From contig JAERSH010000044.1 of the NCBI GenBank assembly GCA_016845785.1, forward strand, positions 124,001 through 188,000: DNA of 64,000 nucleotides. The letters run 5' to 3'. A program made the position numbers and the translations under genes. Source of the stretch: Fidelibacterota bacterium. Lineage in GTDB: Bacteria; Fidelibacterota; Marinisomatia; Marinisomatales; TCS55. Below are positions 1-64,000 of this stretch, one piece after another. The notes below the pieces were generated by a model that was given only the letters and a program-made list of their open reading frames with translations, had not been told where the DNA came from and searched no databases. Each line of letters begins with the position of its first letter. Within the stretch, counting starts at the first letter, position 1.

Positions 1-1116
1 GAACAAATTTCACTTCCTGATTCTACTGTACTTAGTCGGGATACAACAAAGACCATTGGTACACTTGCCACATCCATTACTGTGCCCGAAGATAGTGAGC
101 ATTATTATCGTTTATCCTTGAATGATGATTGGGGAAATAAGACGAAAAGCAGGGTGTGGGGTGCATCGTCCTATCAACGGGTAATAAAAGTGGATTATTT
201 CCGCCCTATTGGCGATGATATCACCATCCAAAATTTGGGTCCCTCCTTACCATTTACCCAATTACTGTCCAATGTGAATGCTCAGTTTCCTGTATGGATT
301 CAAAATGGAAATAAAGTCTTTGCACTCATGGATGGAGGAATGGGGCTCATTGTGAATGAAGATGGATCTGGATTGAGAACAATTTCAGGAGAAGTCCCAC
401 AAGATGTAGGATTTAATCCGGATCAAACGTTGGCAGTTTATGCCGGTGCAGATCACAATATTTATATTGCATATTTAGAGAAGGACCAAGCACCAATTCG
501 AATCACCAATTCCACAAATAACGAATGGTATTCAGATCCTGAATTCATCGATGGTGGTAATAAAATTTTATATAGTCAGCGAAAGCATCAAGCAAACAAC
601 AATGTGGGTGTAAAGGATATTTACACCATGGATTTGGATGGGCTTAATGTGGTGCAAATTACCAATGCGCCAAATGTAGATAAATTTATCATGCCTCGGT
701 TAAATCCTGCCGGAAATAAAATGCTCTATGTTAAAGAAGAAGATGGGCTTCACATATTGAATTATCCGGGAGATAATATCGGTTCTCCTGTCACGAAGTC
801 GGGATCGGTGAAAGTGGTTCCTGAGGCGAGTGAACATTTTCGAAATATCCGATGGTCGCCAGACGGAAATAAAGCGGTCATGTGGTCTAAAGAAAATGGT
901 ACGTATTTTCTTTATATATACGATGGAAATACTACGCCGCCCTTAAGGTTACTCCAATCCGGTGGCCGATATGGTGATTGGGTCAATAATGACACGGTAT
1001 TGTTTCGATATGAATCCACGGATGCCATGTATACAAAAGTAATTACTGATGACTCAGGGGAAGAACCTGTGTTATTTTACGACGCCCCATGGGCACAACT
1101 TCAACCAAGGCAATAA
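1..1116 (+). CDS. TolB-like beta-propeller protein, C-terminal part (5' end outside window)
   Basis: The frame is open from base 1, so the start lies upstream; 371 residues are visible. The first ~50 resemble the end of a fibronectin III-like module. The rest shows TolB/PD40-type blades with recurring signatures such as DIYTMDLDGLNVVQIT and IRWSPDGNKAVMWS, the usual 'YxMDxDGxNxxxLT' and 'PxWSPDG' patterns. Such propellers usually work in the periplasm or at the outer surface as binding modules. The exact partner cannot be inferred. The stop is 3 bases before the next start, so it probably shares a transcript with the thioesterase gene. A GTG at 82 is an internal codon and need not be a start. 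Confidence 0.75.
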   Translation, partial: EQISLPDSTVLSRDTTKTIGTLATSITVPEDSEHYYRLSLNDDWGNKTKSRVWGASSYQRVIKVDYFRPIGDDITIQNLGPSLPFTQLLSNVNAQFPVWIQNGNKVFALMDGGMGLIVNEDGSGLRTISGEVPQDVGFNPDQTLAVYAGADHNIYIAYLEKDQAPIRITNSTNNEWYSDPEFIDGGNKILYSQRKHQANNNVGVKDIYTMDLDGLNVVQITNAPNVDKFIMPRLNPAGNKMLYVKEEDGLHILNYPGDNIGSPVTKSGSVKVVPEASEHFRNIRWSPDGNKAVMWSKENGTYFLYIYDGNTTPPLRLLQSGGRYGDWVNNDTVLFRYESTDAMYTKVITDDSGEEPVLFYDAPWAQLQPRQ

Positions 1117-1119
1117 ACT

Positions 1120-1548
1120 ATGAAAATGCGATCTTTAAGACGAGAAGATTTCGAATTTATTATCGAAATGGAACCACGATGGCGAGATATGGACGGGTTG
1201 CGTCATATAAACCATGCAACCTATCTGTCCTTCTTAGAAACAGTCCGAATACGATATATGGAACAATTGGGGATTGACGTTAATGAATGGGAAGGTGAGA
1301 ATAGTTCAATTTTGGCCGGGATGAAAATCGATTATCATCAACAATCTACCTATCCAAACCAATATGATATTGGTGCACGCGTGGTAAGAATCGGTCATAA
1401 GAGCTTTGATATTTTAAATGCACTGTTTGAAGAAAATAATCCAATCCCTGTGGTGACGGGTGTATTTACTGTGATTGGGTTTAATTATGCCCTTCAAGAA
1501 ACCGTACCGGTATCGGATATAATAAAAAAGGAATGCCGCCCCCTTTAA
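1120..1548 (+). CDS. Acyl-CoA thioesterase, 4-hydroxybenzoyl-CoA thioesterase (hotdog) family
   Basis: A 142-residue single hotdog domain, the normal length for the YbgC/FadM/4HBT group. The N-terminal signature RWRDMDGLRHINHATYLSF (residues ~20-38) matches the family pattern RxxDxDxxGHxNN. The Asp at ~25 is the expected catalytic or ground residue and the helix that follows is the hotdog 'sausage'. Members hydrolyse acyl-CoA thioesters in the cytoplasm; the chain specificity cannot be read here. The gene starts 3 bases after the propeller gene and its stop overlaps the start of the next gene (TAATG), which suggests translational coupling. Confidence 0.85.
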   Translation: MKMRSLRREDFEFIIEMEPRWRDMDGLRHINHATYLSFLETVRIRYMEQLGIDVNEWEGENSSILAGMKIDYHQQSTYPNQYDIGARVVRIGHKSFDILNALFEENNPIPVVTGVFTVIGFNYALQETVPVSDIIKKECRPL

Positions 1549-4331
1549 TGGATATTCCCGCCGGCATATCATCGAATCGGTGGTCAACGCGCCTCATAGA
1601 TCGTTTGGCCTATGCCCACGATGCCAGCATGTACAGGTTGGTACCTCAGGCCGTAGTTCGCCCTGAATCAGAACAGGATGTTCAATCATTACTCCTTTAT
1701 GCAAATGATACCAAAACGCCTGTAACATTTCGAACTGGCGGCACATCCCTCTCAGGACAATCGATTACTGACGGTATCATTGCTGAAGTGGTGCGAGGGT
1801 GGCAGGATAATGAGGTTTTAGACCAAGGGAAAGCCATTCGGTTATCACCGGGAGTGATCGGCGCCAGAGCCAATTTATATTTATCTCCTTTTCAAAAACG
1901 GATTGGTCCTGATCCTGCTTCAATTAACGCGGCTCGCATTGGCGGTATCATTTCTAATAATTCATCAGGCATGGTTTGTGGTGTAAAGTATAATGCATAC
2001 CACACCATGAAGCATATCCGTTTTATGCTGGCAAATGGACACATTTACGATACCCGAAACCCAGATGATTATGATCGATTTGTTTCGGAAGAACTTGGAT
2101 TGGCACAGGGATTATTAACCTGTAAAGCAGAAATAGAATTTCGGCAAGAATTAATCGATAAAATACGAGATAAGTATTGTATTAAAAATACATTAGGATA
2201 TTCACTTAATGCATTAATTGATTATGATCATCCCCTTGATATATTTGCACATTTAATCATTGGTGCAGAGGGCACATTGGCTTTTTTCTCATCTGTAGAA
2301 TTAGAAACGATTGATGATCCACCGCTTAAATCTACAGGGTTAGTCTTATTTGAATCGGTAGAAGCCGCTGTATCCGCTTTACCCATTTTGGTAGATGAAG
2401 GTGCAGATGCCATAGAAATGTTGGATGATGCATCATTGAGAACAGCTCGATATGTAAAAGATGCACCTTATGATTATAAATCTATTCAAGATCAGTCGGC
2501 AGGGTTATTATTTGAATTTCAAAAAAATGATGGTCAATCTATTGAGGCATTAAATATGACCATTCCAAAAGCATTAATTTCTGTCGGCGGCAATTTACCT
2601 TTGGGTATGACAGACCATGTTAAATCTCGAATGGATTTATGGAATATTCGTAAAGGACTTTATCCAACCGTGGGTGCTATGCGCCAAAAAGGGACCAGCG
2701 TAATCACGGAAGATTTATGTTATGATTACCGAGATTTGCCCAAGGTAGTAAATGAACTCAAATCCATTTGTAATCATTGGCAATATGATGATGCTGTCAT
2801 ATTTGGCCATGCGAAGGATGGGAATTTACATTTTGCCGCTTCCATGGATTTAAATAGTGCAGATGGGGCCAGTCGGTTTGAAGGTCTTTTAGATGATATG
2901 GTAGATTTAACTGCAGGTAAGTTCAATGGATCATTGAAAGCAGAACATGGCACCGGCAGAAATATGGCACCATTTGTGGAATATGAATGGGGTGGAGATC
3001 TCTATGAAATCATGTGGAAAATTAAAAAATTAGCGGATCCAAACCATATTCTGAATCCCGATGTTCTGTTAACGAAGGACAAAAAGCTCCATGTTAAAAA
3101 TTTGAAAAAAATGCCCATTGTTTCAGATGAAGTGGATCTCTGTGTCGAATGTGGGTTTTGTGAACCGGTTTGTCCATCAAAAGAAATAACCATGACGCCA
3201 CGTCAGCGGATTGCCATTCAGAGAGAAATTGCAATGGGCAATGGAGATACTTCTGTTCTGAATGATTATAATTATGATGGTATTGATACATGTGCCACCG
3301 ACGGATTATGCGAAATTGCTTGTCCTGTTAATATTAATACCGGCACGTATATAAAATCCTTAAAGCAGGATCATCATTCATCATTGGCTCATGGAATGAG
3401 CCAGTGGATGGCCAATCACTTTGGATTCGCTCAGTCTATGGCGCGAATGGGGTTAAGAATAGGGAAGGGCATGGAATCCATCTTTGGTGCATCAATGATG
3501 ATTAAGGTTTCTAATGGATTCCATAGTTTAATTGGTACACCGAAATGGCATCGTAATTTGCCCCATCATGCATCGAAGATGAATATTTCTCACCCTGTAC
3601 AGAATACAAAATGGGTTTATTATCCTTCTTGTTTAACTCGCGTATTTTCCAGCGATGGTGCCAAAACATCCCTATCAGATATGGTGTTGGAAATTGGTAA
3701 TAATTCAGGACAGCCCGTCATGATTCCGGATCAAATTCAATCCACTTGCTGCAGCCAGCCATTTGCCTCAAAAGGGTATAAAGAGGCGGCCCGTTTGATA
3801 CAAGAAAAAACAATTAATTTATTGTGGGCATCATCTAATGAAGGTGAATTACCAATTGTGGTAGATACATCGCCTTGCACCTATCAATTTTTGCATCCCA
3901 ATACAGATTTGAGTAATGATACTAAATCGAAATTAGACGCATTAACGATCGTGGATATTGTGGCATTTTTGACTGAATGTGTACAAAAGTCCGACTTGCC
4001 AAAGCTCCAAAAAGAAATTGCACTTCATCCCACATGTTCAACTGAAAAAATGGGACATTCAGCTACCATGGAAAAATTGGCCAAATCCTGCGTAGAAAAA
4101 GTGAAAGTGCCTACCCATTGGGGGTGTTGTGGGTTTGCCGGGGACAAAGGATTAAATACGCCGGAATTAAATGAATCAGCGATTAAAAATGAATTAAAGG
4201 ATGTTCACGGTATTTCTGAAGGATATTCTACCAGTAAAACTTGTGAAATGGGGATGAGTCAAATAACTGAACCGAGATATAAATCTATGGTATATTTGGT
4301 TGCAGATTATCTAAAACAAGGTGTGAACTAA
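1548..4331 (+). CDS. FAD-binding and (4Fe-4S) CCG-domain dehydrogenase (D-lactate/2-hydroxyacid dehydrogenase-like)
   Basis: A large fused dehydrogenase of about 927 residues. It begins with a PCMH-type FAD-binding domain (GGTSLSGQS near residue 70; ISNNSSGMVCG near 135) and the FAD-oxidase C-terminal domain (FGHAKDGNLHF; KAEHGTGRNMAPF). Two ferredoxin-like cysteine clusters follow: CVECGFCEPVCPS from residue ~532 and CATDGLCEIACP from ~582. The end carries two CCG-type cysteine motifs (TCCSQPFAS at ~733; WGCCGFAG at ~858). This is the GlpC/Dld2-like architecture that oxidises a 2-hydroxy acid such as D-lactate or glycolate and passes electrons to the membrane pool. The substrate is inferred only from the family. 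ATG 1548 overlaps the upstream stop; an in-frame ATG at 1533 is the alternative start. Confidence 0.88.
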   Translation: MDIPAGISSNRWSTRLIDRLAYAHDASMYRLVPQAVVRPESEQDVQSLLLYANDTKTPVTFRTGGTSLSGQSITDGIIAEVVRGWQDNEVLDQGKAIRLSPGVIGARANLYLSPFQKRIGPDPASINAARIGGIISNNSSGMVCGVKYNAYHTMKHIRFMLANGHIYDTRNPDDYDRFVSEELGLAQGLLTCKAEIEFRQELIDKIRDKYCIKNTLGYSLNALIDYDHPLDIFAHLIIGAEGTLAFFSSVELETIDDPPLKSTGLVLFESVEAAVSALPILVDEGADAIEMLDDASLRTARYVKDAPYDYKSIQDQSAGLLFEFQKNDGQSIEALNMTIPKALISVGGNLPLGMTDHVKSRMDLWNIRKGLYPTVGAMRQKGTSVITEDLCYDYRDLPKVVNELKSICNHWQYDDAVIFGHAKDGNLHFAASMDLNSADGASRFEGLLDDMVDLTAGKFNGSLKAEHGTGRNMAPFVEYEWGGDLYEIMWKIKKLADPNHILNPDVLLTKDKKLHVKNLKKMPIVSDEVDLCVECGFCEPVCPSKEITMTPRQRIAIQREIAMGNGDTSVLNDYNYDGIDTCATDGLCEIACPVNINTGTYIKSLKQDHHSSLAHGMSQWMANHFGFAQSMARMGLRIGKGMESIFGASMMIKVSNGFHSLIGTPKWHRNLPHHASKMNISHPVQNTKWVYYPSCLTRVFSSDGAKTSLSDMVLEIGNNSGQPVMIPDQIQSTCCSQPFASKGYKEAARLIQEKTINLLWASSNEGELPIVVDTSPCTYQFLHPNTDLSNDTKSKLDALTIVDIVAFLTECVQKSDLPKLQKEIALHPTCSTEKMGHSATMEKLAKSCVEKVKVPTHWGCCGFAGDKGLNTPELNESAIKNELKDVHGISEGYSTSKTCEMGMSQITEPRYKSMVYLVADYLKQGVN

Positions 4332-4421
4332 CGCACTTGAGGTCTGGTGATTCTATGGTAAATTCGACTGAAATTATTATCCACATTACGACAATTAAAG
4401 GACGGGGAACCTAAAAGCCTT

Positions 4422-6656
4422 ATGTTGAAAAGATTACCAATTTTATGCCTCATTTTAATGGGGTCTCTGCTTTCGGCAGAAACCATCGGCCGCGTTATGA
4501 AAGCCAATGGAGAAGTGCTCATTAAACCCATTGGCGGCGGATCATATTCTGTAGCTGTAAAGCCGGGACAGGCCATTGCCAATGGAGATGCCATTCGCGT
4601 TGGCGAATCTAGTTTTGCGGTGGTTATATTTTTGGACGATAAATCTGTAGTAAAAATTCGTGAAAATACAGATTTCCAATTTGTAGAAACCTCTAATACC
4701 CGAAGTCTAATTATTGAGCAGGGGACAACCCTTCATAACGTCAATAAAGACAATCGCAAAAAGACATATCGAGTCGAGACACCTGTATCAGTTGCATCTG
4801 TAAAAGGCACTGAATTTTCTGCATTTCATGATGCCATAGCGGGGATAGACAAATTTGTCGGTAAAACTGGGAATTTCGAAGTATTTAATACCATTAGCGG
4901 TATGACCGTGAATGTAGGGGCAGGGCAAAAGGCTGTATCCAATGCGTTGGGGCAATTGATTCCAGCACCGGCCCAACCGGGGGATTATCCTCAGGATCCT
5001 GAAGGTGGTATACCTGACCAACAACAGGAAGAACCACAACCGGAAGATAGTCATGATACTCAAGATCAAAAGCAGGATCAGCCAGAACAACGGCAAGAGG
5101 ATACACGTCAAGAAGATCCTCAACAAGATCAAACAGAACCAGAAACCCAATCTGAACCATCGGATCCACAACCGGATCAACCCCAAACAGGGGATACCCC
5201 CAAACCAAAACCCAAGAAACCACTCAATCTGGGATTGGGTGTCGGTTCAGCAACAATTGACGGAAAATTGTATAATCAAGTGGCTTTGCGTCCGCAACTC
5301 TCATTCGGGAAATTAGGCATTGGTTTAGACTTGCCGATTTATATTGACAATGAAGGTAACATTCGAAAAGATGAATGGGATGAAGCTTCAGATATTATAG
5401 ACAAGTTTCTCTACATTAGCTGGGGAAAAAAATCCGATCCATTCTGGTTCAAATGGGGTGCGTTGAGTAATGTAACCCTTGGTTATGGCGGATTGCTAGG
5501 CGGTTATTCCAATATGATGGAATTTCCATCCGTACGAAAAGTGGGCATCAATACAGGCATGACTTTCGGTAATTTTGGCACGGAAGTATTTCTATCGAAT
5601 ATGAAAGAATTTACACGGGGCGGTACGCTGATGGGATTGCGTGGAACATATAAACTATCAGATGCAATTCCACTAACCTTTGGTGTGAATTTTGTCATGG
5701 ATATGAATCAATTCTCAGGATTAAAAGATGCGGATGATGATACGTATCCGGATATATTTGATGATTTTCCAAATGATAAAGATTATTGGAATGATACGGA
5801 CGGAGACGGTATTGCCGATAAAGATGGTGGAAACAAAGAGCCGGATACAGGCTGGGATATAGATGCAGACGGTGACAATATTCTGGATACGGTCGATGGT
5901 GAAGTGAAATTAAAACCGACCCCATTCAGTTTGAAAAATAATAAAGCCACCGCCCAAGGATTTGCTATCGATCTAGGCTATCCTGTCATTAAGAGTAAAG
6001 CTTTTAGTCTTGAAGCCTACATGGAATACAATAAATTGATTTTCCCGAAGGTGGCGGGCGACTCATACTATAGCCGAAAGGCCATGGATGGGACAGGGAT
6101 TACCGTCCCTGGTGTAAGGGCAAGCCTGTTCAGTTTCTTAAATGTGAGTTTCGAATACAGAATAAAACAGGGTTATTTTGCACCTCAGTTCTTTGATGGC
6201 AGTTATGACCTCTCTCGTGTGGTCGCGGAATTCAGCGATGCGGGTACCATTATCAGAACAAAGGAACAAGTGGTCTTAGTGGATTCATCCAATACATCTG
6301 GAATGTATGGTGCTGCTTCCGCCAATTTATTTAATCTCATGAGCTTTAATGCAGCCTATGCCAGCATGAAGGGTGAAGGGGATGTGGAATTCAACAGCTT
6401 CAATGCGATGCTAAATCTGAATGCTGAAAAAATTCCAAAACTGAGTGTGGCTCAAGTCTATTATCAACGGAATAACGATAAGAACCCATTTGACTTTTCT
6501 AACCCATCCATCAATACCATTTTTGGATATAAGGTTGGATATGAAGTGAGTGGTGGTGTGAGTTTAATTTGGGACTTCCGTCAATTTTATAGAGATACGG
6601 GCACAGGATTAGAACCGGTGAAACAAACCACTATTGAAACTGCATTCAATTTCTAA
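4422..6656 (+). CDS. FecR-domain protein with acidic PQ-rich linker, TSP3-like calcium repeats and C-terminal beta-barrel
   Basis: 744 residues with a signal peptide (LPILCLILMGSLLSA, cut near residue 20). A FecR domain spans about 25-170 (GRVMKANGEVLIKP, VSVASVKGTEFSAF). A glutamine/proline/aspartate-rich linker runs from ~185 to 265. The C-terminal ~480 residues look like alternating aromatic beta-strands and end in FNF, as expected for an outer-membrane barrel. At about 430-500 an Asp-rich segment (DADDDTYPDIFDDFPND; NDTDGDGIADKDG; DIDADGDNILD) matches thrombospondin type 3-like calcium loops, probably sitting in an extracellular loop of the barrel. FecR domains are usually periplasmic binding or signalling modules; the joint architecture suggests an envelope-spanning structural or sensing protein. 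No specific function can be assigned. Confidence 0.75.
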   Translation: MLKRLPILCLILMGSLLSAETIGRVMKANGEVLIKPIGGGSYSVAVKPGQAIANGDAIRVGESSFAVVIFLDDKSVVKIRENTDFQFVETSNTRSLIIEQGTTLHNVNKDNRKKTYRVETPVSVASVKGTEFSAFHDAIAGIDKFVGKTGNFEVFNTISGMTVNVGAGQKAVSNALGQLIPAPAQPGDYPQDPEGGIPDQQQEEPQPEDSHDTQDQKQDQPEQRQEDTRQEDPQQDQTEPETQSEPSDPQPDQPQTGDTPKPKPKKPLNLGLGVGSATIDGKLYNQVALRPQLSFGKLGIGLDLPIYIDNEGNIRKDEWDEASDIIDKFLYISWGKKSDPFWFKWGALSNVTLGYGGLLGGYSNMMEFPSVRKVGINTGMTFGNFGTEVFLSNMKEFTRGGTLMGLRGTYKLSDAIPLTFGVNFVMDMNQFSGLKDADDDTYPDIFDDFPNDKDYWNDTDGDGIADKDGGNKEPDTGWDIDADGDNILDTVDGEVKLKPTPFSLKNNKATAQGFAIDLGYPVIKSKAFSLEAYMEYNKLIFPKVAGDSYYSRKAMDGTGITVPGVRASLFSFLNVSFEYRIKQGYFAPQFFDGSYDLSRVVAEFSDAGTIIRTKEQVVLVDSSNTSGMYGAASANLFNLMSFNAAYASMKGEGDVEFNSFNAMLNLNAEKIPKLSVAQVYYQRNNDKNPFDFSNPSINTIFGYKVGYEVSGGVSLIWDFRQFYRDTGTGLEPVKQTTIETAFNF

Positions 6657-6790
6657 TGGATGACAATCTGAAAACGGTGTACCGTTATGACGCCGGTGGA
6701 AAGGGCTTTCGCAAAGCAGCCATAGTTTTAATTGGGTTGGCAAGTGTGTTGGCCCTGTTCGGATTCTTTTGGGTTAAATCGTGGATTTAA
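6656..6790 (+). CDS. Small single-pass membrane protein, 44 residues
   Basis: ATG at 6656 overlaps the stop of the barrel gene (TAATG) and the frame runs 44 codons to TAA 6788-6790. The product has a charged N-terminal half (MDDNLKTVYRYDAGGKGFRK) and then one hydrophobic helix (AAIVLIGLASVLALFGFFWV) ending in KSWI. The layout is that of a small inner-membrane protein with the N terminus inside. The tight coupling upstream, and the SelW-like gene only 9 bases downstream behind an AGAGG ribosome-binding site, argue that it is a real operon member. I do not recognise a family. The main alternative is a chance ORF, but the overlap and the clear helix make that less likely. Confidence 0.6.
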   Translation: MDDNLKTVYRYDAGGKGFRKAAIVLIGLASVLALFGFFWVKSWI

Positions 6791-6799
6791 AGAGGTAAA

Positions 6800-7033
6800 A
6801 TGAATATTTCGATCGAATATTGTAACGAGTGAAACTATCTACCCAGGGCGGCCGGTCTGGCTACCAAGATTTTAGAAACATATGGGAATGGCGTCTCAGA
6901 ATTGCAACTCATTCCGTCTGGAGGCGGCGTGTTTGAAGTGACAAAGAATGGTCATCTTTTATTCTCGAAAAAACAAGAAAGCCGTTTTCCGGAAATGGAT
7001 GAAATATTTGAGTTGTTGGCAAAGCCAGTTTAG
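6800..7033 (+). CDS. SelW-like (Rdx family) selenoprotein with in-frame UGA = selenocysteine
   Basis: From ATG 6800 (AGAGG at 6791-6795) the frame meets TGA at 6830-6832 and then continues for 66 more codons to TAG 7031-7033. Read with Sec at the TGA it gives 77 residues: IEYCNE-U-NYLPRAAGLA, later GGGVFEVTKNGHLLFSKK and SRFPEMDEIFELL. These are the diagnostic blocks of the Rdx/SelW family: C-x-x-C/U then RAxxL, GxFEVxxNGxLxFSK, and RFPxxxEI. Sec occupies residue 11, the second redox position after Cys8. Rdx proteins have a thioredoxin-like fold and are taken to be small thiol-selenol oxidoreductases in the cytoplasm; the partner is unknown. A GGUCU-loop hairpin lies 14-32 bases past the UGA. 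It follows the 44-residue membrane protein and its end overlaps the next gene by 35 bases. Standard gene callers miss it. Confidence 0.88.
6847..6865 (+). promoter_or_regulatory. Bacterial SECIS-like hairpin downstream of the UGA codon
   Basis: Arms GGCGGCC (6847-6853) and GGCTACC (6859-6865) close a GGUCU loop (6854-6858). The pairs are G-C, G-C, one C/A mismatch, G-U, G-C, C-G, C-G. A lower helix ATCT 6837-6840 with AGAT 6867-6870 can extend it. The loop starts 21 bases after the UGA. The E. coli fdhF SECIS, as I recall it, also shows a GGUCU apical loop about 18 bases after its UGA, so both loop and spacing fit SelB-dependent recoding. The structure was drawn by eye. Confidence 0.75.
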
Positions 7034-7796
7034 ATATGTTTTATCTGCACTGCTTGTAATCCCACTCATGGGACAAGAGCGGGATGTGGTTAATATTACG
7101 CGACATATTGGCCATACGCTGGATGCGGAAGAAAATCTCCATTATAAAGTATTTACGGATATACCCAATTTTGAAAGTGCCCAGTTTTTTGAAATAAATC
7201 CCGACCGATTTGAAGCGCGCATATCTTATGTTGAGTATACCAAAACGAAATTGAGTAAACGGGCATATACATTAAAATCCCTGACTGAACTACAATTCCG
7301 TCTGAATCAAATGTCCCAGATTACAGATGAAATCCGAGAATCCTATCAAAAAAACTTAACTTATCTTCGCACCAAAGAAGTTTTAGAGAATATCCCCACA
7401 GGCCAATATGTATCGGTCAAAGATATTAATGGAAAATGGGTGCGAGGTACTTTATTGTCCTTTCAAAAAGAAAAGCTGCGATTACAAACCCCGTTTGCCG
7501 TTAAACAAATTCCAATGAGCCAAATGGAACGAATCAACTATCGGGAAAAAATTATGAACCGTCCTGAATGGAAATTGACCATATACGGTATCGCTGCATT
7601 CATGGGGTTCGGGATGATGGAATCTTGGAACCGGCAAACCAACCCGGAATGGGGTTCTAAATGGCACAATCGATTTATGGGAAGTATTTTTGGATTGGTG
7701 GCAGGGGCTGAGGTTTACGATACATCCATGATATTATTATCAAAGAAAACTCAGTTTGGACTTACACCTGCAGAATTAGATAAATTAAACCGTTGA
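6999..7796 (+). CDS. Uncharacterised signal-peptide protein with SH3-like central segment and hydrophobic C-terminal region
   Basis: About 265 residues when started at ATG 6999, which gives a plausible signal peptide (SQFRYVLSALLVIPLMGQ). A longer start at 6948 would place an unlikely basic extension inside the selenoprotein gene. Residues ~125-180 (GQYVSVKDINGKWVRGTL, then KLRLQTPFAVKQIPMSQMERI) resemble a small Sm/SH3-like beta-barrel that ends in a 'xIpxxxIxxI' strand. Two hydrophobic stretches follow (LTIYGIAAFMGFGMM; FMGSIFGLVAGAEVY) and could be membrane segments. I recognise no named family. It overlaps the selenoprotein by 35 bases, which suggests coupled translation and perhaps a common envelope role. 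Confidence 0.65.
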   Translation: MKYLSCWQSQFRYVLSALLVIPLMGQERDVVNITRHIGHTLDAEENLHYKVFTDIPNFESAQFFEINPDRFEARISYVEYTKTKLSKRAYTLKSLTELQFRLNQMSQITDEIRESYQKNLTYLRTKEVLENIPTGQYVSVKDINGKWVRGTLLSFQKEKLRLQTPFAVKQIPMSQMERINYREKIMNRPEWKLTIYGIAAFMGFGMMESWNRQTNPEWGSKWHNRFMGSIFGLVAGAEVYDTSMILLSKKTQFGLTPAELDKLNR

Positions 7797-7811
7797 AAAA
7801 TCGGAGATAAT

Positions 7812-8183
7812 GTGCCAGAGACTCAAAAAGAATTCAATCAAGACTATTTAGCGGAAAAGCTTCAAGCCATCGGTGATAAGTTGGGGGATGCTTATGGTGC
7901 ACCCCTCATGGATGAATTGATCACCCGAATGGAGCGGACCGTAGCCCACTTTAACGAAGAAGTGGATGTAATGGTCAATACGCTCAAAAGCCGAACAAAA
8001 AATCAAAGAGGCCTGTTGGCATCCATGCGGGGAGAAGATCCAAACGCAGAACCGGTTGAATTAAGCGATTTAGAGAAAAAATTGGAAGCTGAAGGTGGGA
8101 GCAAAAAACAGAAAAAAGAAAAAACTGAAGCGCCGCCTAAAAAGAAAAAGTTTTCTCTATTTAAACGAAAAAAGAAAAAATGA
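7812..8183 (+). CDS. Uncharacterised coiled-coil protein, paralogue of the 26993-27328 product
   Basis: 123 residues from GTG 7812 (GGAGATA upstream). The conserved block YLAEKLQAIGDKLGDAYGAP followed by LMDELITRMERTV and FNEEVDVMV aligns closely with the product encoded at 26993-27328. After it come a predicted amphipathic helix and a lysine-rich tail (PPKKKKFSLFKRKKKK). No signal peptide or membrane helix is visible, so it is probably cytoplasmic; the basic tail could bind nucleic acid or the membrane face. The next gene overlaps by ATGA. The family is not recognised, but two copies in one window point to a lineage-specific conserved family. Confidence 0.65.
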   Translation: MPETQKEFNQDYLAEKLQAIGDKLGDAYGAPLMDELITRMERTVAHFNEEVDVMVNTLKSRTKNQRGLLASMRGEDPNAEPVELSDLEKKLEAEGGSKKQKKEKTEAPPKKKKFSLFKRKKKK

Positions 8184-8566
8184 TATCGATCCGCAGGGGG
8201 AAGTGGATCACCTGCATTTTATTTAGTTTATTATCCTCGGCAGCCCTTTCCCAAGAACCCAATCAAAAGTATACAGAATTTAAAGCGCTTACCAAGCGCG
8301 TCTATCACTTTACTAAAGTAGAATTCATCACGCCGGAGGGGGAATTCAATGATGCCATTTGCACCTTGGTCATTGAAGATTTACAAGAAGAAAGTCCACC
8401 TTACGTTGCCATTTATTATAAAAGAGATAACTCCGATTGGTTTACAGAATCTTTATATCGAAAGCGGGTGCGCTATAGTTATAAAAATGGCATCATAAAA
8501 TTAGACCGCTCCAACTTTTGGGATTGGTACGAAGTGAATGAAATTAAGGTGGTGGTGATTTATTAA
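8180..8566 (+). CDS. Uncharacterised small secreted protein
   Basis: 128 residues. Residues 1-25 form a signal peptide (CILFSLLSSAALSQ, cleavage near Ala/Gln). The mature part is a beta-rich ~100-residue domain with aromatic-rich strands (YVAIYYKRDNSDWFTESLY; NFWDWYEVNEIKVVVIY) and no cysteine pair that would suggest a disulfide. It overlaps the preceding coiled-coil gene by ATGA and is followed by the SRP RNA gene, so it ends the operon that begins at 4422. I do not recognise the family. Confidence 0.6.
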   Translation: MISIRRGKWITCILFSLLSSAALSQEPNQKYTEFKALTKRVYHFTKVEFITPEGEFNDAICTLVIEDLQEESPPYVAIYYKRDNSDWFTESLYRKRVRYSYKNGIIKLDRSNFWDWYEVNEIKVVVIY

Positions 8567-8629
8567 GGGTAAGAAGCCTTGCTTCCCGTCAGAAAATTCG
8601 GGTAAATTTCGGACTGATTATTTGAAAAT

Positions 8630-8905
8630 TTGGTCGTGCTAGATGGGGAATTAGCGGTGCCCTGTAACCTGCAATCCGCTACAGCAGGATCGATGCTTGT
8701 ATGCGGCAAATGCTGAACTTCGTACTCGAATTAAGTGGTGTTGAAGTTTCAATTCTTCGCAATGGTTTTACACTAAACTCCGTCAGGACCGGAAGGGAGC
8801 AGCGGTAGGTGACTAGAATTGTGTGCCGGAGAACCCCTGGAATGGAGCTAACTGATTCGGTGTAAGTTGTCCCCAGATTTGTCAAGTGCGAGTGCACGGC
8901 CATCC
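8630..8905 (+). ncRNA. ffs: Signal recognition particle RNA, large form with Alu domain
   Basis: The domain IV core GTCAGGACCGGAAGGGAGCA lies at 8782-8801, with the GGAAG tetraloop region and the asymmetric loop that binds Ffh M domain. The 5' part (GCGGTGCCCTGTAACCTGCA, about 8654-8673) and the distal 3' part (AGTGCGAGTGCACGGCCATC) match the Alu-domain segments of the Bacillus-type scRNA, so this is the ~270-nt form and not the short 4.5S form. It targets nascent membrane and secreted proteins with Ffh and FtsY. It sits directly upstream of dnaX, as in Bacillus subtilis. Both ends are approximate. Confidence 0.9.
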
Positions 8906-8919
8906 TTATTTGAGAAAGC

Positions 8920-10578
8920 ATGTCATACCAAGTCTTATCCCTGAAATGGCGACCCCAATCCTTTGGGGATGTGATCGGCCAAGATCATGTCACCCAAACA
9001 TTGATCAACGCATTTAAAAAAGAACGCGTTGCCCAGGGATATATGCTCACGGGGCCTCGTGGTGTAGGTAAAACCACTACTGCACGGATTATCGCTAAAG
9101 CCTTAAACTGCCCAAATACAAAAGATGGTGTGCCCTGTAATGACTGCAATAACTGTCAAGAAATCACCGATGGCAGAAATTTGGATGTATTGGAAATTGA
9201 TGGTGCTTCTAACCGGGGAATTGAAGAAATCCGAAATCTTCGTGAGCAAATCAAATATGCGCCCATGAATGCGCCTTATAAAATATTCATTATTGATGAA
9301 GTCCACATGCTCACCAATCAGGCATTCAATGCACTGCTTCGGACTTTAGAAGAGCCGCCACCCCACGGTAAATTTATTTTAGCCACAACAGACATTCATA
9401 AGGTGCCATCTACCATTATTTCACGGTGTCAGCGGTTTGATTTTAACCGAATCACCGAAGCGACGATTGGGGAGCAGTTGAAGACCATTTTAGCGTCGGA
9501 AAAAATAAGTGCAGATGACGAGTCTATCAATGCCATTGCACGAAAAGCAGACGGCAGTATGCGTGATGGATTAAGTTTGATGGATCAAGTCATTGCTTAT
9601 GCGGGAGATTCAATCAAGATTGATGATGTATCTGCTGTCATTGGCCTCATCCCATTGGATGTATATTTTGGTTACTCTACCGCTATTATTGAGAAAGATG
9701 CTTCTAAGATGATGGATGTACTTCAATCCATCCGGACAACTGGATTGCCCCTAGAAGATGTGGCGCAGGGGTTGAATCATCATTTCCGAAATTTGATAAT
9801 AGGTACAGTGCCGAATGGCGATGGTCTTCTGGATTTAAATGAAGATCATAAAAAGCAATATATCGCCCATGCGACCTTATGGGATGGAAAGGATCTCCTG
9901 CGGGTAACCAAAGAATTAAATGAATTAGAATTCAGTTTAAAACGGGTGACACAACCGGTGATTCATTTTGAAATGACCGCAATGAAATTACTCGAAATGG
10001 ATACGTCTGTATCTATTGGTGAATTACTTTCGGGGGCGAAACCGGCAGAAGTAAAAAAAAATCCTAAGCCTGCACCAAAATCGGTAGATCCTGTCCCTCA
10101 AAAAGTGGTGTATAAAACCGTAGAGCCACCATCAAAGGTAGAAGCGCCCAAAGTGGCCACACCACCGCCTCCAGCGGAAAAAGAAGTAAAAACAAATACA
10201 AAAATATCCCTGGAAACTATTGAAGAAAAATGGGGTGGCTTAGTGGGTAAAATCACCAATGAAAGGCCATCCATAGGGACCGCATTGGAGCATAGTGCAC
10301 CGGCCGAACTTGATGGGAATAAATTGATTATCAATGTGTATGATTTGCCCAAATTCAGCGTGGGGAATTTGAATCGGAACAATCAAGTGATCGAGCGGTT
10401 TGTAGAAGAACATTATGGGGTGGAGCTCAAAATTAAGGCAGAATTGGACGAAGGAAATGGTTCAAAGAAATCAGCACCAACTCCAGTTTCGGAACCGCCA
10501 AAAGCTGCACCAACAGCAGACGGTGAAACAGTCGTATCCCGTGTGTTGGAAGTATTTGACGGCGAAATTTTAAGATAG
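8920..10578 (+). CDS. dnaX: DNA polymerase III subunit gamma/tau
   Basis: 552 residues. The clamp-loader AAA+ module carries Walker A GPRGVGKTT (45-53), a four-cysteine zinc motif (Cys64, 73, 76, 79), DExH-like DEVHM (from 126), and sensor/arginine-finger segments (ATTDIHK; ISRCQRFDF). Domain III ends near residue 365. A proline-rich linker follows and then a tau-type C-terminal domain (from ~415) that normally contacts the polymerase. It loads the beta clamp at the replication fork. An A9 run at codons 378-381 could yield a short gamma form. It heads the dnaX-ybaB-recR cluster just after the SRP RNA. Confidence 0.97.
   Translation: MSYQVLSLKWRPQSFGDVIGQDHVTQTLINAFKKERVAQGYMLTGPRGVGKTTTARIIAKALNCPNTKDGVPCNDCNNCQEITDGRNLDVLEIDGASNRGIEEIRNLREQIKYAPMNAPYKIFIIDEVHMLTNQAFNALLRTLEEPPPHGKFILATTDIHKVPSTIISRCQRFDFNRITEATIGEQLKTILASEKISADDESINAIARKADGSMRDGLSLMDQVIAYAGDSIKIDDVSAVIGLIPLDVYFGYSTAIIEKDASKMMDVLQSIRTTGLPLEDVAQGLNHHFRNLIIGTVPNGDGLLDLNEDHKKQYIAHATLWDGKDLLRVTKELNELEFSLKRVTQPVIHFEMTAMKLLEMDTSVSIGELLSGAKPAEVKKNPKPAPKSVDPVPQKVVYKTVEPPSKVEAPKVATPPPPAEKEVKTNTKISLETIEEKWGGLVGKITNERPSIGTALEHSAPAELDGNKLIINVYDLPKFSVGNLNRNNQVIERFVEEHYGVELKIKAELDEGNGSKKSAPTPVSEPPKAAPTADGETVVSRVLEVFDGEILR
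10053..10061 (+). other. A9 slippery run in dnaX, possible programmed frameshift or transcript slippage site
   Basis: Nine consecutive A residues are read as gtA AAA AAA AAt in frame 0. One base back (or one extra A in the mRNA) gives Lys-Ser-stop with TAA at 10065-10067. Loss of one A also leads to a stop within about ten codons. The product would end near residue 382, at the domain III/linker border where gamma ends in other bacteria. E. coli (A AAA AAG) and Thermus thermophilus (A9) dnaX use such runs. No strong downstream hairpin was seen. Confidence 0.55.
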
Positions 10579-10586
10579 GAGAAATC

Positions 10587-10913
10587 ATGTTCAATAAAGG
10601 CAACATGTCTAAAATGTTAAAGCAAGCACAAGAAGTGCAAAAGCAAATTGAAAATGTTCAAAATGAATTGGATGACCTTCATATTGCCGGTGAATCCGGT
10701 GGTGGAATGGTAAAAGCAACCGTGAATGGAAAAATGGAATTGCTAGATCTAAACCTGCAGGATGACATCCTTGAGGAAGATAAAGATATGATTGAAGATT
10801 TAATTATATCTGCAGTGAACAACGCCATGACCAAAGCACAGGAAGAAAGCCAAAATCGCATGAATTCTGTGACGGGTGGTATGTTGGGCGGTATGAAAAT
10901 TCCGGGCATGTAA
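10587..10913 (+). CDS. ybaB: Nucleoid-associated protein, YbaB/EbfC family
   Basis: 108 residues, usual length. It shows the family start FNKGNMSKMLKQAQEVQKQI, a long helix for dimerisation, then the strand block GMVKATVNGKMELLDLNL and a C-terminal Met/Gly-rich tail (GGMLGGMKIPGM). YbaB dimers bind DNA with a tweezer-like shape and are widely conserved between dnaX and recR, exactly as here. The gene lies 8 bases after dnaX with a GGAGA ribosome-binding site, and recR starts immediately after its stop, so the three genes form one operon. Confidence 0.95.
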   Translation: MFNKGNMSKMLKQAQEVQKQIENVQNELDDLHIAGESGGGMVKATVNGKMELLDLNLQDDILEEDKDMIEDLIISAVNNAMTKAQEESQNRMNSVTGGMLGGMKIPGM

Positions 10914-11507
10914 TTGCGCTCCATTCCAGACAGTATTGTTCGATTGATTGAGGAATTTTCACGATTCCCCGGTATTGGGCGAAAAACAGCCCAGCGGATG
11001 GCATTTCATGTGTTGAAATCCCCTAATGACCAAGCGGTTCAATTGGCTCAATCAGTTATGGATATGAAAACAAAAATCCAATTTTGTTCCGTATGCAATG
11101 GCATTACAGAGGATGACCCTTGCGGTATTTGCACTGATCCGAAGCGAGATCAATCTTCTATCTGTATCGTTGAAGATGCGGCGGATGTATATACATTCGA
11201 AAAGACCAATGCATTTCAAGGGGTTTATCACGTCCTAGGCGGCGTTTTATCTCCATTGGATGGCATTGGACCGGATGATCTTCATATCAATGGATTAATT
11301 GACCGCGCAAAGCCGGGAACAGAGGTTGTGATTGCGACCAATCCCAGTATCGAAGGTGAAGCCACAAGTTTGTATATTGCAAAGCTCCTGAATGGGAAAT
11401 CTGTGAAAGTGACACGATTAGCCAGAGGATTACCCATGGGCGGCGATTTGGAATACATTGATGATGCAACCATTATGAGAGCCATGGAAGGCAGAACCAC
11501 CATATGA
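10914..11507 (+). CDS. recR: Recombination mediator protein RecR
   Basis: 197 residues, normal length. It contains a helix-hairpin-helix (FSRFPGIGRKTAQRMAFHVL, residues ~15-34), a four-cysteine zinc finger (CSVCNGITEDDPCGIC, ~59-74) and a Toprim domain (ICIVEDAADVYTFEKTNAF from ~83). RecR with RecO/RecF loads RecA on SSB-coated gaps. The start is TTG directly after the ybaB stop. The gene ends in an ATGA overlap with pgsA. Confidence 0.96.
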   Translation: MRSIPDSIVRLIEEFSRFPGIGRKTAQRMAFHVLKSPNDQAVQLAQSVMDMKTKIQFCSVCNGITEDDPCGICTDPKRDQSSICIVEDAADVYTFEKTNAFQGVYHVLGGVLSPLDGIGPDDLHINGLIDRAKPGTEVVIATNPSIEGEATSLYIAKLLNGKSVKVTRLARGLPMGGDLEYIDDATIMRAMEGRTTI

Positions 11508-12088
11508 TGACCTTACCCAATATATTGACCTTTGGACGCATTTTGTTGACACCCGTTTTTATCGTATGTCTATTTGCGGAATTCCAAGGTGCCCACATGT
11601 GGGCATTGACCATTTTTATTATTGCATCTATTACGGATGCCTATGATGGTTATTATGCCAGAAAAAATAATATGGTCACGGATACAGGCAGGTTTTTAGA
11701 TCCGCTGGCGGATAAAATTTTGGTGTCTTCAGCATTTATATCCTTTGCTGTCATGGGGCTGATCGACTTTTGGATGGTCGCCCTCATAATTTTCCGAGAT
11801 TTATTTGTCACAGGATTGCGGGTGGTCATGTCCCGTTCAGGATTTACCATGATGACAAGTAAAATAGCCAAATCCAAAACCGGCGTTCAGCTCGGCATTA
11901 TTATTTTTACATTGCTCTTTTTAAGTTTAAAAGGTTTGAATTGGGTATTGACCAACGAAATCCACGGATTTATTCATCAATATGAACTGGTCTATTATTT
12001 CACCATGATTGCGGCCCTGTTTACCTTATTTACAGGATGGACATATATTCAGGAAAATCGCAAAGCGATTAAAGAAATAATGAATTAA
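11504..12088 (+). CDS. pgsA: CDP-diacylglycerol-glycerol-3-phosphate 3-phosphatidyltransferase
   Basis: 194 residues with about four to five membrane helices. The CDP-alcohol phosphotransferase motif is intact: DG-x2-AR-x8-G-x3-D-x3-D is read as DGYYARKNNM...TGRFLDPLAD (residues ~46-68). It makes phosphatidylglycerol phosphate at the inner membrane, the committed step to phosphatidylglycerol. The next gene encodes the phosphatase for the following step, so the pair forms a biosynthetic unit. It overlaps recR by 4 bases. Confidence 0.93.
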   Translation: MMTLPNILTFGRILLTPVFIVCLFAEFQGAHMWALTIFIIASITDAYDGYYARKNNMVTDTGRFLDPLADKILVSSAFISFAVMGLIDFWMVALIIFRDLFVTGLRVVMSRSGFTMMTSKIAKSKTGVQLGIIIFTLLFLSLKGLNWVLTNEIHGFIHQYELVYYFTMIAALFTLFTGWTYIQENRKAIKEIMN

Positions 12089-12091
12089 TCC

Positions 12092-12547
12092 ATGAATCGT
12101 CAGGCAGCCGAATGGATTGGAACTGTTTTTTATATTGGTAAGCTGCCATTAGCGCCCGGAACGTGGGCCAGTTTGATTGCTACCATATTATGGTATTTTA
12201 TTTTTCAATATCAAGATCCCCTGATTTTACCCATCGTGACCGTATTTCTGTTTTTATTGGGGAGTCTTGCAGCAGATACGGTGGTCCGTGATTCAAAAGA
12301 GCATGATCCGTCCAGAATTGTGATCGATGAATGGGTAGGGCAATGGATTGCATTTACCATGCTGCCTGTCAATATTTATACAGGAATAATTGGATTTATA
12401 GCGTTTCGGATTTTTGATATTACCAAAGTGGGTCCGGTGAGACGGATGGAAAAACTACCCGGTGGATGGGGTGTGATGGCCGATGATGTGATGGCGGGCA
12501 TCATGAGCTATTTTGTAATTCTATTTGTGTATTGGGTCATGAGTTGA
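12092..12547 (+). CDS. pgpA: Phosphatidylglycerophosphatase A
   Basis: 151 residues with three to four hydrophobic helices. Family motifs are present: GKLPLAPGTWASL near the N terminus, the acidic IVIDEWVGQW (~73-82) and GGWGVMADDVMAGI (~126-139). It dephosphorylates phosphatidylglycerol phosphate to phosphatidylglycerol in the inner membrane, completing the step begun by the adjacent pgsA. It starts 3 bases after pgsA, and its stop overlaps the TTG start of cinA. Confidence 0.93.
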   Translation: MNRQAAEWIGTVFYIGKLPLAPGTWASLIATILWYFIFQYQDPLILPIVTVFLFLLGSLAADTVVRDSKEHDPSRIVIDEWVGQWIAFTMLPVNIYTGIIGFIAFRIFDITKVGPVRRMEKLPGGWGVMADDVMAGIMSYFVILFVYWVMS

Positions 12548-13764
12548 ATATTGGTTTAATCACGATTGGGGCGGAATTACTAAATGGCGCACGGACAGAT
12601 ACAAACGCTGCATGGATTGGTCAGTCTGTCATTCCTGTCGGTGGGAATGTGGTATGGCATATGACGGTGAATGATGATAAATCTTCCATAGAATCTGCTT
12701 TAGATAATTTGCCGCAACATATAGATATTGTGTTATGCACAGGCGGTTTGGGACCAACGCATGATGATATTACACCGACAGTCCTCTATCAATATTTTAA
12801 TGCGGAGCCAGAATTTGATGAGGCTTATTGGCAAATTTTAACAAAAAAATTTGCAGCCCGTGGCAGAGTCATCCCTGAATCGAATCGCAACCAAGCCATG
12901 AAACCCAATGTGGGAGACGTGATTCCAAATCCCGTAGGTTCAGCGAGGGGACTCCATTTCAGTAATGATGATTACGAATTATTCGCCATGCCCGGTGTAC
13001 CGGCAGAAATGAAAAGTATGATGAACAATACGGTGCTCCCCTGGATTGACGAGCAATCTAACCATGAGACTTTTGTCACTACATGGCGGACAACAGGTAT
13101 AATGGAATCGGTTTTATTTGAACGGTTAGATCCGATTCTGAATAACCATCCCCATGTGGATATTGCCTTTCTACCCAAATTCACCGGGGTGGATCTTCGC
13201 ATTTCATCTGATGATCAATCCTCCATGACCGCATTTCTAGCTGAAGCTGAACCCATCGTAAAAAAATACCACTTTGGGGATGAAGACACTGAATTAGAAG
13301 ATGCAGTCGGATCAATATTGTTAGAAACGGGCAAAACCATCGCCACAGCAGAATCATGTACCGGGGGATTAATTGGAGATCGATTAACCAATGTATCCGG
13401 CAGTTCATCATATTTCAAAGGCGGTGTGGTGGCCTATAGCAATGCTGTAAAAATGAACGCTCTAAATGTGAAAAAAACCACTTTAGATGCCCATGGTGCC
13501 GTGAGTGAAGAAACGGCTATAGAAATGGCAAGAGGCGTGCGAAAATACTTAGATGCAGATATGGGCGTCTCTACAACAGGGATTGCAGGACCCACAGGCG
13601 GAACGGATGAAAAACCTGTTGGATTGGTCTATGTGGGTATTTCCACAGCAGATTATGAAAAAGTATATCGTTTCACGTTTACACCCCATCGAAAAACCAA
13701 TAAACTCATGTCGAGCCAAGCTGCCTTAAATATTACCCGATTATATTTATTGAATGGCGCCTAA
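12544..13764 (+). CDS. cinA: CinA-family protein (competence/damage-inducible; nicotinamide-nucleotide amidohydrolase)
   Basis: About 406 residues. The N-terminal MoCF-like domain begins MNIGLITIGAELLNGARTDTN and contains CTGGLGPTHDDITP. The C-terminal amidohydrolase domain (from ~255) has TIATAESCTGGLIGDRLT and GVSTTGIAGPTGGTDEKPVG. It deamidates nicotinamide mononucleotide in NAD recycling, and the N-terminal domain can act as a COG1058 pyrophosphatase. TTG 12544, overlapping the pgpA stop, puts the conserved N terminus at residue 1; a TTG at 12532 is less likely. cinA next to recA is a classic arrangement, here separated only by thpR. Confidence 0.93.
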   Translation: MNIGLITIGAELLNGARTDTNAAWIGQSVIPVGGNVVWHMTVNDDKSSIESALDNLPQHIDIVLCTGGLGPTHDDITPTVLYQYFNAEPEFDEAYWQILTKKFAARGRVIPESNRNQAMKPNVGDVIPNPVGSARGLHFSNDDYELFAMPGVPAEMKSMMNNTVLPWIDEQSNHETFVTTWRTTGIMESVLFERLDPILNNHPHVDIAFLPKFTGVDLRISSDDQSSMTAFLAEAEPIVKKYHFGDEDTELEDAVGSILLETGKTIATAESCTGGLIGDRLTNVSGSSSYFKGGVVAYSNAVKMNALNVKKTTLDAHGAVSEETAIEMARGVRKYLDADMGVSTTGIAGPTGGTDEKPVGLVYVGISTADYEKVYRFTFTPHRKTNKLMSSQAALNITRLYLLNGA

Positions 13765-14335
13765 TTTGATCCGAACATTTGTGGCTGTACCGGTGCCTGA
13801 ATCGGTTTTCGATTTACAAAATACGTTGAGATCAACCATTGATCCGAAAAAAGGAAAAATCAAATGGGTGCGGAGAGATCAACTCCATCTCACTTTAAAA
13901 TTTATCGGTGATACACCTGAATCATCATTCGGTGATATTCGAACAATTTTGGATGAAATTGTGAATAAAACTTCAACCATTCAATTAGAGATAAGTGGGA
14001 CAGGGTGTTTCCCCAAAAAGGAAAGACCGCGCGTTCTATGGGCGGGTGTAACTGGCGAGACAGACAGGTTGCTTCATCTTGTGGATGATGTTCAATCTGA
14101 ATTGGATCCACGTGGGTTTTTTAAAGATGAATTAGATTATCATCCCCATATTACCTTAGGGCGGGCTCGTTATCCTCAAAAGCATACACCGAATATTTCA
14201 GCATTTTTAAAAACGGAATATTCACCCATCCCATTTGTTATAGAAAAAATTCAATTTATCAGCAGTGAACTCTTCCCAAATGGGCCAGTATATACTATTT
14301 TAAGCACTCACTTTTTTAAAAATAATTCAGTTTAG
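13754..14335 (+). CDS. thpR: RNA 2',3'-cyclic phosphodiesterase
   Basis: 193 residues of the 2H phosphoesterase family. Both HxTx motifs are present: HLTLKF (residues ~44-49) and HITLGRARY (~132-140). These histidines act on RNA 2',3'-cyclic phosphate ends. The ATG at 13754 overlaps the end of cinA by 11 bases and recA follows after 8 bases. The cinA-thpR-recA order recurs in many bacteria and suggests shared expression. Confidence 0.93.
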
Positions 14336-14343
14336 GAGCATAT

Positions 14344-15372
14344 ATGGCTGCCACAACAGATAAAAAAACAAAAGCATTAGAACTGGCAATTACCCAAGTC
14401 GATCGTCAATTTGGCAAAGGATCGATCATGCGTCTTGGATCGGATCAACCGGTCATGTCATCCAATAGCATTTCAACAGGGTGTTTATCCTTGGATGTGG
14501 CTTTGGGAGTAGGCGGTGTACCCCGGGGTCGAATCATTGAAATATATGGTCCTGAATCATCAGGTAAAACCACATTGGCTTTACATATCGTGGCGGAAGC
14601 ACAAAAGGCCGGAGGATATGCCGCATTCATTGACGCGGAACATGCCATGGATCCTCAATACTCCCAAAAGTTGGGTGTGAATTTAGAAGAATTACTGGTC
14701 TCTCAGCCGGATACAGGTGAACAAGCATTGGAGATTACAGAAACATTGGTTCGCAGTAGTGCGCTGGATGTGATTGTGGTGGATTCCGTAGCGGCATTGG
14801 TCCCTCGTGCTGAATTAGAAGGCGAAATGGGAGACACCCACGTGGGCCTTCAAGCGAGGCTCATGTCTCAAGCATTACGAAAATTGACAGGAACCGTAAG
14901 TCGCTCCAATACGGCAGTGATTTTTATCAATCAGATTCGGGAAAAAATTGGTGTTATGTTCGGTAATCCGGAAACCACTCCCGGTGGACGTGCGCTCAAA
15001 TTTTATACATCAGTTCGGATGGATATTCGCCGAATTACCACCATTAAAGATGGACAGGATGCCGTGGGGAATCGCACCCGGGTAAAAGTAGTTAAAAACA
15101 AAGTAGCGCCACCATTCAAACAAACTGAATTTGATATCATGTACAATCAGGGTATTTCTGTTGAAGGAGATATTATTGATTTGGCATTAAAGGGAGACAT
15201 CGTCCAAAAAATGGGTTCATGGTTCTCATATGGTGATATGAAGATTGGTCAAGGTCGTGAAAATGCGAAACAATTCTTGACGGACAATGATGATGTGAGA
15301 GAAGAAATCGTCGAAAAGGTCAAAAACTTCATGGGCGTGGAAGAGGCACCGCCTGAGAATGGCAAATCGTAA
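14344..15372 (+). CDS. recA: Recombinase RecA
   Basis: 342 residues, standard length. The Walker A motif GPESSGKTT starts at residue 69, Walker [13 protein letters not shown] is near 140, and the conserved [21 protein letters not shown] (in two parts, ~197-217) forms the L2 region. It forms filaments on ssDNA for strand exchange and SOS co-protease activity. A GGAG ribosome-binding site lies just upstream. I saw no obvious LexA-type box in front of it, so expression probably comes from the upstream cluster, an inner promoter, or both. It overlaps recX by 14 bases. Confidence 0.98.
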
Positions 15373-15994
15373 AATTGTTCGAATTAAGCGATCCACCAAA
15401 TATAGTGATCGCATTATTGTTCATTTAGATGACAAAAGCGTCTTCAGGATTCCTGAGGACGTTTTTGTTTTGAACCCCTTGCATGTGGACGATATGGTTT
15501 CAACGGAGACTATTGAATCCTATGGTAAAAAGATGCGCCTTCAGGAAGCGAAAGATGCGGGATTTAGATTATTGGGGTTTCGTATGCGGAGTATTGCTGA
15601 AATGCGGAAGCGCCTGAAAGAAAAAGATTTTAATGCAGATGAAATCGATCACGCGGTAAATCATATGATTGATCTCAATTATCTGGACGATAGTGCTTTC
15701 GGCAAAGCATTCGTTCGTGAAAAAGTAAAAAATAAAAAAATAGGTCCCATGGCTTTACGGTCTGAGTTAGTGCCTCATTTTTTACCTTCAGAATTGGTAC
15801 TCCAATTAATTCATGACATATATACAGAATTTGATCCCCAATCATTGATCGAGTTCCATTTAAAGAAGAGGGGTGTACGAAAGAAAAAACCGCTTGATCA
15901 AAAAACTCAAAAGCGAATGAATGATTTTTTGGCCAGAAAGGGATTTTACTGGGATTCTATCCGTGAAGTGTATTTGGAATGGGGTTTATTGTAG
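15359..15994 (+). CDS. recX: Regulatory protein RecX
   Basis: 211 residues. The three-helix tandem repeats typical of RecX are visible: [14 protein letters not shown] (residue ~80 onward), [21 protein letters not shown], and a final block ending in [16 protein letters not shown]. RecX binds along the RecA filament groove and limits its activity. The start overlaps the 3' end of recA by 14 bases, so the two are translationally linked, as in many bacteria. Confidence 0.92.
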
Positions 15995-16024
15995 TCACGG
16001 GAACCTGTTTGCGTATAATGTAAT

Positions 16025-17668
16025 ATGAAGAAAAAAGATACCGCCATTCAAAAAGTATTGGGTCGTATTCCCAATAATATAGAATCTCAATTTTTATCCG
16101 CATTCCAATCATCAATTTCAATTCAAAATGGTTTTCAAAGTGAATTAGAACAAATCACAACCCAAAGTACATTTGATTCTCCACTCATGCTTATTGCGCA
16201 GGGGAATGAAGATGTGCGTGGATCCATGGCCGTCCATACCCTCAATGCGAAGCATGGGACAAAAATTGACGCAATAGAGACAAAATTGGGGTCAGTGCTC
16301 ATGGGGTATGCGCCGCCCATTAATCGGGATGTAAATCCTGATTTAGGTCAAATATATTTTGTGAAGGGAACAAAACAAGAACCGGTCATCAACGCATTAG
16401 AAAAATTGGCATTAAATATGACGTTAATTCCCGTACCAAAATCCGGATTGGGTCATAGTCTTTTATCGATCTTAGAAGCGAATAGCTGCGGTATTCATCT
16501 GGAAAAATTCATGGTAAGTCACATATCTAGCAAGCGGGGTCATGGTATTCTTATTCATGTTGATAAAAGATCGGTACCAGAACTAGAAACGAATGCTTTA
16601 CTATATCAGAAACTTTTAATGGTGGGTGTGTTACAACGAGAACAATCCATAAATATTGTAGACGGAGAAAAATCTAAGGGACATATCCCCATGCAGTTAT
16701 TACAGATAATGGTAAATCAAGATCGTTCCATGGATGAAATTAAAATGCAGTTGGAATTGCCTCAATATGATGCACCATCGTTGAAAGATAAAAAATTATT
16801 TAATAAAGAATTAAAAGCTTTGTTGGCTGATGGACAAAAAGAGAACCAACTATCTATAATTTCAAAAAAAAGAATGACAGTTGGGTACGCGACCCATTCG
16901 AATGACTATATTAAATATGGAGATTATGAAATGGGCGCAATTGCAGTCATCACCAATGTTGCCCGCCATTTGATTTGTGCCGGTATTCGCCCTGAAGTCG
17001 TTACCGGAATTTTATCATTACCACAAGGGAACGTGCCTGAAAAGGGATCCTTTTTAAAGGGTATCCATTTGGCGAGTAAAGCACTAAATATAACAGCGGA
17101 TCACTTTGCTTTTGGGAATGATACAGATAAACCAGCAGGGCGATTTTATATAGGGGGACAGCGTATAATCGATTCGGATTTCCCCAATACATTTCAGTCC
17201 TCAGACCAGTTTATATCCATCCTGGGTAGCCATCGGGGAGAATTAGGGGGCAGTCGATATTTGGCCTTACATAATCAAGCAGATAAAGGTGCAAGGCCTA
17301 CCGTTGATCTAACCATGGAATCAAGATTGCAAGACGCTGTTTTGACTGGTATACATGGGGGATTAATTCAATCGGCACGACCTATTGGCCGCGGTGGAAT
17401 TGCCACAGCAATTGGACGGTCTTTCCCCAAATCTACGGCATTGGGTGCTCGTATTCATTTTTCTCGGAAACTGACGGCGCCGGAACTTTTATTTGGAGAA
17501 ACACAGGGATTGGTATTGGTCACCATTAATGAAATGGATTTAATGGAATTTGAGCGAGTCTGCATGACGATTGGTGTGCCGGCCACTACCGTTGGCCGCG
17601 TGACTGATGATGGTCAATATACTTTTAATGAATCCATAAATTTGTCTGTAGATTCATTATATAAATGA
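16025..17668 (+). CDS. Degenerate PurL/AIR-synthase-like protein
   Basis: 547 residues. From ~288 it follows the second half of PurL (FGAM synthase): YIKYGDYEMGAIAVITNVAR, GELGGSRYLALH, LQDAVLTGIHGGLIQSAR, and the AIRS C-terminal block LLFGETQGLVLVTI with VPATTVGRV. The first half is shortened to ~285 residues and lacks a recognisable first AIRS ATP-binding domain. The usual SAHDVSDGG segment reads SARPIGRGG, so its acidic residues are lost. This argues for a non-catalytic or altered relative rather than the working PurL. It overlaps the next gene by ATGA. Its role is unknown; a scaffold or regulatory role is only a guess. Confidence 0.6.
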   Translation: MKKKDTAIQKVLGRIPNNIESQFLSAFQSSISIQNGFQSELEQITTQSTFDSPLMLIAQGNEDVRGSMAVHTLNAKHGTKIDAIETKLGSVLMGYAPPINRDVNPDLGQIYFVKGTKQEPVINALEKLALNMTLIPVPKSGLGHSLLSILEANSCGIHLEKFMVSHISSKRGHGILIHVDKRSVPELETNALLYQKLLMVGVLQREQSINIVDGEKSKGHIPMQLLQIMVNQDRSMDEIKMQLELPQYDAPSLKDKKLFNKELKALLADGQKENQLSIISKKRMTVGYATHSNDYIKYGDYEMGAIAVITNVARHLICAGIRPEVVTGILSLPQGNVPEKGSFLKGIHLASKALNITADHFAFGNDTDKPAGRFYIGGQRIIDSDFPNTFQSSDQFISILGSHRGELGGSRYLALHNQADKGARPTVDLTMESRLQDAVLTGIHGGLIQSARPIGRGGIATAIGRSFPKSTALGARIHFSRKLTAPELLFGETQGLVLVTINEMDLMEFERVCMTIGVPATTVGRVTDDGQYTFNESINLSVDSLYK

Positions 17669-18306
17669 GTAATCTTTATCAAATTCAATCACCGGCAGGA
17701 GAGTGGATTCCGGTGCGTAATATATACTGCATCGGCCGGAATTATTTGGATCATATTTCTGAATTAAATAACGAAAAACCCGATACACCATTCTTCTTTC
17801 AAAAATCACTTCCTGCCCTCAATACATCGGATATTATTGAAATGCCAGAGGAGCGGGATATTCATCATGAATTGGAGATTGTGATTTTAATCCATGAGGA
17901 TGGAGAATTTATTTCATTAACGGATGCACCCAAACATATCGGTGGATATGGATTGGGATTGGATCTCACTGATCGTTTTTTGCAAAATCAATTCAAATCA
18001 AAGCAATTGCCATGGCTTTTGGCCAAATCATTTAAGGGATCTGCTGTAGTGAGTGAATTTCAATCGAAACCCATTTCAGACGATTTTTGGTTAAAGGTGA
18101 ATGGAGAGGAAGTTCAGCGAGGGCAGGTGAATCAAATGATCAATTCAATCCCTGAACAAATTGTGTATTTATCGTCCATGATTCCTTTAATGAAGGGTGA
18201 TATTATTTTTACTGGCACACCAAAAGGGGTGGGACCAATTGTTGTGAATGATCAATTAGAGATGGGCGTGGGTGATCAATTTATTAAATCACTTACTGTT
18301 AAGTGA
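17665..18306 (+). CDS. Fumarylacetoacetate hydrolase family protein (FAHD1-like)
   Basis: 213 residues, single FAH domain. Signatures are IYCIGRNYLDHI at the N terminus, PALNTSDIIEMPE, the metal-binding DIHHELEIVI (Glu residues ~72-74), GYGLGLDLTDRF, and FTGTPKGVGPI near the end. Family members cleave or decarboxylate acylpyruvates or oxaloacetate with Mg2+ in the cytoplasm; the substrate is not predictable. It is coupled to the PurL-like gene by ATGA. Its last 18 bases overlap the convergent suhB gene. Confidence 0.88.
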   Translation: MSNLYQIQSPAGEWIPVRNIYCIGRNYLDHISELNNEKPDTPFFFQKSLPALNTSDIIEMPEERDIHHELEIVILIHEDGEFISLTDAPKHIGGYGLGLDLTDRFLQNQFKSKQLPWLLAKSFKGSAVVSEFQSKPISDDFWLKVNGEEVQRGQVNQMINSIPEQIVYLSSMIPLMKGDIIFTGTPKGVGPIVVNDQLEMGVGDQFIKSLTVK

Positions 18307-19089
18307 TGCAATCATGGGTGCCGTAAAGTGGATCATGGCTTCATGAATGGATCCATTGGCAGCCAAGATTTGATCATCATATATGGTATAATCTTTCCCG
18401 TCCATTCGCGTTACGGTTCCCCCTGCTTCTTTCACCATGAGGATGCCAGCTGCTGTATCCCACGGATGTAAATCCAATTCCCAAAAGCCATCCACCAGCC
18501 CTGATGCCACATGGCAGAGATCGATAGATGCAGCGCCCAACCGTCGTACACCTTGGGTGATGTCCGTAAATGCTTTAAACAAATCCATATTTGCATGCCA
18601 TTTTTCGTCATGGTCATATCCAAACCCCGTCACCAACAAGGATTGACTTAAATCAACTGTATCAGATACATGGATGGCTTGTCCGTCCTTTTGTGCGCCT
18701 TGGCCTTTTATAGCTGTATAGCAGTGGTTTGATGGCAATTCCAACACAACACCAACAACAGGTTCGCCATTCACCACGCATGCAATGGATACACCGAATG
18801 ATGGATATCCGTGGACAAAATTGGTGGTGCCATCTAATGGATCAATCACCCAAAGAAATTCAGATTCTACTTCATTTTCACCGCTTTCTTCAGCGAGAAT
18901 GCGATGAGAAGGAAAAGCATCCGTAATGTGTTGAATAATGGTCTGTTCAGCTAATCGATCCGTTTCGGTGACCAAGTCTGTTCGCCCCTTATAGGCCACC
19001 ATCCGAGGATGATTTAGTGCATCTAATATATGTGCACCCGCTGCATTTGCAGCGTTTGCAGCACAGGTTAAAAGTGAATTATAATCCAT
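18289..19089 (-). CDS. suhB: Inositol-1-monophosphatase family protein (SuhB-like)
   Basis: 266 residues. All metal-binding motifs are present: LAEESGENE (Glu), WVIDPLDGTTNFVHGYPSF (DPxDGT), and ELDLHPWDTAAGILMVKEAGG (WDxxAG). It dephosphorylates inositol phosphates or related sugars with Mg2+; in some bacteria SuhB also assists rRNA transcription. The ATG at 19089 lies directly after the U-run of a hairpin (19095-19122), whose 3' arm carries the only ribosome-binding-like G run. Confidence 0.93.
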   Translation of the reverse strand: MDYNSLLTCAANAANAAGAHILDALNHPRMVAYKGRTDLVTETDRLAEQTIIQHITDAFPSHRILAEESGENEVESEFLWVIDPLDGTTNFVHGYPSFGVSIACVVNGEPVVGVVLELPSNHCYTAIKGQGAQKDGQAIHVSDTVDLSQSLLVTGFGYDHDEKWHANMDLFKAFTDITQGVRRLGAASIDLCHVASGLVDGFWELDLHPWDTAAGILMVKEAGGTVTRMDGKDYTIYDDQILAANGSIHEAMIHFTAPMIASLNSK

Positions 19090-19094
19090 AAAAA

Positions 19095-19122
19095 ATTACC
19101 CCGCCACCATAGACGGGGTAAT
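19095..19122 (-). terminator. Hairpin terminator after the symporter gene, abutting the suhB start
   Basis: On the minus strand ATTACCCCG, a 10-base loop and CGGGGTAAT form a perfect 9-bp stem followed directly by TTTTT and then the suhB ATG. It can end the symporter transcript. Its 3' arm holds GGCGGGG about 8-12 bases before the suhB start, so folding would also hide that ribosome-binding site. Confidence 0.75.
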
Positions 19123-19145
19123 CCTTACCGGTTTGATATTTTAAT

Positions 19146-20693
19146 TTACTTATATGCTTTATGCTCCATTGAGAAATAATCGTTGGTCATCTTCTTCAAG
19201 ACGCCAGAGAGGAGAATAATGGAAATCAAATTGGGGAAGGTCATGAAGCCAAGTGCTGCATCACCGAAAGACCAAATGGCCTCTAAGCTAGCAATAGCGC
19301 CGATGAATACGAACAAGATGTAAAACATTCTGTATGTGGGAATGGACTCTTCACCAAATAAATATTCTGTTGCACGATCGCCATAGAATGACCAACTGAT
19401 TACAGTGGAAATGGCAAACAGTAACACACCCAAAGTGATGATTTTATCACCATAAGGGAAGATCCACGATAATCCGGTTTTGAATGCCAATGAAGTCAAT
19501 AAGCTACCATTCAGTAAATCACCGGCAAATGTGGGATCAATACGAGTGGTATAGAACTCCGTATGATGCCATGTGCCTGTAACGATAATGGTTAATCCGG
19601 TGAGGGTGCAAATAATGATGGTATCAATAAATGGCTCCAGCAATGCAACTACACCTTCACGTACAGGATATTCAGTCTTGGCCGTGGAGTGAGCAATAGG
19701 AGCACTCCCTTGTCCCGCTTCATTGGAGTATAATCCACGTTTTACACCCCAGAGCATGGTATTCATGATGACCAGTAATGTACCACCGGCCACACCGCCA
19801 ACTGCTGCGGGAGGATTGAATGCCATGGAGAAAATCTTTCCAAATGCGGCAGGCACATCCACGATATTGGCCAAAAGAATAAGTACTGCAGCAATGAAAT
19901 AGATTGCAGCCATAAAGGGGGCAAGGAAGGATGTAACATTTCCAATCCGTTTAATACCGCCAATAATGACTAAGCCTGCAATTCCTGCAATGAGGATACC
20001 ATTAATCACCTGTTGAATTGAAACGGCGTACCAATCGGTCAATTGATGTTTCACCGTTAGCCAGTGTTCTGATCCTACCACTTGTGTCACTTCAGAATAT
20101 AGCTGATCTGATAGGGTAAAGGATTGAATTGCATTCCCTGTGGCAAATGAACAGATCACGGCAAAACAAGCGAATATGATGGCCAGCCAACGCCATTTAA
20201 TACCTAAGCCACGTTCAATGGTGTACATGGGGCCGCCCGCTGTCATCCCTTGATTATCAAAATCTCTGTATTCAACAGCGAGTGTACATTCAGCATATTT
20301 TAAGGCTGAGCCAAAAAATGCAGTAACCCACATCCAAAATAGTGCACCGGGACCGCCATAATAAAGTGCCGTAGCTACACCGGCGATATTTCCGATACCC
20401 ACCGTTGCAGAAAGAGCTGTGGTTAATGCTTGAAAGTGATTAAGGTCACCAGCTTCATTCGGATTATCATACACACCGCGTGTCACTTTAAGTCCATGTT
20501 TTAAGTAACGAATCTGGGGGAACCCTAGATAAAATGTGGTAAATATCCCTGTACCTAAAAGTCCGATGACCATAAAGGGAACCATCCGTCTGGAGGGGAA
20601 GGACCAAATGCCTTCAAAAAATTCTACACCGAATGCATAAAGGAATAGAATAATGATACTAAAGAATATGAGTGCGCCTGTCTTTTTACTCAT
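19146..20693 (-). CDS. Alanine/glycine:cation symporter family protein
   Basis: About 515 residues from ATG 20693, with roughly ten membrane helices. AGCS signatures include ATVGIGNIAGVATALYYGGP (residues ~95-114), the NEAGQGSAPIAHSTAKTEYP segment (~308-327) and GGPMYTIERGLG. It imports alanine or glycine with Na+ across the inner membrane. A TTG at 20708 would add five residues. The adjacent upstream gene on the same strand encodes an HTH-PAS regulator that may control it. A strong hairpin lies downstream before suhB. Confidence 0.92.
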   Translation of the reverse strand: MSKKTGALIFFSIIILFLYAFGVEFFEGIWSFPSRRMVPFMVIGLLGTGIFTTFYLGFPQIRYLKHGLKVTRGVYDNPNEAGDLNHFQALTTALSATVGIGNIAGVATALYYGGPGALFWMWVTAFFGSALKYAECTLAVEYRDFDNQGMTAGGPMYTIERGLGIKWRWLAIIFACFAVICSFATGNAIQSFTLSDQLYSEVTQVVGSEHWLTVKHQLTDWYAVSIQQVINGILIAGIAGLVIIGGIKRIGNVTSFLAPFMAAIYFIAAVLILLANIVDVPAAFGKIFSMAFNPPAAVGGVAGGTLLVIMNTMLWGVKRGLYSNEAGQGSAPIAHSTAKTEYPVREGVVALLEPFIDTIIICTLTGLTIIVTGTWHHTEFYTTRIDPTFAGDLLNGSLLTSLAFKTGLSWIFPYGDKIITLGVLLFAISTVISWSFYGDRATEYLFGEESIPTYRMFYILFVFIGAIASLEAIWSFGDAALGFMTFPNLISIILLSGVLKKMTNDYFSMEHKAYK

Positions 20694-20726
20694 GAGTGTT
20701 ATTTCCAATCAAGGTTTTGTTTTGGT

Positions 20727-21323
20727 TTATGATTTAACAGGAGAAAATGCGCTTTTAAATCGCTTCTCCGTATAGTCGATCCACGATTTTCCATGAATCT
20801 GAAATGTTTGACCATTTTTATGTTTAAAGGTCCAGAATCCCGCATGGGTGCCTTCAGTCAATCCGCTGGGATTAAGCCGACCAAGATATTCCTCTTTATC
20901 CGGTACTTCTTGAATTTTACCGATGATATTATCCATAGCAAGGATTTCATCGTTGGTATATCCTGTGAGGCCCTCCCAATCACCTTCAATATGGGTGAGG
21001 CGAATAACAGGATTTTCATCAATAATAATAAATTCACCGTCGGAAAAATATTGAGCAGAAATATTGCTAATGGACTGAATGGCTTTGATATCTTTGATGT
21101 TTTTGTTGAGGGTAATAAGGACTTCTGTCAAGGATTCTACCAATTCTACATAATTGGTGGGTTGGGATACTTGCAGCTTTATGGCATATTTTGAAGGAAT
21201 ACTATTGGTCCGTTTCCAGTTGGAAACTGCTTGAGTGGTAACGCCAAAATATTGGGCAATATCCTTTTGCCGGCGTATCCGATGGTGCTCATACATGTAG
21301 TCCAATAGCTGATTGAATGTCAT
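20727..21323 (-). CDS. HTH-PAS transcriptional regulator
   Basis: 198 residues. An N-terminal CI-like helix-turn-helix (RRQKDIAQYFGVTTQAVSNW, residues ~17-36) is followed by a short helical linker. A PAS-like domain follows from ~95 (IDENPVIRLTHIEGDWEGLT; GFWTFKHKNGQTFQIHGKSW). The combination suggests a cytoplasmic sensor-regulator that responds to a small ligand or redox state. It lies 33 bases upstream of the symporter gene and is divergent from comEC; an imperfect inverted repeat at 21377-21396 in the shared promoter region is a candidate operator. Confidence 0.8.
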   Translation of the reverse strand: MTFNQLLDYMYEHHRIRRQKDIAQYFGVTTQAVSNWKRTNSIPSKYAIKLQVSQPTNYVELVESLTEVLITLNKNIKDIKAIQSISNISAQYFSDGEFIIIDENPVIRLTHIEGDWEGLTGYTNDEILAMDNIIGKIQEVPDKEEYLGRLNPSGLTEGTHAGFWTFKHKNGQTFQIHGKSWIDYTEKRFKSAFSPVKS

Positions 21324-21376
21324 TTTGTCCTCATTTAACCCCGCAAGCTTAGAAAAAGTGAACTAAATAAACAATT

Positions 21377-21396
21377 CCTGAAATGGGTATTTCTGG
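21377..21396. promoter_or_regulatory. Imperfect inverted repeat between the HTH-PAS regulator and comEC
   Basis: CCTGAAAT and ATTTCTGG flank a 4-base GGGT spacer, with one T/T mismatch. It sits about 55 bases upstream of the regulator start and 33 bases upstream of comEC, a sensible place for an autoregulatory operator. No footprint or second copy was seen, so this is tentative. Confidence 0.35.
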
Positions 21397-21428
21397 TTCA
21401 ATATAAATAAATCATTTATATTTCCACT

Positions 21429-23759
21429 ATGTCATTTAATTCTATCTTCTACAAGATGCCATTTGGCATCGTTCTGAGTGCCTATCTCATAGGTGTTTCT
21501 ACGATTATACTTTCACCGTGGACAGCCCTTCTCGTGTTAATTGGCATTGGCTGTATTCTGCGATTCAATCAACAAAAAATCTACATTCTAATAATCTTAG
21601 TACCTTTTATAGGCGGTGTGTTGCACACGTGGGATCGACAGGATAAAATAATAATTCATAAACAGAATGCTGAAATCATTCATGATGCTGAAATTATTTT
21701 TTCCGGGAAAGTCGTTTCTGTCCATTTAGGAGAAAATAGCCAACGAATCGGATTAAAAGATGTAACCATTCAATCTCATGGTCTGGATTCAATTCCCATG
21801 CCGGGACTAAATATCCACGCTAAAACGCCTTCGGTAGTGACACCGGGAATGACAGTAATGGGGAAGGGTCAGTTTTATCATATCGATGGACCACGAAATC
21901 CCGGTGCATTTAATTATCAAGAATTCTACAACCGTAAGGGATTCTTTGGCCGAGCCTATTTAGATGAGGGAAGGGAACTGGATATAATTGAAAATAATCC
22001 AAATCTCGTTTCATCCATTCAAGAAAGCATTCGTTTATTATTTCAAAATAAGTTGGGGAGCAATTATGGATTATTAACGGCGTTGATCCTTGGCGATAAA
22101 TCTTCTGTTGATCCTGAAATACGTGAAGATTTTACAGATACGGGGGTAATCCATGTTCTGGCTGTATCCGGGCTTCATGTGGGGTATGTGCTCCTCATAT
22201 TAATGAGTGTGGGAAAAATACTGCGTATCCCTTGGGGGTGGGACCGGTTATTCATTATTATTGGTTTAATTGCATTTTGCATTTTAACCGGCGGTAAACC
22301 CAGTGTGGTTCGGGCCAGCATCATGGCCGGTTTATTTATATTGACACCGGTGGTGAATCGAACGGGGAATTTGTGGAATACGATTTTTTTATCAGCATTC
22401 CTCATTTTGATGTTTGATCCATTATTTATTGAAGATCTTGGGTTTATACTCAGTTATGCAGCAGTGGCTTCCATCATTTTATTATACCAGTTTTTTCAAA
22501 CTACTTTACCGGAATCATTCCGAATTGCAAACATAAAATCGAAGCCAACTCAGTTCATTTTCGGACTCTTTTTGGTGTCTCTCTCTGCACAATTGGGCAC
22601 ATTGCCTATCACTGCATTGCATTTCGACCGCATCCCGATCATATCCCTTTTGGCCAATGTGGTGATCGTACCCATCATTGGTATATTGGTAGCCACAGGA
22701 TTTACATTAATGTTTCTGGGATGGATACCCTTCATTAGCGATCTGATTGGAGAAACGGCTTGGTTGACCACTGAAATCATCACATGGATTGCAGCCCAAT
22801 TTTCAGAAGTACCTTTTGCATATTTACCTGTCCATCAGTTGAATTGGTCTTGGGCAGTCGGATACTATGTCATATTGATGTCAGTCATCCTATTATGTTT
22901 GCCCACGTATCGTAAATATAGCCTTGTAACCGCAATGATTTGGATGTCGCTCTGGGTAATTAAACCAAGCTCACCAAATCAATTAGATGTGATTTTCATG
23001 GATGTGGGGCAAGGGGATGCCACTTTGGTTAGATTTCCAAATGATAAGAATATGCTCATCGATGGGGGGCAGCGGTTTGGCAATCGGGATTATGGCGCAT
23101 CCGTTGTCATTCCTGTATTGAATCATTTTGATATTAATCGGATTGATTGGATGATTATGTCACATCCCCACAGTGATCATATTGGCGGTTTAATATCCGT
23201 AATTGAATCGGTAGAAGTTGATTCCGTTTATGATTCCTACTTAGCTATGGATTCGTGGACATACACATCTTTGATGGATTCGCTGGTCTCTAGAAATGTA
23301 GGTATTCGCCGTCCATCTCCAGGGGATGTGATCAAGATAGATGAAGATGTATCCATACTATTCTTTGCACCCGATTCATCTACAGTATCCAAATCCCATA
23401 TCAATGATGCCAGTATTGTTATTAAGTTGATCTATGGCGAAACATCCTTTTTATTTACAGGGGATTTAGAGGCAGGGGGAGAGACATCCTTGCTAAAATT
23501 TGGGAATCAATTGAAATCTGATGTGTTAAAAGTGGGTCACCATGGTTCAAAAACCAGTTCAACCGAACCATTCATCAATTTAGTTTCACCGGAATTAACC
23601 GTTGTGTCTGTGGGATATAAGAACAAATTTAGACACCCATCCAAAGCAGTGATAGAGCGAATTGAAGAATATTCAGATCGTATTCACAGGACGGATGAAT
23701 CCGGCGCATTATGGCTACGATCAAACGGGAAAGATATTAAGGAAATCCATTGGAAATAA
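21429..23759 (+). CDS. comEC: ComEC/Rec2 family DNA-uptake channel
   Basis: 776 residues. An N-terminal membrane region and OB-like DUF4131 part are followed by the competence domain (ALILGDKSSVDPEIREDF; GVIHVLAVSGLHVGYVL, residues ~238-254) with many helices. A C-terminal metallo-beta-lactamase domain starts near 518 (FMDVGQGDATLVRF; SHPHSDHIGGLIS at ~577; KVGHHGSKTSS). ComEC carries single-stranded DNA across the inner membrane in natural transformation; the lactamase-like domain may degrade the other strand. Its end overlaps rnhB by 10 bases. Confidence 0.93.
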   Translation: MSFNSIFYKMPFGIVLSAYLIGVSTIILSPWTALLVLIGIGCILRFNQQKIYILIILVPFIGGVLHTWDRQDKIIIHKQNAEIIHDAEIIFSGKVVSVHLGENSQRIGLKDVTIQSHGLDSIPMPGLNIHAKTPSVVTPGMTVMGKGQFYHIDGPRNPGAFNYQEFYNRKGFFGRAYLDEGRELDIIENNPNLVSSIQESIRLLFQNKLGSNYGLLTALILGDKSSVDPEIREDFTDTGVIHVLAVSGLHVGYVLLILMSVGKILRIPWGWDRLFIIIGLIAFCILTGGKPSVVRASIMAGLFILTPVVNRTGNLWNTIFLSAFLILMFDPLFIEDLGFILSYAAVASIILLYQFFQTTLPESFRIANIKSKPTQFIFGLFLVSLSAQLGTLPITALHFDRIPIISLLANVVIVPIIGILVATGFTLMFLGWIPFISDLIGETAWLTTEIITWIAAQFSEVPFAYLPVHQLNWSWAVGYYVILMSVILLCLPTYRKYSLVTAMIWMSLWVIKPSSPNQLDVIFMDVGQGDATLVRFPNDKNMLIDGGQRFGNRDYGASVVIPVLNHFDINRIDWMIMSHPHSDHIGGLISVIESVEVDSVYDSYLAMDSWTYTSLMDSLVSRNVGIRRPSPGDVIKIDEDVSILFFAPDSSTVSKSHINDASIVIKLIYGETSFLFTGDLEAGGETSLLKFGNQLKSDVLKVGHHGSKTSSTEPFINLVSPELTVVSVGYKNKFRHPSKAVIERIEEYSDRIHRTDESGALWLRSNGKDIKEIHWK

Positions 23760-24676
23760 TTGCAGGTGTTGATGAAGCAGGGCGAGGACCTCTAGCAGGA
23801 CCGGTTGTGGCCGCAGCGGTCATTTTACCGGAACGCCATGAGATTGAAGGATTGGCTGACTCGAAAAAATTGACACCCAAAAAAAGAGAAGCCCTTTATC
23901 AACAAATTATGGATGTTTCGGATGTGGGTATCGGCATTATATCCCACCGCACCATAGATAAAATAAATGTACTTCAGGCCACATACAAAGCCATGCGAAA
24001 AGCCATAGGTGCATTATCTCAGACCCCGGATAAAGCATTAATCGATGGGTATGGTCTCCCGGATCAGACCATTAAGAATGAGGGCATTGTGGATGGAGAC
24101 AATTTAATAGAATGTATTTCAGCTGCTTCCATTATTGCAAAAGTGACGCGAGATCGGTTTATGGCATCTGTAGACCCCATCTTCCCTGAATTCGGTTTTG
24201 CTAAACATAAAGGGTATGGAACGAAAGAACATATGGAAGCACTTCAAATGCACAGAGCCACACCCATCCATCGTAAATCTTTTGAACCGGTGAAAGTAAA
24301 CCTACCCAATATGGACTGGCTGAAATACAATAAAAAGGTGGGTCAATTGGGCGAGCAACTCATCGCCCTCCGATATTTAAATGAGGGCTACAATATTTTT
24401 GAAATGAACAAAACCTGCAGTCATTATGGTGAATTGGATATTATTGCAGAAAAAGAAGGGGAGACTATATTTATTGAAGTCAAAACCGCTACACGAGATC
24501 AAATGGGCGGCCCTGTTTTAAAAGTGGATAGTGCCAAATTGCTGAAACTGGAATCTGCCATTCAATATTATTGTTCGGAACAGGAAGATGAATTGGATGT
24601 TAGACTGGATGTGGCAACTGTCATCTTAGATAAAACCCCAATCATTAAAACATATAAAGGAGTCAGTCTAGATTAA
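23750..24676 (+). CDS. rnhB: Ribonuclease HII fused to a YraN/UPF0102 endonuclease-like domain
   Basis: 308 residues, about 110 more than a normal RNase HII. Residues 1-~190 are RNase HII: IAGVDEAGRGPLAGPVVAAA with the catalytic Asp-Glu pair, KALIDGYGLP, and AKVTRDRFMASVDPIFPEF. From ~198 a complete YraN domain follows: VGQLGEQLIALRYLNEGY, HYGELDIIAEKEGETIFIEV and then KTA, with the E-D-ExK pattern of restriction-endonuclease-fold proteins. The first part removes RNA from DNA-RNA hybrids. The role of YraN is not settled. The genes rnhB and yraN are often neighbours, and here they form one frame. TTG start inside the comEC end. Confidence 0.9.
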   Translation: MEIIAGVDEAGRGPLAGPVVAAAVILPERHEIEGLADSKKLTPKKREALYQQIMDVSDVGIGIISHRTIDKINVLQATYKAMRKAIGALSQTPDKALIDGYGLPDQTIKNEGIVDGDNLIECISAASIIAKVTRDRFMASVDPIFPEFGFAKHKGYGTKEHMEALQMHRATPIHRKSFEPVKVNLPNMDWLKYNKKVGQLGEQLIALRYLNEGYNIFEMNKTCSHYGELDIIAEKEGETIFIEVKTATRDQMGGPVLKVDSAKLLKLESAIQYYCSEQEDELDVRLDVATVILDKTPIIKTYKGVSLD

Positions 24677-24725
24677 TAGAATAATCGCTTCGGACTGAAA
24701 AGGATGATTCCTAACTTCGCCGCCT

Positions 24726-25688
24726 ATGAATTCAAAAATATCAAGCATAATAAACGAAATTCGATCCCTGTTTATTTTGGTCGTTATCGTCCTCACATTA
24801 AAAGTAACGATTTTCGAATTATATATAGTTCCCACCGGCAGTATGGAGAATACCATCATGACCGGTGATTTTCTTGCGGGCAACCGATTTGTTTATGGGA
24901 TGCGAACACCGGAGTGGATTGGTATCCCTTATACAGATATCGGATTTGATGTGCCCTCGATAAAATTCCCTTCTTTTAAAGAACCCAAAAAAGGGGATGT
25001 GATCATTTTTAAATTTCCCAGGGATGTGAAACAAAAGTATGTGAAACGGGCTGTCGCCGGTCCGGGAGATCTATTAGAAGTGAAGGATAAAGTGATTCAT
25101 TTAAATGGAATTCCTTCACCATTGCCTCCCAATGGTAAATTTGTTATGGCCCCATTATCAGATGGTTTCACCCAGCAAGATATTTTTTTGGGAGACCGTG
25201 GAAATAAGGACCATTTTAAAGCATTAAAAATGCCAAAAAAAGGGGATCAGATTGCAATATCCCCTGAGAATGCAAAACTATTACTCCATCTGATGTTATT
25301 GGATGGGCATGAACTGACACTCAAAAGTGGAAACAAAACTTACCAGTTTACCATGACCAGTCCCGATGAGTTATATCGGCGCAAGGGAGAAATGAGCGTA
25401 TATCGGCCCTATTATCCCGAAGGGAATTTATTGGTACCATGGTCTGATAACATCCCTAAAGGGACCTTATTGATGGATGGCAAACCTTTGGGCGACATGA
25501 CCCATTATACGGTAGAGGATGATTATTTTTGGGCCATGGGAGATAATCGAGACGACAGTTTGGATTCCCGATATTGGGGTTTTGTGCCACGATCACATAT
25601 TTTAGGTGAAGCACTGTTTGCCTACTTTTCGTTGAACTTGGATACGTGGATGCCGCGATTCGATCGAATCGGTACCGTGATTCGATAG
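24726..25688 (+). CDS. lepB: Signal peptidase I
   Basis: 320 residues. One N-terminal membrane helix (IRSLFILVVIVLTLKVTIFE) precedes the catalytic PTGSMENT with Ser39, then KYVKRAVAGPGD with Lys107 and the C-terminal box FWAMGDNRDDSLDSRYWGFV (~270-289). It removes signal peptides from exported proteins at the outer face of the inner membrane. It is longer than minimal enzymes because of an inserted ~100-residue segment between the Lys box and the last box. Promoter-like elements for the next gene follow its stop. Confidence 0.95.
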   Translation: MNSKISSIINEIRSLFILVVIVLTLKVTIFELYIVPTGSMENTIMTGDFLAGNRFVYGMRTPEWIGIPYTDIGFDVPSIKFPSFKEPKKGDVIIFKFPRDVKQKYVKRAVAGPGDLLEVKDKVIHLNGIPSPLPPNGKFVMAPLSDGFTQQDIFLGDRGNKDHFKALKMPKKGDQIAISPENAKLLLHLMLLDGHELTLKSGNKTYQFTMTSPDELYRRKGEMSVYRPYYPEGNLLVPWSDNIPKGTLLMDGKPLGDMTHYTVEDDYFWAMGDNRDDSLDSRYWGFVPRSHILGEALFAYFSLNLDTWMPRFDRIGTVIR

Positions 25689-25691
25689 GGC

Positions 25692-25721
25692 TTGACTGAG
25701 AGAAATCTGACTGTGTATTTT
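25692..25721 (+). promoter_or_regulatory. Sigma-70-like promoter candidate upstream of the 25751 gene
   Basis: TTGACT (25692-25697) and TATTTT (25716-25721) are separated by 18 bases and lie 30 bases before the start codon, with an AAAGGAG ribosome-binding sequence at 25731-25737. The match is good for the -35 box and moderate for the -10 box. Confidence 0.45.
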
Positions 25722-25750
25722 GATAGTGTAAAAGGAGCAAGGTAATTCAG

Positions 25751-26458
25751 ATGAAAACTATTTTTTCCACCATTATTCTTTCAACATTCATTTTCGCACA
25801 GGATGCTGAGTCAAGCGAAATACAGGCTCAGGCTGAGTCAACTGATATGCCCACCCAAACTGACGCAGCATCTGATACGACAGTTCAATCCGTACCCTCC
25901 AGTTTAGAATCAGGATATAAAGGACTGCCTTGGGGAAGTGTTAAAGGTGATACAATTACCACAGCATTCACCCCTGTTGCCAACAATGATACTCTTTCAT
26001 TAAATCAATCATTTGTGGGCTCATTAGGACCCGATTCAGTATTGGTTACCTATTTCTTTGCCGATAGTGGATTTTGGAAAGTTGAAATCGATTTTGTCAT
26101 GGCGGGTGGTTCATTAGAAAAACAAATTTCTGATTTTAGACGATTAGAGAAAAATATCTCTGCGGTTTACGGTCCACCTCAAAAACTAAATCATAAAGAA
26201 TCGGGCGCATCCGGTGCCTATGGGAATTTATTGGACCAAAAATTTGCCACAGCTTTTTATCGTTCTACGTGGAGCGTAACTCCGGCTATGATTGAATTGC
26301 TTCTAAATTCAGCTGTATTGCTGCCTCAATCTGACCTGCCTATCTTTTCAGGAAATTTTAGCGTGATGAAGCTGGTGTATTACAATCCTGATTTTATGCA
26401 TTCATCTCAACCGATGCCCGAACCGGAGGAGATACCATCCATTTTTGATATCTATTGA
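25751..26458 (+). CDS. Uncharacterised secreted protein
   Basis: 235 residues with a signal peptide (MKTIFSTIILSTFIFAQ). A low-complexity acidic/Ser/Thr stretch follows to ~55, then a globular domain beginning GYKGLPWGSVKGDTI and containing LVTYFFADSGFWKVEIDF and a helix (KQISDFRRLEKNISAVYGPP). The 'GLPWGxS' opening followed by a 'YxFxxxxL' strand recalls small periplasmic domains of unknown function in other bacteria, but I cannot name the family. The next gene overlaps by 4 bases (TTGA), so the two probably work together at the envelope. Confidence 0.6.
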   Translation: MKTIFSTIILSTFIFAQDAESSEIQAQAESTDMPTQTDAASDTTVQSVPSSLESGYKGLPWGSVKGDTITTAFTPVANNDTLSLNQSFVGSLGPDSVLVTYFFADSGFWKVEIDFVMAGGSLEKQISDFRRLEKNISAVYGPPQKLNHKESGASGAYGNLLDQKFATAFYRSTWSVTPAMIELLLNSAVLLPQSDLPIFSGNFSVMKLVYYNPDFMHSSQPMPEPEEIPSIFDIY

Positions 26459-26913
26459 TTCAACCTCGTAAAGCCGTACATACGGTTTGGCTTTCCCTTT
26501 TCTTTATAACCCAATGCACACAACCGCCAAGAATGGTGCGTCAATATGAATATAATATGCCAAAAGATCAGGTATTGGCGGATTGTTTGTCTGTATTAGA
26601 ATCCTTGGATTATGAAATCGACATCTACGCACCGGAAAGTGATGTGCTCACCACGAAGTCCATTCAATTTCGACGGATATTGAGACGGTACAATTATTTA
26701 ATCTATATTCAAGTCAACGATAAGGTTGAAGTGTATATTGCGGCAGAGCGGAGTATCTTTAATCGGGGATCAGAATCTACCCTTGGTGGTTCAGATATTA
26801 TTATACAACAACCGGAAAATGCACTACCCATAAATTTGCAAAACCGCATTTTCTCGCCTATAGAAAAAGCATTAAAAAAGAAAAAAATTGCACGAATTCA
26901 ATTGATGCAATAA
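26455..26913 (+). CDS. Uncharacterised lipoprotein
   Basis: 152 residues from TTG 26455. The N-terminal hydrophobic stretch VWLSLFFITQC is a plausible lipobox with Cys at residue ~21, so the mature protein would be lipid-anchored. The domain after it (MPKDQVLADCLSVLESLDYE and IDIYAPESDVLTTKSI) resembles small envelope domains with an alpha-beta split. The end is basic (KALKKKKIARIQLMQ). Translation is probably coupled with the preceding secreted protein. Function unknown. Confidence 0.6.
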   Translation: MIQPRKAVHTVWLSLFFITQCTQPPRMVRQYEYNMPKDQVLADCLSVLESLDYEIDIYAPESDVLTTKSIQFRRILRRYNYLIYIQVNDKVEVYIAAERSIFNRGSESTLGGSDIIIQQPENALPINLQNRIFSPIEKALKKKKIARIQLMQ

Positions 26914-26992
26914 AATCTCATTTTATTAGAATAAAACTGTATTAACTTCGCGTTCGTATTTTTAATTTTTGTCATTAATTTGAATTCACTTC

Positions 26993-27328
26993 ATGGGTAT
27001 TGATTTCGGTAAAAAAGAAGATCGGGAAGGGTATCTCCAATCAAAATTGGATGATCTGCTGGATGGTATAAATGCATCCTATGGTCAGGCGCTTCTGGAT
27101 GAATTGATGCTTCGGCTCGAAGCAACAGTTGATGATTTCAATAAAGAGGTGGATGAATTAATGGGATCTCTGAAAAAGAGTTCTGCTGAAAAAGAAAAAT
27201 TAATCCAGCAAATTAAAGCCGGAGAGAGCCCAAAAGTTGAAACAGGAGAATCGGATACTGAGGAACCAACTTCAGAAGAATCTCGAGAATTAAGCGAATG
27301 GGAAAAAAGATTAGAAGGTATTAGTTAA
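26993..27328 (+). CDS. Uncharacterised coiled-coil protein, paralogue of the 7812-8183 product
   Basis: 111 residues. The block YLQSKLDDLLDGINASYGQA with LLDELMLRLEATV and FNKEVDELMGSLK matches the product of 7812-8183 over about 45 residues at roughly half identity. The remaining part is a charged helix and an acidic tail ending LSEWEKRLEGIS; the paralogue has LSDLEKKLEAEG just before its basic tail. No export signal. It is followed 18 bases later by a membrane-anchored coiled-coil gene, which could be a partner. Confidence 0.65.
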   Translation: MGIDFGKKEDREGYLQSKLDDLLDGINASYGQALLDELMLRLEATVDDFNKEVDELMGSLKKSSAEKEKLIQQIKAGESPKVETGESDTEEPTSEESRELSEWEKRLEGIS

Positions 27329-27346
27329 CGACTAAATGAGGACAAA

Positions 27347-27847
27347 ATGAACGTTAAGGATAAAATTATATTTGGGTTATTGATCGTATTGATCGCTGCA
27401 GGCGGCTACTTTCAATGGATGGCAGATGATATGAAAGCCCGGATGGATGAACTGAATCAAAACGACCAAGAACATTTGGACGTTATCGATAAAGAATTTC
27501 GGGAAGACCTCCGGAAGTTTAACATTCGCTTTGAAGGACGTGGTAAGCATATCCGGAAAGCACAGGAGGATATTATTGCCAACACCAATTTGATTAATCA
27601 AAAAGCAGCTGAATTGAGCGATATGATTGAAGAAGTGCAATACAATTTGGATGAATACAGTCGTATTACCGATAAGAAAATTGAACGGACCAATAATGAT
27701 GTGGCTGATCTTCAAGATTCATTCAATAGCCAAAACCGTCAAAACCGTCGGAAGTTCTCTGATCTGGAACAGTCTTTAACACAGTTGCAAAACAACGTGA
27801 AAGAACTTCACGAACCTAAAGAAGACGAAAAAGGCAAAAAGAAGTAA
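27347..27847 (+). CDS. Membrane-anchored coiled-coil protein
   Basis: 166 residues. One N-terminal membrane helix (IIFGLLIVLIAAGGYFQWM, residues 7-25) is followed by ~120 residues of heptad-rich helix with few prolines (DEYSRITDKKIERTNNDVA; DLEQSLTQLQNNVKELH) and a lysine/glutamate tail. The shape suggests a periplasmic or cytoplasmic coiled-coil spacer anchored in the inner membrane. It is the last gene before a strong terminator at 27872-27912. I recognise no family. Confidence 0.65.
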   Translation: MNVKDKIIFGLLIVLIAAGGYFQWMADDMKARMDELNQNDQEHLDVIDKEFREDLRKFNIRFEGRGKHIRKAQEDIIANTNLINQKAAELSDMIEEVQYNLDEYSRITDKKIERTNNDVADLQDSFNSQNRQNRRKFSDLEQSLTQLQNNVKELHEPKEDEKGKKK

Positions 27848-27871
27848 ATTCAATAACATTTATTCGTTTGG

Positions 27872-27912
27872 AAAAAGGGTCATCTCACAATATTGAGGTG
27901 ACCCTTTTTTAT
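27872..27912 (+). terminator. Strong intrinsic terminator
   Basis: AAAAAGGGTCATCTCA (27872-27887) pairs with TGAGGTGACCCTTTTT (27894-27909) through 16 base pairs with one G-U pair and a 6-base loop, ending in a run of T. It closes the coiled-coil gene pair. The DUF309 gene starts right behind it at 27915. Confidence 0.9.
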
Positions 27913-27914
27913 TA

Positions 27915-28307
27915 ATGTTAAGTGGTAAAAAAGAATTCGAATTATTTGATAAGGGTGTCGAAGCCTTCAATCAAAATGCATATGTGGATGCCCATCATGC
28001 ATGGGAAGCACTATGGAAATTAATTGGCCATCAGCCTAGAAGATCAGGGTTGAAAGTGTTTCTTCAGCTTACAGGCATCTACCAAAATATTGAATTGGAA
28101 AAATGGGATGCGGTGCGCTATGGAATCCGGATAGTAAACCAACGATTGCTCGAAAATAAGGCATCCATTGAACAGGTAGTTGAAGTGAGTTCTATTGAGT
28201 GTTTTCTTAAATTATATGAAGATAAAACAATATCACTTAAAGTATTTGATGAGCTTAAAATAGAAAGAAAATGGGGTAGAGTTCACAAAGACCTCGGAAC
28301 TAAGTGA
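27915..28307 (+). CDS. DUF309 domain protein
   Basis: 130 residues. The all-helical DUF309 pattern is visible: FDKGVEAFNQNAYVDAHHAW then EALWKLIGHQPRRSGLKVFL, with the characteristic G-x2-xFN...AHxxWExxW and a later QLTGIYQNI. The domain is of unknown function and typically under 150 residues, as here. The gene begins only a few bases after a terminator and so needs its own promoter or read-through. Its 3' end carries one arm of a large hairpin. Confidence 0.75.
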   Translation: MLSGKKEFELFDKGVEAFNQNAYVDAHHAWEALWKLIGHQPRRSGLKVFLQLTGIYQNIELEKWDAVRYGIRIVNQRLLENKASIEQVVEVSSIECFLKLYEDKTISLKVFDELKIERKWGRVHKDLGTK

Positions 28308-28318
28308 ACGTCTACCCC
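28273..28318 (-). terminator. Long hairpin at the DUF309 3' end, probable terminator for tRNA-Leu
   Basis: GGGGTAGAGTTCAC (28273-28286) pairs with GTGAAC-G-TCTACCCC (28304-28318) through 14 pairs with one bulged G. On the plus strand no T run follows, but on the minus strand the stem is followed by ATTTTCTTTCT, which suits termination of the tRNA-Leu transcript coming from the other side. It includes the DUF309 stop codon. Confidence 0.55.
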
Positions 28319-28423
28319 TTCCACATACCAAAGGTACCAAGCCAGCACCTTGATAGGTTAAAGTAAAAGTTTAATCATAGTTATGCAAGCTATTTTTTAT
28401 GGGAGTTAAAACAAGAAAAAATG

Positions 28424-28505
28424 TGCCGGAGGGGGGACTCGAACCCCCACACCTTTCGATACGCGAGTTTGAGTCGCGCGCGTCTACCAATTCCGCCACC
28501 CCGGC
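28424..28505 (-). tRNA. tRNA-Leu (anticodon CAA)
   Basis: On the minus strand the acceptor GCCGGGG pairs with CTCCGGC, the anticodon stem CGCGA/TCGCG closes loop CTCAAAC (anticodon CAA, reads UUG), a long variable arm ATC-GAAA-GGT follows, and the T arm is GGGGG-TTCGAGT-CCCCC. Discriminator A; CCA is not encoded. Confidence 0.95.
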
Positions 28506-28650
28506 ATGTTTATAATAAAATTGGGATAGAAAATTATTAATAAGATGATCTGGTATCCAAATTGTTAAATGGAAGATTTTGTACTAATTTATTACGGTCA
28601 TATTCAAGATGAATTTTCGTTTCATCCAACCACTCATTTAAGGAGTCATT

Positions 28651-30429
28651 ATGTCTTTAATGCCGCAATTATTGTTTGAAAACATGAAAAATATGGCAGA
28701 TGAACCTGCGATTTCTACTCGCAATTCGTCTGGTGAATGGACATCCAACACTTGGTCTGAATTTGGCAATGATGTCAATGCAGTATCAAAATCCCTTTTG
28801 GCATTAGGAATGGCACCTGATGATAAGATCAGTATTTATGGATTTAATGCTAAAGAATGGTATGCGGCATATTTTGGTATGCAAACCATTGGCGGTGCTG
28901 CTGTCGGCGTGTACCATACATGTTCATCGCGAGAAGTTGAATGGATTGTAGGCAATTCTGATTCTAAAGTGGTCTTTGTGGGCCAAAACCCCATGGATAA
29001 TGGTGAAAATAATAAAATGCCGAATCATAGACTTTTGGCATCCTTGGACAAGTTACCGCAGGTTGAAGCAGTGGTCATGATGCCAGGGGTAGACGTATTG
29101 AATCATCCAAAAATGATGACATGGGAAGATTTTATTGCAAAAGGTGCGACTATTGGTGATACTATAGTTCAATCAAGGCTGAACGGACTGACGGAAGATG
29201 GCACAGCATGTTTAATTTATACATCCGGGACGACAGGCAATCCTAAAGGTGTGGAATTAACTCATGGTAATTGGGCATTTGAATTGGATTGTGGACAGGA
29301 TATTTTTACGTTTCATCGGGGAGAACGATATATTTCATGGCTACCCTTAGCCCATGTATTCGGCCAAATGGTTGATTTGAATTATTGGATATATAGAGGG
29401 ATGCATCTCTATGTGTGTGATAATCCATTATTGGTGGTGGATTATGCCAAAGAAGTAAAGCCTCATTTATTTATCGGCGTACCTCGGATTTATGAAAAAA
29501 TATATTCGAATTTACATGCAGCTATTTCGGGTAAAGCCATTCTAAAGCATGGACTAAAATTGCCAGTGTTGGGAGGGTTATTGCGGAAGAAATTAAAAGA
29601 AGCGGTTGGTTTTTCAGATGCACGGTTAATGCTCTCGGGAGCCGCCCCGATTAATACAGATATTTTAGAGCTGTTTCAATTTTTGGATATCCCTTTATAT
29701 GAAGGATATGGCATGACAGAAAACGCAGCCGGCGCCACAAGTAATTATCCAGGTCATAATAAAATTGGAACCGTTGGTAAACCCATTCCCAATACAGAAA
29801 TAAAGATTGCCGAAGATGGTGAAATCTTGATAAAAGGCGGCCACGTGATGAAAGGGTATTACAAAAATCAGGAAGCAACCGATGAAACCATTATAGACGG
29901 CTGGCTCCATACAGGAGATGTAGGTGAAATGGATGGGGAAGGCTATGTGAAAATCACAGGGCGGAAAAAGGAAATTTATGTGAGTTCGGGCGGTAAAAAT
30001 ATTGCACCGCTCATTGTTGAAGAAACAATGAAATCCATCCCCATTGTATCTCAATGTTTCTTGGTGGGTGATGGTCGCAAATTTTGTTCTGCATTGTTTA
30101 CCTTGGATGTGGGTGCCATCTTGCGCGATAAGATAAATGTGGATCCGCAAGAAATTCCCAAAGATCCGGTGGAGCAACTGACCATGCTCGAAGAAAAAGG
30201 CCATACGATAGCGGACTTTACTGAGAGCGCAGAAGTAGAAGCTGAAATTCAATCCCAAGTGGATGAATTGAATGGGCAATTTTCAAATCCTGAACAATTG
30301 AAAAAATTTGCAATTCTGCCGAGAGATTTCACTATTGATGATGGTGAACTGACGCCTACATTAAAAATTCGACGAATTCAAATTCGTGAAAATTGGGCTC
30401 ATGTCATTAACGCAATGTATACGGACTAA
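28651..30429 (+). CDS. Long-chain acyl-CoA synthetase (AMP-forming)
   Basis: 592 residues of the ANL family. The ATP/AMP motif LIYTSGTTGNPKGVELTHGN is at ~188-207, YEGYGMTENAA at ~350, and the hinge block WLHTGDVGEMDGEGYVKITG with RKKEIYVSSGGKNIAP near 415-450. The size and the long C-terminal insertion match eukaryote-like (ACSBG/FAA-type) bacterial long-chain synthetases. It activates fatty acids for beta-oxidation or lipid synthesis, probably at the membrane face. AAGGAG precedes the start. gpsA follows 2 bases later, which links fatty-acid activation with glycerolipid synthesis. Confidence 0.93.
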   Translation: MSLMPQLLFENMKNMADEPAISTRNSSGEWTSNTWSEFGNDVNAVSKSLLALGMAPDDKISIYGFNAKEWYAAYFGMQTIGGAAVGVYHTCSSREVEWIVGNSDSKVVFVGQNPMDNGENNKMPNHRLLASLDKLPQVEAVVMMPGVDVLNHPKMMTWEDFIAKGATIGDTIVQSRLNGLTEDGTACLIYTSGTTGNPKGVELTHGNWAFELDCGQDIFTFHRGERYISWLPLAHVFGQMVDLNYWIYRGMHLYVCDNPLLVVDYAKEVKPHLFIGVPRIYEKIYSNLHAAISGKAILKHGLKLPVLGGLLRKKLKEAVGFSDARLMLSGAAPINTDILELFQFLDIPLYEGYGMTENAAGATSNYPGHNKIGTVGKPIPNTEIKIAEDGEILIKGGHVMKGYYKNQEATDETIIDGWLHTGDVGEMDGEGYVKITGRKKEIYVSSGGKNIAPLIVEETMKSIPIVSQCFLVGDGRKFCSALFTLDVGAILRDKINVDPQEIPKDPVEQLTMLEEKGHTIADFTESAEVEAEIQSQVDELNGQFSNPEQLKKFAILPRDFTIDDGELTPTLKIRRIQIRENWAHVINAMYTD

Positions 30430-30431
30430 TT

Positions 30432-31436
30432 TTGCCTAATATTGCACTTTTAGGCTGTGGCACTTGGGGCAGTGCACTCGCCCAGGGATTGGCTGAGAAT
30501 GGGTATCCGGTTCATGCGTGGCACCATAAAAGAGATGTGGTAGCTAAAATGAATGCTTCCAGAAAGCATCCTCGATTGGATACTTTCAGTTTTCATGATG
30601 ATATCCATTTTGATCCGGATTTAAATCATATCGTAGATGATACTGAATACATAATATGTGCAGTCCCATCCCATGCCGTCCGTGAAATCATGTCGGAATT
30701 AAAAGAGGATATTTCCGATAAAGCCATCGTTGTGAATGTGTCGAAAGGTGTAGAGAACGGCACATTGTACACCATGAGTGAAGTGATCGCTCAAGCTGCC
30801 AATCATGATCCGGAGTATATTGTATCCCTGTATGGTCCCAGTCACGCAGAAGAAGTGATAGGCGGCCAACCGACCACACTGGTTTCTGCTTCTGTCTCAC
30901 ATGCATCTGCCAAAAACGTTCAATCATTATTTTCTTCAGATATATTGCGCGTATATACCAATCATGATATTCGGGGTGTTGAGTTGGGCGGATCTTTGAA
31001 AAATGTCATCGCCATTGCCGCGGGAATTTGTGATGGGATCGGATTTGGAGATAATACAAAAGCTGCCCTAATGACGCGTGGATTGACAGAAATTACAAGA
31101 TTGGGCGAAGCCATGGGCGCAGATAGCAGTACTTTTTTTGGTTTGAGCGGTATCGGCGATCTCATTGCCACTTGCCTTAGTCAACACAGTCGAAATCGCT
31201 TTGTAGGAGAAGAAATTGGCCGTGGTAAATCTTTGGAAAAAATTTTAGAAGAAATGGATATGGTAGCAGAGGGTGTGAAAACAACACAATCCGTCTATGA
31301 TTTGGCCGAAAAATATCAGGTAGAAATGCCCATTTCTTCAGGTGTATTTCAAGTCTTATTTAATGATAAAGATCCGAAAAAGGTAGTATCTGCGTTGATG
31401 ACAAGAGATTTACGTCACGAACAGATTTCATCTTAG
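30432..31436 (+). CDS. gpsA: Glycerol-3-phosphate dehydrogenase [NAD(P)+]
   Basis: 334 residues from TTG 30432. The Rossmann motif is slightly altered as GCGTWGSALA (residues 8-17). The family blocks AIVVNVSKGVENGTL, LYGPSHAEEV, and the catalytic-Lys region GVELGGSLKNVIAIAAGICDG are all present, as is GLSGIGDLIATCLSQHSRNR. It makes sn-glycerol-3-phosphate, the backbone for phospholipids, in the cytoplasm. It sits behind the acyl-CoA synthetase gene and just ahead of tRNA-Arg. Confidence 0.95.
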   Translation: MPNIALLGCGTWGSALAQGLAENGYPVHAWHHKRDVVAKMNASRKHPRLDTFSFHDDIHFDPDLNHIVDDTEYIICAVPSHAVREIMSELKEDISDKAIVVNVSKGVENGTLYTMSEVIAQAANHDPEYIVSLYGPSHAEEVIGGQPTTLVSASVSHASAKNVQSLFSSDILRVYTNHDIRGVELGGSLKNVIAIAAGICDGIGFGDNTKAALMTRGLTEITRLGEAMGADSSTFFGLSGIGDLIATCLSQHSRNRFVGEEIGRGKSLEKILEEMDMVAEGVKTTQSVYDLAEKYQVEMPISSGVFQVLFNDKDPKKVVSALMTRDLRHEQISS

Positions 31437-31493
31437 AAATTCTGGTTTTCCTTCTTTTCACCCATTCATGAACATTCTTAATTTCATGGGCTT

Positions 31494-31565
31494 GCCCCTG
31501 TAGTTCAATGGATAGAATAGATCCCTCCTAAGGATTAGATACTGGTTCGACTCCAGTCGGGGGTA
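31494..31565 (+). tRNA. tRNA-Arg (anticodon CCT)
   Basis: Acceptor GCCCCTG/CGGGGGT, D arm around AGTTCAATGGATAGAAT, anticodon stem GATCC/GGATT with loop CTCCTAA (anticodon CCT, reads AGG), T arm CTGG-TTCGACT-CCAG. Discriminator A and no encoded CCA. It lies between gpsA and the TPR protein gene. Confidence 0.93.
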
Positions 31566-31590
31566 CAAAAATATTGGAGATTCAAAAAAA

Positions 31591-32271
31591 ATGTTAAAAC
31601 CTAAACGAAAAGATTTTAGAAAAGAGATTGAGCAAGATCCATTTCTTGAAAGTGTATTTTCATTCAAATCCCATCTAGAAAATAATAAACAAAAATATTT
31701 TAAAATCGTTGGCGGTATTTTTGCCGTCGTTTTGATTGTGGTATTGTTTACCCGTTCCCAAGCATCAAACAGAGATGCGGCCGAAGCCATATTGAGTAAG
31801 GGCATGATTTATGTAGAACTGGGGGATGATCAAAATGCCATGATACATTTACAAGAGGTGGTGGATGAATATAGTAGTACCAGCGCTGGTAAGACGGCAG
31901 GGTATTATATCGGACGTATTCACTATGATCGAGAAGATTACAATCTAGCCCAACCCTATTTTGAAAATTATGTCTCTAGTGGAGACAATATCCTTCTGAT
32001 CGGGGCCGCTAGTCAGGCACTGGTTGATATATTTTTGAATAGTGGGAATGTGGAGGAAGCGATACGTTATCAAAAACGCGCCATCGAGGAAGCCAATTCA
32101 AAGGTGGCCAGTGCTTTTGCTTCAGTACGATTGGCAGAAATATATGCGAATGATGGAAATCATTCTAAAGCTGAATCTATTTTAAATAATCTATTAAAGG
32201 ACTACGAAGATCATTTTGAAGTCCGACAAAAAATCGATCAAGTATTTGGCCTAATTCAAGCAGGGAAGTAG
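31591..32271 (+). CDS. Membrane-anchored TPR protein (YfgM/BamD-like style)
   Basis: 226 residues. Positively charged N terminus, then one membrane helix (YFKIVGGIFAVVLIVVLFTR, residues ~35-54). The rest is built of TPR units: AEAILSKGMIYVELGDDQNA, AGYYIGRIHYDREDYNLAQP and SVRLAEIYANDGNHSKAESI. The arrangement (short cytoplasmic tail, helix, periplasmic TPR) resembles YfgM-type proteins that accompany the Sec translocon, but the similarity is architectural only. It follows tRNA-Arg and precedes the rimP leader. Confidence 0.7.
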   Translation: MLKPKRKDFRKEIEQDPFLESVFSFKSHLENNKQKYFKIVGGIFAVVLIVVLFTRSQASNRDAAEAILSKGMIYVELGDDQNAMIHLQEVVDEYSSTSAGKTAGYYIGRIHYDREDYNLAQPYFENYVSSGDNILLIGAASQALVDIFLNSGNVEEAIRYQKRAIEEANSKVASAFASVRLAEIYANDGNHSKAESILNNLLKDYEDHFEVRQKIDQVFGLIQAGK

Positions 32272-32320
32272 ATCCCTTTAGCCCTTTGATTGGGCTTAAA
32301 TAACTTGTAAATTCTGTGCT

Positions 32321-32348
32321 GAAAAGTGGGTTGCCCGACCCACTTTTC
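32321..32348 (+). promoter_or_regulatory. rimP leader hairpin
   Basis: GAAAAGTGGGT and ACCCACTTTTC make a perfect 11-bp stem with a 6-base TGCCCG loop, 12 bases ahead of the rimP start. Only a weak T run follows the stem, so an attenuator or protein-binding hairpin is as likely as a terminator. A similar AGTGGGc...gCCCACT hairpin is known before rimP in many proteobacteria. Confidence 0.6.
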
Positions 32349-32360
32349 TGTTAATTAGAC

Positions 32361-32789
32361 ATGGATACGTTAAAACAGAAAATTGCTACGGCCATACCAG
32401 ATCATTTGGTTTTTCTTGATTTGGTGGCTGACAAACACAATTCACGTGTTAAAATTGTTGTGGATGGCGCTCATCCTGTGGATTTGCAGACCACCACCGC
32501 TATTGCTCGTGAAGTCCGCAATTCAGAAATGTTAATTGAAGATTTCCCCGACGGTGTTCAACTCGAAGTGACATCTCCGGGTATTGATGCGCCTTTGGTT
32601 CACCCAGTCCAGTTTCAGAAAAATATTGGCAGAAACCTAAAAATTATATCCTTAGGTGAATCTGAAGCGGTCGTGATTGAACTCATCCATGTAAATGAAT
32701 CTGGTATTGAGGGTAAAGCAACAACGGGCGATCAAGTTGCGTTTCAATATGACCAGATTGAATCAGCGAAAGTTGAAATAAAATTCTAA
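32361..32789 (+). CDS. rimP: Ribosome maturation factor RimP
   Basis: 142 residues, slightly short. The N-terminal alpha-beta domain carries VKIVVDGAHPVDLQTTTAIA and the conserved LEVTSPGIDAPLVHPVQFQK (residues ~71-90), followed by the SH3-like C-terminal domain (GKATTGDQVAFQYDQIESAK). It assists assembly of the 30S subunit. It heads the rimP-nusA-infB-rbfA-truB-ribF-rpsO-pnp series, the classic translation/transcription operon. Confidence 0.93.
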   Translation: MDTLKQKIATAIPDHLVFLDLVADKHNSRVKIVVDGAHPVDLQTTTAIAREVRNSEMLIEDFPDGVQLEVTSPGIDAPLVHPVQFQKNIGRNLKIISLGESEAVVIELIHVNESGIEGKATTGDQVAFQYDQIESAKVEIKF

Positions 32790-32807
32790 TCCATTTTTGG
32801 AGGTATT

Positions 32808-34238
32808 TTGGTTAATAGAGAATTAATAGAAGTATTTTCTGAAATCGCTCGCGAGAAAAACGTTGAGCGATCAGAACTTGGATCCATTTTAGAGGGATTG
32901 TTCCTTCATCTTGTCGAGCGGGAAAGGGGTGACGCCAGTAATTGTAGTGTGATTGTAAATCTGGATAAAGGCGAATTCGAAATCTATGTAGAAAAAACGA
33001 TTGTAGGTGTAGATGGTGTAGAAGATCCGGTCATGGAAATCACATTGGATGAAATTCGCGAAGTCGATGCCGAATTGGCTGAAGATCTTGAAGTGGGTGA
33101 TTCTTATGTTGAAATCATTGACCCCATGATCTTTGGCAGACGGATGATCCACATGGCCAAACAATTTTTCTCTCAAAAACTGCAAGATGTAGAGAAAAAA
33201 TATATTTACGAAGATTACGCCAATCGTGTAGGCGAAATTGTTATTGGCACCGTGCATCAAGTGCAGCGCGATAACGTGTTCGTCAATATTGAGCACGCAG
33301 AATTGCGGATGCCGAGAAAAGAGCAAATTAAATCCGAGCGATATCGCCGTGGCGATTCCATTCGTTCTGTCATCAAATCAGTAGAGATTACATCTCGCGG
33401 ACCTGATATCGTGATCTCTCGAAGCGATAATCATTTTCTCTACAAAATGTTTGAGATGGAAGTACCAGAGATAGAGGATGGCGTTATCGATATTCGGGCC
33501 ATTGCCCGTCAGCCGGGAGATCGGGCAAAAATTATTGTTCAATCTCATGATCGTAGAATCGATCCTGTTGGTGCTTGTGTGGGAATGAGAGGCAGTCGTA
33601 TTCAAGCCATCGTCCGTGAATTGAATAATGAAAAAATTGATATTGTCAACTATAGTGAACAATCAGAAATTTTAATTTCTCGTGCATTATCTCCTGCGAA
33701 ACCATTAGATCTTTATATCGATGACGATCGGAAATATTGTATCGCTATTTTTGACGATGATGATCTTGAATTGGCCATCGGACGAGGCGGCGTCAATGTG
33801 AATTTAGCTGCCAAATTAACTGAATATCGCATCGATGCATTCGGTAAAAAAGAATATGAACGTAAACGCGTGGAGCAAGAATCATTGTTGGCCGATATTG
33901 ATGGCATGCCCGCCAGAGCTGTAAAACCACTGAGTGAAGCTGGTATTACCTCCGTTTCAGATCTTTTAAATAGTGATGAAGATACGCTGTTGGACATTAA
34001 GGGAATATCTGAAGCATCCTTAGAAAAGATATATGATGCCGTTCAAAATTTTGTGGAAGCAAATCAAGCTGCAGCAGAAGCAGAAGATGTGGAAGAAGCT
34101 ACCGAAGAATTAGAATCGGTAGAATCGGATGCAACGGATGAGGCAGTAACAACGGAAGGCGAATCTGAAGCAGAAGCGGTTGAGGCGGAAGAAGACAAAG
34201 AAGAATCTGAAGAAACATTAGAAAAAGTAGAATCATAA
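32808..34238 (+). CDS. nusA: Transcription termination/antitermination factor NusA
   Basis: 476 residues from TTG 32808 (TTTTGGAGG ahead). Order: NusA N-terminal domain, S1 (GEIVIGTVHQVQRDNVFVNI, from ~143), two KH domains (VGACVGMRGSRIQAIVREL near 260; ELAIGRGGVNVNLAAKL near 325) and a helix-hairpin-helix segment (ITSVSDLLNSDEDTLLDIKG). The last ~55 residues are a very acidic, Glu/Ala-rich tail. NusA binds RNA polymerase and controls pausing, termination and antitermination. Confidence 0.96.
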   Translation: MVNRELIEVFSEIAREKNVERSELGSILEGLFLHLVERERGDASNCSVIVNLDKGEFEIYVEKTIVGVDGVEDPVMEITLDEIREVDAELAEDLEVGDSYVEIIDPMIFGRRMIHMAKQFFSQKLQDVEKKYIYEDYANRVGEIVIGTVHQVQRDNVFVNIEHAELRMPRKEQIKSERYRRGDSIRSVIKSVEITSRGPDIVISRSDNHFLYKMFEMEVPEIEDGVIDIRAIARQPGDRAKIIVQSHDRRIDPVGACVGMRGSRIQAIVRELNNEKIDIVNYSEQSEILISRALSPAKPLDLYIDDDRKYCIAIFDDDDLELAIGRGGVNVNLAAKLTEYRIDAFGKKEYERKRVEQESLLADIDGMPARAVKPLSEAGITSVSDLLNSDEDTLLDIKGISEASLEKIYDAVQNFVEANQAAAEAEDVEEATEELESVESDATDEAVTTEGESEAEAVEAEEDKEESEETLEKVES

Positions 34239-34242
34239 TTAC

Positions 34243-36714
34243 ATGGCAAAACGTCGCATATTTCAAATTGCTAAAGAACTGAATATTTCTCACACAGAAA
34301 TCCTATCCTTTTTGAAAGGAAAAGGTATCTTTGTGGGCAGTCATATGGCACCCGTAGAAGAGGATACCTACCAGATTATTTTAGCAGAATTCCATAAAGA
34401 TAAGGAATCGGTTGAAAGATATCGAAAAGAGCAAGTGCGGCGGGAGATTCATGATACAAGAATTCTCGAACAGCAAAAGGCGAATAAAAAATTAAAGCTA
34501 TTAACCCTTCAGGAACAGCGGGAGCTGGAAGTTGAAGAGCGGAAAAAAGCAGAAGTAGAAAAGAAAGAAAAAGAAGAAGCCGCACGATTAGCTGCGCTGG
34601 AAGAAGAACAAAGAGTTCAAGAAGAAAAGGTTCGAAAAGAAAAAGAAGAATCTGAACGTAAGCAACGTGAAGAAGAACGGGCTAAAGCAGAAAAAGAACG
34701 AAAAAAGAAGGAAGCGGCCAAGCCCAAGAAAAAATTACGAAAAATAGATCTTTCTGAAATTGAAGCCCAAGTGGGTAAAGGCACAACCCACCGCCGAACT
34801 GACTCCAGAAAGAAGATGGATGCCAAAAAGGCAAAATCTGCTGCGGAAACCGTTCGAAAAATCACAGCTAAAATCGATACGAAATCCAAAAAGAAAGTCT
34901 ATAGAAAAGAAAAAGACATTGTAGATGAATCCGCAGCTGCAGTGGAAGCAAAGCCCATTAAAATTGCTGAATTTTCAAGTGTAGATGAATTGGCTAAAAT
35001 ATTTGAAACCCGTTCAAACGATGTAATTCAAAAATGTATGGGACTGGGCATACTAGCCACCATTAACCAACGATTAGATTGGGACGTCATTGAATTGCTG
35101 GCTGAGGAGTACGGTTTTGCTGCTGAAAAGATGGAAGATGTTGGAGAAGAATTATTTTCCCTTGAAGAAACATCTGAAGATGTAGAGAAAGCTGTTGAGC
35201 GATCTCCAGTGGTTACTGTAATGGGGCATGTGGATCACGGAAAAACATCCCTATTAGATTATATACGAGAAACCAACGTGGTAGGCGGCGAATCTGGAGG
35301 TATCACCCAGCACGTTGGTGCATATCGCGTGGAATTAAAAGATGGTAATGCTGTCACATTTTTAGATACACCTGGTCACGAAGCGTTTACGGCCATGCGT
35401 GCTAGAGGTGCCCAAGTGACGGATATTGTGGTGGTGGTTGTTGCGGCAAACGATGGCGTTATGCCCCAAACAGTTGAAGCGATTGACCATGCGAAAGCAG
35501 CAGATGTTCCCCTCGTAATTGCCATCAATAAAATTGATTTACCTGATATTGATTTAGAACGGGTAAGACGTGAACTTTCTGAACATAATGTATTGGTTGA
35601 AGATTGGGGTGGAAAAGTACAAGCCATTCCGATTTCAGCGAAAACAGGCCAAGGCATTGATGACTTATTGGCATCCATGTTAGTTGAATCTGAAATGTTG
35701 GAATTAAAAGCCAATGCAGATACACTGGCTCGTGGAACAGTCGTTGATTCCAAACTGGATAAAGGGCATGGTCCAATTGCCACAGTCCTCATTCAAAAAG
35801 GTACATTAAAAATTGGCGATCCTTTCATTTGTAATAATATTCCCGGAAAAGTTCGGGCCATGATGAATGAACGGGGACAGCGAATTAAAGAAGTGGGACC
35901 ATCCCATCCGGTACAGATTTTAGGATTTGACCAAGTGCCTCAATCTGCAGATATCTTTGCAGTGGTTGAGGATGAGAAAGAAATTAAACGCATTGCATCA
36001 GAACGCCAGAGATTGAAGCGTGAGATCGATCAGAAAAAGATTGCAGCACAAACGCTGGATGCCATGTCTGCCCTCATTAAAGAAGGCGCTATTAAAAATT
36101 TACCCATTATCATTAAAGGTGATGTGGATGGATCAATTGAAGCGTTGTCTGAGCAATTAGAAAAAATCGCGCATGATGAAGTAGGCGTTCAAGTCATTCA
36201 TAAAGCGGTAGGTATGGTATCTGAATCGGATGTCTTGCTTGCAGCTGCATCCAATGCCGTTATTATTGGTTTTCACGTTCAAGTCTCTTCCAACGCTAAA
36301 TTACAGGCTAGACAGGAAGGGGTAGATATCCGTACCTATAATGTGATTTACAATGCCGTAGAAGAAGTGACCCGCGCACTTGAAGGATTACTCGAGCCGG
36401 AAGAGGTTGAAGAAAGTTTAGGTCGAGCTATTGTTCAAACGCCGTTTAAAATTCCAAAAATTGGTTTTATTGCAGGTTCGAAAGTGCTTGAAGGTACCAT
36501 CGTGAGAAATGCGAAAGCTCGAGTGATTCGAGATGATGAAGAAATTGCATCCGGCGAAATTAATTCATTAAAGCATTTGAAAGATGATGCCAAAGAAATC
36601 CGCGAAGGATTTGAGTGCGGTATTGGTGTCGATAATTTCTCCAAATTCAAAGAAGGAGATATTATTGTGTGTTATGAAATCAAATCGATAAAGAGGACGC
36701 TAGAAGTCAATTGA
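34243..36714 (+). CDS. infB: Translation initiation factor IF-2
   Basis: 823 residues. An IF2_N unit at 1-50 is followed by a long Lys/Glu-rich helical linker to ~210, then a second IF2_N-like unit (~245-300). The GTPase domain has GHVDHGKT (328-335), DTPGHEAF and NKIDLP, and the C-terminal domains II-IV end KEGDIIVCYEIKSIKRTLE. It positions fMet-tRNA on the 30S subunit and promotes subunit joining. It overlaps rbfA by 4 bases. Confidence 0.97.
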   Translation: MAKRRIFQIAKELNISHTEILSFLKGKGIFVGSHMAPVEEDTYQIILAEFHKDKESVERYRKEQVRREIHDTRILEQQKANKKLKLLTLQEQRELEVEERKKAEVEKKEKEEAARLAALEEEQRVQEEKVRKEKEESERKQREEERAKAEKERKKKEAAKPKKKLRKIDLSEIEAQVGKGTTHRRTDSRKKMDAKKAKSAAETVRKITAKIDTKSKKKVYRKEKDIVDESAAAVEAKPIKIAEFSSVDELAKIFETRSNDVIQKCMGLGILATINQRLDWDVIELLAEEYGFAAEKMEDVGEELFSLEETSEDVEKAVERSPVVTVMGHVDHGKTSLLDYIRETNVVGGESGGITQHVGAYRVELKDGNAVTFLDTPGHEAFTAMRARGAQVTDIVVVVVAANDGVMPQTVEAIDHAKAADVPLVIAINKIDLPDIDLERVRRELSEHNVLVEDWGGKVQAIPISAKTGQGIDDLLASMLVESEMLELKANADTLARGTVVDSKLDKGHGPIATVLIQKGTLKIGDPFICNNIPGKVRAMMNERGQRIKEVGPSHPVQILGFDQVPQSADIFAVVEDEKEIKRIASERQRLKREIDQKKIAAQTLDAMSALIKEGAIKNLPIIIKGDVDGSIEALSEQLEKIAHDEVGVQVIHKAVGMVSESDVLLAAASNAVIIGFHVQVSSNAKLQARQEGVDIRTYNVIYNAVEEVTRALEGLLEPEEVEESLGRAIVQTPFKIPKIGFIAGSKVLEGTIVRNAKARVIRDDEEIASGEINSLKHLKDDAKEIREGFECGIGVDNFSKFKEGDIIVCYEIKSIKRTLEVN

Positions 36715-37070
36715 GAAGTGAACGGCCCTATAAGAGAACAGATCGGGTCGCGAATGAAATCCAAAATATTTTAGGACAAGTTCAGACCCAGTTTATTGAT
36801 TTATCCGATTTGGGATTTATAACCTTTTCACATGTGACCGTCTCTCCCGACCTGAAAAATGCGAAAGTATTTTTTAGTGTAGTCCAGAAAAAGAAATCTA
36901 TCCCAGTGATTGAATCTGAAATGAATGCCAAAGCAAAAGCCTTTCGCAAATATCTTGGACAAGAATTAAGAATTAAATATACACCTCGATTAAAATTTTT
37001 CTATGATGATACCATGTCTTATGCTCAAAAACTGGATACCATTTTTCACGATTTAGACACGAAAGATTGA
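36711..37070 (+). CDS. rbfA: Ribosome-binding factor A
   Basis: 119 residues with the KH-like RbfA fold: RTDRVANEIQNILGQV at the start, the central strand FITFSHVTVSPDLKNAKVFF (residues ~37-56) and IKYTPRLKFFYDDTM near the end. It helps mature the 5' end of 16S rRNA. TTG 36711 is coupled to the infB stop, and truB starts at the base after its stop, preserving the usual gene order. Confidence 0.95.
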   Translation: MRSERPYKRTDRVANEIQNILGQVQTQFIDLSDLGFITFSHVTVSPDLKNAKVFFSVVQKKKSIPVIESEMNAKAKAFRKYLGQELRIKYTPRLKFFYDDTMSYAQKLDTIFHDLDTKD

Positions 37071-37724
37071 ATGATTTATAATATTTATAAACCAGTGGAT
37101 TGGACCAGTTTTGATGTGGTAAAGAAAATTCGCGGTATTACGAAAGAAAAGAAGGTGGGGCATGGCGGCACATTAGATCCTTTCGCTGAAGGCGTCCTCA
37201 TAATTGGCACAGGGAAAGACACCAAATCATTAACAGAAATATCAGGATCGACTAAATCTTACCGCGCTATTTTAAAATTAGGTGAAGCCACGGAAACGCT
37301 GGACAATGAAGGTCCGGTTATCGAGAAGAAAACCATTCCCGAATTCACTGAGGCATTTTTAAAGGACACTATTTATAGTTTTAAAGGGAATTACACCCAC
37401 ACACCGCCCATGCATTCTGCGAAACGGGTTGATGGTGTACGTCTCTATAAATTGGCTCGACAGAATAAAATCGTGGCTAGAGAACCGGTCACCGTAAAAA
37501 TTGAATGTATGACCTTAAACAATTATGACAGTGATTTTATTGATTTCTCCGTCATTTGTTCAAAGGGGACTTATATTCGTGTTTTGGGCAAGGATATTGC
37601 AGAAAAATTGGGCACAGTCGGCCACCTTATTAAATTAATCCGGACACGGGTGGGCAGTCATGATATTGAAGAATCTGTTCCGATTAAAACATTCGAATCA
37701 TCATGGATGTCTACCGCGCATTAA
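37071..37724 (+). CDS. truB: tRNA pseudouridine(55) synthase
   Basis: 217 residues, on the short side because the C-terminal PUA region seems missing. The catalytic Asp lies in GHGGTLDPFAEGVLIIGTG (residues ~24-42), the KSYRA segment follows at ~63 and the THTPPMHSAKRVDGVRLYKL block at ~101. It makes pseudouridine 55 in the T loop of tRNAs. The short form is common outside Proteobacteria. It overlaps ribF by 22 bases. Confidence 0.93.
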   Translation: MIYNIYKPVDWTSFDVVKKIRGITKEKKVGHGGTLDPFAEGVLIIGTGKDTKSLTEISGSTKSYRAILKLGEATETLDNEGPVIEKKTIPEFTEAFLKDTIYSFKGNYTHTPPMHSAKRVDGVRLYKLARQNKIVAREPVTVKIECMTLNNYDSDFIDFSVICSKGTYIRVLGKDIAEKLGTVGHLIKLIRTRVGSHDIEESVPIKTFESSWMSTAH

Positions 37725-38638
37725 CGGATATACCTTATTTGCCCGGCTCTGTGGTCACCATCGGCACATTTGACGGGTGTCATCGTGGTCATCAAGAAAT
37801 TATCAAAAAAGTAATTTCTGTGGCCGAATCAAAGCACGCCTCTTCTGTATTGATTACATTTGATCCCCATCCACGCCATATATTGCAATCGGGACAGAAA
37901 TTGCCCATGCTGATGCATATCGATAAAAAGTTGGAGATATTGGAATCTTTTCATGTGGATACCGTATTGGTAATTCCATTTGATGCGGCATTTTCTCAAT
38001 GGACAGCGGATCAATTTCTTAGTGATATTGTGGTAAAATATTTTGATCCCACCACTGCTATAGTGGGATATGACCATCATTTTGGATATGATCGGGAAGG
38101 GTCCCCAAAATTCTTAACCGAATATGGTGAGCAACATGGTTTTGATGTGGATGTGGTGTCACCCATTTCCGATGAAAATGTGACCCTTTCTAGCACGCAT
38201 ATTCGGAATTTGATCCAAAATGGATTTGTCCGCCGCGCTTCATTTGAATTGGGATGGGTCTATGGATTTGAGGCAAAAGTGATTCATGGGGCAGGGCGAG
38301 GAAAAGACCTTGGATTCCCAACCGCAAACTTCATTCCGGAAGAAGAAAACCAGTTGGTTCCCGCCAATGGCGTATATTTTATCCGTGGAAGGATTAATGG
38401 GAAAAATCTATATGGAATGTGTAATTTAGGTGTTCGTCCTACCTTTGATGAGACGGAATTTGTGATGGAGGTTCACTTCTTTGACTTAGCGTTAACAAAC
38501 ATCTATGGAAAAATCATAACTGTAGAATTTTTAGAACGGATTCGAGATGAAGAAAAATTCTCTAATCCGAAAGCTTTAATTGAACAATTAAATAAAGATA
38601 AACAGTTCTGCATGAGATTGATGCAGAAATATAAATAG
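37703..38638 (+). CDS. ribF: Bifunctional riboflavin kinase/FAD synthetase
   Basis: 311 residues. N-terminal FMN adenylyltransferase: VTIGTFDGCHRGHQEII (residues ~18-34) and VGYDHHFGYDREGSP. C-terminal riboflavin kinase from ~185: GAGRGKDLGFPTANFIPEE and GVYFIRGRINGKNLYGMCNL. It converts riboflavin to FMN and FAD in the cytoplasm. The position between truB and rpsO is typical. Confidence 0.96.
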   Translation: MDVYRALTDIPYLPGSVVTIGTFDGCHRGHQEIIKKVISVAESKHASSVLITFDPHPRHILQSGQKLPMLMHIDKKLEILESFHVDTVLVIPFDAAFSQWTADQFLSDIVVKYFDPTTAIVGYDHHFGYDREGSPKFLTEYGEQHGFDVDVVSPISDENVTLSSTHIRNLIQNGFVRRASFELGWVYGFEAKVIHGAGRGKDLGFPTANFIPEEENQLVPANGVYFIRGRINGKNLYGMCNLGVRPTFDETEFVMEVHFFDLALTNIYGKIITVEFLERIRDEEKFSNPKALIEQLNKDKQFCMRLMQKYK

Positions 38639-38646
38639 GAGACAAA

Positions 38647-38919
38647 ATGTCCTTAACAAACGAACAAATACAAGAAATTGTAAACATATTCGGTAAAGAT
38701 GAAAAAGATACTGGCTCGTCTGAAGTGCAAGTTGCTTTATTAACAGCAAGAATCAGATCGCTTACTGAACATGCAAAAGCGAATAAAAAAGATAACCATT
38801 CCCGACGTGGATTGGTCATGCTGGTATCACAGCGTAAAAAACTATTAAAGTATCTTCGCCGAACAAATCCTGAGTCTTACTTGAATGTAACTCAAGAATT
38901 AGCGATTCGCCGTAACTAA
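38647..38919 (+). CDS. rpsO: 30S ribosomal protein S15
   Basis: 90 residues, the standard size. It shows the four-helix pattern with TGSSEVQVALLTARIRSLTE (residues ~24-43), the rRNA-contact HSRRGLVMLVSQRKKLLKYL, and an ending typical of S15. It binds the central domain of 16S rRNA. An AGGAG ribosome-binding site sits in the 8-base gap after ribF. pnp follows 20 bases downstream as in most bacteria, so mutual control via mRNA processing is possible. Confidence 0.97.
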   Translation: MSLTNEQIQEIVNIFGKDEKDTGSSEVQVALLTARIRSLTEHAKANKKDNHSRRGLVMLVSQRKKLLKYLRRTNPESYLNVTQELAIRRN

Positions 38920-38939
38920 GAGAGAACAAGAGAATAATA

Positions 38940-41120
38940 ATGAAAAAACAAGAGATGAAACTCAATGGCAGCGCATTGTCAATTGAGACCGGACAGGTTG
39001 CACGGCAATCATCCGGATCAGTTATCGTACGACATGGCGAGACCGCCATCCTGGTAGCTGTAAATGCGGCGAAACAAGCACGCGAAGATGTGGATTTTTT
39101 CCCTCTACAAGTGGAATATAGAGAACGCCATTATGCCGGTGGTAAAATACCGGGTGGATTTTTTAAACGAGAAGCACGGCCTTCGGAACATGAAATATTA
39201 ACCAGTCGATTGACTGACCGTCCGATTCGCCCGCTTTTCCCAAAATCATTTAGAAACGAAACACAAGTTATCATCACGGTTTTATCCAGTGATGGTGAAA
39301 ATATGGCTGATACTTTGGCCGGTGTAGGTGCATCTGCTGCACTCATGATTTCTGACATCCCATTTAACGGACCTATCGCCACTGTGCGTGTGGGACGTAT
39401 AGATGGTGAGTTTGTTGTGAACCCTACTCGTACACAAATGGAAGATTCGGATATGGAGATTATTGTCTCCGGAAACGAACAGACCATTGTGATGGTTGAA
39501 GGTGAAGCAAAGCTCATTACAGAAGAAGAGTTTTTAGATGCCATGAAATTTGCCCATGGGCCAATCAAAGAATTGATCGCCCTGCAAAATACATTGGTAT
39601 CCGAAATTGAAGTGGTGAAACGAGACATTGCCGAAGAAGAAACAGATGCAGATTTAGAAAAATCTATTGCTGATATTGTATCTTCAAAAATCGAAGATGC
39701 CATCAAAACAGGTGATAAGCACGAGCGTGAAGGTAAAATTGATGCATTGAAAACAGAAGCGGTTGCTGCATTTGAAGAATCCCATCCGGAATCTGAAAAA
39801 GCGGTGATGGGCTTTGTGAATGATCAATTAAAAACAGCGTTTCGTGAACAGATTTTATCTGATGGTGTGCGGTCAGACGGCCGTAAAACTACGGATATTC
39901 GTCCCATAACCATTGAAACAGGTATTCTGCCTAGAACACACGGTTCTGCATTATTCACTCGCGGTGAAACACAGGCGATTGTGGTGCTAACCATGGGTAC
40001 ACCCAGTGATGAACAAATCATTGACAGTATGGATGTGGATGCGAAGAAGAAGTTTTTCCTTCATTACAACTTCCCGCCTTACTGTGTCGGTGAAACAGGT
40101 CGAATCGGTTTTACCAGTCGACGTGAAGTGGGCCATGGAAACCTTGCAGAACGTGCCGTGAAAGAAGTATTGCCCGATTATGATGATTTTCCATACACAG
40201 TTCGGATTGTGTCCGAAATTACTGAATCAAATGGATCTTCATCTATGGCATCCGTTTGCGGTGGTTCATTAGCACTAATGAATGCGGGCGCACCCTCAAA
40301 AGGTCACGTGGCCGGTATAGCCATGGGGCTCATCAAAGATGGTGACCGTTATGCTGTTCTGAGCGATATCCTTGGTGCTGAAGATCATTTAGGCGACATG
40401 GATTTCAAAGTGGCCGGAACGCGAGATGGTATTTCAGCCATTCAATTGGATTTGAAAATTGATGGCATTTCCTTCGAATTGATGGAAGAAGCATTGGCCC
40501 AAGCCAAAGCCGGTAGAAACCATATCTTGGATGTGATGTATGAAGCGGTTCCAGAACCACAAGAAATGTCTAAATATGCGCCGAAAGTGCTATCACTTCA
40601 AATTAATCCTGAGAAGATTGGTGGATTAATTGGTCCTGGCGGCAAAACGATTAAAAAGATCATTGCGGACACAGAATGTGATATCAACGTGGATGATGAT
40701 GGTATTGTTACTGCAGCCAGCTTAGATCTAAAGCGTTGTCAAGAGGCAATCGAAATCGTTCGGGCTATTACATTAGAACCAGAAGTTGGAATGGAATTTG
40801 ACGGGAGTATTACCCGCTTAATGACTTTTGGTGCATTTGTTGAATTTGCACCGGGACGCGAAGGCTTGATTCATATTTCTGAATTGGAATGGCATCGGGT
40901 CGAGAAGGTAGAGGATGTTGTTAAGCCCGGTGATCCCGTTCGCGTAAAACTGATTAAAGTAGACGACCAGGGTCGATTAGACTTTAGTCGGAAGGCATTG
41001 CTCGAAAAACCGGAAGGTTATGTAGAGCGTCCACCAAGAGAGCGCCATGATAACCGCCGAAGCAACAATCGTGGTGGGAATCGTCAAGGTGGTGGCAGAA
41101 AGCCATTCAGACGTAATTAA
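38940..41120 (+). CDS. pnp: Polyribonucleotide nucleotidyltransferase
   Basis: 726 residues. Two RNase PH-type cores are present (first: IVRHGETAILVAVNAA; second, from ~310: GVRSDGRKTTDIRP and FTRGETQAIVVLTMG). The KH domain contains IGGLIGPGGKTIKKII (~560-575) and the S1 domain GLIHISELEWHRVEKV (~641-656). The tail is Arg/Gly/Asn-rich (RRSNNRGGNRQGGGRKPF). It degrades RNA 3'-5' phosphorolytically as part of the degradosome. Confidence 0.97.
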   Translation: MKKQEMKLNGSALSIETGQVARQSSGSVIVRHGETAILVAVNAAKQAREDVDFFPLQVEYRERHYAGGKIPGGFFKREARPSEHEILTSRLTDRPIRPLFPKSFRNETQVIITVLSSDGENMADTLAGVGASAALMISDIPFNGPIATVRVGRIDGEFVVNPTRTQMEDSDMEIIVSGNEQTIVMVEGEAKLITEEEFLDAMKFAHGPIKELIALQNTLVSEIEVVKRDIAEEETDADLEKSIADIVSSKIEDAIKTGDKHEREGKIDALKTEAVAAFEESHPESEKAVMGFVNDQLKTAFREQILSDGVRSDGRKTTDIRPITIETGILPRTHGSALFTRGETQAIVVLTMGTPSDEQIIDSMDVDAKKKFFLHYNFPPYCVGETGRIGFTSRREVGHGNLAERAVKEVLPDYDDFPYTVRIVSEITESNGSSSMASVCGGSLALMNAGAPSKGHVAGIAMGLIKDGDRYAVLSDILGAEDHLGDMDFKVAGTRDGISAIQLDLKIDGISFELMEEALAQAKAGRNHILDVMYEAVPEPQEMSKYAPKVLSLQINPEKIGGLIGPGGKTIKKIIADTECDINVDDDGIVTAASLDLKRCQEAIEIVRAITLEPEVGMEFDGSITRLMTFGAFVEFAPGREGLIHISELEWHRVEKVEDVVKPGDPVRVKLIKVDDQGRLDFSRKALLEKPEGYVERPPRERHDNRRSNNRGGNRQGGGRKPFRRN

Positions 41121-41143
41121 AACCAATTGATTGGAGCGTTCAG

Positions 41144-42259
41144 TTGATCATCGGTACACCAAAAGAGATTAAAGCCCATGAAAACAGGGTGGCATTGACA
41201 CCCCATGTGGCTTTAGAGCTCACGCGATCAGGACATACCGTCTTGATTGAATCAAGCGCAGGCGATTCTTCTGGGTTTTCGGACATGGACTACAAATCAG
41301 TCGGTTGTAAAATCGTATCCTCACCAAAGGAAATTTTTACAGATGCTGAAATGGTAGTTAAAGTGAAAGAACCCCAACCGGTAGAAGTGGAGATGTGCCA
41401 TAAGGATACAACCTTATTTACATATTTTCACTTCGCTGCTGATGAATCATTAACGCAAGGATTTTTAGATTCTGGCGCCACTGCTATTGCCTATGAAACC
41501 ATCATGCTTAAGGATGGATCTTTACCGTTGCTCATTCCCATGAGTGAAGTGGCGGGGCGGATGTCCGTTCAGGAAGGTGCAAAATACCTGGAAAAATTCC
41601 ATGGTGGACGCGGCAAGCTATTGGGCGGTGTTCCCGGTGTAGAGCCGGGGACTGTTACTATTTTGGGCGGTGGTATCGTCGGTACCAATGCGGCACATAT
41701 TGCTGCGGGACTGGGTGCCAATGTCAATATTCTGGACGTAAACCTAAACCGGTTACGGTATCTGGATGAAATCATGCCCAAAAATGTGCGAACGATCTAT
41801 AGCAATCAATACAATTTGCAGGAATTACTGCCCCGAACCGATTTATTGATCGGGGCAGTCCTGATTCCAGGTGCAAAGGCACCCAATCTAGTCACTCGAG
41901 ATATGTTAGGTTTAATGGTCCCCGGAACAGTGCTGGTCGATGTAGCCGTGGATCAAGGGGGATGTATTGAAACGTGTAAGCCCACAACGCATGAAGAACC
42001 CATTTATGAAGTAGATGGTATTATTCATTACTGCGTGGCCAATATGCCTGGGGCAGTGCCCTTTACATCCACAACTGCATTAACCAATGCAACCAGTCCA
42101 TATATTTTGCGCTTGGCGAATCAAGGCATTCTAAACGCTTTGCAATCCGATACAGCATTATTGCAGGGATTAAATACATACAATGGTCAAGTAACACACG
42201 CCGGTGTGGCCAATGCCTTTGATATGGATTATACTGCCCCGGATAAAGCGATAGCTTAA
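41144..42259 (+). CDS. ald: Alanine dehydrogenase
   Basis: 371 residues from TTG 41144 (GGAGCG ahead). The N-terminal signature IGTPKEIKAHENRVALTPH (2-20), YFHFAADESLTQGFLDSGAT and the NAD-binding VTILGGGIVGTNAAHIAAGL (~170-189) are intact. It interconverts alanine and pyruvate + ammonia. The window also encodes an alanine-type symporter (19146-20693), so the organism may use alanine as a nitrogen or carbon source. Confidence 0.96.
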   Translation: MIIGTPKEIKAHENRVALTPHVALELTRSGHTVLIESSAGDSSGFSDMDYKSVGCKIVSSPKEIFTDAEMVVKVKEPQPVEVEMCHKDTTLFTYFHFAADESLTQGFLDSGATAIAYETIMLKDGSLPLLIPMSEVAGRMSVQEGAKYLEKFHGGRGKLLGGVPGVEPGTVTILGGGIVGTNAAHIAAGLGANVNILDVNLNRLRYLDEIMPKNVRTIYSNQYNLQELLPRTDLLIGAVLIPGAKAPNLVTRDMLGLMVPGTVLVDVAVDQGGCIETCKPTTHEEPIYEVDGIIHYCVANMPGAVPFTSTTALTNATSPYILRLANQGILNALQSDTALLQGLNTYNGQVTHAGVANAFDMDYTAPDKAIA

Positions 42260-42304
42260 ATCCATTCTTTTTCTTCCATAATACTTGTTTTAAGATAGTT
42301 TATT

Positions 42305-42325
42305 AACTAATATAAAGTATTAGTT
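42305..42325. promoter_or_regulatory. Perfect inverted repeat upstream of the MerR-type gene
   Basis: AACTAATA and TATTAGTT flank a 5-base TAAAG spacer, ending 15 bases before the MerR-family start. MerR proteins bind such dyads, so this is a candidate autoregulatory operator. No second copy was seen in the window. Confidence 0.5.
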
Positions 42326-42340
42326 GAATAGGTATTTTAC

Positions 42341-42706
42341 ATGGACACCCATCCGCAATCGATCAAAAAACTCTACTACTCCATTGGCGAAGTCAGTAAA
42401 ACCACTGAATTGAAGCAGTATGTGCTTCGTTATTGGGAAACAGAGTTTAAGCAATTAAATCCCTCAAAGAACAAAGCTGGGAATCGCACATATCGTCAAA
42501 AAGATATTGACCTTATTTTGCGAATTAAAGATTTACTCTATAATCAAAAGTTTACCATTGAAGGCGCTCGGAATATGTTAAGTGGTGAAGAGGAAATGCC
42601 GATTGAAACATCGGTAGAATCCGAAGCAAAGACTGGCGTTGATTTAGATTTATTGATTAAAATTAGGGGTGAATTAAAGTCTATTTTAGAAGACTTAAGA
42701 CAATAA
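42341..42706 (+). CDS. MerR-family transcriptional regulator
   Basis: 121 residues. The winged HTH starts YYSIGEVSKTTELKQYVLRY and contains the typical WETEFKQLNPSKNKAGNRTY (residues ~29-48), then DIDLILRIKDLLYNQKFTIE and a short C-terminal coiled-coil helix for dimerisation. No ligand-binding or metal-binding cysteines are visible, as in the short MlrA/HspR-like group. tRNA-Pro(GGG) lies 4 bases past its stop, so both are probably transcribed together up to the terminator at 42798. Confidence 0.88.
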   Translation: MDTHPQSIKKLYYSIGEVSKTTELKQYVLRYWETEFKQLNPSKNKAGNRTYRQKDIDLILRIKDLLYNQKFTIEGARNMLSGEEEMPIETSVESEAKTGVDLDLLIKIRGELKSILEDLRQ

Positions 42707-42710
42707 TAAT

Positions 42711-42784
42711 CGGAGCGTGGCGCAGCCCGGTAGCGCACATGCATGGGGTGCATGGGGTCGCAGGTTCAAATCCTGTCGCTCCGA
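42711..42784 (+). tRNA. tRNA-Pro (anticodon GGG)
   Basis: Acceptor CGGAGCG/CGCTCCG, D arm GCGC-AGCCCGGTA-GCGC, anticodon stem CATGC/GCATG with loop ATGGGGT (anticodon GGG), T arm GCAGG-TTCAAAT-CCTGT. The C1-G72 pair is typical of bacterial tRNA-Pro. Discriminator A; no encoded CCA. Confidence 0.95.
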
Positions 42785-42797
42785 CAATAAAAAGAAT

Positions 42798-42836
42798 AAA
42801 AGGGTCATTTATCGATGATAAACGGCCCTTTTTTTA
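42798..42836 (+). terminator. Bidirectional intrinsic terminator
   Basis: AAAAGGGTCATTTATC (42798-42813) pairs with GATAAACGGCCCTTTT (42817-42832) with one G-U and one mismatch and a 3-base loop. A run of T follows on the plus strand and a TTTTATTCTTTTT tract on the minus strand. It separates the MerR/tRNA-Pro unit from the convergent FKBP gene. Confidence 0.85.
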
Positions 42837-42842
42837 TATGCT

Positions 42843-43571
42843 TTATTTTTCTGTTTCGTCTTCTAGATTGTTCTTAACAATATCCAGCATCTCTACCTGA
42901 AAAATCATGGTAGCCATAGGTCCACCAGGACCATCATTTTGTGCATATCCTAAATGACCAGGAATGTACAATTCATATTTGGCACCCGGACTCATTAGAA
43001 GTAGTCCTTGTGAAAAGCCAGGTACAACTCGATCAACAGGGAAGACGGCTGCTTCTCCACGATCATAAGAACTGTCAAAAATGGTACCATCAATTAATCT
43101 TCCTGTATAATGGATTTGCACCAAATCTTTTGGTTCGGGCTTGGGGCCATCTACCTCAACGAGAATCTTGTATTGAATGCCGCTTTTATGCTCAATGACA
43201 CCATCATTCTTCGCGTTGTAATCAAAAAATTTTCCACCTTCAATGGTATTGGCTTTTTCTAAATCCATCCGATATTTTGGTGCGGTAATATCATTATATT
43301 TTTTGATAACAGCTACGCGCTCTTTATCGGTTAAATACGGATCATTCCCTTCAAAATGGTCACGAATCCCTCGAGAAAGCATATTTAGGTCTACATCTCT
43401 AAATTGTTGTTCAAGTCGCATCGCCACATCCAGCCCGATGGCATAACTTACCGAATCGATATGGCTTTCAAATCGTTCATTCACCTGTACTTCTTTAGTC
43501 TTTTTTTCATTTTTTGCGCAGGATATAATTGCCAATCCTGCAACAGATAAGAGTAAAATTTGTTTTTTCAT
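42843..43571 (-). CDS. FKBP-type peptidyl-prolyl cis-trans isomerase, lipoprotein
   Basis: About 242 residues from ATG 43571, which gives the lipoprotein signal LLLSVAGLAIISC with lipidated Cys ~17. Residues ~35-125 form an FKBP_N-type dimerisation region (SYAIGLDVAMRLEQQFRDV). The C-terminal FKBP domain has VQIHYTGRLIDGTIFDSSYD, VDRVVPGFSQGLLLMSPGAK and the GPGGPMATMIFQVEML end. It would assist protein folding in the periplasm, anchored to a membrane. The longer ORF start at 43616 would spoil the signal peptide. Confidence 0.93.
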   Translation of the reverse strand: MKKQILLLSVAGLAIISCAKNEKKTKEVQVNERFESHIDSVSYAIGLDVAMRLEQQFRDVDLNMLSRGIRDHFEGNDPYLTDKERVAVIKKYNDITAPKYRMDLEKANTIEGGKFFDYNAKNDGVIEHKSGIQYKILVEVDGPKPEPKDLVQIHYTGRLIDGTIFDSSYDRGEAAVFPVDRVVPGFSQGLLLMSPGAKYELYIPGHLGYAQNDGPGGPMATMIFQVEMLDIVKNNLEDETEK

Positions 43572-43686
43572 TATTTTCCTAAAATTTGGGGGCAGAATAT
43601 CCATCAATCCGACCACCTAATTCAATATGTTTAACATGATCTTTCTCGTGTGAATTTGAATATAATGCCCATTAAATTCCGGCCCC

Positions 43687-44460
43687 ATGATTGACGCATT
43701 ACAGCAAGATCCATCTCTGATTCAAATCACGATTATTATACTATTATTAGTTTTGGTGGCAATTTGGCGCCAACTCAACAAAGCGGCCATGGCAATGGCA
43801 GGTATATATATGGTATATATCGTCTTTATCATTATTTCCGCACCATCATCGGCGGTTCAACCTGTAGAGGAAGATCAAGTTTCAACAAGTGAACCGCTTC
43901 TAATGTATAAAGATGAAACATTGGAAATTCAAAATGATAAAGATTTAGGGACAGAAGTAGAATCGCTTGAATATAAATCTGAGATAATGGGAGATTCTGA
44001 AGAAAAAAAATTAACTCCTGAGAATGAGGATTTGAGCGAGGATGATCCTGTTGTGGAGATGGAAACTTTCGAATCTCAAATTCAACTTGAAAATGTCGTT
44101 AAGCGTGAAGGGAGCAACGATCTTATTAGCGTGGTTTCCATGGCGTTTGGGAGAGACTTAATCAATCGTGAATTAATCGACGTTGATTCAGTATTTTATT
44201 TATCAGACAACAGAATTTATACATTGACCAAAATTCGCAACCGAAATGACATGAAAGTATTTTTCCACAAATGGTATCATGAAGGAAAACTTCGATCAAA
44301 GATCAGGATGGAAGTTGGGCGATCCTATAATTGGCGCACTTGGAGTTATATTGATGTTCGGCCAAATATTGGGGGTAACTGGGAAGTATTTGTAAGCGAT
44401 TCGTTGGGCGTGAATTATGATTCCCTTTCTTTTCAAGTTAAAGCGCCTTCCATCGAATAG
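43687..44460 (+). CDS. Membrane-anchored protein with C-terminal DUF2914-like domain
   Basis: 257 residues. The N terminus carries two hydrophobic helices (ITIIILLLVLVAIWRQL; MAMAGIYMVYIVFIIIS), then a Glu/Ser-rich linker (~60-145). The end is a beta-rich DUF2914-like domain (DNRIYTLTKIRNR; VFFHKWYHEGKLRSKIRM; GNWEVFVSDSLGVNYDSLSF). DUF2914 domains occur at the outside of the inner membrane in many environmental bacteria; their function is unknown. The DedA/YqaA gene starts 2 bases after the stop, so the two are likely one unit. Confidence 0.7.
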   Translation: MIDALQQDPSLIQITIIILLLVLVAIWRQLNKAAMAMAGIYMVYIVFIIISAPSSAVQPVEEDQVSTSEPLLMYKDETLEIQNDKDLGTEVESLEYKSEIMGDSEEKKLTPENEDLSEDDPVVEMETFESQIQLENVVKREGSNDLISVVSMAFGRDLINRELIDVDSVFYLSDNRIYTLTKIRNRNDMKVFFHKWYHEGKLRSKIRMEVGRSYNWRTWSYIDVRPNIGGNWEVFVSDSLGVNYDSLSFQVKAPSIE

Positions 44461-44462
44461 AT

Positions 44463-45077
44463 ATGAAGTGGATTCGTCAATTATACGATTGGGTTTTGAA
44501 ATGGTCTGAATCCAAATATGGCCCCCATGTATTGGGTGTGATGGCATTTGCAGAGGCATCATTTTTTCCCATACCTCCAGATGTATTGTTAATTCCCTTG
44601 GGGCTAGGGTTGCGCTCAAAAGCACTGCGTTTAGGATTCATATGTTCGGTGGGTTCTATACTGGGCGCTGTATTTGGTTATGGCATCGGATTTTTTATGT
44701 GGTGGAATGGAGTAGGTGTATTCTCAGGATTGGCCCAGTTCTTTTTTGATATCATCCCCGGATTTACAATGGATATATTTTATGCCATAAAAACCAAATA
44801 TGAATTGTGGAATTTTTGGGTGATTTTTACGGCAGGGTTCACACCCATTCCATTTAAAGTATTTACGGTTTCAGCTGGTGCATTTGATATTAACTTTTTC
44901 ATGTTCCTTGTCGCCTCATCTGTTAGTCGAACAGCGCGATTTATTTTGGTGGCGGGATTAATTTGGAAATACGGTGAACCTATCCGTGAATTCATTGATA
45001 ATTATTTCAATAAATTGGCGATCATTTTTACGGTATTGCTTGTGGGCAGCTTTGTATTGATTAAATATTTGATTTAA
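44463..45077 (+). CDS. DedA/YqaA-family membrane protein (VTT domain)
   Basis: 204 residues with about five hydrophobic segments. Conserved blocks are FAEASFFPIPPDVLLIPLGL (residues ~31-50), the glycine-rich SVGSILGAVFGYGIGF and FTAGFTPIPFKVFTVSAGAF (~121-140) with the P-x-K motif of the YqaA branch. VTT/DedA proteins act in lipid or undecaprenyl-phosphate transport across the inner membrane; the precise cargo for YqaA is unsettled. Coupled to the DUF2914 gene. Confidence 0.85.
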   Translation: MKWIRQLYDWVLKWSESKYGPHVLGVMAFAEASFFPIPPDVLLIPLGLGLRSKALRLGFICSVGSILGAVFGYGIGFFMWWNGVGVFSGLAQFFFDIIPGFTMDIFYAIKTKYELWNFWVIFTAGFTPIPFKVFTVSAGAFDINFFMFLVASSVSRTARFILVAGLIWKYGEPIREFIDNYFNKLAIIFTVLLVGSFVLIKYLI

Positions 45078-45165
45078 GGTCAAATATATATTCTGATAGG
45101 TTGTTTGACCATAGATGCCCAACCTAAATTCGCCGACGTTTTTCAAGAATTTAAAATAATAAATC

Positions 45166-45240
45166 CGGGGTGTAGCGCAGTCCGGTTAGCGCGCGTCGTT
45201 CGGGACGACGAGGTCGGAGGTTCAAATCCTCTCACCCCGA
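45166..45240 (+). tRNA. tRNA-Pro (anticodon CGG)
   Basis: Acceptor CGGGGTG/CACCCCG, D arm GCGC-AGTCCGGTTA-GCGC, anticodon stem CGTCG/CGACG with loop TTCGGGA (anticodon CGG), T arm GGAGG-TTCAAAT-CCTCT. C1-G72 as expected for Pro; discriminator A; CCA not encoded. Confidence 0.95.
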
Positions 45241-45302
45241 CATTGGTTTCAGTGATGAAGACGTCTAGATAAAATCAGAATTATCCCTATGGTAAATATG
45301 AA

Positions 45303-47720
45303 ATGGCATACGATCATAAACAGATAGAAAAAAAATGGCAACAGCATTGGGAAGACAATCATGTCTTTCGCGCTGAAGACATTTCCGACAAGCCAAAATA
45401 TTATATATTAGACATGTTCCCCTATCCGTCGGGTTCCGGTCTCCATGTAGGCCATCCATTGGGATATATCGCCACGGATATCATCGCCCGTTATAAGCGC
45501 CATAAAGGATTTAATGTACTCCATCCTATGGGTTGGGATGCGTTTGGACTGCCTGCAGAACAATACGCCATTAAAACGGGGACGCACCCTGCCGTTACTA
45601 CAAAACAAAATATCGGTAATTTTCGCCGACAAATCAAAATGCTGGGATTCTCTTATGATTGGGATCGGGAAATCAACACCACCGATACGGAATATGTAAA
45701 ATGGACCCAATGGATATTTTTGCAATTATACCATAAAGGATTGGCATACGAGGCAGAAGTGCCTGTGAATTGGTGTCCGGAACTGAAAGCTGTATTGGCG
45801 AATGAAGAAGTGGTGGACGGAAAATCAGAAATTGGTGGTCATCCTGTTTTAAGAGTGCCCATGCGCCAGTGGATGCTCAAAATTACTGATTATGCGGAAT
45901 CACTATTAGAAGGACTTGAGGATCTTGATTGGCCCCACAGTGTAAAAGAATTGCAACGAAATTGGATTGGTCGTTCTGAAGGTGCAAATGTAGATTTTCA
46001 TATTCCTGCCATCCATAAAGATTTAACTGTTTTTACCACCCGTCCTGATACATTATTTGGTGCCACATATATGGTTATGGCGCCTGAACATCCTTTTGTC
46101 AAAGAATTAACTACACCAGAGCAGAATGATGCTGTGGCGAGCTATATAGAAGCTGCATCAAAAAAATCAGATTTAGATCGAACAGAGCTGAACAAAGACA
46201 AAACGGGTGTTTTTCTTGGGAATTATGCCATTAATCCGGTGAATGGTAATGAGATTCCCATTTGGATTTCTGATTATGTAATTATGAGTTATGGAACCGG
46301 GGCAATTATGGCTGTGCCCGGTCAAGATCAGCGAGACTGGGATTTTGCAAAGGCATTTGAATTGCCCATTGTTCGAACAGTTGAGCCTTCTGATGGATTC
46401 GATGGAGAAGCCTATACTGGTGAAGGGCCTGCTATCAATAGTGACTTCTTAGATGGTTTGTATGTGGAGGAAGCCAAATCAAAAATTACGGCATGGCTAA
46501 TCGAGGAAGGTAAAGGGGAGAAGGCCATTCAGTATAAATTGAGAGATTGGTTGTTTTCTCGTCAACGTTATTGGGGAGAACCTATTCCGATTATTCACAG
46601 GGATGGATCGCCTTCACCATTAAGTGAGGATGATTTGCCATTACTATTACCAGAAGTGGAAAAATATGAACCGGCTGGTACGGGAGAATCTCCCTTGGCC
46701 AACATATCAGAATGGGTTGAAGTAAAGGATGAATCCGGTAATATAGTGGGACTTAGAGAAACGAATACCATGCCACAGTGGGCTGGCTCCTGCTGGTATT
46801 ATTTACGATATATCGATCCGGAAAATGCAGAAAAAGGGTGGAATGAAGCCAAAGAAAAATACTGGATGCCGGTGGATTTATATATTGGTGGCGCAGAACA
46901 TGCGGTACTGCATTTGTTATATTCACGATTTTGGCATCACGTATTGTTTGATCTAGGCTATGTTTCCACAAAAGAACCTTTTCAAAAGCTTTTTAATCAA
47001 GGCATGATTTTAGGGCAAGACGGTACAAAAATGAGTAAATCCCGTGGAAATGTGGAAAATCCTGACGAAACTGTAGATCAATTTGGGGCAGACGCCATGC
47101 GGATCTATGAAATGTTTATGGGTCCACTGGAAAAAGCAAAGCCTTGGAGCGCAACAGGATTGCAAGGCTGCGCCCGTTTTATCAATAAACTTTGGAATGT
47201 ATTATTTAACGAAGATGGTCAATTAACTGATAAAATAAATGACGATTCGGTCGATGAGCACACATTGCGCGCATTGCATCAAATGATTAAAAAAGTTTCA
47301 GACAATTTAGATCAGCTTCATTTCAATACATGCGTATCGGAATTCATGATTTTTACCAATCATATTCAATCCAAAAAATCATTAAATCGCGAAATATTAG
47401 AGACATTTATCATTTGTATCAATCCATTTATGCCGCATTTGGCAGAAGAGTTATGGAAGGCGCTAGGTAAAGAAACAGAATTAACATATGAATTTTGGCC
47501 TTCTTATGATAAATCATTGCTTGAATCCGATACTATTACGATTGCCGTTCAGGTTAATGGGAAAAGGCGTGGCGAAATAAATGTTTCTGCGGAAGCATTG
47601 GAAGAGGATGTGCTTAAAATGGCAAAATCTAATGAAAAAGTAACGGCCTTTATTAAAGGTAAGGAAATTGTAAAAGAAATCTATGTAAAGGGGAGAATCG
47701 TGAATATTGTCGTACGGTAA
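45303..47720 (+). CDS. leuS: Leucine-tRNA ligase
   Basis: 805 residues. The class I HIGH motif reads [12 protein letters not shown] (residues ~49-60), the editing CP1 domain has the [20 protein letters not shown] block (~242-261), and KMSKS lies at ~577 ([18 protein letters not shown]). The leucyl-specific domain and anticodon-binding end ([20 protein letters not shown]) are complete. It charges tRNA-Leu. The start ATG at 45303 has only a weak upstream purine run. Confidence 0.97.
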
Positions 47721-47765
47721 TATTTAAATATATCTAATATTATACATAATATATATTATACATCA

Positions 47766-48773
47766 TTATGACATGGCATTGTTCAATTGAACAAGATTTT
47801 CGCTAGACCCTATAACCATTATTTTTTGTCTTGAGGTTAAAATAGTGTCCGATCCGGGATTTATTTGGGTATCCCCATTTTTATTAACGATTCCGACAAT
47901 AAGTAAACCATAATTTTCGCGAATTTGGGATTCTGCGATTGTTTTGCCAATCAAATTGGAAAGATGATCCACTCCGAATTCTTCAATAGAAAATTCAATG
48001 GAACGATCATCCTGTGTTTCTAATGAAGCCGTATCTTCTACAAATGGACTAATTAATAGTTCTGCCATACGGTGACCGCCGGTTATATATGGATTCACTA
48101 CTTTGTTTGCACCGGCACGTTTCAGTTTTTTGCCCGTATCGTGTTTAACGCAGCGGCTGATGATGTATGCTTCATTATTAAGGTTCCGTGCGGACATGGT
48201 TACAAATAGATTGTCCTGGTCGTTATCTAAAACGACAACAGTACCCTTGGCATTTTTTATACCCGCATTAATTAGTGTATCATCTAAAGTGGCATCATTT
48301 TGAACAAAGCTGAAACCCATTTCTTTAATTAGCTCTATTTTTTCTTCATTTAGCTCAACAATGACAAATGGAATCTGTTTTTTCTTGAATTCTGACGCTA
48401 TGACGGCTCCCATTCTACCGTAGCCACATATGACATAATGATTCTTCATTTTTGAAACTTTTTTATCCATTTTATTTCTCCGATATGTATTCATTTCCAT
48501 GATCTCATTTCCAAATTCAGAAAGGAGTACGGCAAATCCTGATGCACCAAATATGATGACGACAATGGCCCATAATTTTCCAGTTTCAGATAAGGGGTGC
48601 GTTTCACTGAAACCGACCGTAGATAGGGTAATTACGGTCATATATATGCTATCTACAAATGACCAATCATTTACCGGATCATTCATGCCAATTGCATAAA
48701 AACCCATGGAGCCCGCTGTGATTAACACACCAAAATACAGGGCAAACTTAAACCATCTTCTTCCGGGCAACAT
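47766..48773 (-). CDS. Potassium channel protein with RCK (TrkA-N/TrkA-C) domains
   Basis: 335 residues. Two membrane helices flank the pore loop ITLSTVGFSETHPLSETG (residues ~47-64), where TVGFSE replaces the more usual TVGYGD. A TrkA-N domain follows (HYVICGYGRMGAVIASEFKK, ~112-131) and a TrkA-C domain ends the protein (IGKTIAESQIRENYGLLIVG). This is an MthK-like ligand-gated K+ channel. It overlaps the cutA end by one base on the same strand. Confidence 0.92.
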   Translation of the reverse strand: MLPGRRWFKFALYFGVLITAGSMGFYAIGMNDPVNDWSFVDSIYMTVITLSTVGFSETHPLSETGKLWAIVVIIFGASGFAVLLSEFGNEIMEMNTYRRNKMDKKVSKMKNHYVICGYGRMGAVIASEFKKKQIPFVIVELNEEKIELIKEMGFSFVQNDATLDDTLINAGIKNAKGTVVVLDNDQDNLFVTMSARNLNNEAYIISRCVKHDTGKKLKRAGANKVVNPYITGGHRMAELLISPFVEDTASLETQDDRSIEFSIEEFGVDHLSNLIGKTIAESQIRENYGLLIVGIVNKNGDTQINPGSDTILTSRQKIMVIGSSENLVQLNNAMS

Positions 48774-49087
48774 TATTTCACCTCGTTTGTGATCCAGTTT
48801 AAATAATCGACATCCCCATCAGTTATATCTAATGCAATCAATTCGGGAACCTCATAAGGATGAATGCTTTTTACCGCATTAAAAGTCTTTTTATTTATCT
48901 TTTTCAATGACTTGATAATCAATAAATACTCCGAGTCATTATGGATTTTGCCTTCCCACTGATATATAGAATTTATTTGGGGTAATATATTAACGCATGC
49001 GGCCAATTGTTTCTCAACAAGATGGTGGGCAATCATCTCCCCCGTTGGTTTATCGGGTACAGTGGTAAAAATAATATTCGTTTCCAT
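48773..49087 (-). CDS. cutA: Divalent-cation tolerance protein CutA
   Basis: 104 residues, standard length. Conserved blocks: FTTVPDKPTGEMIAHHLVEK, LAACVNILPQINSIYQWEGK (residues ~31-50), HNDSEYLLIIKSLKK and the HPYEVPELIALDITDG end. CutA forms PII-like trimers; its role in metal tolerance is not clear. It is the first gene of a two-gene unit with the K+ channel and starts opposite tRNA-Arg. Confidence 0.95.
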   Translation of the reverse strand: METNIIFTTVPDKPTGEMIAHHLVEKQLAACVNILPQINSIYQWEGKIHNDSEYLLIIKSLKKINKKTFNAVKSIHPYEVPELIALDITDGDVDYLNWITNEVK

Positions 49088-49163
49088 CGTGTATTAATTT
49101 ACACACAAACCAACAGAGTTGTTCTTGGGAATATAAAAATAGTTTTAATTTCTCTTATCATAT

Positions 49164-49237
49164 GCGCCCGTAGCTCAGCTGGATAGAGCGTTAGATTCCG
49201 GTTCTAAAGGCCGGGGGTTCGAATCCTCCCGGGCGTA
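49164..49237 (+). tRNA. tRNA-Arg (anticodon CCG)
   Basis: Acceptor GCGCCCG/CGGGCGT, D arm GCTC-AGCTGGATA-GAGC, anticodon stem TTAGA/TCTAA with loop TTCCGGT (anticodon CCG), T arm GGGGG-TTCGAAT-CCTCC. Discriminator A; no encoded CCA. Confidence 0.94.
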
Positions 49238-49249
49238 CAAAAATCTGAA

Positions 49250-50503
49250 TTAATTTGGATTTAATATATTTTTTAGAATTTGCACCAATGCATATACATC
49301 CGAGTATGAATTGTAAAGTGGCGTCGGTGCAATGCGAAAAACATCCGGCTCTCTCCAGTCACAAACCACATTATGATCTGTTAATGCATCATATACCACT
49401 TTACCATTGGGTGCTGTGAGGGATAATTGGCATCCCCGCTGCGTCGGATCAGTGGGTGTAATAATCGAAATCATTGGCAATTCTTGGGTGATTAATGACT
49501 CTAAAAAGCCGGTGAGATTGTGGCTCGCATCAATAAATGCATCCATCCCAACATCTTGATATATTTCCAGCGCATCTTTCATGGGTGCCATGCTGAAAAT
49601 GGGAGAATTGCTAATGCCCCACCCTGCCGCATTTTGGATGGGATCAAGCGTCGAATCCATTTTAAATCGTGTATCCAATCGATTACTCCACCATCCTGAG
49701 AATCGAGGTCCCTCCCATTGGTGATGTTTTTCATGGACAAAAATTCCCGATGGTGATCCGGGACCGCAATTAAGATATTTATAATTACACCATGCGGCGA
49801 AGTCCACATCCCAATCGTGCATATTTAAGCCCACATTTCCAGCTGCGTGGGCCAAATCGAATCCCACATAGGCACTCACATGCTTTCCAGTGCGGGTAAT
49901 GGCCGCCATATCGTATTTTTGCCCCGTATAGTAATTCACACCACCCAATAATATTAATGCGGTAGTATCACCATGTTGCTCAATTGTTTCTATAATATCT
50001 TCAGTTTGGAGGCATGATTCCCCGGGTTTTGGCATCAATTCAACTAGGGCATCTTTAGGGTTATATCCATGGAAATTAATTTGAGATTGAACCGCATACT
50101 GATCAGAAGGGAATGCGCCTCCTTCAATAATAATTTTATATCTCTCATTGGTCGGTTGGTAAAAAGAAATCATCAATAAATGCAAATTTACTGTTAAGGC
50201 GTTCATGAGCATGAATTCATGATGTTGGCCACCAATGATTGGCTCAAAGTATGCTAAAAACTGATGATGAAATTCTACCCAATCTGAGAAATATCCATTC
50301 GCCCCCTTCTCTGCCCAAATATGAATTTGCGCTTCCAGAGATTCTTCAACGCCTTTTGGCTGAAGCCCTAAGGAATTACCGGAAAAATAAAGAACAGGTT
50401 CCGCATTTTTTATGGGTAAATGAAACCGATTTTGAATAGATTGAAGTGGGTTTGACTGATCCTTATCTAAGGCTTCACTTTTTGAAAAATTTAGAGGAGT
50501 CAT
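49250..50503 (-). CDS. kynU: Kynureninase
   Basis: 417 residues, the usual size. It contains YFSGNSLGLQPKGVEESL near residue 35, the helper motif YVGFDLAHAAGNVGLNMHDW (~222-241), the PLP-lysine block WCNYKYLNCGPGSPSGIFVH (~248-267) and a conserved C-terminal RIAPTPLYNSYSDVY. It cleaves kynurenine to anthranilate and alanine (PLP enzyme, cytoplasm). Third in the kynA-SDR-kynU operon; it overlaps the SDR gene by 4 bases. Kynurenine formamidase is not in this operon. Confidence 0.96.
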   Translation of the reverse strand: MTPLNFSKSEALDKDQSNPLQSIQNRFHLPIKNAEPVLYFSGNSLGLQPKGVEESLEAQIHIWAEKGANGYFSDWVEFHHQFLAYFEPIIGGQHHEFMLMNALTVNLHLLMISFYQPTNERYKIIIEGGAFPSDQYAVQSQINFHGYNPKDALVELMPKPGESCLQTEDIIETIEQHGDTTALILLGGVNYYTGQKYDMAAITRTGKHVSAYVGFDLAHAAGNVGLNMHDWDVDFAAWCNYKYLNCGPGSPSGIFVHEKHHQWEGPRFSGWWSNRLDTRFKMDSTLDPIQNAAGWGISNSPIFSMAPMKDALEIYQDVGMDAFIDASHNLTGFLESLITQELPMISIITPTDPTQRGCQLSLTAPNGKVVYDALTDHNVVCDWREPDVFRIAPTPLYNSYSDVYALVQILKNILNPN

Positions 50504-51279
50504 GCGCCGAAACGGCCACCATCTATCGATAAATTATATCCATTGATATAGGCAGCGCTTTCTGAGGCTAAAAAGGCAACACCCTTTGCAATTTCAAGGG
50601 GTTGTCCCAATCGCCTCAAAGTCGTGTTTCCTGCCCAAGAGGATTTTATTTCATCTTGTGTAACGCCCAGGGCTTTTGATTTTGCCTCTACCAACTCCTC
50701 AAGGCGGTTGGTTTCCGTATATCCAGGCAGAACATTATTTACAGTAATACCGTCCGGCCCCAATTCTAACGCTAGAGTTTTTCCCCATTGGGCCACTGCG
50801 CCGCGAATCGAATTGGATACGCCCAATCCTGGGATGACTTGATTGACAGAAGTAGAAATAATATTAATGATTCGGCCACAGCCTTTTGTTTGCATAGATG
50901 GAACTACTGCTTTTGCAATGACTTGGTTCGCCACCAACAGCCGTTCAAAACCGATTCTAAATTCTTCAGGATCCGATTCAATTAAAGGTCCGCCATGAGG
51001 TCCACCGGAATTGTTTACCAGAATATCTATATGCGATTCCAGATTAGCGGATAACACATTTTCTAAGGAGTCAATGTCATTAAAATCGGCACAAATGGTT
51101 TCATGATGCTGATCTTCATTCGTCGATAGTTCATATTTTACTTTATCCAGTTTTTTTTGATTTCGAGCCAAGAGAGTGATGGATGCGCCTCGATCCGCCA
51201 TTAGCAAAGCACTGGCCTTTCCGATCCCATCAGTGCCTCCGCAAATCAATGCACGTTTTCCGTGAAGGGATAAATCCAT
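50500..51279 (-). CDS. Short-chain dehydrogenase/reductase with substituted YxxxK site
   Basis: 259 residues. The nucleotide-binding ALICGGTDGIGKASALLMAD and NNSGGPHGGP segments are normal, and the end YINGYNLSIDGG is typical. The catalytic region reads GLGVSNSIRGAVAQWGKTLA, where families with YSASKAAV have Tyr and Lys: both positions are changed (Ser, Arg). Such 'SNxxR' SDRs form a recognisable divergent branch whose reaction is not known to me. It sits between kynA and kynU with overlaps on both sides. Annotating it as 3-oxoacyl-ACP reductase would be unsafe. Confidence 0.8.
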   Translation of the reverse strand: MDLSLHGKRALICGGTDGIGKASALLMADRGASITLLARNQKKLDKVKYELSTNEDQHHETICADFNDIDSLENVLSANLESHIDILVNNSGGPHGGPLIESDPEEFRIGFERLLVANQVIAKAVVPSMQTKGCGRIINIISTSVNQVIPGLGVSNSIRGAVAQWGKTLALELGPDGITVNNVLPGYTETNRLEELVEAKSKALGVTQDEIKSSWAGNTTLRRLGQPLEIAKGVAFLASESAAYINGYNLSIDGGRFGA

Positions 51280-52388
51280 TATTCGCCACCTTTCACATGG
51301 AAATAAAAACCGAGATCATCCTTTACTTCAGAGGGTAATTCCGGTAATGATGATCGTGGAATTAAGAATGTAGTCAGCGCACTAATGTCACTGAAAATCC
51401 GATGTTTTTCTGCAGTTTGGTTTAAATAAGTAGATCCTGTAGATCCGCCGGTCCCAATTTTTTTACCAATCATGCGAGATACCATGAGAGCGTGCCGATA
51501 CCGCCATGTAGTGAATAATTCATCTACATCGGCCAGTTTGGTTAGCAATTGATAAGGATTATGCAAAATGGGCTGTTCTCGATACAGGAGGATCAATAGG
51601 GCAGCTTGGGTTGCTTTATGTGATAATCGCCACTCCCCTTTAGAAACGACTGCATCATGTTGAGATTGATCCAATACTAAGCCAAATGATAATTCTGTTT
51701 TGCCATACTCATTTAAGTGTTTTTGTTTTTCCTCATCTGACAAATTTTCGTTGGATTCGATTAAATGGCGGTCACTGGCAAGCATTGTTTTAACGGCGGC
51801 TTCATATTCATTCCAGAATGAGGTTTTTCCCCAACTTAAAAATGGTGTCCGTTCTAACCATTTTTCTAACAGTTCAAATAAAGATGGATTCGCTTCACTT
51901 CCCTTCACTTCTTTATCATCGGATGATTTTAAATATGAGCGATAGTGAGCGCCACCGTATGAAAATCGCTTTTCCGGCTGCAATCCCAGTTTATTTTCAA
52001 TGAGTCGGAATTGTGCACTTTGAAATCCGGAAGCCGGAATAAGAAAATCTCTAAAGTCAAGAAAGTCCATGGGTGTCATGGTTTCCAAAACACGCACCTG
52101 ATCGATGAGGATTTTTTGAATTTCGATAATTCGATCTAATCGGGAGACTGCAGTACCGATGTGCGATTCATTTATTTCCTTCTCCCCAAAGATGGTGAGG
52201 AGGTCATCCAATTCAAACAGTATTTGTTTGAACCATAATTCGTACACTTGATGAATAATAATAAACAGCATTTCGTCATGGGCCCGGGTGCCAAATTCAT
52301 CACTTTTCAGATGCTGACTATCCAGGATCTTTTTCAGGTTTAAATAATCGTTATAATACTGAGGTGGATATGGTTTATCTTTTGCCAT
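51279..52388 (-). CDS. kynA: Tryptophan 2,3-dioxygenase
   Basis: 369 residues, longer than the ~280 of many bacterial enzymes and nearer the animal size. Key blocks: YNDYLNLKKILDSQHLKSDE, HDEMLFIIIHQVYELWFKQI (residues ~38-57), FRDFLIPASGFQSAQFRLIE (~112-131) and WRYRHALMVSRMIGKKIGTG with the haem-ligand His and substrate-binding GTGGSTG. It opens the tryptophan indole ring to N-formylkynurenine. First gene of the kyn operon; its last base is shared with the SDR start. Confidence 0.96.
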   Translation of the reverse strand: MAKDKPYPPQYYNDYLNLKKILDSQHLKSDEFGTRAHDEMLFIIIHQVYELWFKQILFELDDLLTIFGEKEINESHIGTAVSRLDRIIEIQKILIDQVRVLETMTPMDFLDFRDFLIPASGFQSAQFRLIENKLGLQPEKRFSYGGAHYRSYLKSSDDKEVKGSEANPSLFELLEKWLERTPFLSWGKTSFWNEYEAAVKTMLASDRHLIESNENLSDEEKQKHLNEYGKTELSFGLVLDQSQHDAVVSKGEWRLSHKATQAALLILLYREQPILHNPYQLLTKLADVDELFTTWRYRHALMVSRMIGKKIGTGGSTGSTYLNQTAEKHRIFSDISALTTFLIPRSSLPELPSEVKDDLGFYFHVKGGE

Positions 52389-52477
52389 TTGCTATGGTTT
52401 GGAATCTAATGTTGAAAATGAATCTGCCTTTCTCGTCGGCAGAAAATAGGACGAATGATATAATTTACAATGAAAAA

Positions 52478-53353
52478 TCAGAGAGACCGTTCTGCGGCCT
52501 CTACAGTGTTTTCCACCAGCATTGCAATGGTCATGGGGCCCACACCACCGGGGACTGGTGTGATTGCAGATGCTTTCTTCAAGAGTGATGCTTCTTCTCC
52601 ATCACCAACCAGTTTATATCCTTTTTCAGAATTAACATCGACTCGATTTATCCCCACATCTATCACCACTGCACCATCTTTAATATGGTCTCCTTGGAGG
52701 AATTCTGGAGAGCCTAAGGCAAGGATGACCACATCAGCTTGGCGTGTATATTGGAAAATATCCTTCGTTCCAGAATGACAAATCGTAACCGTTGCATTGG
52801 TCATGGGACTTTTCATACTGGTTAAAATGGAAATGGGGCGACCCACAATATTGCTTCGCCCGACCACAACCACATGTTTTCCGGAAAGGTCAATGTTGTA
52901 GTGAGACAAAATGCGCATTATCCCTTTGGGTGTACATGGAATGAATGTGGGCTTCCCTGCAGTCAAATTTCCCAGATTGACTGGGTGGAATCCATCCACG
53001 TCCTTTTCAGGGGTAATCGTATTTAAAATTCTATCACTGTCAATATGCTTTGGGAGGGGTAATTGGACCAAAATACCATGAAATCGATCATCTGCATTTA
53101 GGGTATTTATATGGGAAATCAGATCATTCTCAGATGTATCTGCTGGTAGTTTAATTGTTTCCGAAAATAAGCCAAGGGTAGAAAATTTTTTGGTTTTACT
53201 GTTTACGTATACTTGAGATGCGGGATCCTCTCCCACCAGAATTACAGCTAATCCCGGTATAATGCCCTTAGATTTTAGATTTTCTATACGAGAGGTAAGT
53301 CCATCATAAACAGCAGAACTGACCGTTTTACCGGATAAAATTTGTGCATCCAT
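52478..53353 (-). CDS. folD: Bifunctional methylenetetrahydrofolate dehydrogenase/cyclohydrolase
   Basis: About 291 residues from ATG 53353 (ILSGKTVSSAV start). Signatures: LVGEDPASQVYVNSKTKKF, VQLPLPKHIDSDRILNTITP then EKDVDGFHPVNLGNL, and VVVGRSNIVGRPISILTSMK with PGGVGPMTIAMLVENT at the end. It interconverts methylene-, methenyl- and 10-formyl-THF using NADP+. An in-frame upstream ATG at 53401 would overlap zapA by 32 bases and is less likely. Last gene of the thrS-to-folD operon. Confidence 0.95.
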   Translation of the reverse strand: MDAQILSGKTVSSAVYDGLTSRIENLKSKGIIPGLAVILVGEDPASQVYVNSKTKKFSTLGLFSETIKLPADTSENDLISHINTLNADDRFHGILVQLPLPKHIDSDRILNTITPEKDVDGFHPVNLGNLTAGKPTFIPCTPKGIMRILSHYNIDLSGKHVVVVGRSNIVGRPISILTSMKSPMTNATVTICHSGTKDIFQYTRQADVVILALGSPEFLQGDHIKDGAVVIDVGINRVDVNSEKGYKLVGDGEEASLLKKASAITPVPGGVGPMTIAMLVENTVEAAERSL

Positions 53354-53369
53354 GGTCAGTGATTTTATT

Positions 53370-53666
53370 CTATTGCTGGATCGATTCTTCGACAATTTCA
53401 ATTAATGATGAAACCTTTCGTTCCACTTCATTCTTTATCTTGTCTTGGTCTCGTTTTTCAGCAAACAATTCATCTGAAATATTCATGGCCGCAAGAATAG
53501 CCACCTTCGCTGGTACTTGAGGTGTAGCCAATTCATCCTGCACTTCCCTCATTTTTCCATCTACATATTCTGCAATATTTTTAATGTAGGTGGCATCTGC
53601 CGGTGCTTTGATTGTGTATTCTTGACCGTAGATGGTCACCTTAACGTAATTTTCACTGCTGTCCAT
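53370..53666 (-). CDS. zapA: Cell division protein ZapA
   Basis: About 98 residues from ATG 53666. The N-terminal VTIYGQEYTIKAPADATYIK (residues ~9-28) and YVDGKMREVQ, then AKVAILAAMNISDELFAEKR with a C-terminal coiled coil, are the ZapA pattern. It cross-links FtsZ filaments at the division ring. It follows pheT as in many bacteria. The frame is open up to 53735, but that start would lie inside pheT and lacks the conserved N terminus. Confidence 0.88.
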   Translation of the reverse strand: MDSSENYVKVTIYGQEYTIKAPADATYIKNIAEYVDGKMREVQDELATPQVPAKVAILAAMNISDELFAEKRDQDKIKNEVERKVSSLIEIVEESIQQ

Positions 53667-53685
53667 ATGATCACTCTTGTTTATT

Positions 53686-56073
53686 CTATCGTAATTTAGC
53701 ACCGAATTTATTAGAAACCACTTTGATAATTCCATCTATCACGGAATTTACATCTTTATCTTCAAGTGTTTTAGAAGCGCTTTGAAATACAAGATTTATG
53801 GCGATTGCCTTCTGGCCTTCACCGACGGATTTATGTCGAAAAATATTAATCGGTTCAGATTGGATTAAAATGCCTCTCCCATTCTTACTAATGGTATCCA
53901 TCACATCGCCTACGCGGATTGATTCATCCATAACAAAATTTAAATCCCGCTCTACCACGGGATAATTTACAATTCCTGCGTATGATGGCTGTTTATCCGC
54001 AATGGCAATCAATGCGTTTAAGTCGAACTGAAATCCATAGCATAGATCAGTATCTAATTGCATTGTTGATGCAAATCTCGGCGAAATCATTCCAATATAT
54101 CCAATTGGAGTTTTATCGACCACAATTGCAGAGCAATTTCCTAAACCATAAGGATTTTCATCCACCAACTCATAAGATGCCTTATCAACATTCATGCGAG
54201 AAAATAAACCATCAATAGCGCCTTTAAGTACGTGGTAATCGGCTGGTTGGTCTTGTTCACGGTGAACAGATGCTTTTGTGAATTGGCCATGTACAATCCC
54301 AGCCAATTGAAATTTTTCACGAATACCTTTTAATCCAGATTCAGCCTGTTCAAATACATTTCCCCATTCGAATAACATGAGGTTGGGATGTCCGTTTTTT
54401 ATATTAAAATCAACATTTTCCATTAATCCTGGAAATAAACTGGTTCGAAGCTGGCTCATTGTATCCGACAGTGGATTCATCATTTTTACCGATTCAAAAT
54501 CCAAAATGGATATTTTTTCTTCCGATTGAAGGGAATTATTAAATACTTGGGTAAAGCCCAATCCAGATATAATTGATAAAATTTTTGAAAGGCCTTTATG
54601 GGGGTCAGGCTGATCACCGTTCATAATCCCCTCATAATGATATTTCGATGGCACATTTTCATATCCAAAGAGACGGATTACTTCTTCAATAAGGTCCACT
54701 TCCCTTTCAATATCAGGCCGCCATGAAGGTGGAGTGCACTGCCATGATTTGGATTTCCCGTTTACATCGCACCCAATCCCTTTTAATGCGCGAATAATAA
54801 AATCATCTGAAATATCACAACCGGACAGTATATCTAGTTTTTCTCGAGTCAATGTTATTTCGTTTTGGGTAATTTGCTTTGGGTATGGATCTACGATTCC
54901 GGGTACCCATTCACCACCAGCAACTTCTTCGAGGAGGCCTACAGTACGCCAGAAAGCCTTTTCTGCTCCATTTGGATCTGCGCCCCGTTCAAATCGCTTG
55001 GAAGCGTCTGTAGACATGCCCAAAGCCTTGGCGCCTTTTCGAACTGTGGGGGGATCAAAATAAGCACTTTCAATGAGTACGGTTGTAGTCGAATCAGTTA
55101 CGGCACTTTCAAGGCCACCCATGATTCCGGCTATTGCCACAGGATCCTTACCATTGGTAATGAGCAATTCATTGGAAGATACGTTCCGTTCCACCTCATC
55201 CAGTGTGGTAATTTTTTCTCCTTTTTTACCGCGACGAATTAATATTTCTTTAGACCCCAGTTGATCGTAATCAAACATGTGAGTGGGGTGGCCCATTTCC
55301 ATGAGTACAAAATTGGATATATCCACAATATTATTAATGCTGCGTTGCCCCACTGATTCCAATCTGGATTTAAGCCAATTCGGTGAATCACCGACTTTTA
55401 CATTTTTAACAACACCGGCAATATAACGCGGACAATCATTTTTATCTTCAATTGAAATACTAACGAACGATTCTGCTTCATTTGATTTAAATGACCGAGG
55501 AGAATAATCCGGAATTTCTAATGGCGTTTCTAATTGAATTGCCAGATCTCGAGCCACACCTAAATGAGAAAAACAGTCGGGACGATTTGGTGTAATATCC
55601 AACTCAATTTGATCTAAATGGGAATCAATATATTTGGTAAAAGATTGTCCCGGCTTTGCCACATCATTCAATACCATAATGCCATCATGCTCTTCTGAAA
55701 TACCCAATTCTCTTTCAGAGCAAATCATACCCTGGCTGACTTCTCCCCTAATTTTGGCTTTACTAATCTTGAAGTCACCGGGCAATACAGCGCCAACAGG
55801 CGCAAATGCTATTTTTTGTCCTTTATCCACATTGGGTGCACCGCAGACGACAGGGTAAGTCTCATTGCCATCATACACTTCACAAAGACTTAATCGATCT
55901 GCATTGGGATGTTTTTTTCTTGATGTCACTTCGCCAATAATGATATCACCCAATTTGGATGTAACTACATTCAATTCAGCTTCAAGGCCAAGCATGGTCA
56001 ATTGATCGGCGATATCTTGGGTACTGCCTTCAAGGGAAATAAATGATTTGAGCCAATCGATGGAAATTTTCAT
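53686..56073 (-). CDS. pheT: Phenylalanine-tRNA ligase beta subunit
   Basis: 795 residues. Order: N-terminal MKISIDWLKSFI, tRNA-binding EMAP-like domain (~40-150; VVCGAPNVDKGQKIAFAPVG), B3/B4 editing domain (YIAGVVKNVKV; HPTHMFDYDQLG), B5 (REKLDILSGCDIS), the core with SDTMSQLRTSLFPGLMENVD (~475-494) and an FDX-ACB C-terminal domain (YPVVERDLNFVMDESI). It forms the alpha2beta2 enzyme with pheS, whose end shares a base with its start. Confidence 0.97.
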   Translation of the reverse strand: MKISIDWLKSFISLEGSTQDIADQLTMLGLEAELNVVTSKLGDIIIGEVTSRKKHPNADRLSLCEVYDGNETYPVVCGAPNVDKGQKIAFAPVGAVLPGDFKISKAKIRGEVSQGMICSERELGISEEHDGIMVLNDVAKPGQSFTKYIDSHLDQIELDITPNRPDCFSHLGVARDLAIQLETPLEIPDYSPRSFKSNEAESFVSISIEDKNDCPRYIAGVVKNVKVGDSPNWLKSRLESVGQRSINNIVDISNFVLMEMGHPTHMFDYDQLGSKEILIRRGKKGEKITTLDEVERNVSSNELLITNGKDPVAIAGIMGGLESAVTDSTTTVLIESAYFDPPTVRKGAKALGMSTDASKRFERGADPNGAEKAFWRTVGLLEEVAGGEWVPGIVDPYPKQITQNEITLTREKLDILSGCDISDDFIIRALKGIGCDVNGKSKSWQCTPPSWRPDIEREVDLIEEVIRLFGYENVPSKYHYEGIMNGDQPDPHKGLSKILSIISGLGFTQVFNNSLQSEEKISILDFESVKMMNPLSDTMSQLRTSLFPGLMENVDFNIKNGHPNLMLFEWGNVFEQAESGLKGIREKFQLAGIVHGQFTKASVHREQDQPADYHVLKGAIDGLFSRMNVDKASYELVDENPYGLGNCSAIVVDKTPIGYIGMISPRFASTMQLDTDLCYGFQFDLNALIAIADKQPSYAGIVNYPVVERDLNFVMDESIRVGDVMDTISKNGRGILIQSEPINIFRHKSVGEGQKAIAINLVFQSASKTLEDKDVNSVIDGIIKVVSNKFGAKLR

Positions 56074-57056
56074 TAGAATTGCTCCAAAAAGCGCATATCG
56101 CCTTGATAGAGCAGTCGAATGTCATCAATACCGTACTTCAACATACAAATCCGCTCTAAACCCATACCGAAAGCGAATCCATGCCAAATATCTGGATCCA
56201 CATTAACAGATTTAAATACTTCCGGATCAACCATGCCGCAACCAAGGATTTCGAGCCATTGCCCCCTTTGTTCACTCCAAATATCCACTTCGGCGCTGGG
56301 TTCTGTAAATGGGAAAAAACTGGGTCGGAATCGCATCTTTGTATTCGGACCAAACATCCGTTTTACAAAATATTCTAGAATCCCCTTTTGATCAGCGAAT
56401 GACACATGTTTATCGACATAAATGCCTTCAACCTGATGAAAGAGACAATAACTTTTAAAACTGATAGCCTCATTCCGATATACCCGTCCCGGTACAATAT
56501 GACGCAGTGGCGGTTCTTGTTCTTCCATCAAGTGGATTTGCACATTGGATGTATGGGTGCGAAGTACGGTTTCAGGATCAATAAAAAATGTATCCTGCAT
56601 ATCGCGGGCCGGATGTTCCGGCGGAAAATTCAGTGCACTAAAATTATGAAAATCATCATCCACTTCCGGGCCATAAGCGACAGAAAAACCGACATCCATG
56701 AAAATCGATTTAATCTCATCCATGGTTTGCTGCAATGGATGGACATGACCAATGGGAAATGCCAAACCGGGCAATGTATAATCTACATCATTTACTTCAG
56801 TTTTTCCCTTTTCGCCTGGGCTATTGGATTCAAATGCTAGGGTTAATTCTTGTTTGAGTTCATTGAGTAATTGACCGGCCATTGGTCGATCTTTACCATC
56901 TATATCTTTCATGCCAGCGAACAATCCGGCGACGAGGCCTTTACGGCCCAAATATTTTACACGTAATGATTCAACGGATTGGTCATCCGTTGGAAAGGGA
57001 TCAGAATCGGCCCGAAATGAATTCCGGACCGATTCAATTGATTCCTTCAGGATCAT
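56073..57056 (-). CDS. pheS: Phenylalanine-tRNA ligase alpha subunit
   Basis: 327 residues. It has a short N-terminal helical arm (LRVKYLGRKGLVAGLFAGMK). The class II motifs are FSVAYGPEVDDDFHNFSALN, RPSFFPFTEPSAEVDIW and the ATP-binding GFAFGMGLERICMLKYGIDD (~298-317). It provides the aminoacylation site of PheRS. It starts right next to the rplT stop, so the ribosomal-protein and PheRS genes form one operon. Confidence 0.97.
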   Translation of the reverse strand: MILKESIESVRNSFRADSDPFPTDDQSVESLRVKYLGRKGLVAGLFAGMKDIDGKDRPMAGQLLNELKQELTLAFESNSPGEKGKTEVNDVDYTLPGLAFPIGHVHPLQQTMDEIKSIFMDVGFSVAYGPEVDDDFHNFSALNFPPEHPARDMQDTFFIDPETVLRTHTSNVQIHLMEEQEPPLRHIVPGRVYRNEAISFKSYCLFHQVEGIYVDKHVSFADQKGILEYFVKRMFGPNTKMRFRPSFFPFTEPSAEVDIWSEQRGQWLEILGCGMVDPEVFKSVNVDPDIWHGFAFGMGLERICMLKYGIDDIRLLYQGDMRFLEQF

Positions 57057-57404
57057 CTAGCTGTTGACAGCCTTTGCGAGCTCAGCAAAAGCATTGGGCT
57101 CATTCATGGCCATATCGGCCAAGACCTTACGGTTGAGATCAATTCCTTTTGTTTTGAGTCCGGAGATGAACTGAGAATAGGACAAGCCGTGTTGCCGCGC
57201 AGCTGCATTGATACGGATAATCCACAGACGGCGGAACTGACGTTTCCTTTGTCTGCGGTCCCTATATGCATACAGTCCTGCCTTCTCTACTGCATCTTTA
57301 GCAGCTTTGAAGTTGCGGCTCCGGGCACCATAGTAGCCCTTGGCCTGCTTCACTATTTTGCGATGTCGTCTGTGCCGTGGCACAGAACTATTTGCTCTAG
57401 GCAT
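57057..57404 (-). CDS. rplT: 50S ribosomal protein L20
   Basis: 115 residues, the standard length. Basic N-terminal extension ([20 protein letters not shown]) then [20 protein letters not shown] and [20 protein letters not shown]. It binds 23S rRNA early in assembly and, in other bacteria, represses its own operon through the mRNA. It follows rpmI by 16 bases. Confidence 0.97.
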
Positions 57405-57420
57405 ATGTCTATACTCCTAT

Positions 57421-57615
57421 TTATTGAGCAATCATCCGACGGACGCGCTTTTCTTCAGAACTGTCTACCAAGTCAGGTTGACGCATCTTCCGTTTTGCGC
57501 TGTTACTCCGGCGAATGAGCATGTGGCTATGGTTTGCTTTGTTTCGTCTTATTTTACCAGTACCTGTCAAACGAAATCGTTTGGCGGCACTGCGTCTTGT
57601 TTTCTGCTTAGGCAT
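57421..57615 (-). CDS. rpmI: 50S ribosomal protein L35
   Basis: 64 residues, normal size. Typical sequence PKQKTRRSAAKRFRLTGTGK with a basic middle (RNKANHSHMLIRR). It lies between infC (10 bases upstream) and rplT, the universal infC-rpmI-rplT order. Confidence 0.97.
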   Translation of the reverse strand: MPKQKTRRSAAKRFRLTGTGKIRRNKANHSHMLIRRSNSAKRKMRQPDLVDSSEEKRVRRMIAQ

Positions 57616-57625
57616 TGACTTTCTC

Positions 57626-58138
57626 CTATTTACCAGTCAAAACGATCGTCTGACGACGACCTTCCAAGTCTCCTTGCTTTTCTACGACGGCCAAGTCGGA
57701 AAGCATTTCAATCACGCGATTTAATACATCCAAACCCAAATCGGTTCTGGATAATTCTCTACCGCGATACATGAGTGTCACTTTTAATTTGCACCCATCA
57801 GATAAAAATTTTCTACCTCGGTTTACTTTGGTCTCCAAATCGTGATCATCAATTCTGGGACGAACGCGGATCTCTTTAATTTTAACCACATGTTGTTTCT
57901 TTTTGCTCGCTTGTGCTTTTTTCTTCTCTTCGTACTTTAATTTACCGTAATTAAGAATTTTTGCCACAGGCGGCTTGGCATTTGGGGCCACTTCGATGAG
58001 ATCTTGTCCCACATCCTTGGCTCTGGCAATGGCATCTTCCAAGGACATGACACCTAACTGTTCTCCTGATTCTGAAATCAGCCGTACTTCTGAAGCACGG
58101 ATTTTTTCATTGACTCTGATTTTATTGACTTTCGCGAT
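57626..58138 (-). CDS. infC: Translation initiation factor IF-3 (non-canonical ATC start)
   Basis: 170 residues if started at ATC 58138-58136. The first in-frame ATG (58048) would drop 30 conserved residues, including RVNEKIRASEVRLISESGEQ. The ATC lies 8 bases after AGGAG (58151-58147), and infC is well known for AUU, AUC or AUA starts, which underlie its autoregulation. The N-terminal domain, lysine-rich linker (KYEEKKKAQASKKKQHVVK) and C-terminal domain (KEIRVRPRIDDHDLETKVNR) are complete. It prevents premature subunit joining and proofreads the initiator tRNA. The start is inside the 3' end of thrS, overlapping by 17 bases. Confidence 0.93.
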   Translation of the reverse strand: MAKVNKIRVNEKIRASEVRLISESGEQLGVMSLEDAIARAKDVGQDLIEVAPNAKPPVAKILNYGKLKYEEKKKAQASKKKQHVVKIKEIRVRPRIDDHDLETKVNRGRKFLSDGCKLKVTLMYRGRELSRTDLGLDVLNRVIEMLSDLAVVEKQGDLEGRRQTIVLTGK

Positions 58139-60077
58139 GGGGTTGACTCCTTTTGTTTACTTCGGATATTAGGCTCGATAATAGATCATCCACAGACATA
58201 GTGCCTTGATCACCTAAAAATCGACGGCGCACTGAAACGGTATTTTCATTCGCCTCCTTCTCGCCAACTATCATCATGACAGGAATTTTACTTAATTCTG
58301 CCTGACGAATTTTTGCGCCTATTTTTTCAGGACGATCGTCTAATGAGACGCGTAATCCTCCTGCTTTAAATTTTGCTTGTAGAGATTGGGCATACCCATG
58401 TGCTTTCTCTGAAATAGGTAAAATGACCGCTTGTTTTGGGGCCAGCCACAGTGGAAAATCGCCACCATAATGTTCAATTAAAAATCCAATGAACCGTTCG
58501 TGCGTACTTAATGGTGCGCGATGAATGCATAATGGTGTCTGTTCCGTGCCCTTTTCATCCGTATATGTGAGGTCGAATCGTTTGGGAATTGCAAAATCGA
58601 CTTGGTTCGTTGCCAAAGTGAATTCTTTACCAATGGCACTCCAAACTTGCACATCCACCTTCGGACCGTAAAATGCTGCTTCTCCCGGAATTTCTACGTA
58701 GGGAATATTCCCCTCCTTCAGGGCATTTCGAACTGCTTCTTCTGTTTCAATCCACAGTTCCGGCTCATCAATATATTTTTTACCTAAATCTGCTGGATCA
58801 TGTAAGCTGAGACGCATCTCATATTTTTCAATCCCAAATATATCAAAATATTCTAGATACATTTTACACACATCCAGAAATTCTCTGTTGAAATCTTCAG
58901 GAGAGCAGTAAATATGGGCATCATTCATTTGCATACTTCGGACGCGCATAAGGCCAAATAATTGACCGGATTTTTCATAACGGTAGCATGTGCCGTATTC
59001 CGCAATCCGAAATGGAAGATCACGATAGCTCTTTGGAGATGCATCATAAATTTTATGATGATGAGGACAATTCATTGGTTTTACATAATATTCAGTCCCA
59101 TCCACATCCATGGCCGGATACATGGCATCTTTATACAAATCCAAATGGCCGGATTTTTTGTACAAATCCCCTTTGGTTAAATGGGGTGATCGTACTTGAT
59201 GGTATCCATGATTGGATTCGGTCTCTTTCGCTAACTTTTCTAATTCGTCAATAATAACACCACCGTTGGGCAGCCATAATGGTAGGCCGGGACCCACTTC
59301 ATCATCAAATGTATATATCTCTAATTCTTTGCCGAGTTTGCGGTGATCACGCTTTTTTGCTTCCTCTAAGAAGTGTAAATATTCTTTTAATCCATCTTTA
59401 GATGAAAATACAGTACCATAAATCCGCTGAAGCATTTTATTGCTTTCATCCCCTCGCCAATATGCACCGGATGTACTCAATAGTTTGAAATGTTTTATTT
59501 TACCTGTGGATGGAACGTGGGGCCCTCGACAGAGATCAATGAAATCGCCTTGTCCGTATGCAGAAATATTATCTTGGGAATCAATTTGCTCAATAATTTC
59601 AACCTTATAGTTTTCCCCCATCCCCTTAAACAATTCGATAGCTTCATCTCGACCCAATTCTTGACGCGATACAAATAAATTATCTTTAGATAATTCCCGC
59701 ATTTTATCCTCAATCTTTTCGAGATCATCATCTGTAAATGTGCCATCAATATCGAAATCATAATAAAAACGATTTTCAATAGCCGGACCAATAGTCACTT
59801 GCGCATCTGGCCATAGTGATTTAACCGCTTGTGCCATCAAGTGGGCCGTACTGTGGAGCAATACTTCGTGACCTTCATCAGAACTACCTGTGTGTAAACT
59901 TAAATCTGCATCCTCCATGATGGGAACAGTTGCATCAGTAAATTGACCATTAATCGTTGCTGCTACCGTATCCTTGGCCAAACGAGGACCGATACTCTCA
60001 GCCACATCAAGGGGCGTTATACCTGCATCGAATATTCGTGTAGATTGGTCTGGTAATGTGATCGTGATTTGAGGCAT
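58122..60077 (-). CDS. thrS: Threonine-tRNA ligase
   Basis: 651 residues. An N-terminal TGS domain (1-62) is followed by the editing domain (HSTAHLMAQAVKSLWPDAQV with zinc-type His residues). The catalytic core follows with YVKPMNCPHHHKIYDASPKS (~330-349) providing the zinc ligands, RIAEYGTCYRYEKSGQLFGL and MQMNDAHIYC, then the anticodon domain (AVILPISEKAHGYAQSLQAK). It charges tRNA-Thr. It heads the thrS-infC-rpmI-rplT-pheS-pheT series, and its end overlaps the infC start. Confidence 0.97.
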   Translation of the reverse strand: MPQITITLPDQSTRIFDAGITPLDVAESIGPRLAKDTVAATINGQFTDATVPIMEDADLSLHTGSSDEGHEVLLHSTAHLMAQAVKSLWPDAQVTIGPAIENRFYYDFDIDGTFTDDDLEKIEDKMRELSKDNLFVSRQELGRDEAIELFKGMGENYKVEIIEQIDSQDNISAYGQGDFIDLCRGPHVPSTGKIKHFKLLSTSGAYWRGDESNKMLQRIYGTVFSSKDGLKEYLHFLEEAKKRDHRKLGKELEIYTFDDEVGPGLPLWLPNGGVIIDELEKLAKETESNHGYHQVRSPHLTKGDLYKKSGHLDLYKDAMYPAMDVDGTEYYVKPMNCPHHHKIYDASPKSYRDLPFRIAEYGTCYRYEKSGQLFGLMRVRSMQMNDAHIYCSPEDFNREFLDVCKMYLEYFDIFGIEKYEMRLSLHDPADLGKKYIDEPELWIETEEAVRNALKEGNIPYVEIPGEAAFYGPKVDVQVWSAIGKEFTLATNQVDFAIPKRFDLTYTDEKGTEQTPLCIHRAPLSTHERFIGFLIEHYGGDFPLWLAPKQAVILPISEKAHGYAQSLQAKFKAGGLRVSLDDRPEKIGAKIRQAELSKIPVMMIVGEKEANENTVSVRRRFLGDQGTMSVDDLLSSLISEVNKRSQPHRESQ

Positions 60078-60202
60078 GGGGTTAAAAATGGACGCGCAAA
60101 ATTAAAATGCAAATCGGCCGTACGTCGCCGTAAGCGAAATTGGCTTCACTTTGGAAGGTGTTTGATATGTTAAATCTAACATTATGTTTGTTTTGACTTG
60201 GT

Positions 60203-60241
60203 TTAAAATTGGGTCTCAGGACTGATGAAATCCAATTTTAA
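60203..60241. promoter_or_regulatory. Perfect 10-bp inverted repeat between tRNA-Val and thrS
   Basis: TTAAAATTGG (60203-60212) and CCAATTTTAA (60232-60241) enclose 19 bases. On the minus strand it lies about 125 bases upstream of the thrS start and 53 bases past tRNA-Val. It could be a leader stem of the thrS operon or the end structure of the tRNA transcript. No T run follows. The rest of 60078-60293 shows no gene. Confidence 0.4.
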
Positions 60242-60293
60242 TTTGTGGACGATTATTCCGATAAATCGGGAAACCGTTGGCCCCACAGAAAAG

Positions 60294-60368
<75 letters not shown>

Positions 60369-60426
60369 CTAAAAAAGCTTGGGAATTTACTTGAGTTATC
60401 GAATATCCCGGAAAGAATATTTACAA

Positions 60427-62076
60427 TTAATTATTTATGGAATCTGAAGGCGATAAGGCGATAGCATAGGCATGATCATCGGCGATCATTCCCAAAGCGG
60501 TTTTTACGATTTTATCATCTTTTAGTGCTTGTTTCAGACGACCTTCCGGGCCATCCATTAATCCGGCGAACTCTAGAAGGAGTATTTGTTTTATATCATC
60601 TGATTCAATATTTACCCTAGACTTTTCTTGAGATGTATAAAACGCTTTTAGCGATTCAAGGGCAGATTGAGCCGTTTGATCTGTTGAATCCAAATGAGCT
60701 ATTTTATCCGATAGGTCGTTCAGCTCTTTTTCCCCTGGGAGCGCAACGCTATCCTTATTGTCGATGAATGTATTGAATTTATCCAATAACTTATCATCGT
60801 TGAGTACGGCATCGAAATCTGAGTAGTTATGTTTATTCTCTTGGGCAAATGCATAAAAATATCCACTGCGCCAGTATTGAGTCGTAAGGATATCCATGAG
60901 CTCAGGTGTTACCACGGAATCCGGTGTAATGCCGCCATTTCCCAAAACAGTCCGCCCACCCATTGTCGTAAAGACTGAATCCTCTTCAGTTTGATTCATA
61001 ATATATTTATCATCGATATAATCTCGTCTTTGAATGAATCGACCACTGGGTACATAATATCTGGCTGTGGTGACGGTAATGGCGCGTTTATCATCGATGG
61101 GATAAGCCGTTTGAACCAATCCTTTACCAAAAGATTTTTGACCAATCACAACACCACGATCTAAATCCTGAACCGTGCCCGCAACTATTTCACTGGCAGA
61201 AGCACTCCCTTGGTTAATCAAAATGGCAATTTTCACATCAGATGGTACCAATGGCTTCCTTCGAGAATAAAATGTGCGATTTGCATCCTTAATCCTGCCT
61301 TTTGTGGAGAGTAATGGTTGATTCTTTTCAATGATCATATCCAAAAGTGCAACGGCAGATGCCATTAAACCGCCGGGATTATCCCGAAGATCGATAATAA
61401 TTTCACTGGCATCATCAGATAATAATTCACCAAGCGCGTTGGCCATTTCATTGGGTGTATTTCTGGAGAATCGATTGAGCCGTACGTATCCCGTTGATGG
61501 AGATAACATACCAGCATAGGTCACATCTTTTACAATAATATTTGAACGAATCAGATTGAATTCAATAGGATCATCCTCTCCAAAACGCTTCACGGTTAAT
61601 TTAACTTTGGTGCCCTTCTCTCCCCTTATCCTTGCGGCCGCATCATTAAATGATAGAGATTTCACTTCTTCTTCATCGACTTTAAGAATGATATCGCCAC
61701 TAACAATACCCGCTTTTTTAGCAGGCCCCCCATCCATTGGGGCAACTACAGACATGGTTTTATTCCGATATCCCAGTTGGATGCCTACGCCACCATATTT
61801 TCCTTTACTGAGGACATTGACCCGGTGCTGTTCATCTTCAACCATAAATGAAGTATATGGATCTAGATTTTGGGTAATGCTGTTGATGCTGGCTTTGGTG
61901 AATGCTTCAGGATCCAATTCATGCAGATAGGTAGAAAAAATTTGATTATATACTTGATTAATCAATCGTTGTGATTCACCCACCTGTCGGTAAAAACTGG
62001 ATTGGGTTACAGCGAGAGAAATGGCGCCGGTAATGATAACAACCGTTAATATTAATTTGATGAAATATTTTTTCAT
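60427..62076 (-). CDS. C-terminal processing peptidase (S41 family)
   Basis: 549 residues. An N-terminal signal/anchor helix (LILTVVIITGAISLAVT) precedes a PDZ domain (YGGVGIQLGYRNKTMSVVAP; AGIVSGDIILKVDEEEV, residues ~95-155). The S41 protease core has VRLNRFSRNT, the Ser motif NQGSASASEIVAGTVQDLDR (~290-309) and the Lys motif IGQKSFGKGLVQT. A ~150-residue helical C-terminal extension follows. It trims or degrades envelope proteins in the periplasm. It overlaps tmk by 4 bases. Confidence 0.92.
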   Translation of the reverse strand: MKKYFIKLILTVVIITGAISLAVTQSSFYRQVGESQRLINQVYNQIFSTYLHELDPEAFTKASINSITQNLDPYTSFMVEDEQHRVNVLSKGKYGGVGIQLGYRNKTMSVVAPMDGGPAKKAGIVSGDIILKVDEEEVKSLSFNDAAARIRGEKGTKVKLTVKRFGEDDPIEFNLIRSNIIVKDVTYAGMLSPSTGYVRLNRFSRNTPNEMANALGELLSDDASEIIIDLRDNPGGLMASAVALLDMIIEKNQPLLSTKGRIKDANRTFYSRRKPLVPSDVKIAILINQGSASASEIVAGTVQDLDRGVVIGQKSFGKGLVQTAYPIDDKRAITVTTARYYVPSGRFIQRRDYIDDKYIMNQTEEDSVFTTMGGRTVLGNGGITPDSVVTPELMDILTTQYWRSGYFYAFAQENKHNYSDFDAVLNDDKLLDKFNTFIDNKDSVALPGEKELNDLSDKIAHLDSTDQTAQSALESLKAFYTSQEKSRVNIESDDIKQILLLEFAGLMDGPEGRLKQALKDDKIVKTALGMIADDHAYAIALSPSDSINN

Positions 62077-62702
62077 GAGAATAATTGTCTCCGTCTCAAT
62101 TCTGTGAGGATAGTGCCATGAATATTATCAATGGATTCATGACCGTCTAGAACCACAAACCGTTCCTGAAATCGATTGGCTAATTCTAAATAGGCATTTC
62201 TGACACGCATTTGCAATTCGATGCCTGCCCGTTCAATACGATCCGGCTCTTGACTTTTTCTACGTGCCGCTTCTTCCGGCAATACATCTACGAAGAATGT
62301 GACATTCGGTTCCAACGCATAGGTGGCAAACTGATTTAATTTGATTAACCATTCTAAATCAAGTTTTCTACCGCCGCCCTGATAAGCTAATGTGGAATCA
62401 TAATAACGATCGGCAATCACATTTTTTCCTTGATTCAAATTGGGCAAAATCACTTCGTAAGTGAGTTGCGCTCGACTGCCTGTCATGAGCAAGGTTTCGG
62501 TTCGATCACATATATCAGCCAAATGTCGGTGGAGTAAAATATCCCTGATTTCTTCAGAAATGGTTGTGCCGCCCGGCTCCCGTACTAAAATGGTTTTGCG
62601 CTGATTATTATTTAGCGCTTCTACAAGCAGTTTTACCTGCGTGCTTTTTCCGCACCCATCAATACCTTCAAATGTAATAAAGGTGCCTTTAGAAGTAGAC
62701 AT
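62073..62702 (-). CDS. tmk: Thymidylate kinase
   Basis: About 209 residues from ATG 62702, which has AAGGA 8 bases ahead. The P-loop FEGIDGCGKSTQVK is near the start, then REPGGTTISEEIRD, the TGSRAQLTYEVILP block and DRYYDSTLAYQGGGRKLDLE. It phosphorylates dTMP to dTDP. Starts at 62711 and 62720 are possible but would lie further inside rsmI. Operon lat-rsmI-tmk-ctp. Confidence 0.95.
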   Translation of the reverse strand: MSTSKGTFITFEGIDGCGKSTQVKLLVEALNNNQRKTILVREPGGTTISEEIRDILLHRHLADICDRTETLLMTGSRAQLTYEVILPNLNQGKNVIADRYYDSTLAYQGGGRKLDLEWLIKLNQFATYALEPNVTFFVDVLPEEAARRKSQEPDRIERAGIELQMRVRNAYLELANRFQERFVVLDGHESIDNIHGTILTELRRRQLFS

Positions 62703-63381
62703 TTGGGTCATCCTTGCCAATCATAATTACAAATTCTCCCCGTGGAGTATTCCGGTTAAAATACGATAATAATTCAGAAACTTTACCTCGAATTAATTCT
62801 TCATGAATTTTTGTGAGTTCACGGCCAATGACTGCAGGTCGATCCCCGATGTATTCTAATATATCTTTTAATGTCCGCTGAACTCGTTTCGGGCTCTCAT
62901 AGAATATGATAGTGGCATCAATAGAAGCCAGTCTTTCCAACTTTCCTTTTCGGCCCTTTTTATGGGGTAGAAATCCCTCGAAAATAAAACGGTCTGTGGG
63001 GAGACCAGAGGCCACCAATGCGGTGATAGATGCAGAGGGGCCAGGTATGGCTTCTACGCGCCCATTCGCTTCAATAGCGGCCCGAATCAATTTATAGGCA
63101 GGATCACTAATGCCCGGTGTGCCCGCATCTGTAACGACAGCTACATCTTTCCCCATATTCAAATGGTCAATGATCTGAGGGATCCGTGTAAATCGATTGT
63201 GCTCGAAATAACTTAATGTAGGTGTGGAAATATTATAGTGGTTCAGGAGTTTTTTAGTTTGACGTGTATCTTCTGCTGCGATCAATGATGATTCTTTAAG
63301 AATCCGGATGGCTCTGAAAGATATATCCTCTAAGTTTCCAATGGGGGTTGCAACAATATAAAGTGTGCCTGTTTCGGCCAT
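62689..63381 (-). CDS. rsmI: 16S rRNA (cytidine(1402)-2'-O)-methyltransferase
   Basis: 230 residues of the tetrapyrrole-methylase fold. Typical blocks: GTLYIVATPIGNLEDISFRA, IAAEDTRQTKKLLNHYNI, VVTDAGTPGISDPAYKLIRA, IPGPSASITALVASGLPTDR then FEGFLPHKKGRK. It methylates C1402 in the ribosomal decoding centre using SAM. It starts 3 bases after the lysine aminotransferase stop. Confidence 0.96.
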   Translation of the reverse strand: MAETGTLYIVATPIGNLEDISFRAIRILKESSLIAAEDTRQTKKLLNHYNISTPTLSYFEHNRFTRIPQIIDHLNMGKDVAVVTDAGTPGISDPAYKLIRAAIEANGRVEAIPGPSASITALVASGLPTDRFIFEGFLPHKKGRKGKLERLASIDATIIFYESPKRVQRTLKDILEYIGDRPAVIGRELTKIHEELIRGKVSELLSYFNRNTPRGEFVIMIGKDDPNVYF

Positions 63382-63384
63382 GGC

Positions 63385-64000
63385 TTATAATTTGTTTATT
63401 GCACTTTCAATCATAGAAATGCCCTGATCGATTTCATCCTGTGTTATATTCAAATGGGGGCGAAAACGGATTGAAGTATGTCCGCACCCAAGCATGAGGG
63501 CACCCTCTTCTCCGATTAATCCGATCGTTTTATCCCGCTCTTCAGTAGAACGCATGTCGAATGCGCCAAAGAGTCCCCGGTTTCGAGCATTGGATACCTT
63601 GTCGCTAAATTTACTTTGGAGTGCCTCGAGCTTCTGTTTTAAATAAGCGCCATTTTCGGAAACTTTCTCTACCAAATTTTCTTGAGATATAATTTCCAGA
63701 TATATGGTAAAACGAACCATATCTACCAAATTGCCGCCCCAAGTTGAATTGATTCGGCTAGATTCTTTAAATACGTGACCTTCTACTTCGTTCAGCCTTG
63801 TGCCGGCAAAGATGCCGCATACCTGCGTTTTCTTACCAAAACTAATAATATCCGGACGACAATCTTCACCGTAATGCTGATGAGCCCACATTTTTCCTGT
63901 AATACCAATGCCGGTTTGCACTTCATCATAGATCAATAAAAAATCATGTTCATCAGCTAATTTTTTAAGCTGACGTAAAAATGCTTCACGAAAATGGTTA
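63385..64000 (-). CDS. lat: L-lysine 6-transaminase, C-terminal part (5' end outside window)
   Basis: The frame stays open to the window edge at 64000, so at least the N-terminal half is missing; about 204 residues are visible. NHFREAFLRQLKKLADEHD then IYDEVQTGIGITGKMWAHQH, the PLP-lysine block DIISFGKKTQVCGIFAG and SRINSTWGGNLVDMVRFTIY match LAT, a class III aminotransferase. It moves the epsilon-amino group of lysine to 2-oxoglutarate, leading to 2-aminoadipate semialdehyde. Other class III aminotransferases are possible, but the FGKKTQVCG and INSTWGGNLVDMVR signatures are distinctive for LAT. Confidence 0.88.
   Translation of the reverse strand, partial: NHFREAFLRQLKKLADEHDFLLIYDEVQTGIGITGKMWAHQHYGEDCRPDIISFGKKTQVCGIFAGTRLNEVEGHVFKESSRINSTWGGNLVDMVRFTIYLEIISQENLVEKVSENGAYLKQKLEALQSKFSDKVSNARNRGLFGAFDMRSTEERDKTIGLIGEEGALMLGCGHTSIRFRPHLNITQDEIDQGISMIESAINKL

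Follow-up and report, generated by a model that had tools for sequence, protein, structure and literature searches.

This locus raises the question of whether a short reading frame with an in-frame TGA is a selenoprotein gene. The window analyzed here, that is, the whole stretch of 64,000 nucleotides (G000:C44:124001-188000), comes from an assembly of 2.16 Mb in 93 contigs that is 93% complete. The initial annotation had described a 77-codon frame with TGA 6830-6832 as its only interruption, and our translation gave the same result: at 6800..7033 on the forward strand, 77 codons are followed by a TAG stop, and the sole internal TGA is residue 11. The conceptual protein is MNISIEYCNEUNYLPRAAGLATKILETYGNGVSELQLIPSGGGVFEVTKNGHLLFSKKQESRFPEMDEIFELLAKPV. 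Before the ATG at 6800, a purine stretch resembling a ribosome-binding site (AAGAGG, 6789..6794, forward strand) could be read directly in the sequence. In addition, the TGT codon at 6821..6823 of the same strand encodes Cys8, the partner cysteine of the CxxU motif, which is invariant across 34 aligned homologues. The redox motif is C8-N-E-U11 (C-x-x-U), and in the structural model it lies between a strand (residues 2-8) and a helix (residues 14-31). The UGA is therefore at the second redox position of C-x-x-C/U, as had been claimed. Judging from the frame, the profiles, the homologues and the model, we are highly confident that 6800-7033 is a SelW-like gene, the UGA of which would be decoded as selenocysteine (Sec) through tRNA-Sec, SelA, SelD, SelB, and a hairpin.

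The profile searches supported the family assignment. When the UGA was read as Sec or Cys, Pfam Rdx (PF10262) matched with 85 bits (cut-off 22.6, E 4e-24) over residues 2-74, so that the conserved Rdx/SelW blocks indeed flank the UGA on both sides. TIGR02174 scored 67.6 bits (cut-off 34.2). Furthermore, the protein scored 98.3 bits against NF041051 (SelT/SelW/SelH family (seleno)protein), above the curated cut-off of 88, although this model is named SelTWH_Campy and was made for another phylum than that of the window. The closest named homologue, 87% identical, was from Marinimicrobia bacterium TCS55, and further close matches were from Candidatus Neomarinimicrobiota. Meanwhile, the nearest solved sequences, 2fa8 among them (phmmer, 1.2e-15), belong to SelW-related proteins. 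The AlphaFold model, built with 34 homologues as input and with Cys modelled for Sec, had a mean pLDDT of 95.8, and its best solved match in Foldseek was also 2fa8 (TM 0.89, rmsd 0.9, again with Cys for Sec); mouse SelW (2npb) gave a TM of 0.68. The Cys-type SelW-related structures 2fa8, 2ojl, and 3dex share the fold (TM 0.88-0.90, 36-39% identity), but in the sequence alignment they carry CxxC whereas the window protein carries CxxU. Thus, the profile score, the placement of the CxxC/CxxU motif, and the thioredoxin-like Rdx fold all agree with Rdx membership.

The UGA itself is strongly conserved. The codon at 6830..6832 (forward strand), which we read as Sec at residue 11, is TGA in 106 of 106 distinct aligned homologous sequences. 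An Rdx match was found in 70 of the 101 genomes of the order and in 144 of the 245 Neomarinimicrobiota (Marinimicrobia/SAR406) genomes. Among the matches listed for the phylum, all those covering the site contain a single in-frame TGA, and the few stop-free matches are partial and begin downstream of the site. Cys orthologues were sought, and among these listed site-spanning matches from the 245 genomes searched there was neither a Cys nor a TAA or TAG at the redox position. In addition, sister genomes keep the TGA and an intact frame instead of other stops or frameshifts. In a wider genome collection, whose loci include Bacillota, Chloroflexota, Gemmatimonadota, Acidobacteriota, and Proteobacteria, UGA occupies the redox site in 53 of 53 loci. 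The lack of a Cys form in the phylum sample and the wider loci is consistent with a previous report that Cys homologues of SelW-like proteins are very few or absent in Sec-containing organisms (PMC1794560). As a separate observation, in two loci (L123:3001-6350 and L131) the full gene is followed, about 3.2 kb downstream, by another SelW fragment, which is C-terminal, and an 820-aa metalloprotease-like gene lies between the two, as if by an insertion with duplication.

In bacterial Sec decoding, hairpin-bound SelB delivers Sec-tRNA to the UGA. Here, the predicted SECIS-type hairpin (6847..6865, forward strand) would start 14 nt past the UGA, inside the coding sequence; its upper stem is formed by 6850-6853 and 6859-6862 and its loop is GGUCU (6854-6858). 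The SECIS of Escherichia coli fdhF also has a GGUCU apical loop, with 18 nt from the UGA to GGUCU. Thus, both have the same loop on a short stem downstream of the UGA. The initial annotation had placed the hairpin at the fdhF spacing. The hairpin and its loop are present, but the distance is 21 nt rather than 18, which is similar and not identical. AGU loops predominate among Neomarinimicrobiota members, and AGGAU occurs in one group, unlike the GGUCU of fdhF.

The ViennaRNA fold was exactly the hairpin 6847-6865 with the loop GGUCU. However, its folding energy was no better than that of shuffles (z = +0.66, single sequence), and therefore comparison alone shows that the hairpin exceeds chance. 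Counted from the UGA, codons +6 and +10 have third bases (the pair 6850-6862, forward strand) that form standard pairs in 70 of 72 distinct Neomarinimicrobiota sequences, with six pair types (C-G 19, G-C 15, U-A 14, A-U 12, G-U 6, and U-G 4). By contrast, 29.5 pairs were expected from simple shuffles and 39.6 from amino-acid-preserving shuffles, and none of 2000 of the latter reached the observed pairing. These controls ignore the kinship of the sequences, and the guard against relatedness is the comparison of all 595 third-position pairs, in which the excess at +6/+10 (40) was the largest and the next was 13. With a single exception, codon +6 encodes Ala, and codon +10 encodes Ala or Glu; thus, the covarying changes are mostly silent. 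Covariation is also seen between codon +7, at its first base, and codon +10, at its second (G-C 47, U-A 19, and U-C 6).

Codon choice is restricted as well. The loop Ser at codon +8 is AGT in 53 of 53 cases, against 16% of Ser codons in the long ORFs of the window, and Ser at codon +7 is TCC in 25 of 25, against 19%. Furthermore, RNAalifold on a 111-nt alignment returned the hairpin 6847-6865 as the sole structure. The 34 sequences of other phyla showed the same pattern more weakly, with +6/+10 paired in 27 (null 17.8). The third positions of codons 5-11 and 4-12 gave no significant covariation below codon +6, so that our claim is restricted to the four pairs of the upper stem. An Rfam scan of the window at the gathering threshold matched no SECIS family, and the hairpin is thus without library support; silent-site covariation, codon restriction, and RNAalifold are what support the SECIS-type reading. 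In addition, seven loci (L016, L029, L030, L107, L108, L110, and L115) have the loop AGGAU, with AGG (Arg) at codon +8, which does not fit NGUNU. This loop may reflect a different SelB specificity.

A selenoprotein gene implies Sec machinery, and the initial annotation had expected SelA, SelB, SelD, and tRNA-Sec in this genome. The expectation held for tRNA-Sec (66.3 bits, cut-off 47; ARAGORN agrees) and for SelD, which is encoded by two genes, both interrupted in frame by one TGA (context GSG[U]ACK). The two selD genes (L041 on G000:C18 and L042 on G000:C5) are closely similar, and they may be paralogues or a strain mixture. Meanwhile, the TIGR00474 and TIGR00475 profiles found no SelA and no SelB above cut-off in this genome. 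However, the C-terminal 204 residues of SelB are present on the last bases of contig C25, with 72% identity. The same-genus gene order, taken from translations, is ffh-rpsP-KH-rimM-trmD-rplS-MFS-selA-selB-mutS, and selA adjoins selB in relatives. When an 18-kb segment from one relative (L102 of G006) was aligned to the window's genome, contig C21 began at base 1 inside trmD, and C25 (10,430 bp) matched up to base 10,424, within selB. Thus, the missing selA and the first two thirds of selB, the part of the expectation that we could not see, fall in an assembly break.

The machinery is also common among relatives. In the 101 genomes of the order, selA was above cut-off in 75, selB in 74, tRNA-Sec was found in 64, and SelD in 79. 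Ten SelW-bearing genomes, including that of the window, had no selA or selB above cut-off, and most of them are incomplete. In family f15/g22, all 14 genomes (0.7-1.0 Mb; G053, G063, and 12 others) are without SelW, SelA, SelB, SelD, and tRNA-Sec, which suggests that Sec use was lost along with genome reduction. With the family, the fold, the conserved UGA, the hairpin covariation, and most Sec machinery genes established at the level of sequence, we infer that Sec is actually inserted in this organism.

Three other explanations should be weighed. A stop codon inside an otherwise ordinary Rdx frame could be caused by a nonsense mutation or a sequencing error in a Cys-type gene, which would then be a pseudogene. 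However, the codon is TGA, never TAA, TAG, or Cys, in all listed site-spanning matches of the phylum and is TGA in many other phyla, the frame is intact with residues conserved past it, and the hairpin covaries at silent sites; a pseudogene is thus extremely unlikely. The frame would also run on through the UGA if this were a sense codon throughout the genome, with a reassigned code and no Sec. We regard the probability of this as practically negligible, since 10 of the 45 long ORFs of the window terminate at UGA, selW has its single UGA at the redox site, and the genome contains tRNA-Sec, SelD, and part of SelB.

A sequence does not reveal how efficiently Sec is inserted, and it is conceivable that the UGA is suppressed by another amino acid (e.g., Cys, by an unusual tRNA) or serves mainly for termination with minor Sec insertion. 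Nevertheless, the covariation of the hairpin, the Sec machinery, and the fact that family f15 lacks both gene and machinery make this very improbable. Sec at the redox position is therefore the reading that we keep; as far as sequence can tell, it is supported by the conservation of the UGA in homologues and by the machinery genes seen, and neither a genome devoid of the machinery nor other stops or frameshifts in sister genomes, which might have spoken against it, were observed.

Within a thioredoxin-like fold, a CxxU motif serves as a selenol/thiol redox centre. The product would be a 77-residue SelW-like (Rdx) protein with this fold and a C-x-x-U redox motif. Its UGA would be decoded by tRNA-Sec (selC), charged via SelA and SelD, and SelB would deliver the Sec-tRNA by recognizing a short hairpin whose loop contains G(U). 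The predicted role is that of a cytosolic selenol/thiol redox protein, in which CxxU would form a selenenylsulfide.

The gene neighbourhood gives some further hints. Upstream is a conserved 744-aa protein with an N-terminal FecR domain (4422..6656), and downstream are a conserved 265-aa protein with a signal-peptide-like N-terminus (6999..7796) and a conserved 123-aa protein (7812..8183), all on the forward strand. A Pfam search of three downstream neighbours found no family. As the initial annotation had noticed, the ORF of the next gene is falsely extended into selW, and mechanically it reaches back to 6948. Most plausibly, this gene starts at ATG 6999, which gives a signal peptide and an overlap of 35 nt with the SelW frame. 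The FecR-domain protein and the 265-aa protein flank SelW in 52 of 69 Neomarinimicrobiota loci, and 47 of these 52 also retain the 123-aa protein. In eight loci of family f7 (L038:995-1498; L015, L025, L116, L118, L123, L124, and L128), a peroxiredoxin is directly upstream of SelW in place of the FecR-domain protein. In the one locus that was read through, the peroxiredoxin frame contains a TGA of its own (ADTPG[U]T), and the remaining ones have one TGA each in the genome search listing. Because a Sec-peroxiredoxin directly precedes SelW in this related family, SelW probably works in peroxide or thiol repair beside Sec-peroxiredoxins. A previous survey described ten GOS reads, from one small phylogenetic group, in which the selenoprotein genes for peroxiredoxin and SelW are adjacent (PMC2398784), and f7 is a candidate source of these reads. 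The window's genome also has two peroxiredoxin homologues with in-frame TGA (G000:C13:55077-55535 and G000:C9:37216-37668), which are candidates for further selenoproteins; the match on C9 additionally spans a TAA.

Published surveys (PMC1088965, PMC2398784) have shown since 2005 that SelW-like proteins are the commonest selenoproteins of marine bacteria, with reports from the Sargasso Sea (PMC1088965) and from GOS data (427; PMC2398784); the initial annotation had stated that they are known in marine bacterial sequences. The gene is therefore a further member of a known family. The survey sequences resemble ours in CxxU, in the small Rdx protein, and in a SECIS whose small apical loop carries G. 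However, they are environmental reads without assigned species, whereas here the genomes, the neighbourhood, the Sec-only occurrence in one phylum, and the joint absence with the machinery are resolved. Our literature search for Marinimicrobia/SAR406 with selenoprotein or selenocysteine found no paper describing SelW in Marinimicrobia. The suggestion that the gene may be undescribed in this lineage and this envelope operon is less well supported than the rest of the initial annotation, the family and the mechanism being already known. To the surveys the present analysis adds a taxonomic setting, the finding of no Cys form in the phylum sample, covariation at silent sites, and the observation that gene and machinery are missing together. 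Through its silent sites, the comparison also demonstrates a bacterial SECIS cleanly. Furthermore, since ordinary gene callers truncate or drop selW, the annotation of MAGs easily overlooks a protein that is conserved across a major phylum of uncultured marine bacteria.

We propose a broader picture tentatively, with slightly less than even confidence. In Neomarinimicrobiota, Sec-containing SelW would be obligatory (no Cys form was found) and would be located in a conserved FecR-type envelope cluster or directly behind a Sec-peroxiredoxin. Lineages with small genomes would have lost it together with all of the Sec machinery. The Sec trait of the phylum would then be kept by proteins such as SelW, SelD, and peroxiredoxin, and the AGGAU loop could mark co-evolution with SelB. 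Meanwhile, SAR406 single cells have been listed with an 'orphan' SelD (PMC5029168), and our results suggest that these may be incomplete assemblies of Sec-using organisms. In addition, a bacterial large SRP RNA gene was found in the window at 8634-8899, just upstream of dnaX.
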